Source: Bosea sp. (in: a-proteobacteria)
Lineage (GTDB): Bacteria > Pseudomonadota > Alphaproteobacteria > Rhizobiales > Beijerinckiaceae
DNA length: 64,000 bases
Direction of reading: 5' to 3'
Assembly: GCA_023910605.1 (NCBI GenBank)
Contig: JAAVVV010000001.1
Location: 3,028,698-3,092,697 of the forward strand
The translations under genes were made by a program, and so were the position numbers. Under the pieces are notes generated by a model. The model did no database searches. It was not told the DNA's origin and saw only the letters and a program-made list of their open reading frames with translations. Below are positions 1-64,000 of the stretch, one piece after another (positions within the stretch are counted from its first letter, which is position 1; each line of letters starts with the position of its first letter).

Positions 1-152
1 CGCTCTGCATGCGGGCCATGGCGGCCATGGGCAAGGCCAGGGGCCGCTTCACCTCGCTGCCCTTCGCGGACGGCTGGACGAAGCATCGCGATTTCCCCGC
101 GCCGCAGGGCGCGACATTCCAGGAACGCTGGAAGAAGGAGCGCCGCTCATGA
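1..152 (+). CDS. lutB: LutB-type iron-sulfur protein, C-terminal end (partial)
   Basis: Only the last 49 codons are in the window; the reading frame is open from the left edge to a TGA at 150-152. The tail (TSLPFADGWTKHRDFPAPQG, then TFQERW) matches the C-terminus of LutB/YkgF, the ferredoxin-like subunit of the LutABC L-lactate-utilisation complex. The stop overlaps the ATG of the next gene (ATGA), as expected for translational coupling with lutC. Product name rests on this short tail plus the lutC neighbour, so the assignment is good but indirect. Confidence 0.75.
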   Translation, partial: LCMRAMAAMGKARGRFTSLPFADGWTKHRDFPAPQGATFQERWKKERRS

Positions 153-820
153 GCGCCCGTGACGAGATCATGCTGTCCATACGCCGTTCGCTCGCCGTGA
201 CGGGCAAGGAGGCTCCGCGCCGCCAGGCGGTCGATGAGCGCATCGATCGCGCGCCCCGCGGCGTGGTGGTGGAGCGCAGCCAGCTCACGGGCGAAGCGCG
301 CCTCGCCCTGTTCCGCCAGATGGCGGAGGCCACATTCGCCACCGTCGTCGCAGTGGACAGCGCGTCCGAGGTGCCGGGCGAGGTGGCCAGCTATCTGCGG
401 AATCACAACCTGCCCGCCACGATCCGCATGGGCGATGATCTCAGGCTGAAGGCCATGCCCTGGCAGTCCACCGCCCTCGATATGGCGAGCGGCCCCAGCG
501 ACGGGCGCGACCTCAACAGCGTCTGCTATGCCTTCGCAGGCGTGGCCGAGACAGGCACGCTCGTGCTCACATCGGGCTCCGCCAACCCCACCACGCTCAA
601 TTTCCTGCCTGACAACCACATCGTCGTGGTCAACGCGCGCGACATCGCTGGCGACTATGAGGAGATGTGGACACGGCTTCGCTTCGCCACCGGCAAGGGC
701 GAGATGCCGCGAACGGTCAATTGGGTCACAGGCCCTTCGCGATCGGGCGACATCGAGCAGGTGCTGCTGCTGGGCGCGCACGGGCCGCGCCGCGTGCACA
801 TCATCCTCGTGGGCAACTAA
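149..820 (+). CDS. lutC: LutC/YkgG family lactate utilisation protein (LUD domain)
   Basis: 223 aa, one LUD domain over nearly the whole length. Diagnostic segments are GVAETGTL (residues 131-138), PTTLNFLPDNHIVVV (147-161), GPSRSGDIEQ (195-204) and LGAHGPR (208-214). LutC is the third component of the LutABC system that oxidises L-lactate to pyruvate in the cytoplasm; its exact chemical role in the complex is less clear than that of LutA/B. The start is the ATG overlapping the lutB stop by 4 nt, so the two are co-translated. No terminator is obvious before the convergent regulator gene that ends 33 nt downstream. Confidence 0.9.
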   Translation: MSARDEIMLSIRRSLAVTGKEAPRRQAVDERIDRAPRGVVVERSQLTGEARLALFRQMAEATFATVVAVDSASEVPGEVASYLRNHNLPATIRMGDDLRLKAMPWQSTALDMASGPSDGRDLNSVCYAFAGVAETGTLVLTSGSANPTTLNFLPDNHIVVVNARDIAGDYEEMWTRLRFATGKGEMPRTVNWVTGPSRSGDIEQVLLLGAHGPRRVHIILVGN

Positions 821-853
821 GCGCCGAGCCCCGGCCGGCGCCCTGCGCGGCGA

Positions 854-1471
854 TCATTCCATCACCGCGGCCTTCAGGATGCAGACCATGCTGGCCTCGC
901 CCGGCCCCTCGCTGATGCAGCGCACGGTATGGGGCCGGTCGCAGCGATAGCGCAGCGTCTCGCCGGCCCTGGCCCGCTGGATCACGCCGGCCACATCCAC
1001 TTCGAACTCGCCGGAGGTGACCGAGAGGCACTCGACCGAGCCGCGCTGATGGCCCTCGGATTCGAGCTGGCCGCCCGTCTCGGACGAGACGGCGTACCAT
1101 TGCAGCCATTCCACCGTCTTGATCCAGCCGACGATGGCCAGGCGCATCTTGCCATCTTCCGAAACGAGGATGGGCGTGTCGGCCTTGGTCGACTTCTCGA
1201 TGAAGGCCTCTTCCTCGGCGTCGGACAGCACGCGCTCGATCGACACGTCGAGCGCCTGCGACAGCCGCCAGATGGTGGCGAGGGTCGGGTTGGTCTCGTT
1301 GCGCTCGATCTGGCTGATGATCGACTTGGCCACGCCCGATTGCTCCGCCAACTCCGAGAGCGACAGGTTGTAGGCCTTGCGCAGGCGCTGGATCGTCTTG
1401 CCGAGATTGCCCGAGATGATCTGCGCGCCGCTCTCCAGCTCGCGGGGCTTGTCCTTGATCTCGATGCCCAT
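854..1471 (-). CDS. XRE-family transcriptional regulator with C-terminal cupin domain
   Basis: 205 aa. An HTH of the Cro/C1 type spans about residues 24-82, with the recognition-helix stretch VAKSIISQIERNETNP at 47-62, followed by a cupin-like beta domain from about 100 to the end. This architecture is common in regulators of small-molecule uptake or catabolism, where the cupin senses the ligand. It lies 180 nt downstream of, and on the same strand as, an MFS and an EamA transporter gene, and converges on lutC; either could be its target, but no operator was recognised. The specific ligand cannot be inferred. Confidence 0.85.
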   Translation of the reverse strand: MGIEIKDKPRELESGAQIISGNLGKTIQRLRKAYNLSLSELAEQSGVAKSIISQIERNETNPTLATIWRLSQALDVSIERVLSDAEEEAFIEKSTKADTPILVSEDGKMRLAIVGWIKTVEWLQWYAVSSETGGQLESEGHQRGSVECLSVTSGEFEVDVAGVIQRARAGETLRYRCDRPHTVRCISEGPGEASMVCILKAAVME

Positions 1472-1651
1472 CAGGCCTCCGTTTCGTCGTGTCGCGCCCG
1501 CGGCGCGGTCACTGCCCCGCTGTCCGTCAAAACGAACATGCGTTTGTCATTAAGGACGAACCATGCCCGCGATGGCGGCTGGGCGCAAGCCTTGGCGCGG
1601 ATCGAACGAGGGGAGCCGCAAGCGGCTCGACCAAGCACGCGAGCCTGCTGT

Positions 1652-2869
1652 TCAGGCCCCCGCCCGGCGCAACATCGCCCCCAGCGCCACCACGGCGACG
1701 AAGGCGGCCAGCCCGCAGGCAGCCATCACGCCCAGCGCGACCGGCGCGCCCGCGCCATCGATGAGCAGGGCGAAGGCCATGGGCGACAGCGCCTTGGCCG
1801 CGAGCGTCGGCGCGGCGACGGCTCCAAGGGTGCGCCCGTAATTCTCGCGTCCCAGCAGCCCCAGCACCATCACGCCACGTGCGATCGTGACAAGGCCGTT
1901 CGATATCCCGTAAAGCACCGCGAACGCGAAGACGCCGGCCATGGCCGCGCCCGCGAACAGCAGCGCCGTGAAGGCCAGCGGCAGCACGCCGGTCGCGACA
2001 TAGCCCAGCCTGAGCACCGGATAGGCCCCGCCAAGCGCCAGTTCCACCAGCCGGCCTGCCGATTGCGATGGGCCGATCAGCGTGCCGACCGCAACGGCCT
2101 GCGCTTCGGTGAGGCCCAGCGCGGCCAGAAGCGTGGTGATGTGCACCGACATGCCGTTGCTCACCAGCCCATGCAGCATGAACACCAGCGCCAGGAGGGC
2201 GATGACCTTGCCCCTGAGCGCGGCCGGCGCGCTGCCATGGGCGCTGCCGGAGGCCCCGCCCGCAGGCGCGGAGGGCGCCTTCTCTGGGCTGAGGGCTAAA
2301 TGAAGCGCCGCGCACACGATGGCGTTGAGGGCGGCATAGACGAAGCACAGGCTGCGCCAGTCCATGAACGAGAGCAGCCACAGCCCCAGCGGCCAGAACA
2401 CGGTCGAGGCCAGCCCGCCCGCAAGGGTGAGCATGGTGATGGCGATGCGCGCCCGCGGCCCGGCGATGCGCGCCAGCGAGGCGAAGGCCGGATCGTAAAG
2501 GCTGCCCGCCATCCCGAGGCCGATCACCAGGTAGGCGGCGTAAAGCGCCAGCGGCGTCGTCGACAGGCCAAGCATGAGATAGCCCAGCCCGCCGATGACC
2601 GAGCCCAGGGCCATCACACCGCGCCCGCCCTTGTGGTCGATGACGGCGCCGACGCGCGGCGCGACGAGCCCCGAGGTCAGCATGGCGAGCGAGAACGCGC
2701 CGTAGATCAGCGTCTTGCTCCAGCCGGTCTCGGCCATGATGCGCGGCCCGATCAGGGTGATGCCGTAAAACAGCGTGCCCCAGGCGATGATCATGGTGAT
2801 CGACAGCAGCACGAGCGCCCCAACGGCGGCAGGCGGCCAGCCCTTGAGCGAGAAGCTGGCGAGCTTCAC
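1652..2869 (-). CDS. MFS transporter
   Basis: 405 aa, with about 12 hydrophobic segments, e.g. ALVLLSITMIIAWGTLFYGI near the N-terminus. The start is a GTG that overlaps the stop of the upstream EamA gene (GTGA, 2866-2869); this start leaves a short charged N-terminus (VKLASFSLKGW) before TM1. An open frame continues upstream to 3298 but there it only runs antiphase through the EamA gene. The first half resembles the monocarboxylate-type MFS branch; substrate unknown. Probably an operon with the EamA gene, transcribed toward the XRE-cupin regulator. Confidence 0.85.
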   Translation of the reverse strand: MKLASFSLKGWPPAAVGALVLLSITMIIAWGTLFYGITLIGPRIMAETGWSKTLIYGAFSLAMLTSGLVAPRVGAVIDHKGGRGVMALGSVIGGLGYLMLGLSTTPLALYAAYLVIGLGMAGSLYDPAFASLARIAGPRARIAITMLTLAGGLASTVFWPLGLWLLSFMDWRSLCFVYAALNAIVCAALHLALSPEKAPSAPAGGASGSAHGSAPAALRGKVIALLALVFMLHGLVSNGMSVHITTLLAALGLTEAQAVAVGTLIGPSQSAGRLVELALGGAYPVLRLGYVATGVLPLAFTALLFAGAAMAGVFAFAVLYGISNGLVTIARGVMVLGLLGRENYGRTLGAVAAPTLAAKALSPMAFALLIDGAGAPVALGVMAACGLAAFVAVVALGAMLRRAGA

Positions 2870-3807
2870 TTGGCCATGGAGGGTCCTGCCTCGCGGTTTT
2901 CGGGGCGCAGCATGCCAAGCTGCTTCTCCCGCCAGATCACGAAGATGCCGGCCGCGATCACCACGCCAGCCCCGATCAGCACGACCTGTTGCGGCATATC
3001 GCCGAACAGCATCCAGCCGAGCGCCACGGCCCAGATCATGGAGGTGTATTCGAAGGGAGCCACCAGGGATGCATCGCCATGGCGATAGCTGACGGTGAGC
3101 AGGATCTGCCCGATCCCGCCGAGAATGCCCATCAGCACTATCAGGCTGGCATCCCACAAGCCCATCGGCATGATCCAGCCGAGTGCCGCCGTCATGAGGC
3201 CAAGGCAGGAACTGAGCGCGGTGAAGTAGAACACGATCGCGCCGGTTGTTTCGGAGCGGGTTAGGCGCCGGACCTCGGTCATGGCCCAGGCGGAGCACAG
3301 CGCCCCGACCAGCCCGAAGGCGGCTCCGGTCGCGGCCCCGCCGCTGGCGACGGCCGCCAGCGTGGACAGGTTGAGGTGCGGCGAGAGCATGATCAGCACG
3401 CCCACGAACCCCACCGCCACCGCCGACCAGCGATAGATGCGCACGGTTTCCTTGAGCACCACCGCCGCCAGCACCACAGCGAGCAGCGGCGACGCGTAGC
3501 CGATGGCCACGGCATCAGGCAGCGGCAGGCTCCCCAGCGAGAGGAAGCCGCAGACCATGCCGCACGCGCCGATGAGCCCGCGCCTGAGATGGCTGCCGAA
3601 GCGCGAGGTGCGCAGGTTGGCAAGAATCGGCCCCTGGAAGCTCAGCCAGATCATCAGCGGAATCAGCGCGAAGAAGGAGCGGCAGAAAATCAGTTGGCCA
3701 ACAGGATAGCGCACGCTCAAGGTCTTCACCACCGAGGACATCAGCGTGAAAGCCAGTGCGGACAGTATCTTCAGTGAAATTCCAAGAAGCGGCTTCAAGA
3801 TCGACAA
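2866..3807 (-). CDS. EamA/DMT-family permease
   Basis: 313 aa with ten predicted hydrophobic segments in two EamA halves. Typical features are the early VKTLSVRYPVGQLIFCRSFF stretch and the ADAVAIGYASP-like loop (PDAVAIGYASPLLAVVLA). Members of the drug/metabolite transporter superfamily export amino acids, metabolites or S-adenosyl compounds; the substrate is not readable here. The stop overlaps the GTG start of the MFS gene by 4 nt, so the pair is translationally coupled. Confidence 0.85.
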   Translation of the reverse strand: MSILKPLLGISLKILSALAFTLMSSVVKTLSVRYPVGQLIFCRSFFALIPLMIWLSFQGPILANLRTSRFGSHLRRGLIGACGMVCGFLSLGSLPLPDAVAIGYASPLLAVVLAAVVLKETVRIYRWSAVAVGFVGVLIMLSPHLNLSTLAAVASGGAATGAAFGLVGALCSAWAMTEVRRLTRSETTGAIVFYFTALSSCLGLMTAALGWIMPMGLWDASLIVLMGILGGIGQILLTVSYRHGDASLVAPFEYTSMIWAVALGWMLFGDMPQQVVLIGAGVVIAAGIFVIWREKQLGMLRPENREAGPSMAK

Positions 3808-3913
3808 ATGGCTGGAGGAGCCCCCCCTCTTAGCCCAGCCACTTCCACACCGGAACCCGCTTTGCGCGCATCAGGGGTGCGCGGTCGCGAACCGCGCCTG
3901 AAGCCCGCCAGCC

Positions 3914-4693
3914 TCAGAAGGCCGAACGGAAGAAGCCGCCATCGATCAGCAGGTTCTGCCCCGTGATGTAGCCGGCCTGCCGCGAGCACAGGAAGGCGCA
4001 CAGCTCACCGAACTCCTCGGCGGTGCCGAAGCGGGCTGCTGGCACGTTGCCCATCCGGATCTTCACAATCTCCTCCACGGTCTTGCCCTGCGCTTCGGCG
4101 AGCTTGCGCGTGGTTCCGCGCAGCCGATCGGTGTCGAACATGCCCGGCAGCACATTGTTTATGGTGACGTTGGCATGGGCGACCTCGCGCGACACCCCGG
4201 CGAGAAAGGAGGTGAGGCCCGCGCGTGCGCCCGAGGACAGGTCGAGTCCTGGCAGCGGGGTCAGCACGCTCGCCGAGGTGATGTTGACGATGCGGCCGAA
4301 GCGGCGCGCCATCATGCCGTCGATGACCCGCTGGATCAGTTCGATCGGGGTGACCATGTTCTGCGTCACGCCATCGAGCATGGCGGCCCGGTCAAGTTCC
4401 CGGAAGCCCTTTGGCGGCGGCCCGCCATTGTTGTTGATGAGGATGTCCACATCCGGCGCCGCAGCGAGCAGCGCATCCTGCCCGGCCCTGGTGCCGACAT
4501 CCGCCGCCACGGCATGCACCTTGACGCCCGTCTCGGCCCTGATCTCGTCGGCGGTCTTTTCAAGAACCGCCTGGTCACGGCCGTTGAGCACCACGGTGCA
4601 GCCTGCCCGCGCCAGCGAGAACGCCACGCCGCGCCCCAGACCGCGGCTCGAGGCGCAGATGATGGCCGTGCGGCCTGCCAAACCCAGATCCAT
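3914..4693 (-). CDS. SDR-like oxidoreductase lacking the canonical Tyr-x-x-x-Lys pair
   Basis: 259 aa Rossmann-fold protein. The cofactor loop reads CASSRGLGRG (residues about 13-22) instead of the usual TGxxxGxG, and the NNAG position is ILINNNGGPPPKG. Where SDRs carry the catalytic YxxxK after the active-site Ser, the sequence reads LDLSSGARAGLTSF: Tyr and Lys are both absent. This matches the 3-oxoacyl-ACP-reductase-like subgroup known to lack the full catalytic tetrad, so the enzyme may use different chemistry or none. It stands alone; neighbours give no pathway. The C-terminus (GYITGQNLLIDGGF) is ordinary for SDRs. Confidence 0.85.
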   Translation of the reverse strand: MDLGLAGRTAIICASSRGLGRGVAFSLARAGCTVVLNGRDQAVLEKTADEIRAETGVKVHAVAADVGTRAGQDALLAAAPDVDILINNNGGPPPKGFRELDRAAMLDGVTQNMVTPIELIQRVIDGMMARRFGRIVNITSASVLTPLPGLDLSSGARAGLTSFLAGVSREVAHANVTINNVLPGMFDTDRLRGTTRKLAEAQGKTVEEIVKIRMGNVPAARFGTAEEFGELCAFLCSRQAGYITGQNLLIDGGFFRSAF

Positions 4694-4830
4694 GGCGAGA
4701 CTCCCTGAATTGCCGGCAGCGTTATCGCGCGGCCTCTCCCGGCACGCCAGCGCAAAGATGCAGGGGGATCATGCAGCAGCGTTGCGGCTCGCGCGCACGC
4801 CCTGGCGCCGCTCAGCTCGCGTCGCCGCGC

Positions 4831-6015
4831 TCAGCTGAAGATGCGGGCCTTCATCACCGCGCTCATCGCGTCGATCTGCGCCAGTGAGGCGCTATGCTCG
4901 GGCCTGCTTTGCTCGTCCTCCGTCAGGGCATCGTCTCGCTTGTCAGGAGACCTGTCCAGCAAGAGATCGGCATCCTCGGGCGGCAGATCGACGTCGGGCA
5001 TGTCGAGATCACCAACAATGAGTTGCGGCTCGTCCCCCGCCATCAGGTCGTGATCGGGACCTGGAGGCGTCGCAGGGACACAGTCCGGCGCTGCTGCTTC
5101 GAACACCGTCTCTTCCGGGCCGAAGGCGATGTCGTCCACGCCATCAGACGCCTGGCTCGCGCCGGGGCAGGTCTCATCCGCCGCGTCCGGCAGCGGCAGC
5201 GCCATCGGCATGGCGGGCTCGCCATCGTGAGGCCCGTCCCTGATCTCGTCGTCGACGATCACGAAATCCACGTCGTTCTGCGTCAGTTCCGCAGAGGCGG
5301 GGAGCATCAGGAGGGCTGACGACGAATCCGCCAGCCTTCCATCAAAGGGCAACGGCGTGACGCCATCGGTTTCAGGGCCTGCCCCTCCAAGGCCTGGATC
5401 GTCGCACCCGGTCCGATCACGCATGGGCGCTTCGGTTGCGCTCCAGGCGTCGATCAGGGCGTTGATGCGCCCTTCGAGGAAGCGCAGCGTGCGCACCACC
5501 TTCTGCGTGCGCTGCGCGGTCAGGTCCTGGAAGGTGCATGCGGCGTAGATGTCGGTGGCCAGCTTGTCGATGCGATCGCAGATGGCCTCGTCATGCTTCT
5601 GCTCGCGCAGGCTCCAGGCGATTTCCTGGATCGCTTCGGCAGCGCTGAGGATGTTGGAGGTGGCCTGCTCGGTGGTCCGCACGATCCCGTCGAGCGCATT
5701 GGTCGCCTGACCGAGGCGTCCGCCTTCCGGGCCATTCTCATGCTGGTCCAGCTCGACCTTGAGCCCGGCGATGGACTTGGCCATTTCCAGCAAGTCGAAG
5801 CGCACCCGCTCCACCTGCTCCATCGCCCGCTCCCCGCCCACGGCGCCTTCCAGCCGCGCCATGGCGCCAAGCAGCATGTTGGTGTCTGCGGTACGGTTGC
5901 GGGCGGCGAATTCGTGCAGGAACCAGCGGCCTCTTGCAGTCTCCATGACGGCCAGCTCGATCGCTTCATAATCGGAAGCCGAAAGCTGGGTGAGTGCGCG
6001 GGGATCTTTAGTCAT
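4831..6015 (-). CDS. CheZ-like phosphatase domain protein with acidic C-terminal tail
   Basis: 394 aa. The N-terminal half (to about residue 195) is predicted helical and carries the CheZ signature TFQDLTAQRTQKVV, with Asp164 and Gln168 in the positions used by CheZ for CheY-P hydrolysis. Residues 200-394 are rich in Asp, Glu and Pro and look disordered. Start chosen at ATG 6015 because it begins the family-like N-terminus (MTKDPRALTQLSASDYEAIE); an open frame runs further upstream into the divergent MFS promoter. No che genes are nearby. Called from the motif only; it could be a scaffold rather than a phosphatase. Confidence 0.7.
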   Translation of the reverse strand: MTKDPRALTQLSASDYEAIELAVMETARGRWFLHEFAARNRTADTNMLLGAMARLEGAVGGERAMEQVERVRFDLLEMAKSIAGLKVELDQHENGPEGGRLGQATNALDGIVRTTEQATSNILSAAEAIQEIAWSLREQKHDEAICDRIDKLATDIYAACTFQDLTAQRTQKVVRTLRFLEGRINALIDAWSATEAPMRDRTGCDDPGLGGAGPETDGVTPLPFDGRLADSSSALLMLPASAELTQNDVDFVIVDDEIRDGPHDGEPAMPMALPLPDAADETCPGASQASDGVDDIAFGPEETVFEAAAPDCVPATPPGPDHDLMAGDEPQLIVGDLDMPDVDLPPEDADLLLDRSPDKRDDALTEDEQSRPEHSASLAQIDAMSAVMKARIFS

Positions 6016-6113
6016 AATGGGCCATGTCCGGAGGGCATGCCGCAGCGTCCGAATCGCTGCTGTCGTCAGTCTCCGCGAAGGATTATTATCATATTGCCGA
6101 TAAAAAAACCTCC

Positions 6114-7388
6114 ATGACCATCGAGCCAGCCTCCCCCGCGGCCGCGGACCCGGCCCTTGTCCGCTGGAGCAGGCGGGTCGATGTGCGCCTTGGCGCGCTC
6201 CAGGCATCGAGCTTCGCCGGCATCGGCATCTACATGCCGTTCATGCCGCCCTGGCTGGCCGCGCAGGGTCTCAGCGACCGGCAGATCGGCGTCACGCTTG
6301 CGCTCGGCATGATCATCCGCATGCTGGCGTCCCAGCCGGTGACGGCGATGGGAGACGGCCGGTGGGGCGCCGCGCGCATCCTGATGATGCTTCAGGGCCT
6401 GAGCGCCGCCTGTTATCTGCTCCTGGCGTGGCTGCCCTCACCGGGTGCGATCATGGCCGCGATGGCGGTCATCGCCCTTCTGGCGGCAGGAATCGTGCCT
6501 CTGGGCGATCATCTCACCACGGCGCAGGTGCGGCTGCGTCCCGCCCTCGATTTCGCGCGCATCCGCCTCTGGGGCTCCCTGGCCTTCCTTGTCGTCAGCA
6601 TCCTGTCGGGGCTGCTCATCTCCCGCCTTGGCATCGCCATCGTGCCCTTCGCGCTGTGCCTGTGCGCGCTTGTGGCCGTGGCGGCCGCCCGTTTCGCGCC
6701 CGAGCACCGCGCCCCGGCCGCAGCCGCAGAAAGGACGGGCGCGGCCGATCCGAACGCGGACACCAAGGCGAGGCTTCTATGGCTCGCCATCATCGGCTCG
6801 GCGCTCGTCAACGCCAGCCACGCCACGCTCTATGGCTTTGGTACGCTGCACTGGCGCTCCATCGGCCTCGACGAAGCCACGATCGGGGTGCTCTGGGCCC
6901 TGGCCGTCGTCGCCGAGATCGCGATGTTCTGGTGGTTCGGCCGACGCGCCTGGTCGAGCTGGTCGGCTGCGGTGCTTTACCTCGCACTGGCCGGCCTCGC
7001 CGCCATCATCCGCTTCGCGGCCATGCCGTTCGCCACCTCGCTGCCGCTCATCGTGGGGTTGCAACTTCTCCATGCGCTGAGCTTCGGCGCGCAGCTCATG
7101 GGCATCATGGCGATCGTGGCGCGGTTGGCGCCGGAGGGCCGCCGCGCGCTGATGCAGGGCCGGCTCAGCGCCGCAAATGCCTGCCTGATGGGCGCTGCCA
7201 CGCTCGTCTCGGGCTTCGCCTATGAGCGGTTCGGAGCGCAGGCCTTCCTCGGCATGATCCCGATGGCGCTGGCAGGCCTCGTGCTACTGCTCATCACGTA
7301 TCGGTTGGCGCGGCCTCTCGCCCTCGACAGTCTCTCCCCGCACGCGCTACCTGTGGGCATGGCGTCGCCTTCCGACGGCACGCCGTGA
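6114..7388 (+). CDS. MFS transporter (MFS_1-like, HcaT/LacY-type)
   Basis: 424 aa. It has the features of the phenylpropionate/sugar permease-like MFS group: an early GIGIYMPFMPPWLAAQGLSD stretch in TM1 and the following loop. ATG 6114 gives a 40-residue soluble N-terminus before TM1; an in-frame ATG at 6024 exists but would overlap the divergent promoter region. The stop is 9 nt before the Mla permease gene, so it is probably the first gene of that operon. A role in lipid transport is not implied by the family; substrate unknown. Confidence 0.8.
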   Translation: MTIEPASPAAADPALVRWSRRVDVRLGALQASSFAGIGIYMPFMPPWLAAQGLSDRQIGVTLALGMIIRMLASQPVTAMGDGRWGAARILMMLQGLSAACYLLLAWLPSPGAIMAAMAVIALLAAGIVPLGDHLTTAQVRLRPALDFARIRLWGSLAFLVVSILSGLLISRLGIAIVPFALCLCALVAVAAARFAPEHRAPAAAAERTGAADPNADTKARLLWLAIIGSALVNASHATLYGFGTLHWRSIGLDEATIGVLWALAVVAEIAMFWWFGRRAWSSWSAAVLYLALAGLAAIIRFAAMPFATSLPLIVGLQLLHALSFGAQLMGIMAIVARLAPEGRRALMQGRLSAANACLMGAATLVSGFAYERFGAQAFLGMIPMALAGLVLLLITYRLARPLALDSLSPHALPVGMASPSDGTP

Positions 7389-7397
7389 GCCGAGCAC

Positions 7398-8537
7398 ATG
7401 TCACAGACACTGGTTTCTCCAGGTTACCGGATCGCCCGCAGCGACGATCGGGCCACCGTCGCGCTGAGCGGCGAGTGGACCCTCGATCATGGGCGGCGCC
7501 TCGAGGCTCTGCTGGATGAGCTCCCTGCCGAACTGGGCGAGGTCCGCCGCGCCGAACTCGATGTAGGCGATGTCGGCCGCCTCGATACGCTCGGGGCCCG
7601 TGTCATCGACCAGATCGCCCACAGGATCGGCAGTGATGGCGTTCGCGTGCAGCTTGCGCGCGCGCGGCCAGCCCATGCCACGCTGATCGAGGCTGTGCGG
7701 ACGCGCAGCGAGACGGTGATCCCGCCGCAGACATCCCGCATCGTGGAGATGCTGGCGGATATCGGCCGGGCCGTGGTCGGGGCCGGCTCGGATCTGGCCC
7801 GCGGCATCAGCTTCATCGGCGAGGTGGTCGTCGCCATCGGCCGGGTGATGCTCCGGCCATCGACCTTCCGCTGGGCTTCTTTGGTCAACCAGCTGGAGCA
7901 GATCGCCTTTCGCGGCGCGCCCATCATCATCCTCATCACCTTCCTCGTCGGCTGCATCGTGGCCCAGCAAGGCATCTTCCAGCTCCGGCGCTTCGGCGCG
8001 ACGGCCTTCGTGGTGGACCTCGTCGGCATCATCACGCTGCGCGAATTGGCGCTTCTGCTCTGCGCCATCATGATCGCAGGCCGCTCGGGCTCGGCCTTCA
8101 CTGCCGAGATCGGCTCGATGAAGATGCGCGAGGAAATCGACGCGTTGCGCGTGATGGGCCTCAACCCCGTGGACGTGCTGGTGGTGCCGCGCATCCTTGC
8201 GCTCATCATCGCGATGCCGATCCTCACCTTTCTCGCCTCCATGGCAGGCCTGTTCGGCGCGGGGCTGACGGCCTGGTTCTATGGCGGCATCGCACCCGAC
8301 ACCTTCCTCGCGCGCCTGCAAAGCGTCATCACCACGAAGCACTTCTCCGTGGGGCTGATCAAGGCGCCCTTCATGGCGGTGGTGATCGGCGCCATCGCCT
8401 GCATCGAGGGCCTCAACGTCAAGGGCTCGGCCGAATCGCTCGGCAAGCAGGTCACCGCCTCGGTGGTGAAGGCCATCTTCATGGTGATCGTGGTGGACGG
8501 CCTCTTTGCCATGTTCTTCGCCGCGATCCGGTACTGA
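7398..8537 (+). CDS. mlaE: MlaE/YrbE-type ABC permease with N-terminal STAS domain
   Basis: 379 aa. Residues 1 to about 105 form a STAS-like domain (in gammaproteobacteria this is the separate protein MlaB). From about 150 on is the MlaE permease fold with the hallmark GRSGSAFTAEIGSMKMREEI segment followed by DALRVMGLNPVDVLVVPR. It is the inner-membrane core of an Mla-type transporter that moves phospholipids between the inner and outer membranes. The fused STAS domain is the common alphaproteobacterial arrangement. Two nucleotides separate it from mlaF. Confidence 0.9.
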   Translation: MSQTLVSPGYRIARSDDRATVALSGEWTLDHGRRLEALLDELPAELGEVRRAELDVGDVGRLDTLGARVIDQIAHRIGSDGVRVQLARARPAHATLIEAVRTRSETVIPPQTSRIVEMLADIGRAVVGAGSDLARGISFIGEVVVAIGRVMLRPSTFRWASLVNQLEQIAFRGAPIIILITFLVGCIVAQQGIFQLRRFGATAFVVDLVGIITLRELALLLCAIMIAGRSGSAFTAEIGSMKMREEIDALRVMGLNPVDVLVVPRILALIIAMPILTFLASMAGLFGAGLTAWFYGGIAPDTFLARLQSVITTKHFSVGLIKAPFMAVVIGAIACIEGLNVKGSAESLGKQVTASVVKAIFMVIVVDGLFAMFFAAIRY

Positions 8538-8539
8538 CC

Positions 8540-9355
8540 ATGCCCCGGACTGACGCCCAGGCCCTGGACCATGACGAGCCGCCCGCTCCGGGACCAGGTG
8601 AAGCGGTCATCCGCGTGCGCGATCTTGTCGTGGGCTTCGGCGAGAAGGTGATTCTCGATGGCCTGTCGCTTGATGTCATGAAGGGCGAGATTCTCGGCTT
8701 CGTCGGAGGCTCGGGCACCGGCAAGTCGGTGCTGACGCGCACCATCCTCGGTCTTGTCGAGAAGCGGGCAGGTTCGATCGAGGTCTTCGGCCAGGATCTC
8801 GATACGATCCCGGAAGCCGATCACCGGCTGCTGGAGAAGCGCTGGGGCGTGATGTTCCAGCACGGCGCCCTGTTCTCGTCGCTCACCGTGCTGCAGAACA
8901 TCCAGGTCCCGATGCGTGAATATCTCGACCTCTCCCCCGCGATGATGGACGATCTGGCCTCGCTCAAGATCCAGATGGTGGGGCTGCGGCCCGATGCTGC
9001 TGACAAGCACCCCTCCGAATTGTCCGGCGGAATGATCAAGCGAGCCGCGCTCGCCCGCGCCCTCGCCCTCGATCCGGAGATCGTCTTCCTGGACGAACCC
9101 ACCTCCGGGCTCGACCCAATCGGCGCGGCGGAGTTCGACGAGCTGATAAGGACCCTTCAGCAGACTTTGGGGTTGACGGTGTTCATGGTAACCCACGACC
9201 TCGACAGTCTGGCCTCGGCTTGCGACCGGATCGCGGCGCTGGCGGACCGGAGGGTGGTTGCGGTGGGCACGCTCTCGGAGCTGGTGGCCTCGCCCCACCC
9301 ATGGGTGAAATCATATTTCCGCGGCGAGCGTGCGCTCGCCCGGCTGAAAGGTTGA
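8540..9355 (+). CDS. mlaF: MlaF-type ABC transporter ATPase
   Basis: 271 aa. Walker A is GGSGTGKS (residues 56-63), the signature is LSGGM, and Walker B with its catalytic Glu is IVFLDEPTSGLDP; the H-loop is in MVTHDLDSL. It energises the MlaE permease from the cytoplasmic face. Gene spacing (2 nt after mlaE, 10 nt before mlaD) indicates one transcript. The first 20 residues are a Pro/Asp-rich extension not typical of the core domain. Confidence 0.93.
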   Translation: MPRTDAQALDHDEPPAPGPGEAVIRVRDLVVGFGEKVILDGLSLDVMKGEILGFVGGSGTGKSVLTRTILGLVEKRAGSIEVFGQDLDTIPEADHRLLEKRWGVMFQHGALFSSLTVLQNIQVPMREYLDLSPAMMDDLASLKIQMVGLRPDAADKHPSELSGGMIKRAALARALALDPEIVFLDEPTSGLDPIGAAEFDELIRTLQQTLGLTVFMVTHDLDSLASACDRIAALADRRVVAVGTLSELVASPHPWVKSYFRGERALARLKG

Positions 9356-9365
9356 TGTTTCCGAC

Positions 9366-10511
9366 ATGGAGACCCGGGCCAACTATGCCTTGGTGGGGCT
9401 GTTCACGCTCGCTGTGCTGGCGGCAGCTTTCGGCTTCGTCTCCTGGTATTCCGGCCTTGGCGGCGGCGCGGACCGCCGGCAGATCCGAATCGTGTTCTCA
9501 GGCTCGGTCACAGGCCTGACATCCGGTTCCAGTGTGCTTTTCAATGGCTTGCGCGTGGGTGAGGTGAAGGACATCCAGTTTTTCCCCGATGATCCGCGCT
9601 CCATCTTCGCGGTGATCGAAATCGCGGGGACGACCCCTGTGCGAGAGGACACGCGCGCGCGAATCGAGGCGCAGGGGCTGGCGGGCGTCGTTGCCGTGCA
9701 GCTTCTCGGCGGCAATCCCGCAGCTGCGCCCCTGGTCGCCAAGGCAGGCCAGCCTCTGCCCACCATCATCGCAGAACGCTCCGAGGTGCAGGATCTGCTT
9801 GAGACTGTGCGTAACGTCGCGACCCGGACCAACGACCTGTTCGAGCGGCTGGGGCGCCTCGTCGACGACAATGATGATTCGATCGGGCGCACCATGCGCA
9901 ACATCGAGCGCTTCTCCACAGCGCTTGGCGACAATGCCGACGGCATCAACAAGATGCTGGCCAGCGTGGCGGTGGCGGCGGAGCGAATCGGGCCACTGGC
10001 CAACCAGCTCGAGGAATTCAGCCGCACCATCATGGCGGTTGCGCAGCAGATCGATGTCGCCAAGATCAACCGCACGCTCGACAATGTCGACACCTTCACC
10101 AGCGCGCTGGCCGGCGGTTCCGGCGATGTGACGAAGACCCTGCAGTCCGTCGCCGCAATCACCGAGAAGCTCAACCGCGCCGCCGATCAGGTCGACGGCC
10201 TGCTCAAGAGCGCGCAGGCATTCCTCGGCTCGGCAGCAGGCGACGAAGGCCAGGGCGCGCTGGCTGACATCGGCGCCGCGGCGCGCTCGGTGCGCACGCT
10301 GGCCGACAACCTCGACAAGCGCACCGCCGAGATATCATCGGGGATCAGCCGCTTCACCGGGCCCGGCCTGCGCGACATCGAGGCTCTGGCCACCGATGGG
10401 CGGCGCACGCTGAACGATCTCAACCGCACCCTGAGGAGCCTCGAGCGCAATCCGCAGCAGCTCATCTTCGGTGGCCGTCCCGCCATCCAGGATTACAACG
10501 GACGACGCTGA
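9366..10511 (+). CDS. mlaD: MlaD-type MCE-domain protein
   Basis: 381 aa. A single N-terminal membrane anchor (about residues 7-27) is followed by the MCE domain (about 38-118, starting IRIVFSGSVTGLTSGSSVLF) and then a long helical, heptad-rich region to the C-terminus. MCE proteins form periplasmic rings or tubes that bind lipid above the MlaE-MlaF complex. It is longer than E. coli MlaD (183 aa) because of the helical extension, which could span part of the periplasm. Confidence 0.9.
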   Translation: METRANYALVGLFTLAVLAAAFGFVSWYSGLGGGADRRQIRIVFSGSVTGLTSGSSVLFNGLRVGEVKDIQFFPDDPRSIFAVIEIAGTTPVREDTRARIEAQGLAGVVAVQLLGGNPAAAPLVAKAGQPLPTIIAERSEVQDLLETVRNVATRTNDLFERLGRLVDDNDDSIGRTMRNIERFSTALGDNADGINKMLASVAVAAERIGPLANQLEEFSRTIMAVAQQIDVAKINRTLDNVDTFTSALAGGSGDVTKTLQSVAAITEKLNRAADQVDGLLKSAQAFLGSAAGDEGQGALADIGAAARSVRTLADNLDKRTAEISSGISRFTGPGLRDIEALATDGRRTLNDLNRTLRSLERNPQQLIFGGRPAIQDYNGRR

Positions 10512-10513
10512 TC

Positions 10514-11116
10514 ATGCCCCGCGCCACGGCCTGCCGCCAGCTTCGCGGCGTCACCCTTGCCCCGGCCCTGCTGGCGTTAGCAGGCCTGGTGGGCGCTTGC
10601 GGCCAGCCCCAGCGCACCACCTTCGACCTCACCGCCCCCGGCGATGTCGGGGCCCGCGGCGCGCGGGGCGGCGCGCAGCTCGTGGTCAACGAGCCCACCG
10701 CCCTGCAGGCGCTCGATTCCGACCGGATCATGGTCCGCGACGGCGCCGTCATCTCCTATCTGCCGGATGGGCAATGGGCCGACCGGCTGCCGAAGCTGTT
10801 TCAGGTCCGCCTGATCCAGACCTTCGAGAACGCATCCCGCCTCGGTCGCGTCGGCCGTCCAGGCGACAGGGTCGTGGCGGATCTGGGCCTCAACGCCGAT
10901 CTGCGCACCTTTGCCGTGGAGACAGCCACGTCCGAGGCCGTAGTGGAGGTGACGGTCCGCATCGTCAGCGACCGCTCGGGCCGCGTGGCGGCAGCGCGCG
11001 GCTTCAGCGCCCGCATGCCGGTCTCGGCCATCAGCGGACCGGCAGCCGCGCAAGGCCTTGATCAGGCCATGGGCGTGGTCCTGCGCGACATCGTGCGCTG
11101 GGCGAACGCGCGCTAG
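10514..11116 (+). CDS. ABC-type transport auxiliary lipoprotein (PqiC-like)
   Basis: 200 aa. The N-terminus has a signal peptide and lipobox LVGAC with lipidated Cys29. The body resembles the ABC-type transport auxiliary component family (PqiC/LbcC-like), outer-membrane lipoproteins linked to MCE systems. It starts 2 nt after mlaD and closes the operon. Its place makes it the likely outer-membrane receptor of this Mla system; no mlaA or mlaC homologue is in the window. Family assignment is from size, lipobox, context and segments such as GDRVVADLGLNADLRTF. Confidence 0.8.
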   Translation: MPRATACRQLRGVTLAPALLALAGLVGACGQPQRTTFDLTAPGDVGARGARGGAQLVVNEPTALQALDSDRIMVRDGAVISYLPDGQWADRLPKLFQVRLIQTFENASRLGRVGRPGDRVVADLGLNADLRTFAVETATSEAVVEVTVRIVSDRSGRVAAARGFSARMPVSAISGPAAAQGLDQAMGVVLRDIVRWANAR

Positions 11117-11220
11117 AGCGCGGCCGCCCCCCCACCACCTGGCCTGCCTCAAGCCGCCGGGCCTGCAGTCCCACGGCACGGGGCGCCCCCCCTTCCTTCC
11201 AGCATCCCCCGACAGCAGAA

Positions 11221-11238
11221 AGCCGCCCTCAGGCGGCT
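11221..11238 (-). terminator. Hairpin between the mla operon and the GPR-like gene
   Basis: Perfect 7-bp stem AGCCGCC/GGCGGCT with a 4-nt loop. On the minus strand the stem is followed by TTTCT, so it most likely terminates the minus-strand GPR-like gene that stops at 11267. It may also act on the plus-strand mla operon, which lacks any other visible terminator. Confidence 0.6.
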
Positions 11239-11266
11239 CTCGCATCTCGCGCGATGATGCGATTGC

Positions 11267-14200
11267 CTATTCGAAGCGGCCGCTCGCATGGGCCAGCATG
11301 GTGTAGACCTTGCCGGTTTCGGAGGTGAGATAGCTGTTGGCCGTGGCCTGGTCGCGGCCACTCTGGCTGGCGTCGTCAAGCAGCCGCTCGAACTCATCGA
11401 TATAGCGGTCGACCGTCTCCTTGAATTCGCCATCATGCCGATAGCGGCGGCGGATCTCGTCAAAAGTCTGCTGGCCCTGCAAGGTGTAGAGGCGCCGCGT
11501 GAACACGCCGCGCTCGCCGCGCTTGTAGCGATCCCACAGCTCGACTGCGGCGTCATGATCGATCATGCGGGCGATGTCGACGGAGAGCGAATCCAGCTTC
11601 TCCAGCGCCGGGACGGCCGGCTTGTGTGCGGGCCGTTCATCGCGGCTGGCACGCGTCAGCAGGTCCGAGAGCCACCCGCCCCTTGGCGCCGGCGCAGCCT
11701 CGGCTGGAAGCCCCATCAAATCAGCGCGCGGCACCGCGGCGATGCGCACCGGAGCACGGACAGGCAACTCGCGGGCAGGCTCTCGGGCGATCTCGCGCGG
11801 CTGTTCGATGCGAGGCTGCTCGACGCGCGGCTCGACCCGGGCCTCGATCCTCGGTTCAACCCGGGCCTCGATCCTCGGCTCGACGCGCGGCATCTCCGGC
11901 TCAGGCGCGCGCGCCACGGCGCGGGCACGGGCCGGCTCTGGCTCGGCTACGTCGAGGTTTCGTCCCGAGCGCGTCACGATGTCGGACAACTCGTTCAGCG
12001 CCTTGATCTGGTCGGCCACGACCCGCCGCATGGCGGCGGTGGTTTCCTGCGTCTCCCGCGGCATGTCCAGCACGCCGCGGCGCAGTTCGGCGCGTGTGGC
12101 CTCCAGTTCGCGCTGGATTTCGGCGTTCATGGCGCGCAGTTCGACGGCTGTCTGCTGGAACTGCTCGGTTGCCCGCGTCAGTCCCCCGCCCAGATCGCCC
12201 GCCACGCTTTCATAGGCGGCCCGGAGCGCAGCGGCCGTGCGCTCGCGTTCCTTGCCAGTGTTGGTGCGCACCGTCTCGAAATGCTCCGTGATGGCGTGGG
12301 TGGTCGCTTGCGCGCTCTCGGCCAGCACGCCGCCGATCTGGCGGGCGCGCTGTTCGGCGGCCTTCAGCGAATCCTCGACCAGCGCGGTGAAGGAGCTGGT
12401 GATCGATTCCACATCCTCAGTGCGGGTCGAGATCGCCTCGAGCAGTTCCTCGAGACTCTGCTTGCGGTCGTACAGGGCCACGCCGACCCGCGCCTCGATG
12501 CTCTCAAGCTGCTCCGTAGCTTCGACGAGCGCATTGATATTGGCGCGGGTGCTGTCCGCGAGCGAACGCCCCTGCTCGCCAAGACGCCCGACAAGGGTCG
12601 AGGCTTCCTGGATGGCGCCGGTCGAAACGCCCTTGAGGGCATCCACCTGGGCCGAGACCTGCATGCTGGCGCGTGATGTCTCGTCAGAGACGGCCGTTAG
12701 AATGGCCTCGAGTTCGCGCACGCGCTCGCCCAGGCTCATCTCCACGCCCGTGAGGTTGTTGTTGGCCGAGGCTACGATCTGCTGAATCAGGCGGTTGGCG
12801 TCGCCCAGCCGCTCCAGGGTCCCGCCAAGATCGCTGCGGATGCGCTCGTTGGTGCTGACAAGCGTCGCCACCGACTGGCTGGTGCCATTTTCGAGCGTCT
12901 GGCGAAGATGGTCCTGGGACTCGGTGAGCGCCGCAGCCAGTTCGCCGGCCCTCTGCGCCAGGGTCTGGTCGAGCTGGGTACGGCTCCTGTCCAGAACCGC
13001 ATTCATCTCGCTGGTGCGCTGGTCGAGCGATTCGTGCAGCTGATCCTGGGACTGGGTGAACGCCGCGGCCAGTTCCCCGGCGCGCTGCGCCAGGGTCTGG
13101 TCGAGCTGGGTGCGGCTCCTGTCCAGAACCGCATTCATCTCGCTGGTGCGCTGGTCGAGCGATTCGTGCAGCTGATCCTGGGACTGGGTGAACGCCGCGG
13201 CCAGTTCTCCGGCCCGCTGCGCCAGGGTCTGGTCAAGCTGGGTGCGGCGCGTATTCAGAACCGCATTCATCTCGCTGGTGCGCTGGTCGAGCGAATCGCG
13301 CAGCCGCTCCTGCGAGAGGGCCAGCAGACCGGACATCTCCTCGGTCTTGCGGCCGAGTTCCAGCGCCAGGGAGTCGCTGGACGCCTGCAGCGCGTCGGTG
13401 ACTTCGGCGCCGCGCGCGCGCAGCCCGTCAAGGATCGTCGCGCCACGGCTTTCGAGGGTCGAGACGACCGTCTGGCCGATGCTGGCGACATCCTCGGCGA
13501 TGGCCTCGCCGCGAAGGCCGATGGCCATAACGACGCCGCCGCCTTTCTCGTCGAAGAGTTGGCGCAATTCCTCGGCGCGCGCGCCAAGCGTCGCCGAAAT
13601 GGCGGCGGACTTGGACTGGAGCGTCTCCGCGATGAGGCGGCTGCGCTCGTCAAGCATGCCCGACACGTTGTCGAGCCGATCAACGACGCGCTCCTCGAAG
13701 CGGGCAATGCGCAGGTCCAGCGTTTCCGCGATCTCGAGCGTGCGTCCACCGAGCGTCGCGTTGATCTCTTCGGCCTTGCTCGACAGCGTGCGGGCGAGCG
13801 CGTCGCTCTTGGATGTCACCACCGCACCGATCTCGTCGGCCTTGGCTGCGAGAGCCTGCGTGACCTCGCGGCCGCCCTCGGCCAGCACGCGGGCGATCTC
13901 CACCGTGCGCTCAACAAGGGCTTCGTTCAGGACCTCGGCGCGAGTGCCCAGATTGGTGTCGATCCGCGCGATGAGCCCATCGAGCGAGCTGGCGATCTCC
14001 ATGCTCTTTGTGCCCGAACGGTCCTCGAACGCCTTGATCTGCGTCTCCATCACGGCCGCTGCCTCGTTGGTCCGCATCAAGAGGGTCATCGCCGCGCTGT
14101 CCGTGCGCTGCGTGAGCCGTTCGATGAGCTGGTCACCCTCGCGGGTCATCAGCATCTCGATCTGCATGAGGCGCTGGCCCATCTCGTCGGCGAAGCGAAC

Positions 14201-17200
14201 CGAGTCTGTCGACAGCTTCTGTGCGAGCTGGCCGCCCTGGTTGATGATCACATCCTCCAGCGTCTCCAGGCGTCCGCCTATCAGGCTTTCAATCTCGCGG
14301 CCCCGCGCCTCGACGGTCTGCAGGATCGAGGCGCCGTTTGCCGCCAGCGCTTCGTTGACGCGCACTCCCTGGCTGGCGAGCGCCAGGACAATGTCCTTGC
14401 CGGTGCCTGCGAGCAGGTTGCGCGAGGCTTCGCTCTCTGCGGCGAGTCGCATCTGCATCTCGGTCGTGGTCGAAGAGAACAGGCGCTGCGCTTCTGCGGT
14501 CTGCATCGCAAGCGTGTCGCGCAGGGCCTCGGTCCGGCTGGCCAGCCCGTCATGGAGCGTGGCCGACCCGGCGGTGAGCGCCTGGTCGATTCGCGCACGC
14601 TCGGTCTGGAGCGCGCTGACGATGTCCTCGCCCGCCCCGCTGAGCAGCCGGTGCGATTGCTCGGTTTCGGTCACGATGCGGCGTTGGAGGTCGTCGGCTG
14701 CCCTGCCGAACATCATCTGGGCCTCGACCGTGCGGTTCGCCAGCGCGTCGCCCAGCACCTCGGTGCGTACCGCGAGGTCGTCGGCCGCCCTGCCGAACAT
14801 CATCTGGGCCTCGGCCGTGCGGCTCGCCAGCGCGTCGCCCAGCACCTCGGTGCGCGCCTCAAGTTCGTCGGCCGCCTTGCCGAACATCATCTGGGCCTCG
14901 GCCGTGCGGCTCGCCAGCGCGTCGCCCAGCACCTCGGTGCGCGCCTCAAGTTCGTCGGCCGCCTTGCCGAACAGCATCTGGGCCTCGGCCGTGCGGCTCA
15001 CCAGCGCGTCGCCCAGCACCTCGGTGCGCATCGCGAGTTCGTCGGCCGCCTTGCCGAACAGCATCTGGGCCTCGGCCGTGCGGCTCGCCAGCGCGTCGCC
15101 CAGCGCCTCGGTGCGTGCCGCAAGTTCGTCGGCCGCCTTGCCGAACAGCATCTGGGCCTCGGCCGTGCGGCTCGCCAGCGCGTCGCCCAGCACGTCGGTG
15201 CGCGCCTCAAGTTCGTCGGCCGCCTTGCCGAACAGCATCTGGGCCTCGGCCGTGCGGCTCGCCAGCGCGTTGCCCAGCGACTCGGTGCGCGCCGCGAGTT
15301 CGTCGGCGAGCGTGCGGCCGTTGACCGTGATCGTCTCATGGATACGCGACCCGACATCCCCGATCTGACGATTAAGCTCGCTGCCACGCTCGCTGATGAG
15401 CGCTGCAAGCTGCTGGCCGCTGTCGTTGAACCGCGAGACGACCTCGTCTGCGCGGCTGGCAATGTCGCCGGACAGGCGATTCCCCGTGGTCGCCAGCGCC
15501 TCGTTGACCTCCGCCGCCCGCATGGCGATGGCCTCGGCCACGCTGCGGCCTGTCTCGGAGATCGAGCGCGTGACCTCACGCGCGCCGCCGGTGAGCCCTT
15601 CGGTGACCAACGAGCCGGTGCGCTCCAGCGAACCGGTGATTTCCTGCGACTTGGCGTCCAGCCGCATCGTCACATCCTGCGTGGTGTGCTCGAGGCGCGC
15701 GGCCACCTCACGAGAACGTGCGTCCAGCGCGCTGGCGACTTCGAAGCTGGTGCTCTCGAGACTCTGCGCGATCGCCGCCGAGCGTTCGCCAAGCGTGTTG
15801 GCGATGGCGCTGCCGGCCTGCTCAAGCCGCTGCGCGATCTCGGTGGAACGATCCGTCAGTGTTTCGGCCATCGCGCCAGTGACGAATTCAAGGCGCTGCG
15901 CGATCTGCGCGGAGCGCTCGTCAAGCGTGGAGGTCATGTCACCGCTGACCTGTTCCAGACGCTGCGCGATTTCGGCCGAACGCTCCTCAAGCGTGGAGGC
16001 CATGTCCCCGCTGACCTGTTCCAGGCGCTGCGCGATTTCGGCCGAACGCTCCTCAAGCGTGGACGAAACCGTTTCGCTGGCGCGCGCGAGCCGGTTGGAC
16101 ACCTCACCCGACGTCACTTGCAGACGCTCGACCAGATCGGTGCCGCGCATGGCGATGTCGTCGACCATGCGGTCACCGACGCGCGACAGCGCGTCGGTGA
16201 TGTCGTCGCCCTTCGCCCCCAACGCCGAAGTCACGCGGTCGCCCGCTGTGTTGACCGCTTCCGCGATGACACGGCTAGCGCTCTCGAGGTCACGCGACAG
16301 GTTCTGGTGGGCGCCGCTGATCGAATGCTTCACGCGCTCGGAATTGGAAGCGATCGCTTCGCGCTGGGTGACGAGTTCGTCGACCAAGGCGCGAAGCCGC
16401 ACCTCATTGTCGGAATAGGCGCGTTCGAGCGAGGAAATCTCCGAACGGACGATGGTTTCAAGCTCGCCGGCGCGAGCCACGGCGCGCTCGATGCCATCGC
16501 CCACGGCCGCGACCTCACGCCGGATCGCCTGCGAGAGCGAAACGACCGAATCCGTCGCCACCGTCTCCGGCTGCGACATGCGTAATGCCACACTGGTCAT
16601 GGCGCGCGCGGCAAGCCGCATTTCGCCCACACGGACATAGATGGCCGCAAGCCCGAACATGAGCAAGATGGGCAGGAGCAACACCCCGACCAGCAGGGCC
16701 CACTGCCCCGGATTGAAGCTGGCGACGGCCCTCACCGCCTCATCAAGTCCGTCATGCTGCGCATGGAGCATGAAGCCGATGCCGACAGCCCACAGGGCGG
16801 AGCTCAGGATCGCCACGACAAAGGGACGGCGTGAAGGCTTTGCCGAGAAAGCCTGCACGAGATCGTTCATGCTGTGGCCGTCGTCATTGGCGACGCGGCT
16901 GGAATCAGGGGCGACCACCGATGGCGGCACAATGGTTTGCTGCGATGGCGGCGGCAGGGGCGGCAACGACTGCGCATCGGGCAGCGGCTGCACACTCGAC
17001 GCGGCCTTGGGCTCCAGCGGACCCAGATTCGTGTCATGGACCGACGGCATCCGCAGATCATCCGCCCGGTCAAAGGTCGAGCCAAATTTGCGAACGTCCT
17101 GCTGATCCTGTCCGGCGGCGGCATCAGTGCGGTGCTGGTTCGAAGCAGAACCGCCAGGCTGACCCAGCTTCAGTGCTTCCTTGATCGCATTGAGCGCCAT

Positions 17201-17236
17201 ATCTGTCGGATCATTTTCTTTTCTGATCTTTGACAT
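11267..17236 (-). CDS. Giant membrane-anchored coiled-coil protein, GPR/RgsE-like polar growth factor
   Basis: 1989 aa. Residues 1-130 are polar and Pro/Gln-rich; two membrane segments lie at about 139-158 and 177-201; nearly all the rest is heptad-rich helix of the apolipoprotein/kinesin-like type. Internal arrays are listed separately. A Pro/Arg/Glu linker (about 1778-1840) precedes a conserved C-terminal module (DHDAAVELWDRYKRGERGVF ... YRHDGEFKETVDRYIDEFER). Size, twin N-terminal TMs and architecture match the growth pole ring protein of Agrobacterium (RgsE in Sinorhizobium), which organises unipolar growth. ATG 17236 follows AAGGCGG at a fitting distance. Homology is inferred from architecture, not alignment. 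Confidence 0.65.
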   Translation of the reverse strand: MSKIRKENDPTDMALNAIKEALKLGQPGGSASNQHRTDAAAGQDQQDVRKFGSTFDRADDLRMPSVHDTNLGPLEPKAASSVQPLPDAQSLPPLPPPSQQTIVPPSVVAPDSSRVANDDGHSMNDLVQAFSAKPSRRPFVVAILSSALWAVGIGFMLHAQHDGLDEAVRAVASFNPGQWALLVGVLLLPILLMFGLAAIYVRVGEMRLAARAMTSVALRMSQPETVATDSVVSLSQAIRREVAAVGDGIERAVARAGELETIVRSEISSLERAYSDNEVRLRALVDELVTQREAIASNSERVKHSISGAHQNLSRDLESASRVIAEAVNTAGDRVTSALGAKGDDITDALSRVGDRMVDDIAMRGTDLVERLQVTSGEVSNRLARASETVSSTLEERSAEIAQRLEQVSGDMASTLEERSAEIAQRLEQVSGDMTSTLDERSAQIAQRLEFVTGAMAETLTDRSTEIAQRLEQAGSAIANTLGERSAAIAQSLESTSFEVASALDARSREVAARLEHTTQDVTMRLDAKSQEITGSLERTGSLVTEGLTGGAREVTRSISETGRSVAEAIAMRAAEVNEALATTGNRLSGDIASRADEVVSRFNDSGQQLAALISERGSELNRQIGDVGSRIHETITVNGRTLADELAARTESLGNALASRTAEAQMLFGKAADELEARTDVLGDALASRTAEAQMLFGKAADELAARTEALGDALASRTAEAQMLFGKAADELAMRTEVLGDALVSRTAEAQMLFGKAADELEARTEVLGDALASRTAEAQMMFGKAADELEARTEVLGDALASRTAEAQMMFGRAADDLAVRTEVLGDALANRTVEAQMMFGRAADDLQRRIVTETEQSHRLLSGAGEDIVSALQTERARIDQALTAGSATLHDGLASRTEALRDTLAMQTAEAQRLFSSTTTEMQMRLAAESEASRNLLAGTGKDIVLALASQGVRVNEALAANGASILQTVEARGREIESLIGGRLETLEDVIINQGGQLAQKLSTDSVRFADEMGQRLMQIEMLMTREGDQLIERLTQRTDSAAMTLLMRTNEAAAVMETQIKAFEDRSGTKSMEIASSLDGLIARIDTNLGTRAEVLNEALVERTVEIARVLAEGGREVTQALAAKADEIGAVVTSKSDALARTLSSKAEEINATLGGRTLEIAETLDLRIARFEERVVDRLDNVSGMLDERSRLIAETLQSKSAAISATLGARAEELRQLFDEKGGGVVMAIGLRGEAIAEDVASIGQTVVSTLESRGATILDGLRARGAEVTDALQASSDSLALELGRKTEEMSGLLALSQERLRDSLDQRTSEMNAVLNTRRTQLDQTLAQRAGELAAAFTQSQDQLHESLDQRTSEMNAVLDRSRTQLDQTLAQRAGELAAAFTQSQDQLHESLDQRTSEMNAVLDRSRTQLDQTLAQRAGELAAALTESQDHLRQTLENGTSQSVATLVSTNERIRSDLGGTLERLGDANRLIQQIVASANNNLTGVEMSLGERVRELEAILTAVSDETSRASMQVSAQVDALKGVSTGAIQEASTLVGRLGEQGRSLADSTRANINALVEATEQLESIEARVGVALYDRKQSLEELLEAISTRTEDVESITSSFTALVEDSLKAAEQRARQIGGVLAESAQATTHAITEHFETVRTNTGKERERTAAALRAAYESVAGDLGGGLTRATEQFQQTAVELRAMNAEIQRELEATRAELRRGVLDMPRETQETTAAMRRVVADQIKALNELSDIVTRSGRNLDVAEPEPARARAVARAPEPEMPRVEPRIEARVEPRIEARVEPRVEQPRIEQPREIAREPARELPVRAPVRIAAVPRADLMGLPAEAAPAPRGGWLSDLLTRASRDERPAHKPAVPALEKLDSLSVDIARMIDHDAAVELWDRYKRGERGVFTRRLYTLQGQQTFDEIRRRYRHDGEFKETVDRYIDEFERLLDDASQSGRDQATANSYLTSETGKVYTMLAHASGRFE
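11831..11890 (-). repeat. 24-bp tandem repeat encoding EARVEPRI-type units
   Basis: Two nearly identical 24-bp units and a partial third lie in the Pro/Arg/Glu linker of the GPR-like gene. They code for alternating EARVEPRI and EARVEPRV. The unit is a multiple of three, so copy-number change preserves the frame. Confidence 0.75.
12918..13313 (-). repeat. 132-bp in-frame tandem repeats (3 copies, 44 aa each)
   Basis: Three head-to-tail copies of a 44-residue unit (core LDQRTSEMNAVL ... TQLDQTLAQRAGELAAA) within the GPR-like protein, about residues 1308-1440. The last two copies differ at only a handful of bases over 132, much less than the first, which points to recent duplication or gene conversion. 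Confidence 0.85.
14691..15300 (-). repeat. 87-bp in-frame tandem repeats (7 copies, 29 aa each)
   Basis: Seven head-to-tail copies of a 29-residue unit (core RTEVLGDALASRTAEAQM then LFGKAADEL) at about residues 646-849 of the GPR-like protein. Copies are almost identical at the DNA level; changes such as LF to MF and K to R mark sub-groups. Twenty-nine residues is close to four heptads, so copy number would alter coiled-coil length without breaking it. Confidence 0.9.
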
Positions 17237-17503
17237 GAGAGCCGCCTTTTCACGCCACGCCACAGGGAGCGGGCGCTTCAAGCCCACACGTTTACCACTT
17301 CGAAAGGTAAATGACCGGAACTCATATTGAAACTGCCAACCGCCGTCTATCCACCAATCTTTACAAAACGTCGTTAACGGCTTGGTCAGGATGTCGGGCG
17401 ATGCTGGTCCAGCTGTTCGTGAGACCAAGGTCAGCACGGGGCTGACGGCCATCGCGGCCGGCATGGCGACTGCCCATCCCCGCATCACGAAGGAACCAGC
17501 GCC
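17237..17503. other. Divergent intergenic region between the GPR-like gene and the Hpt gene
   Basis: 267 bp with lower GC than its flanks (TTTACAAAACGTCGTTAACG near 17362-17381). It must hold both divergent promoters. The only clear structure is the TTTACC/GGTAAA inverted repeat listed separately. Confidence 0.5.
17291..17311. promoter_or_regulatory. Inverted repeat, candidate operator upstream of the GPR-like gene
   Basis: TTTACC, nine bases, GGTAAA: a 6-bp inverted repeat whose spacer contains TTCGAA. It lies 55 bp before the GPR-like start codon in the divergent promoter region. The binding protein is unknown. Confidence 0.35.
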
Positions 17504-17869
17504 ATGAGCCGCACGAATCCAGGTCCGATCGATCTCGTCCACCTGGCGCGGCAGAGCGGCGGAGATTCGACGCTTGAACATGAGCTGCTGGCGCTTTTCG
17601 CCGATCAGTGCATCCGGCATCTCGCCACCATCCGGTCCGCGCAGTCCCGCTCCGGCATGGAGGCGGCGCACACGCTGAAGGGTGCCGCCCGCGCCATCGG
17701 CGCCTGGGGCGTGGCCGACGCGGCCGAGAAGGTTGAGCATGCGCTCTCGAGCGCCGGCGCGGCCCAAATGGCCGCCCCCAACCCTGCGCCTCTGGCCGGA
17801 CTTGACGAACTCAGCCGCGCCACCGACGCCGCGCGTGCGGCCATTGCGCTCATGGCGCGCGCGGCCTGA
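17504..17869 (+). CDS. Hpt-domain phosphotransfer protein
   Basis: 121 aa, a single four-helix HPt domain. The phospho-acceptor motif is AHTLKGAARAIGAW, with the histidine at about residue 55. Such proteins relay phosphate between hybrid histidine kinases and response regulators; in alphaproteobacteria stand-alone Hpt proteins can feed the CtrA pathway, but this one is clearly smaller in context than ChpT and should not be called that. It is divergent from the GPR-like gene and followed by a strong intrinsic terminator. No kinase is nearby. Confidence 0.8.
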   Translation: MSRTNPGPIDLVHLARQSGGDSTLEHELLALFADQCIRHLATIRSAQSRSGMEAAHTLKGAARAIGAWGVADAAEKVEHALSSAGAAQMAAPNPAPLAGLDELSRATDAARAAIALMARAA

Positions 17870-17953
17870 GGCGCCCTCGCCAAAATTTCACGCGGCTTAT
17901 GAGTTGCGACGCCTTCACAAGGCTGAGCTTGCGCCTTAACTGACGGGATCGAC

Positions 17954-17985
17954 GGGCGCGCGCAGCCTATGCGGCGCCCTTTTTT
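17954..17985 (+). terminator. Intrinsic terminator after the Hpt gene
   Basis: GGGCGC/GCGCCC stem with a GCA/TGC inner pairing, followed directly by six T residues (17980-17985). It lies 85 nt after the Hpt stop and 45 nt before the ferredoxin start. Confidence 0.8.
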
Positions 17986-18029
17986 CACGCCGCCGCCGCA
18001 AGGACCGGCGGCCGTTTACGGGTTTGGCC

Positions 18030-18350
18030 ATGGCAAAGATCACCTTCATCGATTCCACAGGGGCTTCGCGCTCGGTCGAGGCGGAGGCCGGCTGCACCGT
18101 GATGGAAGCGGCGATCAAGAACGCGATCCCGGGCATCGAGGCCGAGTGCGGCGGCGCCTGCGCCTGCGCGACTTGCCACGTCTATGTCGCCGAGGACTGG
18201 GCGCAAGCTACGGGCAAGGCCGAGCCCATGGAAGAGGACATGCTCGACTTCGCCTTCGACGTGCGCCCCACCTCGCGCCTGTCCTGCCAGATCAAGGTGA
18301 AGGAGGCGCTGGACGGGCTGGTGGTCCACACCCCGGCCAGGCAGGGCTGA
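18030..18350 (+). CDS. [2Fe-2S] ferredoxin, adrenodoxin type
   Basis: 106 aa. The cluster ligands follow the C-x5-C-x2-C ... C pattern: Cys40, Cys46, Cys49 and Cys86, in [16 protein letters not shown] and RLSCQI. This vertebrate-type/adrenodoxin group passes single electrons to cytochromes P450, Rieske oxygenases or Fe-S assembly. ATG 18030 is preferred to the ATG two codons upstream because family members begin MAKITFID. No P450 or oxygenase is adjacent; it may serve the nearby redox genes but that is unproven. Confidence 0.9.
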
Positions 18351-18614
18351 CAGGATCCGGTTTGCGGTCGCTGCGCACGCGCCAGCCAAAGGAGCTTCCG
18401 GCATTATTGCAGAGGCTTTCTGGCGGAACTGCAAGATCAAATTAAAGTGTAACGAGCTGAAGCAGCGCGGGAGTTTACATGCTTGCGCTGTGTAGTACCG
18501 TCTCGCATGACGGCTCACGGCATGCAGTGTCAGTTCGTCAGTTCACGCACCAGAGAGCGCCTTCGGGTAGAGCTCGCCGCATAACACCTTTCGACAATCC
18601 GGAGTCCTCCGAAA

Positions 18615-19094
18615 ATGCTGCGTTTCGTCGCACTGTCAGCCGCGGTCATCCTCATGGCGACCACGGCGCAAGCCCAGAATGCTGACGCCATCAAGCAGCG
18701 GCGCGAGGCCATGCGCGCCATCGCCCAGGCTGGCGGAGACCCCTTCAAGATGACCCGCGGCGAGCTTCCCTTCGCCCTTGCCCCGGTCCAGGCGGTTCTG
18801 AAGTCGATCCAGGACAACGCGCCCAGGTTCAGGGCTGCGTTTCCGGACAACTCGAAGACCGGCTCCACCGATGCGACCGAGAAAGTCTGGACTTCCCGCG
18901 CGGAATTCGACGCGATCATCGACAAGTGGGTGGCGGACGCCAAGGCCGCTTCGGTCTCCATCACCGACGAAGCCTCGTTCAAGGTCGAGTATGCGAAGCT
19001 CGCCGCCACCTGCGGCAGCTGCCATGGGAACCGGGGCGGCTATGCACCTGGCCTGAGCGACTCTTTCCGCCGGATGCAGACCCCGCTCCAGTGA
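18615..19094 (+). CDS. Class II cytochrome c (c-prime/c556 type)
   Basis: 159 aa. A cleavable signal peptide ends at about residue 20 (TTAQAQ). The body is a predicted four-helix bundle and the single heme-binding site CGSCH is near the C-terminus (Cys133, Cys136, His137), the mark of class II cytochromes. It would be periplasmic. The gene is 82 bp before a diheme cytochrome c on the same strand, and both face a molybdenum hydroxylase gene, which suggests a shared electron path. Confidence 0.88.
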   Translation: MLRFVALSAAVILMATTAQAQNADAIKQRREAMRAIAQAGGDPFKMTRGELPFALAPVQAVLKSIQDNAPRFRAAFPDNSKTGSTDATEKVWTSRAEFDAIIDKWVADAKAASVSITDEASFKVEYAKLAATCGSCHGNRGGYAPGLSDSFRRMQTPLQ

Positions 19095-19176
19095 AGTCCG
19101 GCCCGCGAGGGCTGCGCTCTTCGCTCAGTCGGCTTCGCGGCTGCCTGAACTGGAGTGAAACCGCGTCCGGGAGCCT

Positions 19177-20115
19177 GTGATGCCAAGACTGCTCAAACTT
19201 GTGGCTGCAGGCATCGGCGCAGCATTGGCCACAGGCGGCGGCATGTTGCTCTATCTTGCTATGCCGGCTGTCATCCCGGCCTCTGCGATGAGCGCCCGCC
19301 AGGCAGATCTGACCAATGGAAGGACCATCTTCCATGTCGGCGGGTGCGCATCATGCCACGCCACTGGCGACAAGAGAGATCCGTTCAGCCTTGGCGGCGG
19401 GCACGCGCTCAAGACTTCATTTGGCACTTTCATAGCACCAAACATCTCTTCTCACCCCACGGCCGGCATCGGCAGCTGGAGCGAGGCGGAATTTGCGACT
19501 GCGATGATCAAGGGTGTCGGCAAGAGGGGAGAACATCTTTACCCCGCCTTCCCCTATACATCCTACCAGAGGCTGAAGCTTGAGGATGTTCAGGACCTGT
19601 TCGCCTTCATGAAGACGCTTCCGGCCGTTGACAAGCCGAATGCTCCCCATGATCTGGCTTTCCCGTTCAATATACGCCTCACGCTTGGCATGTGGAAGCT
19701 TCTCTTCCTCGACGGCAAAGCTTTCGAGCCCAGAACGTCTCTCAGCCCGGCAATGAACCGCGGCGCCTATCTTGTGGAAGGCGCCGGCCACTGCGCCGAG
19801 TGCCATTCACGCCGCAATGCGCTGGGTGCGATCACGGCCGGGGGCCGCATGGCGGGAGGCCCCAATGCCGAGGGCAAGGGCTTCGTGCCGAACATCTCGC
19901 AACATGCCGCCGATGGTCTGGCCGACTGGAGCGTAACGGATTTCGAGATGCTGCTGCTCAATGGCGGCACGCCTGCCGGCGCATTCGTCGCCGACGAGAT
20001 GGCCGACGTCGTGAAGAACACGGCACAACTCAGCCCTGAGGATCGACGCGCCATGGCCGAGTACCTCAAGAGCCTGCCCCCGCGTGCTGGCCGCCGACAA
20101 ATCGCAGCGCGCTGA
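19177..20115 (+). CDS. Diheme cytochrome c
   Basis: 312 aa with an N-terminal signal/anchor segment (about residues 6-33) and two class I heme c sites: CASCH (Cys56, Cys59, His60) and CAECH (Cys205, Cys208, His209). Proteins of this kind act as the membrane-anchored electron acceptor subunit of periplasmic dehydrogenases, including molybdenum hydroxylases and sugar/alcohol dehydrogenases. Its stop is 18 bp from the stop of the convergent Mo-hydroxylase gene. Methionine axial ligands may be in PNIS... segments but were not assigned. Confidence 0.88.
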   Translation: MMPRLLKLVAAGIGAALATGGGMLLYLAMPAVIPASAMSARQADLTNGRTIFHVGGCASCHATGDKRDPFSLGGGHALKTSFGTFIAPNISSHPTAGIGSWSEAEFATAMIKGVGKRGEHLYPAFPYTSYQRLKLEDVQDLFAFMKTLPAVDKPNAPHDLAFPFNIRLTLGMWKLLFLDGKAFEPRTSLSPAMNRGAYLVEGAGHCAECHSRRNALGAITAGGRMAGGPNAEGKGFVPNISQHAADGLADWSVTDFEMLLLNGGTPAGAFVADEMADVVKNTAQLSPEDRRAMAEYLKSLPPRAGRRQIAAR

Positions 20116-20133
20116 AGCGCTGCGGCGCTTCCG

Positions 20134-22434
20134 TCAGGCTCCGCTGCGGATCAGCTTCATCAGCTTGGCAGGCGTCGCGGGCATGTCAATGCAGGTGGAT
20201 TTGCCCGCCCGCTTGAGTGCATCCACCACGGCGTTCATCACTGCGGGGCAAGCGCCGATCGCGCCGGCCTCCCCTGCGCCCTTGACGCCGAGCGCGTTGG
20301 TGACGCAGCGAACGTTCCGTGTTTCAAAATGGAAGCTCGGTGAGTCCGCCGCGCGCGGCATGGCGTAGTCCATGTAGGTGGCCGTCAGCATCTGCCCGCT
20401 GGAGTCGAATTTGACCTCCTCCATCAGCGCTTGCCCGATGCCCTGGACCGCGCCGCCATGAACCTGACCAGCCAGCATGTGCGGATTGAGCGTGTCGCCG
20501 AAATCGTCCACCACCACGTAGTTGACGATGCGGGTCGCGCCCGTGTCTCCATCGATCTCGATTTCGGCGATATGCGTGCCGTTCGGGTAGGTCGCTTCGG
20601 GCGGCTTCCACGTGTCCTTTACGGTGAGCAGGTCAGGCGTGGCGCCCGGCAGCTGCGCGATCTCGGCGAAGCTCATCGCCTTGTCCGTGCCGGCGATGCG
20701 CACGGCCCCGGCGCCGATCTCGAGGTCGGCCACGGCCGTCTCGAGCTTGTCGGCAGCCAGCCGCTTCAGGTTCTCGGCCATTGTGCGCGAGGCATGGGCC
20801 AGAGCCGAGCCGCCGACCGGGATTGAACGCGAGCCGCCCGTGCCCGAGCCATGCTCGATCTGGTCGGTATCGCCCTGAAGGACGCGGATCCTGTCGAGCG
20901 GCAGGTCGAGTTCCTGCGAAACCAGCTGCGCGTAGGCCGTCTCATGGCCCTGCCCGTTGGACTGGGAACCGATCTTCACGGTCGCCGAGCCGTCCGCCTC
21001 GATCGTCACCCAGGCGCTTTCCGGCCCGCCGCCGCCGCAGGCCTCGATGTAGCTCGCCATGCCGATGCCGCGCAGCTTGGCCGCACGCGCCGCCTGACGC
21101 GCCCGGGCCGGGAAGCCGGCCCAATCGGCGCGTTCCATGGCCAGGCGCATGTGCCCGTCGAACTCGCCTGAGTCATAGATGGGGCCGGTCTGCGTCCTGT
21201 AGGGCATCTGACGCGGCTTCACGAAATTCTGCCTGCGCACCGCCTCGGGCTTGCGCCCTGTCTGAAAGGCGACCTCGTCGACAAGCCGCTCGATGAGATA
21301 GGCAGCCTCCGGCCGCCCCGCGCCGCGATAGGCGTCAACCGGCGTGGTGTGGGTGAGCACGCCCCTGAATTCGACATGCACCGCCGGGATGTCATAGCAG
21401 CCCGAGGTCATGGTCGTGCCGACCCACGGAATGAAGGGTCCATATTGCGAGAGCGTCGCGCCCATGTCGGCGTCAAGCTGCACCTTCAGCCCGATGAACC
21501 TGCCCTTCTCGTCGAGCGCCATCGTCGCGGTGGCGAGGTTCGCCCGACCATGCGCGTCGGCGAGGAAATGCTCGGTCCGCTCGGCCACCCACTTCACGGG
21601 GCGCTTCAGCATCTCCGCCGCGACGAGCACAAGCGGATATTCGCTGTAGAGGAAGATCTTGGTGCCGAAGCCCCCTCCCACATCGGGCGTCACCACCCGC
21701 AGCCGGGCTGGTTCGATATGGAGAACGTTGTCGCAAAGCAGATCGCGCACGCCATGGCTGCCCTGACTGCCAAGGGTCAGCGTGTAGCGCCTGGTCTTGG
21801 TGTCGTATTCGCCAAGCGCCGCGCGCGTCTCCATGTAGCTGGAGACGAGGCGGTTGTTCACGATCGTCAGCGAGACGGTGCGTGCCGCGCGGGCGAAGGC
21901 GGCATCCGCCCTGTCCTTGTCGCCCTGTTGCGCCACGAAGGCGATGTTGCCTGCCCGGTCGGGCCAAACCTGCGGCGCGCCCGGCGCGACGGCCTCGCGC
22001 AGACCGGTGACGGCCGGCAGCGGGCTGTAGTCGATTCCGATCGCCTCGGCGGCGTCGCGCGCCCGGTCAATCGTCTCCGCCACGATGAAGGCCACGGGCT
22101 CGCCGACATGGCGCACCGTGCCATTGGCCAGCACCGGGTGGGGCGTGGGCTTAACCGGCGTGTCGTCGATGGTCTGGATCAGGCCCTTGCAGGGGAGATC
22201 GCCCAGATGCCCGATCTCGGCATGGGTCAGCACCAGCTTCACGCCCTTCATCGCCCGCGCCGTCTCAAGATCGGTGAAGCGGAACGTGGCATGGGCGTGC
22301 GGGCTGCGCAGAACGAGCGCATGCAGGCACTTCTCAGGCAGGAGATCGGCTGTATAGCGCCCCGCTCCGGTTATGAAACGCTTGTCCTCAAGACGATGCA
22401 CGGGTTGGCCCATGCCGAACTTCATTGGTCGCAT
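20134..22434 (-). CDS. Xanthine dehydrogenase-family molybdopterin-binding large subunit
   Basis: 766 aa. Moco-binding segments are visible: DVGGGFGTKIFLYSEYPLVL, VDAYRGAGRPEAAYLIERLV and the active-site GAGEAGAIGA with the conserved Glu near the C-terminus. The AYRGAGRP loop, not AYRCSFR, rules out form I CO dehydrogenase. Neither the FAD subunit nor the [2Fe-2S] subunit gene that usually accompanies it is adjacent. A rhodanese gene lies upstream on the same strand and two c-type cytochromes converge on it. Likely an aldehyde or N-heterocycle hydroxylase; substrate unknown. Start at ATG 22434 (MRPMKFGMGQPVHRLEDKRF); ATG 22425 is an alternative. Confidence 0.88.
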   Translation of the reverse strand: MRPMKFGMGQPVHRLEDKRFITGAGRYTADLLPEKCLHALVLRSPHAHATFRFTDLETARAMKGVKLVLTHAEIGHLGDLPCKGLIQTIDDTPVKPTPHPVLANGTVRHVGEPVAFIVAETIDRARDAAEAIGIDYSPLPAVTGLREAVAPGAPQVWPDRAGNIAFVAQQGDKDRADAAFARAARTVSLTIVNNRLVSSYMETRAALGEYDTKTRRYTLTLGSQGSHGVRDLLCDNVLHIEPARLRVVTPDVGGGFGTKIFLYSEYPLVLVAAEMLKRPVKWVAERTEHFLADAHGRANLATATMALDEKGRFIGLKVQLDADMGATLSQYGPFIPWVGTTMTSGCYDIPAVHVEFRGVLTHTTPVDAYRGAGRPEAAYLIERLVDEVAFQTGRKPEAVRRQNFVKPRQMPYRTQTGPIYDSGEFDGHMRLAMERADWAGFPARARQAARAAKLRGIGMASYIEACGGGGPESAWVTIEADGSATVKIGSQSNGQGHETAYAQLVSQELDLPLDRIRVLQGDTDQIEHGSGTGGSRSIPVGGSALAHASRTMAENLKRLAADKLETAVADLEIGAGAVRIAGTDKAMSFAEIAQLPGATPDLLTVKDTWKPPEATYPNGTHIAEIEIDGDTGATRIVNYVVVDDFGDTLNPHMLAGQVHGGAVQGIGQALMEEVKFDSSGQMLTATYMDYAMPRAADSPSFHFETRNVRCVTNALGVKGAGEAGAIGACPAVMNAVVDALKRAGKSTCIDMPATPAKLMKLIRSGA

Positions 22435-22543
22435 ATCGCTCGCATCCTGAATCTCAGTCCGAAGATAGGTATTGGGCAGCAATCAGGCCGGTTAGGCAAG
22501 GGCGCAGTGCGCAGTGCGGCCATGTGTCCCCGCCAAGGCAGCA

Positions 22544-22858
22544 TCAGCCCTGCTCGACCGGCCCGCCCGACATCAGCCAATCCTTGAAGCCGCCCCCATA
22601 GTGGCTGTCCGCCGCAAGCCCGGCCGCTTGCGCCAGATCGAGCGCGCGCAGGGACCGGATGCCGGCAGCACAGGAGAAAACGATCGTCCGGCCTTCGGTC
22701 TGGGCCAGCGCCTCGGGCGTGAACTGCGAGAGCGGCATCGAGGTCGATCCTGGAATGTGCGCCATCGCGAACTCGTGCGGCTCGCGCACGTCGACGAGCA
22801 GGATCGTGCCTCCGGCAAGCCCCTTGCTGACCTCGTCCCGTGTCCAGTCGCGCACCAT
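22544..22858 (-). CDS. Rhodanese-like sulfurtransferase
   Basis: 104 aa, a single rhodanese domain with VDVREPHEFAMAHIPGS (about residues 22-38) and the active-site loop CAAGIRS beginning at Cys63. ATG 22858 gives the normal N-terminus (MVRDWTRDEV); an upstream in-frame start would add 21 atypical residues. It is 109 bp upstream of the Mo-hydroxylase gene on the same strand. Sulfur delivery to Moco is a possible role, but single-domain rhodaneses are common and this is inference. Confidence 0.88.
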   Translation of the reverse strand: MVRDWTRDEVSKGLAGGTILLVDVREPHEFAMAHIPGSTSMPLSQFTPEALAQTEGRTIVFSCAAGIRSLRALDLAQAAGLAADSHYGGGFKDWLMSGGPVEQG

Positions 22859-23049
22859 GGCTGCCTCGCTCCTGTTTGGCCGTCGCACCACAGAGCTATC
22901 GGAAGCCGCACGAACTGCCAAGAAGTCGAAGGCCGAAGCGCCCGAATTAAAGTGCCGGACCAGCCACCGGATTGAATATCAATTATTATGTATTTGTAAA
23001 TTGTTCTCCTTTTTGATGAGCGCCACGTTTTGCCTCGAACCGGTTTCGC
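22859..23049. promoter_or_regulatory. AT-rich divergent promoter region
   Basis: Between the rhodanese and PilZ-like genes. The stretch 22970-23015 is markedly AT-rich for this genome. A possible plus-strand sigma-70 promoter is TTGAAT at 22972 with TGTAAA at 22995 (17-bp spacing). Confidence 0.3.
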
Positions 23050-24069
23050 ATGTCCAGCATCGAAGATCCGCGCCTCATCGCCGCTCCCGCCATCGCAGGC
23101 GAAGCGACAGCCTTGGCGGACCCGGCCCTGGCGCACGTCATCGCCGGCTCGGCCGAGAAGCTGATGAAGCTCACCAGAGACCCGCGCCGCGCGCGGCGCC
23201 TGGAGCGGCTGCTGATAGCGGCGCGGACACTGGGCGCGGATCGCCGGATCGGAGCCCGCCTGCCCTACCGCGCCAAGGTCTGCGTGGAGACCCAAGGCGT
23301 CGTCATCGAATCGCGCAGTTTCGACATCGGCAATGAGGGCATCATGATCGAGCGCGCCGCGGGCTGGCCGCCGGTCGATGGCGACTGCGGTGCGGTCAAG
23401 CTGTCCGTTCACGGAATTGGCGACTTCTCTGCGCGAGTCGCTGCGCTGGACCTCGACAGCGTTTCCCTGGCGCTGCAAGCCCCCTTGACGCCCTCGTCGG
23501 GGGAGAGGCTGATTCAGCTGCTCGGTTTGCTGGAGTCCGACAACGCCGCCGCGATCACGACGGCGCGGCATTTCGCGCATGACATTGCCAGCGCCCTTCT
23601 GGCCTGCGTGGAGCGTCGGCAGGCCACGATCGCGGATCTCTGCTCGGGCGAACTCGATCGGCTTGCCGGCAGCGACCCGGCCCAGTTCAGCCATCCGGCC
23701 GGCCCGGTCTTCGCCGAGATCCTGCCGCCGGTGCTGAACCGCTTCTGCAAGCCAGAGGCCGGCATCGTCTACGCGGTCGCGACGGACCGTTCCTGCTATG
23801 TGCCGGTGCATAACAGCCGGTTTTCGCAGGCGCAGCGATCCGGGGATCTGGCTTTCAACCACGGCTTCGCACGCGATCGCCGCATCTATGACGACCGATG
23901 GACCCTGCGCGCTGCCATCTTCGCGCAAGGTCCGGTTGTGCAGGCCTATCCGCGCGACGTGCCCAAAGGCTTGGGCGAGGTCGTGCGCGAGGTCTCTGCG
24001 CCGATCATCGTGTCGGGACGCCGCTGGGGCGCCGCTCAGATCGGCTACCTCATGGACGAGGCCGGTTGA
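23050..24069 (+). CDS. PilZ-like protein with chemoreceptor-type C-terminal domain
   Basis: 339 aa, soluble. Residues 66-145 look like a PilZ fold (RRIGARLPYR, then SRSFDIGNEGIMIE). A helical stretch (150-200) joins it to residues 215-336, which resemble the domain found at the C-terminus of many alphaproteobacterial methyl-accepting chemotaxis proteins: FAEILPPVLNRF, YVPVHNSRFSQAQ, RRIYDDR, VVQAYPRDV, VSAPIIVSGRRWGAAQIGY. The methyl-accepting signalling domain itself is absent. This suggests a second-messenger-linked sensor or adaptor. No strong ribosome-binding site precedes ATG 23050. Both domain calls are by pattern recognition. Confidence 0.65.
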   Translation: MSSIEDPRLIAAPAIAGEATALADPALAHVIAGSAEKLMKLTRDPRRARRLERLLIAARTLGADRRIGARLPYRAKVCVETQGVVIESRSFDIGNEGIMIERAAGWPPVDGDCGAVKLSVHGIGDFSARVAALDLDSVSLALQAPLTPSSGERLIQLLGLLESDNAAAITTARHFAHDIASALLACVERRQATIADLCSGELDRLAGSDPAQFSHPAGPVFAEILPPVLNRFCKPEAGIVYAVATDRSCYVPVHNSRFSQAQRSGDLAFNHGFARDRRIYDDRWTLRAAIFAQGPVVQAYPRDVPKGLGEVVREVSAPIIVSGRRWGAAQIGYLMDEAG

Positions 24070-24072
24070 GCC

Positions 24073-24516
24073 TCAGTTCATCGGGGGAATCCGCAGCACC
24101 CAGCCCGGCATGATGAGGTCCGGGTTCTTGACCGGCGGCGAGTTCGCCTTGACGATCTCCGTGTAATTGGCACCCTTGCCCTTGCCGTAGTGCTGTTCGG
24201 CGATCTTCCAGAGCGTGTCGCCCTTCTGGACGGTGTACATGGCCGAGGCGGCCACCTCGTTGTTGACTATCAGATTGCTCTCGACCTCGCCAACCCCCAC
24301 AGTATTGCCAAGAGCAAGGATGATCTTTTCAGCTTCTTCAGTTGTCATTGCGGGGCCGGATACGGAAACCTTATCACCATTCACCACAATATTGACATTG
24401 GAGGGAAGTCCGTGATTGGCCAGTTCCTTCTGCAGCGTGTCAGCAGAGGCCGCCTGAGCCGGGCTGGAACCGAAGATCTTGGCGCCGGCATTCTTGATGA
24501 ACTTGAACAGCCCCAT
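24073..24516 (-). CDS. lysM: BON-LysM domain protein (YgaU/Kbp-like)
   Basis: 147 aa. A BON-type region (about residues 25-85, LQKELANHGLPSNVNIVVNG) is followed by a C-terminal LysM (about 93-145: YTVQKGDTLWKIAEQHYGKG ... DLIMPGWVLRIP). This is the architecture of E. coli YgaU/Kbp, a K+-binding cytoplasmic protein with a LysM fold. The start MGLFKFIKNAGAKIFG is typical of the family. No signal peptide is seen. It converges tightly on the PilZ-like gene (3 bp between stops). Confidence 0.9.
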   Translation of the reverse strand: MGLFKFIKNAGAKIFGSSPAQAASADTLQKELANHGLPSNVNIVVNGDKVSVSGPAMTTEEAEKIILALGNTVGVGEVESNLIVNNEVAASAMYTVQKGDTLWKIAEQHYGKGKGANYTEIVKANSPPVKNPDLIMPGWVLRIPPMN

Positions 24517-24606
24517 TTCCAATCTCCATGGTCCTTGTCGGGCGGCAATCAAGCACAGGCGCGCGCCGCGGATCAAGCGTTTAACGATCCTTGCAGGATT
24601 GCCTCA

Positions 24607-24630
24607 GGAAACGCCCATGCGGGCGTTTCC
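24607..24630. repeat. Perfect 10-bp inverted repeat (hairpin) in a divergent region
   Basis: GGAAACGCCC, loop ATGC, GGGCGTTTCC. It lies between the divergently oriented lysM and small membrane protein genes, so it does not end either of them. Either strand could form the hairpin; TTTCC follows on both strands. Confidence 0.6.
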
Positions 24631-24773
24631 CTGCACGCTCGGCCACTGACGGATCTGTGAAGCCGTCGAGACGGACAGGCGCTGGTCCGGCCATTACAGC
24701 GCCTTGTTTTGCACTGCAATATGATGGCGTCTGGCGTCAGCGCCGGCCAGATCGATGCGAGGGAGGCCGAGTG

Positions 24774-24917
24774 ATGGTAAGCATGCTTGAAGGTGTTCGC
24801 GAAAGCTTCACGCTCTATCTCGGCGCGGGATTGATGCTCTCCATCGCAAGCCTATGGGCGGCCGTCATGGCGATGAAGGCCCAGGACCGGCACGCGACAG
24901 GCCGCAAGCGCGACTGA
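24774..24917 (+). CDS. Small single-pass membrane protein
   Basis: 47 aa. One hydrophobic segment (about residues 14-34, YLGAGLMLSIASLWAAVMAM) followed by a basic tail (RHATGRKRD). GGGAGG at 24761-24766 is seven bases from the ATG, a strong ribosome-binding site, which is the main reason to believe it. No family recognised and no operon partner; the next gene starts 129 bp downstream. Confidence 0.5.
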   Translation: MVSMLEGVRESFTLYLGAGLMLSIASLWAAVMAMKAQDRHATGRKRD

Positions 24918-25046
24918 GGCCGGGCACGGCGTCTGCCCGCCTTCGTGCTCTGCGAGAAACCGCGTTTTTGCAGGCCCCGGGCTTGCCCTTCGCGCTGGAT
25001 CGGGTCTATCCGCAGATCAGGTTTCAGTTCGACCCAAGGATCCGCC

Positions 25047-25478
25047 ATGCCCCTGACACTATCCGACGCGCAGACCATCCTCGCCGCAGCGCTTGCCGAA
25101 GGGCGCGCCAAATCGATGAATGCGCTCGCGATCTGCATCCTGGATGACCGCGGCGCGGTCAAGCTGGCGGCTTGCGAGGATGGCACCAGCCTCAAGCGCG
25201 CCGACATAGCGCGCGGCAAGGCCATGGGGGCGATCAGCCTCGGCGTCGGCTCGCGCGCCATCGCGCGCATGGCTGGCGAGCGGCCCCATTTCATCTCCGC
25301 AGCGACCCAAGCCTTTGGCGGAGCGCTGATTCCCGTCGCCGGCGGCGTCCTGGTTCGCGATGCGGCCGGCACCCTGCTGGGCGCGATCGGCGTGTCGGGC
25401 GACACGTCCGACAATGACGAGATCGCCGCCATGGCCGGCATCGCGGCAGCGGGACTCAAGGGCGACCCCGGCGCCTGA
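25047..25478 (+). CDS. GlcG/HbpS family protein (DUF336)
   Basis: 143 aa. Family hallmarks are LTLSDAQTILAAALAEGRAK at the N-terminus, the RADIARGKAMGAISLG stretch and FGGALIPVAGGVLVRDAAG with IGVSGDTSDNDE near the end. Members include heme-binding HbpS and GlcG; many have unknown roles. No signal peptide. It appears monocistronic and is followed by a long perfect inverted repeat. Confidence 0.88.
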   Translation: MPLTLSDAQTILAAALAEGRAKSMNALAICILDDRGAVKLAACEDGTSLKRADIARGKAMGAISLGVGSRAIARMAGERPHFISAATQAFGGALIPVAGGVLVRDAAGTLLGAIGVSGDTSDNDEIAAMAGIAAAGLKGDPGA

Positions 25479-25763
25479 TCGCCTCTGTTGCGGTCAAGCA
25501 GCCTGAGCGTCTTGCGCCGGCGTCCCGGCCGTTGATGGTCGCGCTCCGCCACGGGCGCCAGACATCGTTCAGGACAAGGATGCCAGCCCGCGCCGTCTCG
25601 ACGATGAAGCCGCGCGCGGGGACGCAAGCCAGATGACTGGTGGTTCACGCAGGCCAATCCCCCAGCGTGGGGCAGGCCATGCCCCGCCTGCCCCACGCTG
25701 GTAACGCTTGCGTGATGGATGCCTTCTGATCCGATCGGGCTCTGCCCGGCGGCTGGCCGTTCC
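25479..25763. other. Convergent intergenic region between the GlcG-like gene and puuD
   Basis: 285 bp. Apart from the 16-bp hairpin at 25662-25701 no feature is supported. The GC content is as high as in coding DNA and short open frames exist on both strands, but none resembles a known protein. Confidence 0.5.
25662..25701. terminator. Long perfect inverted repeat, probable bidirectional terminator
   Basis: CCAGCGTGGGGCAGGC pairs perfectly (16 bp) with GCCTGCCCCACGCTGG across an 8-nt loop. It lies between the convergent GlcG-like and puuD genes. No T-run follows on either strand, so a Rho-independent mechanism is not certain. Confidence 0.5.
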
Positions 25764-26993
25764 TCAGCGCGCCATGGCCCAGGCAGCCACGGCCTTGCGC
25801 TCCTCGGGCGTCATCTCGGTCAGGTTGTTGGGCGGCATGGCGTGGGTGAGCACGGACTGCATCCGGATGGCTTCACGCTGGAGCGCGATGCGCTCGGGCG
25901 TGTGCAGGAGCACGCCCTTGGGCGCGATCTGGATGCCGGCCCAGCCCGGCGTCGGCGAATGGCACATCGAGCAGCGCCCGGTGATGATGTCGGAAACGGG
26001 CCCGGGCGGCAAAGACAGCCCGGCCAGCTGCACGCGCCGCTCGTCGAGCTGCGCCAGTCCCAGCCGTTCGCGCCCGCCTGGCGAGGAGGCCATCGCCACC
26101 CAGAAGGCGAGCCAGATCGCCAGAGCGGCCACGGCCCATGCCCACCAGGGCGACCGGGCGTGGTCGGAATGGCGCACATTGTAGAAGTGCCGGATCACCG
26201 CCCCGGCCACGATCACCAGCGCTGTGATGAGCGGAATGACGGCATTGCTGCTGTAGGTCACCGGATAGTGGTTCGCCAGCATCATGAACACCACGGGCAG
26301 CGTGATGTAGTTGTTGTGGGTCGAGCGCTGCTTGCCGATCTTGCCGTACCTTGCATCAGGCGTGCGGCCTGCGATCAGGTCGGCCACCACCTTTCGCTGG
26401 TTGGGGATGATGACCATCAGCACATTCCCGGCCATCATCGTGGCCATCAGCGCGCCGATGTGGATCATTGCGCCCCGGCCAGAGAAGACTTGCGCATAGG
26501 CGAAGCTCATCGCCACCACGAAGCCGAAGCCGAACACCGCAAGCCAGAGGTCGTTCTTCGCCAGCGGCGAGCGGCACAGTGCGTCATAGACAGCCCAGCC
26601 CAGCACGAGCGAGCCCATGCCGATCAGCGCCGCCTGCCACTTCGGCAGGACCATCACCGCCGGGTCGATGAGGTAGAGCTCGGCCTGCGCGTAGTAAATC
26701 CAGACCAGAAGGAAGAAGCCGGAGAACCATGTCCAGTAGGCCTGCCATTTGTGCCATGTCAGTTCGGCGGGCATGGCCGCAGGAGCAACGAGATGCTTCT
26801 TCATCTCGTAAAAGCCCCCGCCATGGACCTGCCAGGCGTGCCCCCCCTTGCCGGCGGGGATATCCGGCGCGGTCTTCAGCGAGGCATCAAGGTGCATGAA
26901 GAAGAAGGACGAGCCGATCCACGCGACGCCAGCAATGACATGCAGCCAGCGCAGCAGCAGCGATCCCCATTCGAGAAGGTAGGCGTCAAGCAT
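25764..26993 (-). CDS. puuD: Membrane urate hydroxylase PuuD with C-terminal cytochrome c domain
   Basis: 409 aa. About eight TM segments of the urate oxidase N-terminal family (RWLHVIAGVAWIGSSFFFMH, WTWFSGFFLLVWIYY) are followed by a cytochrome c domain with CSMCH (Cys341, Cys344, His345) and the THAMPP segment that probably supplies the Met ligand. PuuD oxidises urate to 5-hydroxyisourate and passes electrons to the respiratory chain instead of O2. The product is the substrate of UraH, encoded divergently on the other side of the toxin-antitoxin relic. Confidence 0.92.
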   Translation of the reverse strand: MLDAYLLEWGSLLLRWLHVIAGVAWIGSSFFFMHLDASLKTAPDIPAGKGGHAWQVHGGGFYEMKKHLVAPAAMPAELTWHKWQAYWTWFSGFFLLVWIYYAQAELYLIDPAVMVLPKWQAALIGMGSLVLGWAVYDALCRSPLAKNDLWLAVFGFGFVVAMSFAYAQVFSGRGAMIHIGALMATMMAGNVLMVIIPNQRKVVADLIAGRTPDARYGKIGKQRSTHNNYITLPVVFMMLANHYPVTYSSNAVIPLITALVIVAGAVIRHFYNVRHSDHARSPWWAWAVAALAIWLAFWVAMASSPGGRERLGLAQLDERRVQLAGLSLPPGPVSDIITGRCSMCHSPTPGWAGIQIAPKGVLLHTPERIALQREAIRMQSVLTHAMPPNNLTEMTPEERKAVAAWAMAR

Positions 26994-27009
26994 CGACCGG
27001 GCTCACAAA

Positions 27010-27439
27010 ACGAGTCATCTGGCAGGTTGAAGGGATCTCTGATTTGCACACCTGCGATCACAGCGCCATCTGGGCGACCCTCGTTGTGGAGAATGGAGCA
27101 GCCTGCAAGGGAGGCGCTGGCGATGATCATGCTGTCATCGATCTGGAAGCCATGGTTCCGGGCAATGTCGTCGCCGGGGCGATGGGTCTCGATGGCGGGC
27201 GGCGCGGCTGGCCCCACTGCAACCCCGATAAAGATCCGGTTCAAAGCCTTCAGGCCCTCCACAGCCATGGCCCGCCTTTCCTCCTTGCCGAGCGAGATCG
27301 TGCGGCAAGGCTGCGCGACCATGGTCGATTCGTCGCCCTCCCTGATCCCGAGCGCGTCTGCCAGCGCCTTCGGCAGCCGCAGGGCGAGGCTGTTTCCCCA
27401 TTTCGAAACCTGCATGATGTCCTTCTTGAGGATATACAT
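27010..27439 (-). pseudogene. Toxin-antitoxin relic: AbrB/MazE-type antitoxin fused to a PIN toxin C-terminus
   Basis: The frame starting at 27439 (ATG 27415 alternative) begins with an AbrB/SpoVT-type antitoxin (MQVSKWGNSLALRLPKALAD, residues 9-28, to about 70), then passes without a stop into the C-terminal third of a VapC PIN toxin (ARNHGFQIDDSMIIASASLA near 93-112, then VIAGVQIRDPF). The antitoxin's end and the PIN N-terminal two-thirds, with the first catalytic acids, are missing. The simplest reading is an internal deletion that fused the two genes in frame. After about residue 140 the frame is non-homologous and runs into puuD. Toxin activity is very unlikely; the N-terminus might still bind DNA. 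Confidence 0.75.
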
Positions 27440-27450
27440 GCGTGATGTAT
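27434..27450. promoter_or_regulatory. Palindrome overlapping the antitoxin relic start
   Basis: ATACAT, five bases, ATGTAT, covering the start codon of the relic. AbrB-type antitoxins commonly autoregulate from palindromes at this place, so it may be the relic's operator. Confidence 0.4.
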
Positions 27451-27494
27451 GTCATTGCAGCATCCAAGTTCACAGACAGCCGGAGACCGACGCC

Positions 27495-27848
27495 ATGGGC
27501 CGCCTCTCAACCCACGTCCTGGACACCGTCAAGGGCGGTCCTGCGCGCGGCGTCAGGATCACGCTCCACCGTCTCGAAGGCCCCGCCCGCGCACCGATGA
27601 AAGACGTCCTCACCAATGCGGACGGCCGCACCGACGAGCCGCTGATGCTGGGCGAGAGCTATCGACCCGGCAGCTACGAGCTGGAGTTCCATATCGGCGC
27701 CTATTTCGCGGCCACCGGAGCGGCTCAGGCCAATCCGCCCTTCCTTGACGTCGTGCCGGTTCGCTTCAGCATCGCCGAAACCGATGGCCATTATCACGTG
27801 CCGCTTCTCTGCTCGCCATGGGCTTATTCCACATACCGGGGAAGCTGA
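27495..27848 (+). CDS. uraH: Hydroxyisourate hydrolase (transthyretin-like)
   Basis: 117 aa. The N-terminal LSTHVLDTVKGGPARGV motif, the HYHVPLLCSPWAYSTY segment and the terminal YRGS are the signatures of 5-hydroxyisourate hydrolase. It converts 5-hydroxyisourate (the PuuD product) to OHCU. Start at ATG 27495. It is followed after 5 bp by the puuE-uraD fusion, so the two are an operon; puuD is on the opposite strand upstream. Confidence 0.95.
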   Translation: MGRLSTHVLDTVKGGPARGVRITLHRLEGPARAPMKDVLTNADGRTDEPLMLGESYRPGSYELEFHIGAYFAATGAAQANPPFLDVVPVRFSIAETDGHYHVPLLCSPWAYSTYRGS

Positions 27849-27853
27849 TCGCC

Positions 27854-29287
27854 ATGTCTCTCTTCAACCCGGCCACCGCCCCCTACCCGCGCGACCTGAC
27901 CGGCTATGGCAGGAACCCGCCTCATCCCCGGTGGCCGAACGGCGCGCGCATCGCGGTGCAGTTCGTCATCAACTACGAGGAAGGCGGCGAGAACTGCATC
28001 CTGCATGGCGATGCCGCCTCGGAGGCCTTCCTGTCGGAAATCGTGGGGGCCGCGCCATGGCCGGGCCAGCGCCACATGAACATGGAGTCGATCTACGAAT
28101 ATGGCTCACGCGCCGGCTATTGGCGGCTCTGGCGCCAGTTCATGGCGCGGAACATGCCCGTCACGGTCTATGGCGTCGCCGCCGCCATGGCCAAGGCGCC
28201 GGATGTGGTCGCCTCCATGAACGAGGCCGGATGGGAGATCGCCACCCATGGCCTCAAATGGATCGACTACCGCGACCATGCGCCCGAGGATGAGCGCGCG
28301 CACATCCTCGAGGCCATCCGCATTCACCGCGAGGTGGCAGGCAGCCGGCCGCTCGGCTTTTATCAGGGCCGCTGCTCGGCCAACACCTTGCGCCTTGCCA
28401 TGGAGGAAGGCGGCTTTCTCTACACGGCGGACAGCTATTCCGACGAGTTGCCTTACTGGATCGAAGGCCCGCGTGGCCCGCAGCTCATCACGCCCTACAC
28501 GCTCGATGCCAACGACATGCGCTTCGCCACGCCGCAGGGCTTCAACAGCGGCGACCAGTTCTTCTCATATCTGAAAGACAGCTTCGACCTGCTCCATGCC
28601 GAAGGCGAGACTGCGCCGAAGATGATGTCCATCGGGCTGCACTGCCGCCTTGTCGGCCGGCCGGGCCGCGCCGCTGCCCTCGCCCGTTTCCTCGATTACG
28701 TTCAGGCACATGACAAGGCCTGGGTCGCTACACGGCTCGACATCGCGCGGCACTGGGTGCGCCATCATCCGCCAGCCGGGGGATATCGCCCGTCCGCCGT
28801 GCCGCCGGCCCTGTTCATCGAGCGCTTCGGCGCGGTCTGGGAACATTCGCCCTGGGTCGCAGAGGCCACGCTTTCCGCAGGTCTAACCAGCGGTCAGGAC
28901 AGCGCGGCGGGCCTGCATGCCGCCATGTGCAAGGCGATGCGCGCCGGCACGCCCGAGCAGCAGCGCAGCCTCATCCTCGCCCACCCCGACCTGGCCGGAA
29001 AACTCGCTGCGGCGCGCATGCTGACGCCCGAATCCGCCGCCGAGCAGGCCTCCGCCGGGCTCGACCAGCTCTCCCCAGACGAGAAGGCGCGGTTCACTGC
29101 CCTCAATGACGCTTACAAGGCGCGCTTCGGCTTCCCCTTCATCATTGCCGTGAAGGGCCGCAGCAAGGCCGATGTCATCGCCTCCTTCGAGGCGCGCCTC
29201 GCCCATGATGCGGACACCGAATTCGCCACGGCGCTCGACCAGATCGAGCGGATCGCGCGGCTCAGGCTCGAAGCGCTGCTGGGTTGA
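27854..29287 (+). CDS. puuE: Allantoinase PuuE fused to OHCU decarboxylase UraD
   Basis: 477 aa. Residues 1 to about 310 are the PuuE polysaccharide-deacetylase-like allantoinase (YPRDLTGYGRNPPHPRWPNG, NYEEGGENCILHGD, GFYQGRCSANT). From about 322 on is UraD (AVWEHSPWVAEA, LILAHPDLAGKLA, DAYKARFGFPFIIAVKG). The chain thus decarboxylates OHCU to S-allantoin and opens allantoin to allantoate, two consecutive steps after UraH. The motif HPDL holds the UraD catalytic His. Such fusions are known in bacteria. ATG 27854 was chosen over an upstream start inside uraH. Confidence 0.93.
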   Translation: MSLFNPATAPYPRDLTGYGRNPPHPRWPNGARIAVQFVINYEEGGENCILHGDAASEAFLSEIVGAAPWPGQRHMNMESIYEYGSRAGYWRLWRQFMARNMPVTVYGVAAAMAKAPDVVASMNEAGWEIATHGLKWIDYRDHAPEDERAHILEAIRIHREVAGSRPLGFYQGRCSANTLRLAMEEGGFLYTADSYSDELPYWIEGPRGPQLITPYTLDANDMRFATPQGFNSGDQFFSYLKDSFDLLHAEGETAPKMMSIGLHCRLVGRPGRAAALARFLDYVQAHDKAWVATRLDIARHWVRHHPPAGGYRPSAVPPALFIERFGAVWEHSPWVAEATLSAGLTSGQDSAAGLHAAMCKAMRAGTPEQQRSLILAHPDLAGKLAAARMLTPESAAEQASAGLDQLSPDEKARFTALNDAYKARFGFPFIIAVKGRSKADVIASFEARLAHDADTEFATALDQIERIARLRLEALLG

Positions 29288-29417
29288 GCCGCGCTGCCAC
29301 GGAGCCTGGCTGAAACAAACGTCCTGGTGGCGGGTTGATGGCAGGAATGCCTCGTCTTTCGAGGCGCCTGCGGCTGTCGTGGCTGCAGCCAGCTTCAGCG
29401 AGAGAACCTCCACCGCA

Positions 29418-30143
29418 ATGCCATCAGACTTGGTTTCGCCTGATCCCCTTCGCGCGCCCGCGCGCTCCGACCGCCGCCGCATGCTGATACTCGGGCTGGC
29501 CTTGGCCGCGCCGGCCCTGCTGGGAGCCTGTCAGTCCTCCCGCGCCGAGATGGAACGCGAGCGTCTGCTTGTGCGGCGGCGCCGGGACGACAACCCGTTC
29601 TGGCCAGAAGAGATCTATGCGGCCGTCCCGGACGAGCCCTTCGAGGTGCCCGCAGTGGATGTCAGCGGGATCCACCCGCGCTATCTGCGCCGCCTTGTGG
29701 ATTACGACGGCCCCGAGCAACCTGGCGCCATTCTGGTGGATAGCGCGCGCCGCCACCTGTTCCTCGTCGAACCGGGCGGCAAGGCCATCCGCTACGGCGT
29801 GGGCGTCGGCCGTGACGACGCGACATGGCGCGGCCGCGCCACCATCCAGCGCAAGGGCGAATGGCCGGGATGGACGCCGACCCCCCAGATGATCCGCCGC
29901 GATCCCGAGCGCAACGGGCCATGGGCCGGCGGCATGCCGGGCGGCCCGGCGAACCCGCTCGGCGCGCGTGCGCTGTATCTCTATGCCAATGGCCACGACA
30001 CGCTTTACCGCATCCACGGCACGAACGAGCCCTGGAGCATCGGGCAGAGTGTCTCCAGCGGCTGCATCCGCCTGATCAATCAGGACATCATCGACCTGCA
30101 TGCCCGCGTTCCTGTCGGCGCCACGGTCAACGTTCTGCGCTGA
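29418..30143 (+). CDS. L,D-transpeptidase (YkuD) lipoprotein
   Basis: 241 aa. An arginine-rich N-terminus leads to a hydrophobic segment and lipobox LLGAC (Cys38). The YkuD domain covers about residues 100-241 with catalytic His200 (IHGTNEPWSIG) and Cys216 (SSGCIRL). These enzymes make 3-3 cross-links in peptidoglycan or attach proteins to it, activity that is prominent in polar-growing Hyphomicrobiales. It sits inside the purine module without functional relation. GAGAGAA lies upstream of ATG 29418. Confidence 0.88.
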   Translation: MPSDLVSPDPLRAPARSDRRRMLILGLALAAPALLGACQSSRAEMERERLLVRRRRDDNPFWPEEIYAAVPDEPFEVPAVDVSGIHPRYLRRLVDYDGPEQPGAILVDSARRHLFLVEPGGKAIRYGVGVGRDDATWRGRATIQRKGEWPGWTPTPQMIRRDPERNGPWAGGMPGGPANPLGARALYLYANGHDTLYRIHGTNEPWSIGQSVSSGCIRLINQDIIDLHARVPVGATVNVLR

Positions 30144-30159
30144 AGTCTGGCTTTGCGTC

Positions 30160-31548
30160 TCAGGCGAGGCCGGCGCTGGTCAGCAGCCGTCGTGACGCAG
30201 CGTTGTGAATCTGCGCATGGCGCGCCACGTCGAGCGTGACGAGCTGGCCATCGCGCACCACGATGCGTCCGTTGATGACGCTGCAGCTCGCCTTGGCCGG
30301 GGTGCAGAACACCAGCGCCGCGAGCGGGTCCGCCTGCGCGCCGGCGAAGTCCAGCCCGCGCACGTCGAAGGCCACCATGTCGGCGGCATGGCCCGGCGTG
30401 ATCTGCCCGATATCGTCGCGGTTGAGCACCTTCGCCCCGCCGCGCGTCGCCAGCTCCAGCGCCTGCCGCGCCGTCATCGCCTGAGGACCGAAGCCCACGC
30501 GCGCCAGCAGCATCGCCTGCCTCGCCTCACCGAGCAGATGGCCGGAATCCGCCGAGGCGGAACCGTCGACGCCGAGCCCCACCGGCACGCAGGCCGCCCG
30601 CATCCGACCGATCGGCGCGATGCCGGATGCGAGCCGCATGTTGGAGCATGGGCAATGCGCCACGCCGGTTCCGGTCCGGCCAAACAGGTCGATCGCGTGG
30701 TCATCGAGCCTCACGCAGTGCGCATGCCAGACATCTGGCCCGATCCAACCCAGATCCTCGACATAACGCCCCGGCGTTTTGCCATAGACCTCCAGTGAAT
30801 AGGCCACGTCATTGTCGTTCTCCGCCAGATGCGTGTGCAGCGAGACGCCATGGGCGCGCGCCAGCTTCGCCGATTCGCGCATCAGGTCGTCGCTGACCGT
30901 GAAGGGCGAGCACGGCGCCAGCACGATCCTGAGCATCGCGAAGCGCTCCGGATCATGCCAGGCCTCGATCAGCCGCTGCATCTCGGCAAGGACGGCGCCC
31001 TCCTCCTCCACGATGGCGTCCGGCGGCAGCCCGCCCTTGCTGACGCCGACCGTCATCGCGCCCCGCGCGGCATGGAAGCGGATGCCGACGGATTGCGCCG
31101 CCTCGATCGCGTCGTCGAGGCGCGAGCCGTTCACATAAAGATAAAGATGGTCGCTCGAAGTGGTGCATCCTGACAGCGCGAGTTCGGCCATCGCCGTCAT
31201 CGCCGATATGCGGATCATCTCGGGCGTGATGTGCGACCAGATGGGATAATGCGCCGTCAGCCAGCCGAACAGCTCGGCGTCCTGCCCCCCCGGCGTGGCG
31301 CGCGTCAGCGACTGGAACATATGGTGATGCGTGTTCACCAGACCGGGCAGCAGCACATGGCCGCTGAGGTCGATGGTCTCGTCGGCGGTCCTTTCCAGTC
31401 CGGCCATGACCTCGGCCGTCGTGCCCACCGCCATGATCTGCCGGCCCTTGACCAGAACGGCGCCGTCGGCGATCTCACGCCGCGCATCATCCATCGTTGC
31501 GAGCACGAGCGCGTTCTTCAGCAGCAAGGACTTTTCGGTCATTGACAT
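30160..31548 (-). CDS. 8-oxoguanine deaminase (amidohydrolase)
   Basis: 462 aa of the TrzN/AtzA-like amidohydrolase group. Metal ligands and fingerprints: LLPGLVNTHHHMFQSLTRA, SLHTHLAEND, VAHCPCSNMRLASGIAP and LGVDGSASADSG. The sequence FQSLTRATPGGQDAELFGWL is typical of 8-oxoguanine deaminases, which form urate directly. With puuD, uraH and puuE-uraD close by, the module would carry 8-oxoguanine through urate to allantoate. Guanine deaminase is a less likely alternative. Confidence 0.85.
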   Translation of the reverse strand: MSMTEKSLLLKNALVLATMDDARREIADGAVLVKGRQIMAVGTTAEVMAGLERTADETIDLSGHVLLPGLVNTHHHMFQSLTRATPGGQDAELFGWLTAHYPIWSHITPEMIRISAMTAMAELALSGCTTSSDHLYLYVNGSRLDDAIEAAQSVGIRFHAARGAMTVGVSKGGLPPDAIVEEEGAVLAEMQRLIEAWHDPERFAMLRIVLAPCSPFTVSDDLMRESAKLARAHGVSLHTHLAENDNDVAYSLEVYGKTPGRYVEDLGWIGPDVWHAHCVRLDDHAIDLFGRTGTGVAHCPCSNMRLASGIAPIGRMRAACVPVGLGVDGSASADSGHLLGEARQAMLLARVGFGPQAMTARQALELATRGGAKVLNRDDIGQITPGHAADMVAFDVRGLDFAGAQADPLAALVFCTPAKASCSVINGRIVVRDGQLVTLDVARHAQIHNAASRRLLTSAGLA

Positions 31549-31846
31549 CCTCGGCCCGGAATGGCGTCAACGGCTCCGGACCATAAGGCTTCACGCCGAA
31601 AAGAAAACGCCGGGCGAGGCGTTAGGCGTCATCGCGATCAGGCCGCCATGCTCCGGCCGCCGTCCGCGCAACGCCAGCAAGCCAGCACGCAGGCTTCCAT
31701 CGCGCCGACCGCCCCGAAGGAGCGGGCGCGCTCAACGCCGCAGTGAAACCACGCAACGCCAACGCTTTCCCCGAACAAGGAAACGGATGCAAGGCCGCCC
31801 GAAACAGGCCGCTTATGAATAGGAGGGGTTAAGTCACTGAAATATT
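31549..31846. other. Intergenic region upstream of the deaminase gene, below tRNA-Lys
   Basis: 298 bp. It holds the minus-strand terminator listed separately and must hold the deaminase promoter. No protein-coding signal is seen; open frames crossing into the tRNA are artefacts. Confidence 0.5.
31598..31623 (-). terminator. Intrinsic terminator, minus strand
   Basis: On the minus strand AACGCC, 6-nt loop, GGCGTT is followed by TTCTTTTC. It lies 224 nt below the tRNA-Lys 3' end and 50 nt above the deaminase start codon, so it probably ends the tRNA transcript. Confidence 0.55.
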
Positions 31847-31922
<76 letters not shown>

Positions 31923-32171
31923 GCCAGCGACGTGGTTGCGCTGCAACCCGCCGAAACAGTGACGCGGAGGTGACACCTCCGCGCGACGAGGTGGGCAGTA
32001 GCAAAGCCCCTGCGCCGTGTCCAGCGCTTTCGCAATGGGCAGCGCCGGGGGGATGGGGGCGATGGCGTCTCCGGCCTGGCACATGGCCGGCCTGGCAGTC
32101 AGCGCTGCCGAAGGGTGACAGCCACGAATCCCTTCGCTATCGGAACGGCATCGCTCACGCGTTGAGGCTCC

Positions 32172-33044
32172 ATGCGCACCCTGATGACGTCGCGGCCGGT
32201 CCTGGCAGGCATCCTGTTCATGCTGTCGGGCATGTTCCTGTTCTCGGTCAACGATGCGATCGGCAAATGGCTGGTCGCCACCTATACGGTAGGCCAGCTG
32301 CTGTTGATCCGCTCGATCGCAGCCATGGCCGTGCTGGCTCCTGCCGTGGCGCGCGAGGGCTTGGGCACGGTGCTGAACCCGCCCCATCCTGCGCTCCAGG
32401 CGCTGCGCGTGGCGATGTCCACGCTCGAGATCGCCTTCTTCTACTGGGCACTGACCTATCTGCCGCTTGCCGAGACCGTGACCTTCTATCTCGCGGGCCC
32501 GATCTATGTGGCGCTGCTGGCCCGGCCCTTCCTGGGCGAGACGATCAGCCCCCGCCGCTGGATCGCCATCGCGATAGGCTTTCTCGGCGTGCTGATCGCG
32601 CTCAACCCCGGCGGCGCGGCCTTCGGCTGGCCTGCGTTGATCGCCATCGCCAGCTCGCTGGCCTTCGCCGGGATGATGATCATCACCCGCCAGCTCAAGG
32701 GCACGCCCGACACAACGCTGGTGTTCTGGCAAACGGGCGCCGCGCTCGCCCTGGGCGCGGTGCTGGCCCCCTTTGGCTGGGTGGAGCCCAGCCTGCGGGA
32801 TTATGCGCTTCTCGGCATGCTGGGCGTGGTGGCGCTGTTCGCGCATATCTTCACCAACAAGTCGCTCAAGCTTGCCCCCGCCTCGACAGTGGTGCCCTAT
32901 CAGTACACCCTGATCGTCTGGGCCGTGATCCTGGGCTATCTGGTCTTCGGTGACGTGCCACCCGCCTCCACCTTCATCGGCGCCGTCATCATCGTGGCTG
33001 CGGGCGTGTGGATCTTTTGGGACGAGCAGAAGAAGCCGGTCTGA
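32172..33044 (+). CDS. EamA/DMT-family permease
   Basis: 290 aa, about ten TM segments in two EamA halves. Typical features: MLSGMFLFSVNDAIGKWLV in TM1, TYLPLAETVTFYLAGPIYVA after TM4, and YQYTLIVWAVILGYLVFGD in the second half. Substrate unknown. It starts 250 bp from the tRNA and ends 5 bp from the phhA relic on the other strand. The window holds three EamA genes; this one is closest in length and layout to the one at 33769-34674. Confidence 0.88.
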   Translation: MRTLMTSRPVLAGILFMLSGMFLFSVNDAIGKWLVATYTVGQLLLIRSIAAMAVLAPAVAREGLGTVLNPPHPALQALRVAMSTLEIAFFYWALTYLPLAETVTFYLAGPIYVALLARPFLGETISPRRWIAIAIGFLGVLIALNPGGAAFGWPALIAIASSLAFAGMMIITRQLKGTPDTTLVFWQTGAALALGAVLAPFGWVEPSLRDYALLGMLGVVALFAHIFTNKSLKLAPASTVVPYQYTLIVWAVILGYLVFGDVPPASTFIGAVIIVAAGVWIFWDEQKKPV

Positions 33045-33048
33045 GCCC

Positions 33049-33528
33049 TCACGCCGCCCGCTTCGCTCGGTGGTAGGCGCCGTCGCCGGTCGCGATCACG
33101 CGGTCACCCGGCTCCATCTCAGCCGGCGCCAGCATGCGCTGGCCGGCGATGGCCTTGCGCACGCGGCGGAGCGAGGCCCCGTCAAGCGGGGGCATCTTGT
33201 CGAACGCCTCAATGACGAAGTAGCTCTCCTGATAATCGTCAATGCGGTAATCGGTACGCATCACCCTGCCCTGGTCGAGAGCGATGCGGTGCGGCGAGGC
33301 GCTTTCCAGCGCAAAGAGCGTTTCTCCCGGCGATGAGGCGATCCCCGCCCCGAAGATCCGCATGCCGTCCCCTGTGGCGATGAGCCCGAACTCGACCGTG
33401 TACCAGTAAAGCTGCGCCAGTTGCTTGAGTTCGTCCGCGTCGCGCGCCTTGAGGCCTGCCTCGCCATAGGCCTGGATGAAATCGGCATAGGCTTGGTTGG
33501 TCAGCAGCGGCACATGCCCGAAGAAGGC
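33049..33528 (-). pseudogene. phhA: Phenylalanine 4-hydroxylase remnant (C-terminal part)
   Basis: The frame reads FFGHVPLLTNQAYADFIQAY, QLYWYTVEFGLIATGDGMRI, FGAGIASSPGE and RVMRTDYRIDDYQESYFVIE, all typical of the C-terminal half of bacterial phenylalanine-4-hydroxylase (normally about 260-300 aa). One iron-ligand His (in FGHVP) and the ligand Glu (TVEFGL) remain. The N-terminal half, including the first ligand His of the HExxGH motif, is gone: upstream sequence turns at about 33525 into another gene's coding DNA on the opposite strand. Only a GTG at 33513 could start translation. The product would lack iron binding and is presumably inactive. Confidence 0.85.
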
Positions 33529-33756
33529 TGGCGCACGAGGCTGGTCGAGCGGCTGAAGCTCTTCGACGAGGCGGTGGCATGCTGGGCGCTCTCGGGCGAG
33601 GTGGACCTGCTGCTGCGCTGCGTCGCGTCCGATCTCGATGCCTATGGCGAGTTTGCGATGAACCGGCTGCTGACGCTGCCGGGCGTGGCTGATGTGCGGT
33701 CGAGCTTTGTCATGGGCCTGGTCAAGCCCGATCGCGGCCTGCCCCTCCCGCCATGA
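33529..33756 (+). pseudogene. Lrp/AsnC-family regulator remnant (C-terminal part)
   Basis: The plus-strand frame ending at 33756 reads FDEAVACWALSGEVDLLLRC, SDLDAYGEFAMNRLLTLPGV and ADVRSSFVMGLVK, the RAM ligand-binding half of an Lrp/AsnC protein. No HTH half exists upstream; the frame enters the antisense of phhA instead. A few residues before CWALSGE also look deleted. In related genomes phhA often lies next to and divergent from an lrp-type regulator, so a single deletion could have removed both 5' halves and the shared promoter. Confidence 0.7.
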
Positions 33757-33768
33757 GCGTAAGTCAGC

Positions 33769-34674
33769 CTAGGCGCCGCGATTGCGGGCCTTGTTGGCCC
33801 GCGCTTCGGCCAAGAGGTTCACGCAGACCCCGCCGATGACGACAGCGGCGCCCAGCAGCACGGGCAATTCCGGCGTCTCGGCATAGAACATCCAGCCGAT
33901 CAGCGCGATCAGCGGCACGCGCAGGAAATCGATCGGGATGACCAATGTCGCGTCGCCATGGCGGAAGGCGTTGGTGAGGCAGTAATGCGCGAGAAAGCCC
34001 GTGACGGCGATGCCCAGCGCCGGCAGCCACAGCGCAGGATCAAGCTTGCCGACGATCAGCGGCGAGTGGCCCATAGCCATGTTCGCCACCATGTTCATCG
34101 GCAATTGCATCAGGTTCATCCAGAACATGATGGTCCATGTCGCGTTCGAGCCCGTGAGGAATTTCGTCGTGGTGATCTGGACGCCGAAGAACACAGCCGC
34201 CATCACCACAGCCAGCGCCTCGGGCCGGAAGCTCTCCATGCCGGGCCTGAGGATGATGAGCACGCCCGCGAAGCCCAGCGCGATGGCGATGGCGCGCGGT
34301 AGCGTCATGCGCTCCTTCAGGAAAAAGACAGCGAACAGCGCCACCCAGGCTGGCGTAGTGAACTCGATGGCGAACACCGTCGCCAGCGGCAGCACGGTCA
34401 CGCCATAGACCCACAGCGCCTGGCCGATGAAATGGGCGACGTTGCGCAGTCCGTGGATGGCCGGGCGCGCCATGCGGACGGTCTGCTGGGGGTTTGGCGC
34501 CAGCAGCATCATGCCGGCGAGGATGACAAGGCCGCCTATGTTCCGGATCGCCAGCATCTCGAAAACGGTCATCGCGCCCTGAAGGCCCCGCACCGACAGC
34601 GCGACCCCCGCGAAGGAGACGAGCGAGCCGAGCATCCAGGCGAGGACGAGAAGGTGCTTGCGGGCGATGGGCAT
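33769..34674 (-). CDS. EamA/DMT-family permease
   Basis: 301 aa, ten predicted TM segments. Sequence marks: MLAIRNIGGLVILAGMMLLA, VLPLATVFAIEFTTPAWVAL and ERMTLPRAIAIALGFAGVLI; the C-terminal half repeats the EamA fold. Substrate unknown. The stop is 12 bp from the end of the lrp relic. A conserved acidic or charged substrate residue could not be picked out. Confidence 0.88.
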   Translation of the reverse strand: MPIARKHLLVLAWMLGSLVSFAGVALSVRGLQGAMTVFEMLAIRNIGGLVILAGMMLLAPNPQQTVRMARPAIHGLRNVAHFIGQALWVYGVTVLPLATVFAIEFTTPAWVALFAVFFLKERMTLPRAIAIALGFAGVLIILRPGMESFRPEALAVVMAAVFFGVQITTTKFLTGSNATWTIMFWMNLMQLPMNMVANMAMGHSPLIVGKLDPALWLPALGIAVTGFLAHYCLTNAFRHGDATLVIPIDFLRVPLIALIGWMFYAETPELPVLLGAAVVIGGVCVNLLAEARANKARNRGA

Positions 34675-34823
34675 GTTGTCTTCTGTGAAATGCCCCGCCC
34701 CTGCCCGCCCCGCGAGGCGGAACGGGAAAGGGCTGGCTTTATGGCAGGATCAGAACGGACGACGCCATCGGCCGCACCGCATCCCGCCCCTGCGGGCCGG
34801 GGCGGGGCAGGTCCACGAAGCGC

Positions 34824-36362
34824 TTACTCCGCAGCTTGCGGATGCACCCGCGCCCCACGCGCCTCGAGCTTGTTGAGCGCCATCAGATAAGCCCGCGCCG
34901 ATGACACAAGCGTGTCGGGGTCGGCACCGCGCCCGGTCACTGAGTTGCCGTCACGGCTGAGGCGCACGGAGACTTCCGCCTGCGCGTCCGTGCCCTCGGT
35001 GACGGCATGGACCTGGTATAGCTCCAGAGTGACCTCATGGGGCATGATCGCCTTGATGCAGTTGAAGGTGGCGTCCACCGGGCCATTGCCCTCCGCCTCC
35101 TCGGTCACGATGCGCCCGTCGATCTCGATCTTCATCGTGGCGCGTTGCGGTCCCCGCGTGCCGGCGATGACTGACAGCGAGACCAGCTTGGCTCGGTCAT
35201 GCGCAGTGGCGATGTTGTCGTCCACCAGCGCCTCGATGTCCTCGTCATAGACATGCTTCTTGCGGTCCGCGAGCGCCTTGAAGCGCACAAAGGCATCCTC
35301 GACCTGATTGTCGCCGAGGTCGTAGCCAAGCGTCTTGAGCTTGTCCTTGAAGGCGGCGCGGCCCGAATGCTTGCCCATCACCAGCGAGGTTTTTTGCACG
35401 CCCACCGATTCCGGCGTCATGATCTCGTAGGTGGACTGGTTCTTCAGCATGCCGTCCTGATGGATGCCGCTCTCATGGGCGAAGGCGTTACGGCCCACGA
35501 TCGCCTTGTTGTATTGCACGGGGAAGGAGGTCGCGGTGGAGACGGTCTTGGAGGCGCGCGTCAGCATGCGCGCGTCGATGCCCGTCTCGTAGGGCAGCAC
35601 GTCGCCGCGCGTGCGGATCGCCATCACCACCTCTTCCAGCGCGGCATTGCCGGCCCGTTCGCCGATGCCGTTGATGGTGCATTCGATCTGGCGCGCGCCG
35701 CCGTCGAGCCCGGCCAGCGAGTTGGCCACCGCGACGCCCAGATCATTGTGGCAATGGACCGAGAACACCGCCTTGTCGGAGTTGGGCACGCGCTCGCGCA
35801 CATCGGCGAACATGCGGCGATATTCGTCCGGCATGGCGTAACCGACCGTATCGGGCAGGTTGATGGTGGTGGCGCCGGCCTTGATCGCGGTGTCCACGCA
35901 GCGGCACAGATATTCGATCGGCGTGCGGGTTGCGTCCATCGCGGACCACTCCACATCCTCGACGAGGTTGCGCGCCCGCGCCACCGTCGCGGCGATGATG
36001 TCGAGCACTTCCGCTTCCGTCTTCTTCATCTGGTGCGCCAGATGGATCGGCGAGGTCGAGACGAAGGTGTGGATGCGCCCGCGCTGGGCGACCTTCACGG
36101 CCTCGCCGGCACGGTCGATGTCCGCGTTGATGGCGCGGGCCAGGCCCGCCACCGTGGCGCGCCTGAGGCGCCTGGCGATGGCGTTCACGGCCTCGAAATC
36201 ACCGATCGAGGCGATGGGGAAGCCCGCCTCGACGATGTCGACGCCCATGGCGTCGAGCATGTCGGCGATCTCGAGCTTTTCCTCGAAGGTCATGGTGGCG
36301 CCGGGGCACTGTTCGCCGTCGCGCAAGGTGGTGTCGAAGATGACGACGCGGTCTTTGGCCAT
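34824..36362 (-). CDS. leuA: 2-isopropylmalate synthase
   Basis: 512 aa. The catalytic DRE-TIM barrel starts with VVIFDTTLRDGEQCPGATMT (residues 6-25) and includes the metal-binding HCHNDLGVAVANS; the C-terminal LeuA dimer domain that binds feedback leucine is present (about 385-500). It condenses acetyl-CoA and 2-oxoisovalerate, the first step of leucine synthesis. ATG 36362 was chosen as it begins MAKDRVVIFD. A leucine-rich leader reading frame and competing hairpins lie 136 nt upstream, consistent with attenuation control. Confidence 0.96.
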   Translation of the reverse strand: MAKDRVVIFDTTLRDGEQCPGATMTFEEKLEIADMLDAMGVDIVEAGFPIASIGDFEAVNAIARRLRRATVAGLARAINADIDRAGEAVKVAQRGRIHTFVSTSPIHLAHQMKKTEAEVLDIIAATVARARNLVEDVEWSAMDATRTPIEYLCRCVDTAIKAGATTINLPDTVGYAMPDEYRRMFADVRERVPNSDKAVFSVHCHNDLGVAVANSLAGLDGGARQIECTINGIGERAGNAALEEVVMAIRTRGDVLPYETGIDARMLTRASKTVSTATSFPVQYNKAIVGRNAFAHESGIHQDGMLKNQSTYEIMTPESVGVQKTSLVMGKHSGRAAFKDKLKTLGYDLGDNQVEDAFVRFKALADRKKHVYDEDIEALVDDNIATAHDRAKLVSLSVIAGTRGPQRATMKIEIDGRIVTEEAEGNGPVDATFNCIKAIMPHEVTLELYQVHAVTEGTDAQAEVSVRLSRDGNSVTGRGADPDTLVSSARAYLMALNKLEARGARVHPQAAE

Positions 36363-36465
36363 GGATCTGTCCTCAGGGCTTGCCGGCTGCTTCACGGAGC
36401 TGTGGTCTGGCGGCGCGCGGCGGATGGGTTCAGGGGGTCTCGTCGGAAAGCTGGTTGCGCTTCGT

Positions 36466-36507
36466 CCCCTGAGAGCCCAGGCATGCCCGGACGGCCCTCA
36501 GGGGCCG
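36466..36507 (-). promoter_or_regulatory. leuA leader: mutually exclusive hairpins
   Basis: On the minus strand, CGGCCC-CTGA-GGGCCG (36507-36492) forms a 6-bp stem. The same CCCCTGAG (36504-36497) can instead pair perfectly with CTCAGGGG (36473-36466), an 8-bp stem extended by an inner CCGGG/CCTGG pairing. The two stems share bases and overlap the leader stop codon. No T-run follows, so control might be through Rho or start-site access, not a classical terminator. Confidence 0.55.
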
Positions 36508-36602
36508 ATAAGAAGCAGGCCGGAAAGAAGCGACGCAGGCGCAGCCAGACCTGCGAGGCGATCGCAGGCGGCAGGGCGCGGCAGGGCGTCATCAAACATC
36601 AT
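36498..36602 (-). CDS. Putative leucine leader peptide of leuA
   Basis: 34 codons starting ATGATG. The peptide ends SLLSGLLLIGP, with five Leu codons in seven positions (25, 26, 29-31) and eight Leu overall, just before the stop. The stop TGA lies inside the first hairpin. This is the layout of amino-acid attenuators, in which slow translation of Leu codons selects between the alternative stems. No clear Shine-Dalgarno precedes it, which lowers confidence. Confidence 0.55.
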   Translation of the reverse strand: MMFDDALPRPAACDRLAGLAAPASLLSGLLLIGP

Positions 36603-36709
36603 GGCGCTGTGATACGTGGGCTTCGCAATTTAGGCAAGATGCCGGCCGGGCGCACGGCGCAGCAAAGCCGAACCTTGCAAAACGCAGCGCCCCGGTCCAC
36701 TTGGGCGCG

Positions 36710-38533
36710 ATGGCTGCACCCCCTCTCCTCACGCTCAAGGACGTCCGGCACGGCTTTGGCGGCTACCCCTGCCTCGACGGCGCGGAACTCTCCGTCGCCC
36801 CGCGCGACCGCATCTGCCTGATCGGGCGCAACGGTTCGGGCAAGTCAACGCTGCTCAGGATCGCGGCGGGGCTGATCGACCCGGAGCGCGGCCAGCGCTT
36901 CGTGCATCCGGGCGTCACCATGCGCTACCTGCCGCAGGAGCCCGATTTCGCGGGCTTCGCCACGACGCGCGCCTATGCCGAGGCCGGTCTTGCGCCAGGC
37001 GACGACGCCTACCGCGTGAGCTATCTTCTCGAACAGCTCGGCCTCACCGGCGATGAGAATCCCGCGCAGCTCTCCGGCGGGGAGGCGCGCCGCGCGGCGC
37101 TGGCTCGCACGCTCGCGCCAGAGCCCGACCTTCTGCTGCTCGACGAGCCGACCAACCATCTCGATCTGCCGGTGATCGCCTGGCTCGAGCAGGAGCTGGC
37201 GCAATCCAGAAGCGCTCTGGTGCTCATCAGCCACGACCGGCGCTTTCTGGAGAGCCTGTCGCGCGCCACCATCTGGCTCGATCGCGGCAAGGCGCGCCGG
37301 CTCGATCAGGGCTTCGCCTCCTTCGAGGCATGGCGCGACAAGGTGCTCGAAGAGGAAGAGGCCGAGCGGCACAAGCTCGACCGGAGAATCGCCAATGAGG
37401 AGCACTGGCTGCGCTATGGCGTGACGGCGCGGCGCAAGCGCAACGTCAGACGGCTGGGCAACCTGCACGCGCTGCGCGAGGAAGCCCGCACCTATCGCCG
37501 CGCCCAGGGCAATGTGACGCTGACCGTCACCGAGGCGGAGAGCGCCGGCAAGCTGATGATCGAGGCGAAGAACATCGCCAAGGCCTACGACGGCAGGCCC
37601 ATCGTGGCCGACTTCTCGATCAGGATCGCACGGGGCGAGCGCGTGGGCGTCGTCGGGCCCAATGGCGCGGGCAAGACAACCCTCATCAACATGCTGACCG
37701 GCGGGCTGGAGCCCGATTCCGGCAGCATCATCCTCAGCCCGGCGACCGCTCTGGCCACGCTCGACCAGCGCCGCGACAGCCTGAAGGAGGAATGGACACT
37801 TGCCGAAGCCATGACGGACGGCCGCGGCGACTTCATCGACGTGGGCGGCGAGCGCAAGCACGTCATGGGCTACCTCAAGGACTTCCTGTTCACGCCCGAG
37901 CAGGCGCGCACGCCCATCCATGTGCTGTCAGGCGGCGAGCGCGGCCGGTTGATGCTGGCCAGGGCACTCGCCAGGCCCTCGAACCTTCTGGTGCTGGACG
38001 AGCCCACCAACGACCTTGACCTCGAGACGCTCGACCTCCTGCAGGAGATGATCGCGGACTATCAGGGCACCGTCATCCTGGTCAGCCATGACCGCGACTT
38101 TCTCGACCGCACGGTCAACGCCGTGATCATGGCCGAGGGCGATGGCCGCTTCACGACCTATGCGGGCGGCTACAGCGACATGGTCACCCAGCGCGGCGAA
38201 GGCGTGGCGGCGCGCAAGCCGCCTGCGCCGAAGCCGTCCACGACAGGCAAGGGCGCCTCTGCACAGGCCAGTGCGGCGGCGCCGCGCGAGGCGAAGGCGA
38301 AGCTCAGCTTCAAGGAACGCCATGCGCTCGATACCTTGCCGGCCACGATCGTCAAGCTTCATCACGACATCGACAAGCTCAACGCATTGCTGGCGGAGGA
38401 AGGGCTGTTCGAGCGCAATCCGGCCCGCTTCAACAAGGCCCTCGAAGCGCTCGTCCTGACGCAGGCCCGCCTGGCCGAGAGCGAGGATGAATGGCTTCGC
38501 CTCGAAATGCTCCGCGAGGAAGCGGAGGCGTAA
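36710..38533 (+). CDS. uup: ABC-F family ATPase, Uup-type
   Basis: 607 aa with two ABC domains in one chain and no membrane segments. Walker A motifs are GRNGSGKST (first) and GPNGAGKTT (second); signatures are LSGGEARRAAL and LSGGERGRLML. A basic/Ala-rich linker and a C-terminal helical pair (about 525-607) match the Uup C-terminal DNA-binding domain, so Uup is preferred over EttA or YheS. ABC-F proteins act on ribosomes or nucleic acid, not in transport. ATG 36710 is preferred to a TTG three codons upstream. Confidence 0.88.
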   Translation: MAAPPLLTLKDVRHGFGGYPCLDGAELSVAPRDRICLIGRNGSGKSTLLRIAAGLIDPERGQRFVHPGVTMRYLPQEPDFAGFATTRAYAEAGLAPGDDAYRVSYLLEQLGLTGDENPAQLSGGEARRAALARTLAPEPDLLLLDEPTNHLDLPVIAWLEQELAQSRSALVLISHDRRFLESLSRATIWLDRGKARRLDQGFASFEAWRDKVLEEEEAERHKLDRRIANEEHWLRYGVTARRKRNVRRLGNLHALREEARTYRRAQGNVTLTVTEAESAGKLMIEAKNIAKAYDGRPIVADFSIRIARGERVGVVGPNGAGKTTLINMLTGGLEPDSGSIILSPATALATLDQRRDSLKEEWTLAEAMTDGRGDFIDVGGERKHVMGYLKDFLFTPEQARTPIHVLSGGERGRLMLARALARPSNLLVLDEPTNDLDLETLDLLQEMIADYQGTVILVSHDRDFLDRTVNAVIMAEGDGRFTTYAGGYSDMVTQRGEGVAARKPPAPKPSTTGKGASAQASAAAPREAKAKLSFKERHALDTLPATIVKLHHDIDKLNALLAEEGLFERNPARFNKALEALVLTQARLAESEDEWLRLEMLREEAEA

Positions 38534-38594
38534 CGCAGCGCCGGCCGCGAGAGCGGTCGCACCTCCTCCCCCATGGGGCCGCGCCCAAAGGCCC

Positions 38595-42463
<3,869 letters not shown>

Positions 42464-42470
42464 GGCTCGC

Positions 42471-43340
42471 TCAGGGATTGAGCCCGACCGTGCGCGCCAC
42501 GCCGCGGAATGCGCGGCTGATCCACGAGCTCTGCTGTTCGCGCGGCTCGAGCCCGCCCGACTGTAGCAGCGTATAGGCGTCGCGATACCAGGGGCTGTCC
42601 GGGAAGTTGTGGCCGAGCACGGCCGCAGCCGTCTGCGCCTCGTTTGTCACGCCGAGCGCGAGATAGGCCTCGGTGAGGCGCATCAACGCCTCCTCGACAT
42701 GACGCGTGGTCTGATACTTCGACACGACATCGCGGAAGCGGTTGATCGCGGCAGGGAAATTCCGCTGCTTGAGATAGTAGCGGCCAACATTCATTTCCTT
42801 GCCCGCCAGCTGATCGCGCGCGAACAGGATCTTCTCGCGCGCGTCCACGACGTATTCGGAGCGCGGATAGCGGTCGATCAGCTCCTGCAGCGAGACCAGA
42901 GCGCGCTCGGTGCGCTCCTGGTCGCGGCCGACATCCGGGATCTGTTCGAAATTCGACATGGCCAGGATGTACTGCGCGTAGGCGGCATCCTTGTCGCTGG
43001 GATGCAGTTGCAGGAAGCGTCGCGAGGCATTGATGGCCTCGTCATAGCGCTTGCCCTCATAATGCGCATAGGCAGTCATCAGGAGCCCGCGACGCGCTTG
43101 CGGCGAGAAGGCCGCCTGACGGTCGATCGAGCTGAACACCTTGGCAGCGCCTTCCGAGTCGCCCGATTCCAGCCGGGCGAGGCCCTGATTGTAGAGCGTT
43201 TCGGGAGCGACATCGGGCAGCACTTCCTGCTTGTAGCGCGCCGTGCTGTCGAACGGATTGAGCGACGCCACCGTATCGCAGCCGCCCAGACCAAGCGCGA
43301 CACCCAACACCAGCAGTTGCGCGATTCTCACGTGAGCCAT
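42471..43340 (-). CDS. bamD: Outer-membrane assembly lipoprotein BamD
   Basis: 289 aa. Signal peptide with lipobox LGGC (Cys21, from VALGLGGCDTVASLNPFD) followed by TPR helices (ETLYNQGLARLESGD, RRGLLMTAYAHYEGKRYDEA, ELIDRYPRSEYVVDAREKIL). BamD is the essential lipoprotein of the BAM complex that inserts beta-barrel proteins. ATG 43340 fits the signal peptide; an upstream in-frame start would place 22 polar residues before it. Confidence 0.94.
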   Translation of the reverse strand: MAHVRIAQLLVLGVALGLGGCDTVASLNPFDSTARYKQEVLPDVAPETLYNQGLARLESGDSEGAAKVFSSIDRQAAFSPQARRGLLMTAYAHYEGKRYDEAINASRRFLQLHPSDKDAAYAQYILAMSNFEQIPDVGRDQERTERALVSLQELIDRYPRSEYVVDAREKILFARDQLAGKEMNVGRYYLKQRNFPAAINRFRDVVSKYQTTRHVEEALMRLTEAYLALGVTNEAQTAAAVLGHNFPDSPWYRDAYTLLQSGGLEPREQQSSWISRAFRGVARTVGLNP

Positions 43341-43669
43341 TCCGGTTCGCCTCGATCGGCGGCACGCGCCGCCCCATCCATGATGCGCAGCATGTAACCC
43401 ATGCAAGGCGCTTTAGCCAAGTCTCAATCCGAGTTCCAACCAGCGTCTCGATCCGGTGCGCCGCGGCGGCCGCCTCAGGCGAACGCGGCTGGACTGGCCG
43501 CCTGCCGCCCTCCGCGCACCCGCTTTGAGCCGCGCTGTGGCCAAATCATGACATCCGGCAGGCTCGTCGCCAGGGGCGTGCAGCCAGACAACAATGGAGA
43601 TCACAGCGAATGCGAGGAACCCGCATAGCCCGTTTCTGGAAACAGCCGGAAAACGCGGTCCTTCCGGCC
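43341..43669. other. Intergenic region between bamD and lpxC
   Basis: 329 bp. It must contain the bamD promoter. GCCGGAA (43645-43651) and TTCCGGC (43662-43668) form a 7-bp stem just below the lpxC stop, a possible weak terminator without T-run. I see no gene in it. Confidence 0.4.
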
Positions 43670-44608
43670 TCAGCTCAGGGACGGCGCGTAGGCCGCGGCC
43701 GCCATCTGCACGCGGCGCGAGGCGACATGATCCTTGCCCTCGACGATCGCGAAATTGGCCGGATCGGAGAACAGCTCGCGCAGCACCGCGATGTTCAGGC
43801 GATGGCCGCCGCAATGCGAGCGGAACAGGCCAATGATGGGCAGGCCGGCAAGCGCGATGTCGCCCACGGCATCGAGAAGCTTGTGACGCACGAATTCATC
43901 CTCGTAGCGCAGCCCTTCCGGGTTGATCACGGCCTCGTCGCCGATCGCCACGGTGTTCTCGAGAGAGGCGCCGAGGGCGAAGCCGTTCTTCCACAGCATC
44001 TCGACGTCACGCATGAAGCCGAAGGTGCGGGCGCGCGCCACTTCGTTGACGAAGCTTTCGGGGTTGAGGTCGAGCACACGGCGCTGCTGGCCGATGACGG
44101 GCGAGTCGAAATCGATGGTGACGTCGAAACGAAGTCCGTCCTCGTCATGCGGCAGCAATTCGCTCATGGACTGACCGCGAGAGGCCGACACCTTGCGCAG
44201 CACGCGCACATAACGACGCGCCGCACGCTGGTAAACCAGCCCGGTTTCGCGGATCGCCTCGACGAAAGCCTCGGCGCTGCCGTCCATGATCGGCACTTCG
44301 GGGCCATCGATCTCGACGAGCGCATTGTCCACACCAAGGCCATAAAGCGCGGCCATGATGTGCTCGACCGTGGACACGGCACCGTATCCGGGATCGCCCA
44401 GAACGGTGCAGAGTTCGGTCATGCTGACATTGCCGTAACGGGCCGGGATACGCCGCTCGATGCCGTCATCAAGGCCCTTGCGGAGGAAGACGATGCCGTG
44501 GTTCACGCCAGCGGGACGGATGACGAGCGTGGCCTGACCGGCTGTGTGGACACCATATCCGGCGAGCACGATCGCGTCCCGCACTGTTGCCTGGCGTCCA
44601 GATGTCAT
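43670..44608 (-). CDS. lpxC: UDP-3-O-acyl-N-acetylglucosamine deacetylase
   Basis: 312 aa. Zinc and catalytic motifs: VEHIMAALYGLGVDNALVEI (first His), VRHKLLDAVGDIALAG (His and Asp) and the general acid/base region RSHCGGHRLN. LpxC catalyses the committed step of lipid A synthesis on the inner membrane face. It lies below ftsZ, with a 293-bp gap that contains a 14-bp hairpin, and is likely transcribed from its own promoter. Confidence 0.96.
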   Translation of the reverse strand: MTSGRQATVRDAIVLAGYGVHTAGQATLVIRPAGVNHGIVFLRKGLDDGIERRIPARYGNVSMTELCTVLGDPGYGAVSTVEHIMAALYGLGVDNALVEIDGPEVPIMDGSAEAFVEAIRETGLVYQRAARRYVRVLRKVSASRGQSMSELLPHDEDGLRFDVTIDFDSPVIGQQRRVLDLNPESFVNEVARARTFGFMRDVEMLWKNGFALGASLENTVAIGDEAVINPEGLRYEDEFVRHKLLDAVGDIALAGLPIIGLFRSHCGGHRLNIAVLRELFSDPANFAIVEGKDHVASRRVQMAAAAYAPSLS

Positions 44609-44831
44609 CGGTCAGTCCCTTCTGCTCCGGCCAGGCGCGGCTTGATGCCGCTTCTCGCGTCCGGATCATGTCCCGCTTCACCGCAACCGACTCGTTGCGC
44701 CTTCAGCCAGCACGACCAAACTAACCCCTCGCGAAGCATCGGCAAAATCACGGTTTTTATCGCTCTGTTACAATAGCAAACTTATTTTCTTCGCCAAATT
44801 TGATTACAATAATCAAGGGTTTGTTAAGATG

Positions 44832-44863
44832 CCTTCAACCACCTCGCTTGAGGTGGTTGAAGG
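44832..44863 (-). terminator. Perfect 14-bp hairpin between ftsZ and lpxC
   Basis: CCTTCAACCACCTC, loop GCTT, GAGGTGGTTGAAGG. It lies 38 nt below the ftsZ stop, where a terminator is expected. The minus-strand continuation (GCATCTTAACAAACC) has only a weak T-content. A TTAACCA motif abuts its upper side. Confidence 0.6.
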
Positions 44864-44901
44864 TTAACCAATCGTCAATTCAGCCGTTTTCAGGCCATGT
44901 T

Positions 44902-46599
44902 TCAGTTGGCTTGCCGCCGCAGAAACGCCGGAATTTCCAGTTGGTCATCCTCGATCCCGCGCGGCGCCGAAGCGCGGCCTCGCGAGTCGAGCTGGCCTTC
45001 AGCCGTACGCGGAACGGCAGGTTGCTGGGGCCGGCGCATGTATTCGGCATGGGCCACGGAAGGCGCGGCCGCAGGAGCGGCGGCCGGCATGGCGGGGCGC
45101 GCCGGAGCCTGCGCTTCAGGTGCGGCCTCGTCCTTGCGGCCGAAGCCTACGGAAGCCAGGCGCTGCATCAGCGACATGCGCTTCTGGTCGGCGGACTGTC
45201 CGGCCTGCTGCGCGGGCGGAACGGCGCGCGCGGCGAGCTGGTTCTGCGCCGGGAGCGGCAGGTCCTCGACGCGCGGCAGGCGGGCGGGCTTGATGCGCTC
45301 GGCCTGCGGCGGGATGAAGGTTTCCTGCCGTGCAGCCAGCGATTCCTCGGGCTGCGGCGCCATGACGGTCAGTGCCGGCGGCTCGGCCGCGAGCACGACG
45401 CGCGGCTGCACAGGCTCGAGCCGAACGGTCTCGGCAATGATCGTGGCCTGCGGCTCGGGCTGGGGAGCCACAGCCTGCGGCGCGAACCGCGTGGTCACGA
45501 TCGGGGATGCCGGACGGAACGGGGGCGCGGCGGCGCTGGACTGGGCGCGCAGCCTGGCTTCCGCCTTCAGCCGCTCGGCCACTTCGGCGATGCGCTTGTC
45601 GATGGCGGAGACTTCGGGCTGGATCTGGAAAGACGCCTGGTCGATGCCCGTGGCGACGACCGAGACGCGCATCACGCCTTCCATGCTTTCGTCGAAGGTG
45701 GCGCCGACGATGATGTTGGCCTCTTCGTCGACCTGCTCGCGGATGCGGGTGGCCGCTTCATCGACTTCGTAGAGCTTCATGTCGCGCCCGCCGGTGATCG
45801 AGATCAGCAGGCCCCGCGCGCCGCGCATCGACACTTCGTCGAGCAGCGGGTTGGAGATGGCGGCCTGCGCGGCCGTCTCGGCGCGCTTCTCGCCCGAGGC
45901 CTCGCCGGTGCCCATCATCGCCTTGCCCATGCTGCGCATCACGGCGCGGACGTCGGCGAAGTCGAGGTTGATGAGCCCGGGCTTGACCATCAGGTCGGTG
46001 ATGCAGGCGACGCCGGAATAGAGCACCTGGTCGGCCATGCCGAAGGCGTCGGCAAAGCCGGTGTGCTCGTTGGCGATGCGGAACAGGTTCTGGTTGGGGA
46101 TCACGATCAGCGTGTCGACCGAGGCCTGCAACTCGTTGATGCCCGCATCGGCCATGCGAAGCCGGCGCGTGCCCTCGAACTGGAAGGGCTTGGTCACCAC
46201 GCCCACGGTCAGGATGCCCAGCTCGCGCGCGGCCCGGGCCACGACCGGGGCGGCGCCCGTGCCGGTGCCCCCGCCCATGCCCGCGGTGATGAAGACCATG
46301 TGCGCGCCGGCGAGGTGATCGCGGATCTCGTCGATCACTTCCTCGGCCGCCGCGCGGCCCACTTCCGGCTGCGAGCCGGCGCCGAGGCCTTCCGTGACCT
46401 GAAGGCCCATCTGGATGATTCGCTGGGAGGCGCTCATGGCCAGAGCCTGCGCGTCGGTGTTGGCCACGACGAAATCGACGCCCTGAAGGCCGGCGTTGAT
46501 CATGTTGTTGACGGCGTTTCCGCCACCGCCGCCGACACCGAACACGGTGATCCGGGGCTTGAGTTCCCGGATGTCCGGGGCTTGCAGGTTCATCGCCAT
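44902..46599 (-). CDS. ftsZ: Cell division protein FtsZ
   Basis: 565 aa, with the tubulin-like GTPase core in about residues 12-330 ([42 protein letters not shown]) followed by a long Pro/Ala/Glu-rich linker of about 200 residues and the C-terminal FtsA-binding tail [16 protein letters not shown]. Long linkers are usual in alphaproteobacteria. ATG 46599 follows GAGAGAGG by 8 nt; ATG 46593 is an alternative. The ftsA gene is 127 bp upstream on the same strand. Confidence 0.97.
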
Positions 46600-46726
46600 C
46601 GCTCTGGCCTCTCTCACATTGCGACGCCCGGCAAGCGCCTCTTCTTGTTGTCGTTCCGGGAGGATCGCCGCCACGATCCGCCGTACTGAGCCTGGTCCGC
46701 CGCCACGCGGGCCGGGCCTGCTTCGT

Positions 46727-48055
46727 TCAGAAGCTGTCCTTCAGCCATCGGCCGACACGGGTGAAGTAGCCTCCATCCGTACCGGTCGCGAGATGACCTC
46801 CCGAGGAGCGCGGCTCGAAATGCTCGATATGCGCCACTTGCGGATACACCAGAAGTCCGACCGCGCCGGTGAAGGGGGGGCCCTTCGCGGCCTCGGGCAG
46901 GCCCTTGATTCCGAGAGGCCGGCCGATGCGGACCGGCCCTCCGAGAACCGATCGCGCCAGTTCGGGCAGGCCCGTGAGCTGACAGGCTCCACCCGTGAGG
47001 ACGACCCTGCGCCCAGCATCGCTGGAAACGCCGGCAGCCTTCAGGCGGTCCCGGACAAGCTCGAGAATTTCCTCCACGCGCGGCCGGATGATGCGGATAA
47101 GCTGCGACTTGGGCACGTGGTTCTGATGGTCGCGCTCATCCTCGTCCACGGCCGGGACGGTGATGATGTCGCGTTCGTCGGATGCGGCGGCGATCGTGCC
47201 GCCATAGAGCGTTTTGAGCCGTTCAGCCGCGGAGACCTTGGTCGAGAGCCCGCGCGCCAGATCCATGGTGATGTGTTGGCCGCCGACCGCGACGCCATCG
47301 ACATGCATCAGGTGGCCCTGCGAGAAGACGCCGATCGAGGTCGTGCCGCCGCCCATGTCGACGAGCACCACGCCCATTTCGGCCTCGTCATCGACAAGGG
47401 CGGAGAGGCCGGACGCATAGGGCGTGGCGACGACCGCTTCAACGGAAAGATTGCAGCGTTCGACGGCAAGCATCAGGTTGCGCGCGGCCGAGCCCTCGCC
47501 CGTGACCACATGCATGTCGACGGCCAGCGAGCGGCCCATCAGCCCGCGCGGATCAGTCACGCCGGGCTGGCCGTCGAGCGCGAAGCCCGTCGGCAGCGCG
47601 TGCAGCACGGCGCGGCCCGGACGCACCGAATGCGAAGCGGCTGCGGCGAGCACGCGCCGCACGTCCTGATCAGCCACCGAGCCGGCGCGAAGATCGACGC
47701 TGGCTGCAAAGCTGTGGGAGCCGAGCCGGCCGCCGGTCTGGTTGACGATGACGGACTGGACCTCGACCTTCGCCATGCGTTCGGCTGCGTCAACGGCCTG
47801 CCGGATGGAGCGCTCGGCCGCTTCGAGATCGACCACCGCGCCGCCCTTGAGGCCAAGGGAGCGGGTGTGGCCAATGCCGATGACGCGGGCCAGATGCGTG
47901 CGTCCGCGCAGGCGGTCGCTGCTTTCGGTCGGCTGGAGTTCGGCGATCAGGCACACGACCTTGCTGGTGCCGACATCCAGCACCGACAAGGTTGCGCTTT
48001 TGCGCAAGGAGAGCGGGCGCAACCGCGGCGTCAGGCCCTGGGAGAACAGGCTCAT
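46727..48055 (-). CDS. ftsA: Cell division protein FtsA
   Basis: 442 aa actin-fold protein: [17 protein letters not shown] (phosphate 1), [19 protein letters not shown] (phosphate 2) and [19 protein letters not shown] (adenosine loop). The C-terminal end [14 protein letters not shown] is the amphipathic membrane-targeting helix. FtsA ties FtsZ filaments to the membrane. Its start overlaps the ftsQ stop by 4 nt (ATGA), so translation is coupled. Confidence 0.96.
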
Positions 48056-49038
48056 GCCGCGCCTCCCTTCGGCTTGGGCCGGTTCTTCAGCATTTCGGAG
48101 CGGGCTGCCGCCGCTTCCTCGGTCAGGCGCACGGTGATGCGGTCAGGCTGCCGCAGGTCGATGGCGATCACGTCCTTGTCGAGCAGCTTCTGCTCTCTTG
48201 AAAGACGTTCGAGCCGGCGGAGCGCCGCCTCCGGGTCTTCTTCCGGCAGGCGCACGTCGAGTCCATTGGTGAGCTTCAGCGTCCAGCGCCTCTCGGACAC
48301 CAGCGTCGCGCCGCGGATCTGACCGCGCAGCGATCCCGCTTCATTGAGCAGGGCGACATAGTCCCGCGCACGCTTGTTGGCGCCCGGACCCACCACGAGC
48401 GGCAGATGCGCGAAGCGGCCGTCGCGGAACTTGTCGATCACGGTGCCGTCGGAGGAGATGATCGAGATCTCGCCGTTGAGCTGCCAGAGCGCAAAGGCCT
48501 CGCGCTCCTTGATCTGGATGGTGAGTTCGCCCGGATAGAGCTTGCGAACAGTGGCCTCGCGCACCAGCGGCTGGGCCTCGAGGCGTGTCCGCGCCGCGTT
48601 GACGTCGAAGAAGGCGAGCGAGCCCCTGGGGCTGACGCCGGCGGCCTGCAGCACTTCGGTCGGCTCAAGTTCGACCACTCCGGAAATCGTGACCCGATCC
48701 ATGCCGAGGCCGATCAGCCGCGCCGCCACATGGTGCGGTTCGCCGAAGCGCTCGCGGAAGGTATCGAGTTGCCCGCCGCGCGCCAGGCCGGACAAGACGA
48801 TCACGCCGAGAGCGGCGAGCGCTGCCATGGGGAAGAGCTTGCCCGAGACGCGCTCGTGGAGCGGCAGCGTCACGGAAGCGCGCGAGCCGAATGGCCACAG
48901 GCCGAGCAGCAGGGCCCTGCGCCCCGAGCGCTCGCCGACAAGCAGCGGCACATCGATGTCTCCCGGGCGAACGCGCTGGGACCGCACTCCGAAGAGCGCC
49001 ATCGTCAACGATCGCAGGAGGCGTCCTCCACCATCCAT
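48052..49038 (-). CDS. ftsQ: Cell division protein FtsQ
   Basis: 328 aa bitopic protein: about 65 cytoplasmic residues, one TM ([19 protein letters not shown]), then a POTRA domain ([20 protein letters not shown]) and the FtsQ beta region ([20 protein letters not shown]). It links the divisome FtsB/FtsL to other parts in the periplasm. The ATG at 49038 overlaps the end of ddl by 34 nt; ATG 49002 just after the ddl stop is an equally possible start and would remove 12 residues. Confidence 0.94.
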
Positions 49039-49919
49039 CGCACCAACTCGCCAAACTCAAGGCCCGCATGGGCCGCCAACTCGGGAACAAGACTCGTGGC
49101 CGTCATGCCGGGCTGTGTGTTGACCTCCAGCCAGACAAGGCGATCATTGTCCTCGTCATAACGGAAGTCCGAGCGGCTCACGCCGCGACAGCCGATTGCT
49201 TGATGCGCCGTTAACGCCCACTCTTGAACCTGTTGGTAAATTTTCGGTTTAAGAGGAGCCGGCAGGATGTGGATCGAGCCCCCCGGAGCGTACTTCGCAT
49301 CGTAATCGTAGAAATCGCCGGTCGAGGTGGTGATCTCGATCACGTCGAGCGCCCTGTCGCCAAGGACGGCGCAGGTCAGCTCCCGGCCGGGGATGAATTC
49401 CTCCGCCAGCATCCAGTCGCCGCAGGGCCAATCCTCGCGCGCCAGTTCCTGCGGCGGATGGGAACGGTCCTTCTTGACGATGACGATGCCAATGGACGAG
49501 CCGTCATCCACCGGCTTGATCACATAGGGCGGCTGCCTGACATGGCGCCTGGCGGCCTCGAAGCGGCTGACCACCACGCCGGCGGCTACATCCACGCCAG
49601 CCGCGGCCACCACCGCCTTCGCCCGCGCCTTGTGCATGGCGAGAGCCGAAGCGAGCACGCCGGAATGGGTGTAGGGGATCGCCAGGACCTCCAGCACGCC
49701 CTGGATGCAGCCATCCTCGCCCCACGGCCCGTGCAGGCAGTTGACCACCACATCGGGCCTGAGCCGCGACAGCACCTCGGCCACGTCGCGCTGGGCGTCG
49801 ATGCGCGTGACCTGATAGCCGATGCTTTCAGCCGCATCGGCTATCTGCCTGCCCGAGTTGAGCGAGACGGGTCGTTCTGCCGACCAGCCCCCCATCAATA
49901 CAGCCACATGCTTCGCCAT
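49005..49919 (-). CDS. ddl: D-alanine--D-alanine ligase
   Basis: 304 aa ATP-grasp enzyme of the DdlB type. [15 protein letters not shown] at the N-terminus, [35 protein letters not shown] and the C-terminal [20 protein letters not shown] and PGMTATSL are conserved. It makes the D-Ala-D-Ala dipeptide for muropeptide synthesis. It is the first gene of the ddl-ftsQ-ftsA block here, because the murB gene that usually precedes it directly is separated by about 930 bp of inserted DNA. Confidence 0.96.
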
Positions 49920-49987
49920 GAGGGTCAGCGCTCTCCATCACCCGAATCCCGAAGCGGGAATGTGCACCCGCAGACCTTAGGGAGTGG

Positions 49988-49998
49988 TTAACCATAAG
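49988..49998 (+). promoter_or_regulatory. CtrA-like half-site upstream of ddl-ftsQ-ftsA
   Basis: TTAACCATAAG, 69 bp above the ddl start codon. TTAACCAT is the half-site of the cell-cycle regulator CtrA. The identical 11-mer occurs at 53085-53095. Confidence 0.45.
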
Positions 49999-50149
49999 AG
50001 CCCAGGCGCGCCGCGCAGCCGACCTCAAACCTGCCGGCACGCTTCGACGCCGGCGGCCATGTCGCGTTCACTGCGGACAGCAAGCTCATCAAGACTGCGC
50101 GGCAAGAGCCCGTGAGGTCGCCGCCCCTTGATCACGATCAAACACATTC

Positions 50150-50165
50150 ATACATCAGAATGTAT
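50150..50165. promoter_or_regulatory. Palindrome upstream of the DUF2892-yeeE genes
   Basis: ATACAT, CAGA, ATGTAT within an AT-rich stretch 37 bp before the DUF2892 start. Operons with DUF2892 and YeeE/YedE genes are often controlled by ArsR-family repressors (BigR/SqrR type), so this may be such an operator. No arsR gene is adjacent. Confidence 0.4.
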
Positions 50166-50201
50166 AAGTAAGATTGTATCGATCGGAACCGGAGCACCGC
50201 C

Positions 50202-50411
50202 ATGACCACGAACATTGGAACCATCGACCGCATCCTTCGCATCGCAGCCGGCATTGCCTTGCTTGCTTTCGCCTTTCTGTCAGGCGGCGACTGGTGGTGG
50301 GCCGGCTTGATCGGCGTCGTGCCGCTCGCCACGGGCCTGCTGGGCTGGTGCCCCGCCTACACGCTCCTGGGGCTCAGCACTTGCCCCCTCAGCGGCGCGA
50401 CGCCCCGCTGA
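50202..50411 (+). CDS. DUF2892 (YgaP-like) membrane protein
   Basis: 69 aa with two TM segments. The N-terminus MTTNIGTIDRILRIAAGIAL and the end TGLLGWCPAYTLLGLSTCPL are the DUF2892 family signature. The same domain anchors YgaP-type rhodaneses. Here it precedes a yeeE relic by 10 bp, the layout of a sulfide/thiosulfate-related operon. It seems intact although its partner is not. Confidence 0.88.
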   Translation: MTTNIGTIDRILRIAAGIALLAFAFLSGGDWWWAGLIGVVPLATGLLGWCPAYTLLGLSTCPLSGATPR

Positions 50412-50421
50412 GGAGGCCGTG

Positions 50422-50813
50422 ATGAGCGCGATCAGCCTCGATCATCCGGTCGCGCTGCCGGCAAATGCCGGCTCGCGGCCCTATCTGGTCGGAGCCGGGA
50501 TAGGCGTCCTGAGCATCGCCGTCTTCGTCCTGGTCAACAAGCTGATCGGCATCACGACCTCGCTGTCGCAGGTATCCGGCGGGGCCATCGGTGCCGGCAG
50601 CCTGCACGCCCTGGTCGGCGCTGTCGGCATGCTCGTCGGCGGCGTGCTTTACGGGCTCAGCTTCGGCTGGGTGCAGGCCAATGTCTTGAGCGTCTGGACG
50701 CTCGGGAAGGCGAGGCTCCCGTGGGCGTGCCGGACCATGTCTGGTTCATGGGCCTGGCGGCGATGCTGATCGTCATCGCCTTCACCACGCAGCGACGGCT
50801 GGCGCAGCGCTGA
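50422..50813 (+). pseudogene. YeeE/YedE family sulfur transporter, internally deleted and frameshifted
   Basis: Start ATG 50422 with AGGAGG upstream. The N-terminus (SRPYLVGAGIGVLSIAVFVL, KLIGITTSLSQVSG) fits a YeeE/YedE transporter, but the chain then jumps to what is normally the C-terminal end (LYGLSFGWVQANVLSVWTLG). The central part with the conserved Cys and GHGISG motifs is missing. A frameshift at about 50720 moves the last segment (GVPDHVWFMGLAAMLIVIAF) to another frame ending at 50813; in the first frame a stop comes at 50769. Transport activity is not expected. Confidence 0.7.
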
Positions 50814-50847
50814 CCTGACTTGCGCTGCACGGATCTGAAGGGGCGGC

Positions 50848-51777
50848 TCAGGCCGTCCCTATCCGCTTGATCTCCCATTGCAGCTCGATGCCGCTATGCG
50901 CCATGACGCGGGCGCGGACCTCCTCGCCCAGCGCCTCGATGTCGGCGGACGACGCATCGTCGGCGTTGATCAGGAAATTGCAGTGCATCTCGCTCACCTG
51001 TGCCCCGCCCTTGCGCAGGCCACGACATCCGGCCGCGTCGATCAGCTTCCAGGCAGATTGTCCGGGCGGGTTCTTGAAGGTCGAGCCGCCGGTCTTCTCG
51101 CGGATGGGCTGAGCAGTCTCGCGGTGATGCTGGACCGCAGCCATGCGTTCGCGAATCGTCTGTCCCGGCTCGTGTCGCCCCCTGAACAGCGCTTCGGTGA
51201 AGATCATCCCCGCCGGCGGGTTCGATCGGCGATAGGCGAAAGCCAGATCGGCATGGCTCAGGGTCACGATGCGCCCGTCGCGCAGCACGCCGCGGGCCTC
51301 GACCAGCACATCCTTGGTCTCGCCTTGGTTCGCGCCGGCATTCATGGTGACGGCGCCGCCGATCGTGCCGGGAATGCCATGGTAGAACTCGAGGCCGCCA
51401 AGCCCGGCCTCAGCCGCGACCTCCGCCACGCGCTTGTCCAGCGCGGCCGCACCGGCACGCACAAGTTCACCCTCGGTGGCCACCTGCCCGAAGCCGCGCG
51501 GCGACAACCGCACCACCACGCCCGGCACGCCGCCATCGCGCACGATCAGGTTCGAGCCCACGCCGATCACCTGCACGGGCAGCGACTGCGGGCAGGCAGC
51601 CAGGAAATAGGCGAGATCGGCTTCATCGGCCGGCGTGAACAGGATCTCCGCCGCCCCACCCACGCGGAACCAGGTGAGCGGCGCGAGAGGCTGGCCGGCC
51701 AGCAGACGACCCCGCAGTGCGGGCATCAGCGCGGCAAGGCTGGCAAGGCGGTCGGCGGCGGGATCGGACATGGGCAC
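50848..51777 (-). CDS. murB: UDP-N-acetylenolpyruvoylglucosamine reductase
   Basis: 309 aa type I MurB. FAD-binding segments [17 protein letters not shown] and [20 protein letters not shown]; the proton-donating Ser lies in [14 protein letters not shown]. It reduces UDP-GlcNAc-enolpyruvate to UDP-MurNAc with NADPH. Normally murB lies between murC and ddl without gaps; here it is isolated by insertions on both sides and needs its own promoter. ATG 51771 two codons downstream is an alternative start. Confidence 0.95.
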
Positions 51778-51819
51778 GGGCGATAGCCCGCCAGCACGCC
51801 GCGATCAACTGCCCAGGCT

Positions 51820-52764
51820 TCAGCGCTCGGGAAGCCGCGCCTGCGGAAAGCGCTGCAGCAGCGCAGCCGTGTCGAGGTGAGGCGCCAGCAATTGCCCCAC
51901 GGCGAAGCTGATCTGCTTGAACTCGTCCTCGCAGCCGCTGGCCCGCCAATGCGGCAGTCCGCTACGCTCCACAAGGTCCTGATAGGCAGACGGGTCGAAG
52001 CCAGCGGCATGGCACACCACGCTGAACAGGCGCTGCAGCGGCGTGGAGTGTGCCCCGCCATAGGCCCGGCTGGGCAACACACGGTTTTCGAGCGTCGGAA
52101 GATCGGTGAAGTTCCGGGCCTTGGCGTCAACCAGATAGGAATAGGCCACGCCGCGCACGAGATCGCCCGCCTCCGCTCCGAAGAAGGCGAGGATCGCATA
52201 GGTCGACACCATGTCGGCAGCGTCCTCCTCGCGCCCCAGCAGCGGGGTGCGGAAGAATTCGAAAAGCGCATGGGCACCCTCATGCAGCACCACATCGGCG
52301 ATGGGTCCGGCAATGGCCGCCTCCTGGCTCACCCAGTCGGGCCGGCTGGGATCGGCCGCATTGTCGATGATGTCCTGCAGATACTCGTAGCAGATCGTCA
52401 CGGCCCCTTCGTAATACCAGGCCCCGCGACGCCCGCCGCAGCTCCGTGTCCGGAACGAGAGTTCGCGCGGCAGGCGAAAGGCCGCGAAAGCCTGGCTCGC
52501 ACGCGCAAAGGTCGCGTCGCCGCGAATGCGCTCATGGGCCGCCTGATGCGCAGGATTGGTCGGTGCGTCATGTTGCACACGGACGACGCCGAGCGGCGAG
52601 GTAACGCTGTTCGCAGCGAAAACCGGATGTGCCGCAGGCAGCGCACAGCACGTGGTCGCCAGAATCAGAGCCACCCCCAACCGCTTGATCCACAAACTCA
52701 CCGGAGTGGGGTCCTTCGTGCTCGCGAGATGATCAGGCGTTGGTGCGGTTGTTGGCCGCGACAT
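51820..52764 (-). CDS. DUF4344-family secreted metallopeptidase
   Basis: 314 aa. A hydrophobic signal-like segment covers about residues 29-51. The zinc motif HEGAH is at 161-165 (DVVLHEGAHALFEFF) and the third-ligand region is LGREEDAADM (176-185), the arrangement of DUF4344 putative metallopeptidases. GAGGAG sits 7 nt before ATG 52764. Function and substrates are unknown; a role in the cell envelope is likely from the signal segment. It interrupts the murB-murC pair. Confidence 0.8.
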   Translation of the reverse strand: MSRPTTAPTPDHLASTKDPTPVSLWIKRLGVALILATTCCALPAAHPVFAANSVTSPLGVVRVQHDAPTNPAHQAAHERIRGDATFARASQAFAAFRLPRELSFRTRSCGGRRGAWYYEGAVTICYEYLQDIIDNAADPSRPDWVSQEAAIAGPIADVVLHEGAHALFEFFRTPLLGREEDAADMVSTYAILAFFGAEAGDLVRGVAYSYLVDAKARNFTDLPTLENRVLPSRAYGGAHSTPLQRLFSVVCHAAGFDPSAYQDLVERSGLPHWRASGCEDEFKQISFAVGQLLAPHLDTAALLQRFPQARLPER

Positions 52765-53141
52765 TGTGGCGCTCCTCAAGGGCGATCCTGCGACTATTCC
52801 GCCGGGTTCACCCTGCGGCAAACAGGCGCACAGGACGGGACTGGTCCTGCGCTTGCGCTTCGCTCAGCAACCCTATCTCGCCAGTTTGTCGGAAAACCTT
52901 GTCGGCGTTTCCACGCCGACGAATCACCAAACACAATCAGTGCACCTGACTTGCTATCCTGATCGCATCGTTTCGCACAAAATCGACTATTGGCGCATGG
53001 AAAGGCAGCAAATCTCATCAACATTGCTTGAAATGACCCATAATCAGTCATAATCTCTCTTGAAATTCAAATGTTAACAGTTTATTAACCATAAGCGTCA
53101 AGTATGATCGGGTCGCAACGACGATGAAAAGGGAGCTATTG
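52765..53141. promoter_or_regulatory. AT-rich promoter region of the outer-membrane protein gene
   Basis: 377 bp. GC falls strongly from about 52920 to 53140. It holds the CtrA-like site at 53074-53095 and must contain the divergent promoters of the metallopeptidase and outer-membrane protein genes. No small gene is evident. Confidence 0.5.
53074..53095 (+). promoter_or_regulatory. CtrA-like box TTAA-N7-TTAACC
   Basis: TTAA at 53074, seven bases, TTAACCATAAG from 53085. This matches the full CtrA consensus spacing (TTAA-N7-TTAA). It lies 47 bp before the outer-membrane protein start codon. Confidence 0.55.
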
Positions 53142-53939
53142 ATGCGTTTTCTCGTGACAGTGTTCGGGGTGCTTGCTGTCTCAAGCGCAGCTCACTCCGC
53201 TGACCTGCGTGACCGGAGTGGCGGCGCGCCGCCACCGCCTCCGCTCAGTGCTCCGGTCTTCAACTGGAGCGGGTTTCACATCGGCGCGAACGCAGGCTAT
53301 GCCTTCGGCGATCGTCGCAGCACGACGATCGGAACTCCGGCCTTCCAGACGCTCATCGCTCCTGGTTTCGTTCCCGCCGTCCTCTCATCGGGCGCTGAGG
53401 GCTTCATTGGTGGTGGACAAATCGGCGCAAGCGCTCAGTTGGGTTCGATTGTCGTAGGCGTTGAGGCCGACATTCAGGGTGGCCAGTCCACGCAGAGCGC
53501 CTCCTTCACTGGTTTGGCTGTCCTCGGCACCCGCTTGCGCACGGGAACCGAGAGCAAGCTTGACTACCTCGGCACAGTGCGCGGTCGACTGGGCGTGGCT
53601 TTCGATCGTTTCCACGTCTACGGCACCGCCGGGCTTGCCTATGGCAAAAGCACGGTCAGCGCGTCAGTTAATGGTGTCGACGCTCCAGCTCTGGTCTGGC
53701 AGGGGACTACATCCAGCCTACGCACGGGATATGTCCTCGGCGCCGGAGCAGAGTACGCATTCACGAGCAACCTTATCGGGCGTTTCGAGTATCTTTTCTA
53801 CGACCTTGGCAAGCAGGGTGCGAGCGCCGGCGGCAACGCCGCCGTGCGCGCCGTTGGCGCGCTGAACGGCATCGACTATGCCAGCAGCACCGGCATCCGG
53901 GGCTCGGTCATTCGTGGTGCAGTGAGCTATAAATTCTGA
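53142..53939 (+). CDS. Outer-membrane beta-barrel protein (Omp25/RopB-like)
   Basis: 265 aa. A signal peptide ends at about residue 20 (SSAAHSA); the mature N-terminus DLRDRSGGAPPPPPLSAPVF is followed by NWSGFHIGANAGYAFGDRRS, the start of the eight-stranded porin-like barrel of this Hyphomicrobiales family, and the chain ends with the C-terminal Phe (SYKF). AAGGGAG precedes ATG 53142, which is preferred over ATG 53124. Lower-GC promoter and CtrA-like box suggest cell-cycle control. Inserted between murB and murC on the opposite strand. Confidence 0.88.
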   Translation: MRFLVTVFGVLAVSSAAHSADLRDRSGGAPPPPPLSAPVFNWSGFHIGANAGYAFGDRRSTTIGTPAFQTLIAPGFVPAVLSSGAEGFIGGGQIGASAQLGSIVVGVEADIQGGQSTQSASFTGLAVLGTRLRTGTESKLDYLGTVRGRLGVAFDRFHVYGTAGLAYGKSTVSASVNGVDAPALVWQGTTSSLRTGYVLGAGAEYAFTSNLIGRFEYLFYDLGKQGASAGGNAAVRAVGALNGIDYASSTGIRGSVIRGAVSYKF

Positions 53940-53970
53940 TCGTCACCGGCTGCGTGCCGAGCGGCAGCTT

Positions 53971-54001
53971 GAGAGGGTCGGCCTGAGGGTCGGCCCTTCT
54001 C
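53971..54001. terminator. Possible terminator between the outer-membrane protein gene and murC
   Basis: GAGA-GGG can pair with CCC-TTCTC around an inner GGCC/GGCC pairing; CATTTCAGCTTTT follows on the plus strand. It is between convergent stops. Confidence 0.35.
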
Positions 54002-54004
54002 ATT

Positions 54005-55411
54005 TCAGCTTTTCAACGCTTCAAGTTCTTTCGGCAGGGCATAAGCCCATTGGGTGATGTCGCCGGCGCCAAGACACACGATGTAGTCGCCTGGCCTCGC
54101 AAGGCCCGCCACCAGCCCGGCGAGCGCATGACGCCCATCGAGCGCCTGCACGTTGCGGTGACCGGCGGCCTTGATGCCGGCCACGAGGTCATCGCGCGAG
54201 GCGCCCGCAATGGGTTGCTCGCCGGCAGCGTAGATGGGGGCCACAAGAACCGCGTCGGCATCGTTGAAGCAGGTGCAGAAATCCGGAAACAGCGAGTGCA
54301 GCCGCGTGTAGCGATGCGGCTGGACGATGGCGATCACCTGCTCGGTCGTGGAAGCGCGCGCCGCCTTCAGAACGGCGGCGATCTCCACCGGATGGTGGCC
54401 GTAATCATCGAAGATCTGCGCGCCGTTCCACTCGCCCGTGCGTGTGAACCGCCGCTTCACGCCGCCGAAGCCTGCGATCGCGGCTCGGATCATCGCGGGG
54501 CTCACGCCCAGCTCATAGGCCACCGCGATCGCGGCGGTTGCGTTGAGCGCGTTGTGGTGGCCCGGCATCGGCAGCACGAGATCGGCGATCTCGACCTCCG
54601 AGCCGCGCTTCCTGTCGCGGATCAGCACCGAGAACCGGCACTTGCCCCCGGACAGATCGACATTGACGAGCCGGACATCGGCCTGCGGGTTCTCGCCATA
54701 GGTGATGACGCGCCGGTCCTCGATCTGGCCCACCATCGTCTGCACGGTAGGATGATCGATGCACATCACGGCGAAGCCATAGAACGGCAGGTTCTCCACG
54801 AAGGAGCGGAACGCGGCCTTGATCGCGTCGAAGCTCTTGAAATGGTCGAGATGTTCAGGATCGATGTTGGTGACGATCGCCACGTCGGCCGGCAGGCGCA
54901 GGAAGGTGCCGTCGCTTTCGTCGGCCTCGACGACCATCCAGGCCCCGTCGCCCATGCGGGCATTGGTGCCATAGGCGTTGATGATCCCGCCATTGATCAC
55001 CGTCGGGTCGAGCCCGCCCTTCTCGAGCAGCGTCGCCACCAGGGATGTGGTGGTGGTCTTGCCATGGGTCCCGGCCACCGCCACGCAGGATTTCAGCCGC
55101 ATGAGTTCGGCCAGCATCTGGGCGCGGTGCACCACGGGCAGCCGCCTTTCGCGCGCCATGGCCAGTTCGGGGTTGTCGCGCTTGATGGCGGTGGAGACGA
55201 CCACGACCTCGGCCCCGGCGATATTCTCGGCCGAATGGCCGATGAAGGTGCGGATGCCTTTGTCCGCCAGCCGCTTGACGTTGTAATTGTCGGCGGCGTC
55301 AGAGCCCTGCACCGTGTAGCCCAGATTGTGCAGCACCTCCGCGATGCCGGACATGCCGATGCCGCCGATGCCAATGAAGTGGATGGGGCCGGTCTGGACG
55401 GGCAGTTTCAT
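54005..55411 (-). CDS. murC: UDP-N-acetylmuramate--L-alanine ligase
   Basis: 468 aa. [18 protein letters not shown] is the N-terminal Rossmann loop, [20 protein letters not shown] is the P-loop, and [16 protein letters not shown] is the conserved C-terminal motif. It adds the first residue of the peptide stem. In the same direction as murG, 83 bp downstream of it. The chain starts MKLPVQTGP, the usual beginning. Confidence 0.96.
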
Positions 55412-55494
55412 GGCTGCGGCTTTCTGCGGACGGTCAGGCTGGAGGACAAAACAGGCAATGCGGCGGCAGGCCCAGGCGCCGGTGATTGCGCCGA

Positions 55495-56631
55495 TCAGGC
55501 GCGGCGCGCGGTGGCGATCACCAGTTCGGCGAGCCGGTTGGCGGCATCTGGCATGGCGGCGCTCTTCGCCGCTTCGGCCGCCTTCGTCAAGCCGGCGGGG
55601 TCGGAGAGCGCCTTGCTCAGTTCAGCGGCCAGGCGCTTGGGCGTGAATTCGGGCTGCGCGATGACGGTGGCAGCGCCGGTCCGGCCGAGCGTCATGGCAT
55701 TCGCCATCTGGTCCTGATCCAGCGCGCCCGGCAACGGCACCAGGATCGAGGGCCGCCCGATCACGCCGAGCTCCGCCACGGTGGACGCGCCCGAGCGGGC
55801 AATGACAAGGTGGGCGGCGGCCATCTGCTCTGGCAGGTTGTCGAAGAAGTGCGAGACCTCGTGGCGCACGCCAAGGCTCTGGTACAGCGAGGACACCCGC
55901 CTGTTGTCCTCGACGCGCGCCTGCTGCACGATCATCAGGCGCGCCTGCTCCTCCGGTTTGAGTTGCTGGATGGCGGTGGGCACGACATCGGCCATGATGC
56001 GCGCGCCCTGGCTGCCGCCGAACACCAGAATCCGCAGCATGCCGTTCGCCTCGGGAGGGCTGTAGGGCGCGGCGGCGGCATGTGTGACGGCCGTGCGGAC
56101 AGGATTGCCCACATGCACGCACTTGGCCTTCGCCGCCTCCGAAAGCCCGCCAACCTCGGCGAAGCCTGTCGCGATGACGTCCACACGGCTGCTCAGGAAG
56201 CGGTTGGCGCGCCCAACCACGGCATTCTGCTCATGCAGGATGGTCGCATGGCGCCCGAGCGTGGCGGCAAGCAGCGGCGGCACGGTGGGATATCCGCCAA
56301 AGCCCACGACGACATCGGGGTGGAGTTGCCTGATGAGGCGTCGGGCGGCGAACACGCCCTTGACGATGGCGAACGCCGCCAGGATCTTGTCGCTGAATGA
56401 GCGGCCCGACGGCGTCGCAGCCGGCACGGCATGGACGGCCGCGGCGGGAAAGCCGCTGGTGAATTCAATGGCGCGCAGGTCCGTGACCAGTTCCACGCTC
56501 ACCCCCCGGCGCTGGAGGGCATGGCTGAGCGCCTCGGCGGGAAACAGATGCCCTCCTGTGCCGCCTGCGGCGAGAAGGATGAGCAGACCATCAGCCGCGG
56601 ATGCGCCTTGCGCCGTATCCTGCTCAGCCAT
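55495..56631 (-). CDS. murG: Undecaprenyl-PP-MurNAc-pentapeptide GlcNAc transferase
   Basis: 378 aa GT28 enzyme. [20 protein letters not shown] is the first glycine-rich loop, [18 protein letters not shown] and [20 protein letters not shown] the second and third donor-binding regions. It makes lipid II at the inner face of the membrane. The start overlaps the ftsW stop by 8 nt, so the pair is coupled. Confidence 0.96.
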
Positions 56632-57769
56632 GGCCGCGCCCTTCCCCGAACTGCACCATCCCCTCGGCGCGTGGCCGCTTGCGCGTCAACGCCACCAAGA
56701 AGCCCATGGCCAGAGCCAGCGACCACAAGGACGAGCCGCCATAGGAGATGAAGGGAAGCGTCATGCCCTTGGCCGGCATCAGGTGCACGTTCACGAACAT
56801 GTTGATGAGCGCCTGCATGCCGAACAGCAGGGCAAGCCCGGTCACGGCCAGGCGCCGGAACGGATCCTCCGCCGAGAGCGCGATCCAAAGCGCCCGCAAC
56901 ACCACCGTCGCGAAGATGGCGACGATGACGAGGCAAGCCACCACGCCGAACTCCTCGGCGGTGACGGCGAAGATGAAGTCGGTGTGCGCGTCGGGAAGGA
57001 TGCGCTTGACGGTTCCCTCCCCCGGCCCCTTGCCGAGGAAGCCGCCCGCGACGAAGCTCTCGAGGGCGGTGTCGACCTGGAAGCTGTCGCCGGAATTCTT
57101 GTCCATGAAGCGCTCGATGCGCTCGCGCACATGGGGCACGAATTCATAGGCAAGGCCGATCCCGATGAGACCCAGGCCGCCCAGGCTCAGCCCCCAGAAC
57201 CAGTGCAGGCCCGCAATGAAGACAAGACCGGCCCAGACCAGCGTGACCAGCATGGTCTGCCCGAAATCGGGCTGGAGGATGAGCGGCACCACGGTCAGCG
57301 GCAAGAGCAGGAAGGCGAGCGCCGTGCCCGGGACATCGGGCCGCCTCGCGCTTTCGGAGAAGGCCCATGCAATCAGGATGACGAAGGACGGCTTGAGGAA
57401 CTCCGACGGCTGCAGGGTCATGCCGCCGAGAGAAAGCCAGCGCCGCGCCCCCTTCACCTCCGCGCCGATGTAAAGGCACGCGATCACCCCGATCAGCGAG
57501 CCGATGAAGGTGAGCAGAGCCAGCCGACGCACCCAGCGCGGCGACATGAACGAGACCACCAGCAGGATCACGACAGCCGGAGCGAGGAAGATGGCCTGCC
57601 GGCTGACGAAGTGGAAGGTGTGAAGGCCGAGCCGCTCTGCCACGGGCGGTCCGCCCGCCATCAGCAGCACGACGCCGATCACCATCAGCCCGAAGATCGC
57701 GAAGAGCAGCGTGCGGTCGACCGTCCACCACCAGTTGCCCAGAAGGGTCGGCTCGACGCGCGATGACAT
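56624..57769 (-). CDS. ftsW: SEDS peptidoglycan polymerase FtsW
   Basis: 381 aa, ten TM segments of the SEDS family. Conserved pieces include GARRWLSLGGMTLQPSEFLK (the active loop region), LILQPDFGQTMLVTLVWAGL, NSGDSFQVDTALESFVAGGF and MTLPFISYGGSSLWSLALAM. It polymerises septal glycan with FtsI. ATG 57769 begins MSSRVEPTLLGNWWWTVDR; an upstream in-frame start would add 51 unusual residues. The genes that often precede it (murD, mraY, murF) are not in the window; instead a divergent met operon starts 233 bp away. Confidence 0.95.
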   Translation of the reverse strand: MSSRVEPTLLGNWWWTVDRTLLFAIFGLMVIGVVLLMAGGPPVAERLGLHTFHFVSRQAIFLAPAVVILLVVSFMSPRWVRRLALLTFIGSLIGVIACLYIGAEVKGARRWLSLGGMTLQPSEFLKPSFVILIAWAFSESARRPDVPGTALAFLLLPLTVVPLILQPDFGQTMLVTLVWAGLVFIAGLHWFWGLSLGGLGLIGIGLAYEFVPHVRERIERFMDKNSGDSFQVDTALESFVAGGFLGKGPGEGTVKRILPDAHTDFIFAVTAEEFGVVACLVIVAIFATVVLRALWIALSAEDPFRRLAVTGLALLFGMQALINMFVNVHLMPAKGMTLPFISYGGSSLWSLALAMGFLVALTRKRPRAEGMVQFGEGRGHG

Positions 57770-57969
57770 GGCAGGCTGGCTCCAGGAAAAGGATTCGAGC
57801 GCACGCTGGGCGGACCCCGCGGTAATCCAGCGTTCACCATGTGGCGGAACGGTTAAGGGAGCGTTGACGCTCGCCCTCTGCTGAAGGCCCAACCCCGGCT
57901 GCATGGCTTCGTTCCTCGCCACCGGCGAGATGTCGGCAAGGCACTTGCCCTCACCTGGGGATTGACATA

Positions 57970-57987
57970 AAGATATGTTTATATCTT
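57970..57987. promoter_or_regulatory. Perfect palindrome in the met operon promoter
   Basis: AAGATAT, GTTT, ATATCTT. TTGACA (57962-57967) lies just upstream and overlaps the expected -35 position, so a protein bound here would cover the promoter. It is 15 bp from the ATG of the ArsR-methyltransferase gene, the natural candidate for binding it. Confidence 0.65.
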
Positions 57988-58002
57988 CGGGGAAGCTGCC
58001 GC

Positions 58003-59016
58003 ATGGTCGATCTTGTTCACCATTCCTTGCCGAGCCTGCTTGCCGGGCTGCGCGCCGCTGGCGAGGAGACGCGCCTGCGCATCCTTGCTCTGCTCGCCAA
58101 GGGTGAGCTCTCGGTCTCGGACATGACCGACATTCTTGGCCAATCGCAGCCTCGCATCTCGCGTCATCTCAAGCTGATGGCCGAGGCGGGCCTGATCGAG
58201 CGCCATCGCGAAGGCGCCTGGGCTTTTTTCCGCCTTGCGCAGGGCACTGCCAGCGGAACCCTGGCGCGGGCTCTAGCCGACACGATCTCGCCCGATGATC
58301 CTGTCGTGGCCAGCGATCAGGAGAGGCTGGCGGCCGTGCGCGCGCAGCGCTCGCAGGCGGCCGAGGTCTATTTCACGCGGGTGGCGCGCGACTGGGACCG
58401 CGTGCGCTCTCTTCATGCTCCTGACGAGGCCGTTGAGGCTGCGGTCGCCGATGTGATCGGAGCTGGCCCGATCGGCTCGCTGCTGGATCTCGGCACCGGC
58501 ACGGGGCGGATGCTCCAGCTCTTCGGGCCCCGCGCCAGCCGCGCGGTCGGCGTCGACGCCAGTCACGCCATGCTGGCGGTGGCGCGCGCCAATCTGGAGC
58601 GCGGCAGGCTGGCAAGGGTGGAGCTGCGGCAATGCGACATCCATGCCCTGCCCTTTGGCCGCAACGCCTTCGATGTCGTCATCGTCCATCAGGTCCTGCA
58701 TTTTCTGGACGATCCGGCCCGCGCCCTGCGCGAGGCGGCCGCCGCGCTCACTCCGGGCGGCCGCATCATCGTCATCGATTTCGCGGCCCATGGACTCGAG
58801 TTCCTGCGCACCGACCACGCGCATCGCCGCCTCGGCTTCACCGGCGAGCAGATGGCCGAGTGGTTCGGCCAGGCCGGGCTTGCCGTCAGCGCGCCGCGCA
58901 CGGTGGGGCACGGGTCGGGCGATGCCGCCACACTCACCGTCACACTCTGGATCGCCGAGGATGCCCGACAGCACGGCGATCTTCCGCTTCGCAGCAATCG
59001 ACTGGAGGTCGCCTGA
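58003..59016 (+). CDS. ArsR-family regulator fused to SAM-dependent methyltransferase domain
   Basis: 337 aa. An ArsR winged HTH (about residues 8-90, LRILALLAKGELSVSDMTDI, LGQSQPRISRHLKLMAEAGL) is joined to a class I methyltransferase domain (SLLDLGTGTGRMLQLFGPRA at about 157-176; VVIVHQVLHFLDDPARALRE). In alphaproteobacteria this protein precedes metF-metH and is thought to sense S-adenosylmethionine or its product and control methionine-cycle genes. It starts just after a perfect palindrome and is followed after 1 bp by metF. Confidence 0.9.
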   Translation: MVDLVHHSLPSLLAGLRAAGEETRLRILALLAKGELSVSDMTDILGQSQPRISRHLKLMAEAGLIERHREGAWAFFRLAQGTASGTLARALADTISPDDPVVASDQERLAAVRAQRSQAAEVYFTRVARDWDRVRSLHAPDEAVEAAVADVIGAGPIGSLLDLGTGTGRMLQLFGPRASRAVGVDASHAMLAVARANLERGRLARVELRQCDIHALPFGRNAFDVVIVHQVLHFLDDPARALREAAAALTPGGRIIVIDFAAHGLEFLRTDHAHRRLGFTGEQMAEWFGQAGLAVSAPRTVGHGSGDAATLTVTLWIAEDARQHGDLPLRSNRLEVA

Positions 59017-59017
59017 C

Positions 59018-59935
59018 ATGGCCCTTTCCTACCGCCCGAGCCGTCATTCGACCCGGCGTCCCAACGTCTCCTTCGAGTTCTTCCCGCCAAAGACCGAGGA
59101 GATGGAACTGGCGCTCTGGGAATCCGTGCGCCGACTCGAGACGCTTGATCCGAGCTTCGTGTCGGTGACCTACGGCGCCGGCGGCTCGACCCGCGAGCGC
59201 ACCCACGCCACGGTCAAGCGCATGGTCGAGGAAACGAAGCTCAGGCCCGCCGCGCATCTGACCTGCGTATCCGCCTCCAGGACGGAGGTGGACGAGGTCA
59301 TCCGCTCATATTGGGATGCCGGCGTTCGCCACATCGTGGCCTTGCGCGGCGACCCTGCGGGCGGGCTGGGCACCGCCTATGAGCCGCACCCGCATGGCTA
59401 TCACCAGACCTCCGATCTGGTGGCCGGGATCAAGGCCATCGGCGATTTCCAGGTCACCGTCTCGGCCTATCCGGAGAAGCACCCCGAGGCCGCCTCTCTG
59501 GACGCGGACATCGATGCGTTGAAGATGAAGGTGGATGCCGGCGCGACCCGCGCCATCACCCAGTTCTTCTTCGATAACGACCTGTATTTCCGTTTCATGG
59601 ACAAGGTGCGCGCCCGCGGCATCGACATACCCATCCTGCCGGGCATCGTGCCGGTGCAGAACTTCAAGCAGACGGCCAACTTCGCCCGCAAGACCGGCGC
59701 GTCCGTGCCGCAGTGGCTGGCCGACCGTTTCGAGGGGCTCGAGGATGACATCGCGACCCGCCGCCTCGTGGCGGCGGCGGTCTGCGCCGAGCAGGTGCTC
59801 GACCTGATCGATCGCGGCTGCGGCGACCTGCACTTTTACACGATGAACAAGGCGGATCTGGTCTACGCCATCTGTCATCTGATCGGCCTGCGCGCGGACA
59901 AGCCCGCCGCTGCCGTCGCCGTGGCCGCGGAGTGA
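59018..59935 (+). CDS. metF: 5,10-methylenetetrahydrofolate reductase
   Basis: 305 aa TIM barrel. [68 protein letters not shown], and [17 protein letters not shown] are hallmark segments. It supplies 5-methyl-THF for MetH, encoded 52 bp downstream. GGAGG precedes ATG 59018. The start lies 1 bp after the regulator's stop, so one transcript is expected. Confidence 0.96.
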
Positions 59936-59987
59936 CGCGCCAGCCCGGCGCATGCCCTGCGGATCGCCAGAACCAAGGAATGACCTG

Positions 59988-62900
59988 ATGCCCAACCCCT
60001 TCCCGCCCGTCGACGGCGCCGCGATCGGCAAGGCCCTGCGTGCGGCTGCATCGGAGCGCATCCTTGTCATCGATGGCGCGATGGGCACGGAAATCCAGAA
60101 CCTGAAGCTCTCCGAAAGCGACTTTCGCGGCGAGCGTTTCAAGGGCTGGAGCCACGACCTCAAGGGCAACAACGACCTCCTGGTGCTGACCCAGCCCGAT
60201 GCGATCCGCCAGATCCACCTCGACTACTTCCTGGCCGGCTCGGACATCGTGGAGACCAACACCTTTTCCTCCACCGCCATCGCGCAGGCCGACTACCACA
60301 TGGAGGCGCTGGCCTATGAACTGAATGTCGAGGCGGCCCGCCTTGCCCGCGAGGCCGCGATCCTCGCCCGGAAGCAGGACGGCCGGGCGCGCTATGTGGC
60401 CGGCGCCATCGGGCCGACCAACCGCACACTGTCGATATCGCCGGACGTCAACAACCCAGGCTATCGGGCCGTGACCTTCGATCAGGTGCAGGGCAGCTAT
60501 GCCGAGCAGGTGCGCGGGCTCATCGATGGCGGATCGCAACTGATCCTGATCGAAACGATCTTCGACACGCTCAACGCCAAGGCGGCCATCGTCGCCGTCG
60601 AGCAGGTCTATCGTGAGAAGGGCGTGCGCCTGCCAGTGATGATCTCCGGCACCATCACCGATCTGTCCGGCCGCACGCTGTCCGGCCAGACCACCGAGGC
60701 TTTCTGGGCCTCGGTCAACCATGCGAACCCGCTGACCATCGGCCTCAATTGCGCGCTCGGCGCACGCGAGATGCGCGCCCACATCGCGGACCTCTCGCGT
60801 GTGGCGGGAACGCTGGTCTGCGCCTATCCCAATGCCGGCCTGCCAAACGAGTTCGGCCTTTATGACGAGCGCCCCGAGGCGACCGCGCACATGCTGGCGG
60901 AGTTCGCCGATGCAGGCCTCGTCAACATGGTCGGCGGCTGCTGCGGCACGACCCCTGCGCATATCCGCGCCATCGCCGAGGCGATGAAGGGCAAGGCCCC
61001 GCGCGTGCCCCCCAGCCCGAAGGTGATGATGCGGCTTTCGGGCCTCGAGCCCTTCAATCTCGATGACGCGATCCGCTTCGTGAATGTAGGCGAGCGCACC
61101 AACGTCACCGGTTCAGCCAAATTCCGCAAGCTCATCAAGGAAGGCGATTACGCCGCCGCCCTCGATGTCGCGCGCGACCAGGTGGCCAACGGCGCCCAGA
61201 TCATCGACGTGAACATGGACGAGGGCCTGCTCGACTCGGAAAAGGCGATGGTCGAGTTCCTGAACCTGATCGCCTCGGAGCCGGACATTTCCCGGGTGCC
61301 GATCATGGTGGACTCGTCAAGGTTCCCCGTGATCGAGGCCGGCCTCAAGACCATCCAGGGCAAGCCGATCGTCAACTCCATCTCGATGAAGGAAGGCGTT
61401 GACGCCTTCATCGAGCAGGCCCGCATCTGCCGCATGTATGGCGCAGCGGTCGTGGTCATGGCCTTCGACGAGGAGGGCCAGGCCGACAGCTACGAGCGCA
61501 AGGTCGAGATCTGCAGCCGCGCCTACGACATCCTCGTCAATCAGGTCGGCTTCCCGCCCGAGGACATCATCTTCGATCCGAATATCTTCGCCGTCGCCAC
61601 CGGCATCGAGGAGCATAACGACTACGGCAACGCCTTCATCCAGGCGACGAAGACCATCCGCGAGACCTTGCCCCATGCTCACATCTCGGGCGGGGTCTCC
61701 AACCTCAGCTTCTCTTTCCGCGGCAACGAGCCCGTGCGCGAGGCGATGCACTCGGTCTTCCTCTACCACTGCATCAAGGTCGGCATGGACATGGGCATCG
61801 TGAATGCCGGCCAGCTCGGCGTCTACGAGAACCTCGATCCCGAATTGCGCGAGCTGTGCGAGGACGTGGTCCTCAACCGGCGCGCTGACGCCACCGAGCG
61901 CCTGCTCGACGCCGCCCCGCGCTTCAAGGGCGATGGCGGCCAGTCGGTGAACCTGAAGGACCTCGCCTGGCGCGACCAGCCGGTCGAGAAGCGGCTCGAG
62001 CACGCTCTGGTCAACGGCATCACCGAGTTCATCAACATCGACACCGAGGAAGCGCGGGCCAAATCCGAGCGGCCGCTGCACGTCATCGAGGGCCCGCTGA
62101 TGGCCGGCATGAACGTGGTCGGCGATCTGTTCGGCGCCGGCAAGATGTTCCTGCCGCAGGTGGTCAAGTCCGCCCGCGTCATGAAGCAGGCCGTCGCCTG
62201 CCTCATGCCCTACATGGAGGAGGAGAAGGCGAAGTCCGGCCTCTCCCAGTCCTCCGCCGCCGGCAAGGTCCTGATGGCGACGGTCAAGGGCGATGTCCAC
62301 GATATCGGCAAGAACATCGTCGGCGTCGTGCTCCAGTGCAACAATTACGAGGTCATCGATCTGGGCGTGATGGTCCCGGCGGCGAAGATCCTCGAGATCG
62401 CCCGCAAGGAGAAGGTCGACATCATCGGCCTGTCTGGCCTCATCACGCCCTCGCTCGACGAGATGGTGCATGTCGCGGCGGAAATGGAGCGCGAGGGCTT
62501 CGACATTCCGCTGCTGATCGGCGGGGCGACCACGTCTCGCGTCCACACCGCCGTGAAGATCCACCCCTCCTATTCACGCGGGCAGGCAGTCTATGTGACC
62601 GATGCCAGCCGCGCGGTGGGCGTGGTCTCGACCCTGCTCTCGAACGACAACAAGGGCGGCTATGTCGAGACCGTGCGCGCCGAATATGCCAGGGTCGCGG
62701 ACGCCCATCGCCGTTCCGAGGCCGACAAGCAACGTCTCTCGCTGGCGAAGGCCCGCGCCAATGCGCAGAAGATCGACTGGGCGAGCTACACGCCGCCAAG
62801 GCCAAGCTTCACCGGAACGCGCACCTTCCGCACCTACGACCTCGCCGATCTGGTGAGCTGCATCGACTGGACCCCCTTCTTCCAGACCTGGGAGCTGAAG

Positions 62901-63740
62901 GGGCGCTATCCCGCCATCCTCTCCGACGAGAAGCAGGGCGCCGCCGCCCGCGCTCTGTGGGACGACGCCCAGGCCATGCTCAAGCGCATCGTCGACGAAC
63001 GCTGGTTCAACCCCAAGGCCGTGATCGGCTTCTGGCCGGCCAACGCCGACGGCGACGACATCCGCCTCTTCACGGGCGAGAGCCGCACGGAGGAACTGGC
63101 CACATTCCACGGGCTGCGCCAGCAGCTTTCCAAGCGCGATGGCCGCCCGAACCTGTGCCTGAGCGACTTCGTGGCGCCAGTCTCCAGCGGCATGGCGGAT
63201 TACATCGGCGGCTTCGTCGTGACAGCAGGCCCCGAGGAGGAGCGCATCGCCGAGCGCTTCGCGCGCGACAATGACGATTATCGCTCGATCATGGTGAAGG
63301 CGCTGGCCGACCGTATCGCCGAGGCCTTCGCCGAGCGCATGCACCAGCGCGTGCGCAAGGAGTTCTGGGGCTACGCCGCCGACGAGACGGTCTCCAATGA
63401 GGAGTTGATCCTGGAGCAGTATCAGGGCATCCGCCCGGCGCCGGGCTATCCCGCCCAGCCCGACCACACCGAGAAGTCCACGCTCTTCACGCTGCTGGGC
63501 GCCGAACGGCAGGTTGGCGTGAAGCTGACGGAAAGCTTCGCCATGTGGCCAGGCTCCTCGGTCTCGGGCCTGTATCTCGCCCATCCCGACGCGCATTACT
63601 TCGGCGTCGCCAAGGTGGAGCGTGATCAGGTCGAGGATTATGCCACCCGCAAGGGCATGAGCATCATCGAGGTCGAGCGCTGGCTGACGCCTATCCTCAA
63701 CTACGATCCGCTTGCCTATCGCGTGGAAGCGGCCGAGTGA
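59988..63740 (+). CDS. metH: Cobalamin-dependent methionine synthase
   Basis: 1250 aa (E. coli 1227), all four modules present. Homocysteine domain: [12 protein letters not shown], zinc Cys in GLNCALGA and [13 protein letters not shown]. Folate domain: [21 protein letters not shown]12 domain: [16 protein letters not shown] with lower-ligand His771. Activation domain: the C-terminal third with [20 protein letters not shown]. It methylates homocysteine using 5-methyl-THF. ATG 59988 is preceded by AAGGAA at a good distance. No cobalamin or SAM riboswitch was seen in the operon. Confidence 0.97.
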
Positions 63741-64000
63741 AGGGCTGCATCGCGGCCGCCGTCGCGCTGGTTCTGGCCTGTTCGAGTTGGGCCGGACCTG
63801 CCCTCGCCTCCGGCCAGCCCTCAAGCTGGAGCGAGACGAAATGCGCGCGTTACACGGCTGCCTGGTCCGCGCTCATGACCCGGCGCGGCCCCTACGGCCT
63901 CGGCGCTGATTTCCTCGGCCGCCATGAAGCCTTCATCGTCTCGGGCTGCACAAGCGCGCCAGATGTATGCCCACAATCAGCTGCGGAGCTGAATGTCGCG
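63737..64000 (+). CDS. Secreted cysteine-containing protein (partial, runs off the window)
   Basis: 88 codons from a GTG overlapping the metH stop (GTGA). The N-terminus is a signal peptide ([20 protein letters not shown], cleavage near ALA-SG at about 29). The mature part has several Cys ([24 protein letters not shown]) that may form disulfides. The stretch resembles small periplasmic proteins of unknown function found next to metH in related bacteria, but I cannot name a family. The start is chosen by coupling to metH. Confidence 0.65.

Follow-up and report, generated by a model that had tools for sequence, protein, structure and literature searches.

A probable recent deletion across a divergent phhA/lrp gene pair in Bosea sp.

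The remains of two genes lie back to back in Bosea sp., and we consider it very probable that they were left by a recent loss-of-function deletion of 746 bp across a divergent phhA/lrp pair. The DNA that was analysed, hereafter the window, is a stretch of 64,000 nucleotides of the genome that we call G000. Positions 33045-33768 of the window coincide exactly, by the list of open reading frames, with the interval that separates two complete convergent genes for DMT-family transporters, and both remnants are found within this gap (Table 1). In the ancestral state, an intact phhA gene (minus strand) and an intact lrp/asnC gene (plus strand) would have stood divergently between the convergent DMT genes, beside leuA. 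A single deletion of 746 bp, with the short matches CCGAA and CCGA(A/G) at its ends, would then have removed 125 codons from the 5' end of phhA, 82 codons from that of lrp and the 125-bp promoter region in between. The outcome would be two tails with neither promoters nor starts of their own, from which functional protein would not be expected. We infer a single event; a deletion in several steps that ended at the same junction may also have led to this form.

Table 1. Features of the phhA/lrp locus and its neighbours (positions in the window)
Feature	Position	Strand	Evidence
DMT-family transporter gene, complete (left flank)	32172..33044	+	290-aa ORF; flanks the site in G069 and six sister species too
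phhA remnant, codons 126-282 and stop codon	33049..33522	-	PF00351 match; 74% aa identity to G069 PhhA
Deletion junction, CCGAA	33518..33522		in G069, CCGAA at base 629 (left copy) and CCGAG at base 1375 (right copy), separated by 746 bp
lrp/asnC remnant, codons 82-159 and stop codon	33520..33756	+	PF01037 match; 92% aa identity to G069 Lrp
DMT-family transporter gene, complete (right flank)	33769..34674	-	301-aa ORF; also in G069 and six sister species
leuA (2-isopropylmalate synthase), conserved neighbour anchoring the locus	34824..36395	-	523-aa ORF; near phhA/lrp in congeners and Microvirga L037

Both fragments were identified by Pfam at E-values far beyond chance. The minus-strand fragment matched positions 169-277 of the 331 in the Biopterin_H profile (PF00351, E 9e-25), and the plus-strand fragment matched positions 9-71 of the 73 in AsnC_trans_reg (PF01037, E 2e-17). 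An earlier note on this DNA had read them as the C-terminal half of a phenylalanine hydroxylase and, back to back with it, the ligand-binding half of an Lrp/AsnC regulator; both identifications were confirmed by the profiles and by alignment with the proteins of the sister species G069. Of a phenylalanine hydroxylase of 282 residues, the final 157 remain in the phhA tail, which falls short of a full-length Biopterin_H catalytic domain. The lrp tail retains the C-terminal 78 residues of an Lrp/AsnC regulator that is 159 residues long. It is recognisable as a RAM/AsnC effector domain, most of which is kept and the first part of which is missing. Its N-terminal helix-turn-helix is gone: the tail has no counterpart to residues 1-81 of the G069 homologue, and in it Pfam matched the effector domain alone and no helix-turn-helix. 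The homology of both genes ends sharply and at the same place, as the note had said, although this place is 33518-33523, slightly to the left of the 33525-33535 that it gave. The only tRNA gene of the window, tRNA-Lys (ctt), occupies 31847-31922, upstream of the left DMT gene by about 250 bp.

The comparison with G069 carries the deletion interpretation. On contig C255 of this genome, phhA (163-1008, minus strand, 282 aa) and lrp (1134-1610, plus strand, 159 aa) are intact and divergent, with the same DMT gene on each side of the pair as in the window, and with leuA. Residues 126-282 of the G069 PhhA align to window positions 33522-33052, and residues 82-158 of the G069 Lrp align to 33520-33750. 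In blastn, the window matched bases 112-633 of the contig and then jumped sharply to 1375-1606; in G069 a distance of 746 bp separates the corresponding breakpoint bases. Counted after CCGAA, the missing block comprises 375 bp of phhA (125 codons), 125 bp of intergenic DNA and 246 bp of lrp (82 codons). The proposal of the earlier note, that both 5' parts had been deleted along with the promoter region between them, matches this one block. Since one 746-bp deletion converts the G069 arrangement into that of the window, the intact pair at the same site supports the single-deletion interpretation. G069, whose copy is the only intact one at this site, is a draft genome (480 contigs, 88% complete). 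The note had named relatives with the same truncated form as an observation that would speak against its reading; the fused phhA/lrp junction was found in none of the 66 congeners searched.

The note had also suggested that relatives be used to locate the breakpoints and any microhomology. The alignment of the phhA-lrp locus placed the breakpoints, and CCGA(A) was common to both. The match is 4 exact bp (CCGA), or 5 bp if the last base of the right copy was A in the ancestor; since the DNA of G069 is 12-22% diverged at both tails, the ancestral breakpoint bases are themselves a reconstruction. Random breakpoint pairs in the same sequence shared at least 4 bp in 2.8% of trials. The microhomology is a modest, suggestive signal, which hints at a mechanism without proving it. 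The event resembles short-repeat (illegitimate) bacterial deletions in its few shared breakpoint bases and in having no mobile element at the junction, but its match of 4-5 bp is only modestly above chance. We infer replication slippage or alternative end joining. Ku-dependent end joining, the classical bacterial NHEJ, is unlikely, since a search of the genome found no Ku protein.

The recency proposed by the earlier note holds, while the long open frames on which the note had relied are weak evidence for it. In substitution-only simulations at a neutral divergence of 0.4 substitutions per site, stop codons were still absent from the phhA tail in 12% of cases and from the lrp tail in 34%, and open frames were therefore rejected as evidence of recency. 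Over both tails, dN/dS between G000 and G069 was 0.19 (0.13-0.28), similar to that of the flanking genes (dmt2, 0.18; leuA, 0.12). With nine congeners that have intact genes as outgroups, the excess dN of the G000 branch over the G069 branch was 0.013 (-0.026 to 0.044). The share of the G000 branch evolving neutrally since the split from G069 was estimated at 0.05 (-0.08 to 0.16); the estimate presumes constant selection before the deletion, and its interval includes zero, which means no clear excess and is compatible with a small one. Derived changes favoured third codon positions (5, 5 and 13 at the three positions in phhA; 1, 1 and 10 in lrp). Because nonsynonymous change shows no clear excess on the G000 branch, the deletion would be recent: the point estimate corresponds to 5% of the branch after the split from G069, and the upper bound to about 16%. 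Within that bound the tails show little change since inactivation, and their intact orthologues occupy the corresponding site on C255 of G069, a close relative; both are marks of a recent pseudogene.

A full-length Biopterin_H match occurred in 17 of the 66 other genomes of the genus, the closest being that of G069. In five larger-genome congeners the phhA/lrp pair lies about 0.2-2.7 kb from leuA, and in Microvirga (L037) it lies 0.7 kb from leuA, with an Lrp that is 62% identical. Because of this linkage in the five congeners and Microvirga, the pair beside leuA is most likely ancestral. Six sister species (G060 and G064-G068; L126-L131 and L154-L159) have the convergent DMT genes directly adjacent, either 25-33 bp apart or overlapping by 10 bp at their 3' ends (G064, G065 and G067), and the phhA/lrp pair is absent from the site. 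No Biopterin_H match was found anywhere in these six genomes, which are drafts at 85-99% completeness. At least two losses of the pair are probable, a complete one in the lineage of the six sisters and a later, partial one in G000. A distinct phhA type (GVKFLARLNWYTIEFGL) is present in part of the genus (L002, L003 and similar loci: G022, G023, G055, G063, G078, G080), with about 66% DNA identity to the window tail and other gene neighbourhoods. The genomes of G000 and its closest sisters measure 3.2-3.9 Mb, against 4.3-7.6 Mb in most other members of the genus, which suggests a small-genome clade with reduced genomes.

These histories bear on how the deletion is to be placed. In trees built from rpoB, gyrB, parE and the locus genes, the six empty-site species were grouped with a support of 91. 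The best tree joined G000 with these six and left G069 outside, with a support of 93 for the core genes and 77 with the locus genes, and a grouping of G000 with G069 was not rejected (AU p 0.08 for the three core genes, 0.37 with the locus genes). The best tree would accommodate an old deletion in the common ancestor of G000 and the six sisters, after which the six would have lost the tails and the window would preserve a shared intermediate of a two-step loss. We regard this as quite improbable, since the tails would have been unconstrained over most of the branch, against a neutral share of 0.05 that reaches 0.16 at most, and since the derived changes of both tails are still weighted to the third position. 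A shared intermediate is disfavoured by the lack of a clear excess of amino-acid change, and the low neutral share on the G000 branch argues that the losses in G000 and in the six sisters were separate events. Another reading concerns the earlier history and can hold alongside the deletion, which it does not alter: the pair might have been inserted between the DMT genes in the ancestor of G000 and G069 only, so that the six sisters, with their DMT genes 25-33 bp apart or overlapping by 10 bp, show the original arrangement. Such an insertion is unlikely, though worth keeping in mind; the linkage of the pair to leuA in the five larger-genome congeners and in Microvirga speaks against it.

It might also be asked whether anything was lost at all. 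An artefact of assembly at the junction, with an intact pair in the real genome, is hardly credible, since the chromosome is a single contig of 3.76 Mb rated 100% complete, the breakpoints lie inside coding sequence and outside any repeat, and the junction repeat of 4-5 bp is far too short for an assembly collapse. The tails might instead have been retained as useful half-proteins, for example an Lrp effector domain without its DNA-binding domain, and the two open frames and the low dN/dS are formally compatible with continuing constraint. We hold this to be highly improbable: the low dN/dS is explained by constraint that preceded a recent deletion, the effector domain of the lrp tail lacks its first part, and no sigma-70-like promoter was found in 32900-33900, the last being weak evidence from a search that left ribosome-binding sites unscored. 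In a narrower form, the effector-domain tail of 78 residues would still be made and would have a role without DNA binding, such as mixing with the seven other Lrp/AsnC-family proteins, a case that is barely conceivable.

A recent deletion across both genes would have clear consequences for the two proteins. The phhA tail aligns from residue 141 of the Chromobacterium violaceum enzyme (PAH, 1ltu), F-G-H being residues 141-143. The iron ligands of this enzyme, His138, His143 and Glu184 in the established numbering, form a triad of two histidines and one glutamate, of which the tail keeps His143 and Glu184 and lacks His138, the first histidine of HDxFGH. Because the first of the three iron ligands is gone, the phhA tail is predicted to be incapable of forming a normal metal site. 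Judged from the sequence, both tails should yield no functional protein, since the enzyme is without one iron ligand and the regulator is without its DNA-binding domain. A phhA copy elsewhere in the genome was rejected, as the sole PF00351 match is the phhA tail itself; the Lrp/AsnC effector domain was matched at seven other places. The conversion of phenylalanine to tyrosine would thus appear to be lost. Because proteins with PDH_N, HPPD and pterin-4a-carbinolamine dehydratase (PCD) are present in the genome, tyrosine synthesis and degradation through HPPD probably go on without phenylalanine hydroxylation. Joint loss of the cofactor-recycling PCD with phhA was rejected, PCD being present in 67 of the 67 genomes of the genus regardless of whether phhA is. 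Outside the window, at C1:198702-200413 of G000, a complete HPPD gene (minus strand) adjoins an Lrp/AsnC-family gene on the opposite strand, with the matched stretches about 440 bp apart; this is likely a second divergent pair of an Lrp gene with aromatic catabolism, apparently intact. G069 shows the reverse of G000, with phhA kept and HPPD below the cut-off (best 197 bits, cut-off 277), an absence that is uncertain in a genome 88% complete.

Divergent asnC-type genes and phhA were noted in 2005 in Xanthomonas axonopodis and Mesorhizobium loti, and an Lrp/AsnC protein was suggested as the ancestral regulator of the pathway (PMC1173090). An Lrp homologue was divergent from phhA within 700 bp in 23 of the 87 loci that we examined, seven of them from this genus, and the lrp gene product is likely the regulator of phhA. 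The adjacent divergent layout of X. axonopodis and M. loti is also that of G069, of the larger-genome congeners and of the inferred ancestor, whereas in G000 both genes are truncated by one deletion. Young bacterial pseudogenes, for example the set from Salmonella studied by Kuo and Ochman (PMC2916853), are known to be removed rapidly. The present case is like that set in its recent inactivation and little degradation, with six sisters of G000 already without the sequence; it differs in organism and locus, and in that one event strikes two genes through their divergent promoter.

The phhA/lrp remnant represents gene loss of an ordinary bacterial kind. It adds one more instance to a known process and leaves the general view of gene loss unchanged, and it is unusually well documented through the intact copy in a sister species. 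It offers a clean, datable case of a small deletion that, by spanning a divergent promoter, silences both a catabolic enzyme and the regulator of that enzyme. With the intact pair of G069 and the six empty sisters beside G000, several stages of gene loss can be seen in one small-genome clade. For the organism itself, the prediction is that it should not hydroxylate phenylalanine to tyrosine.
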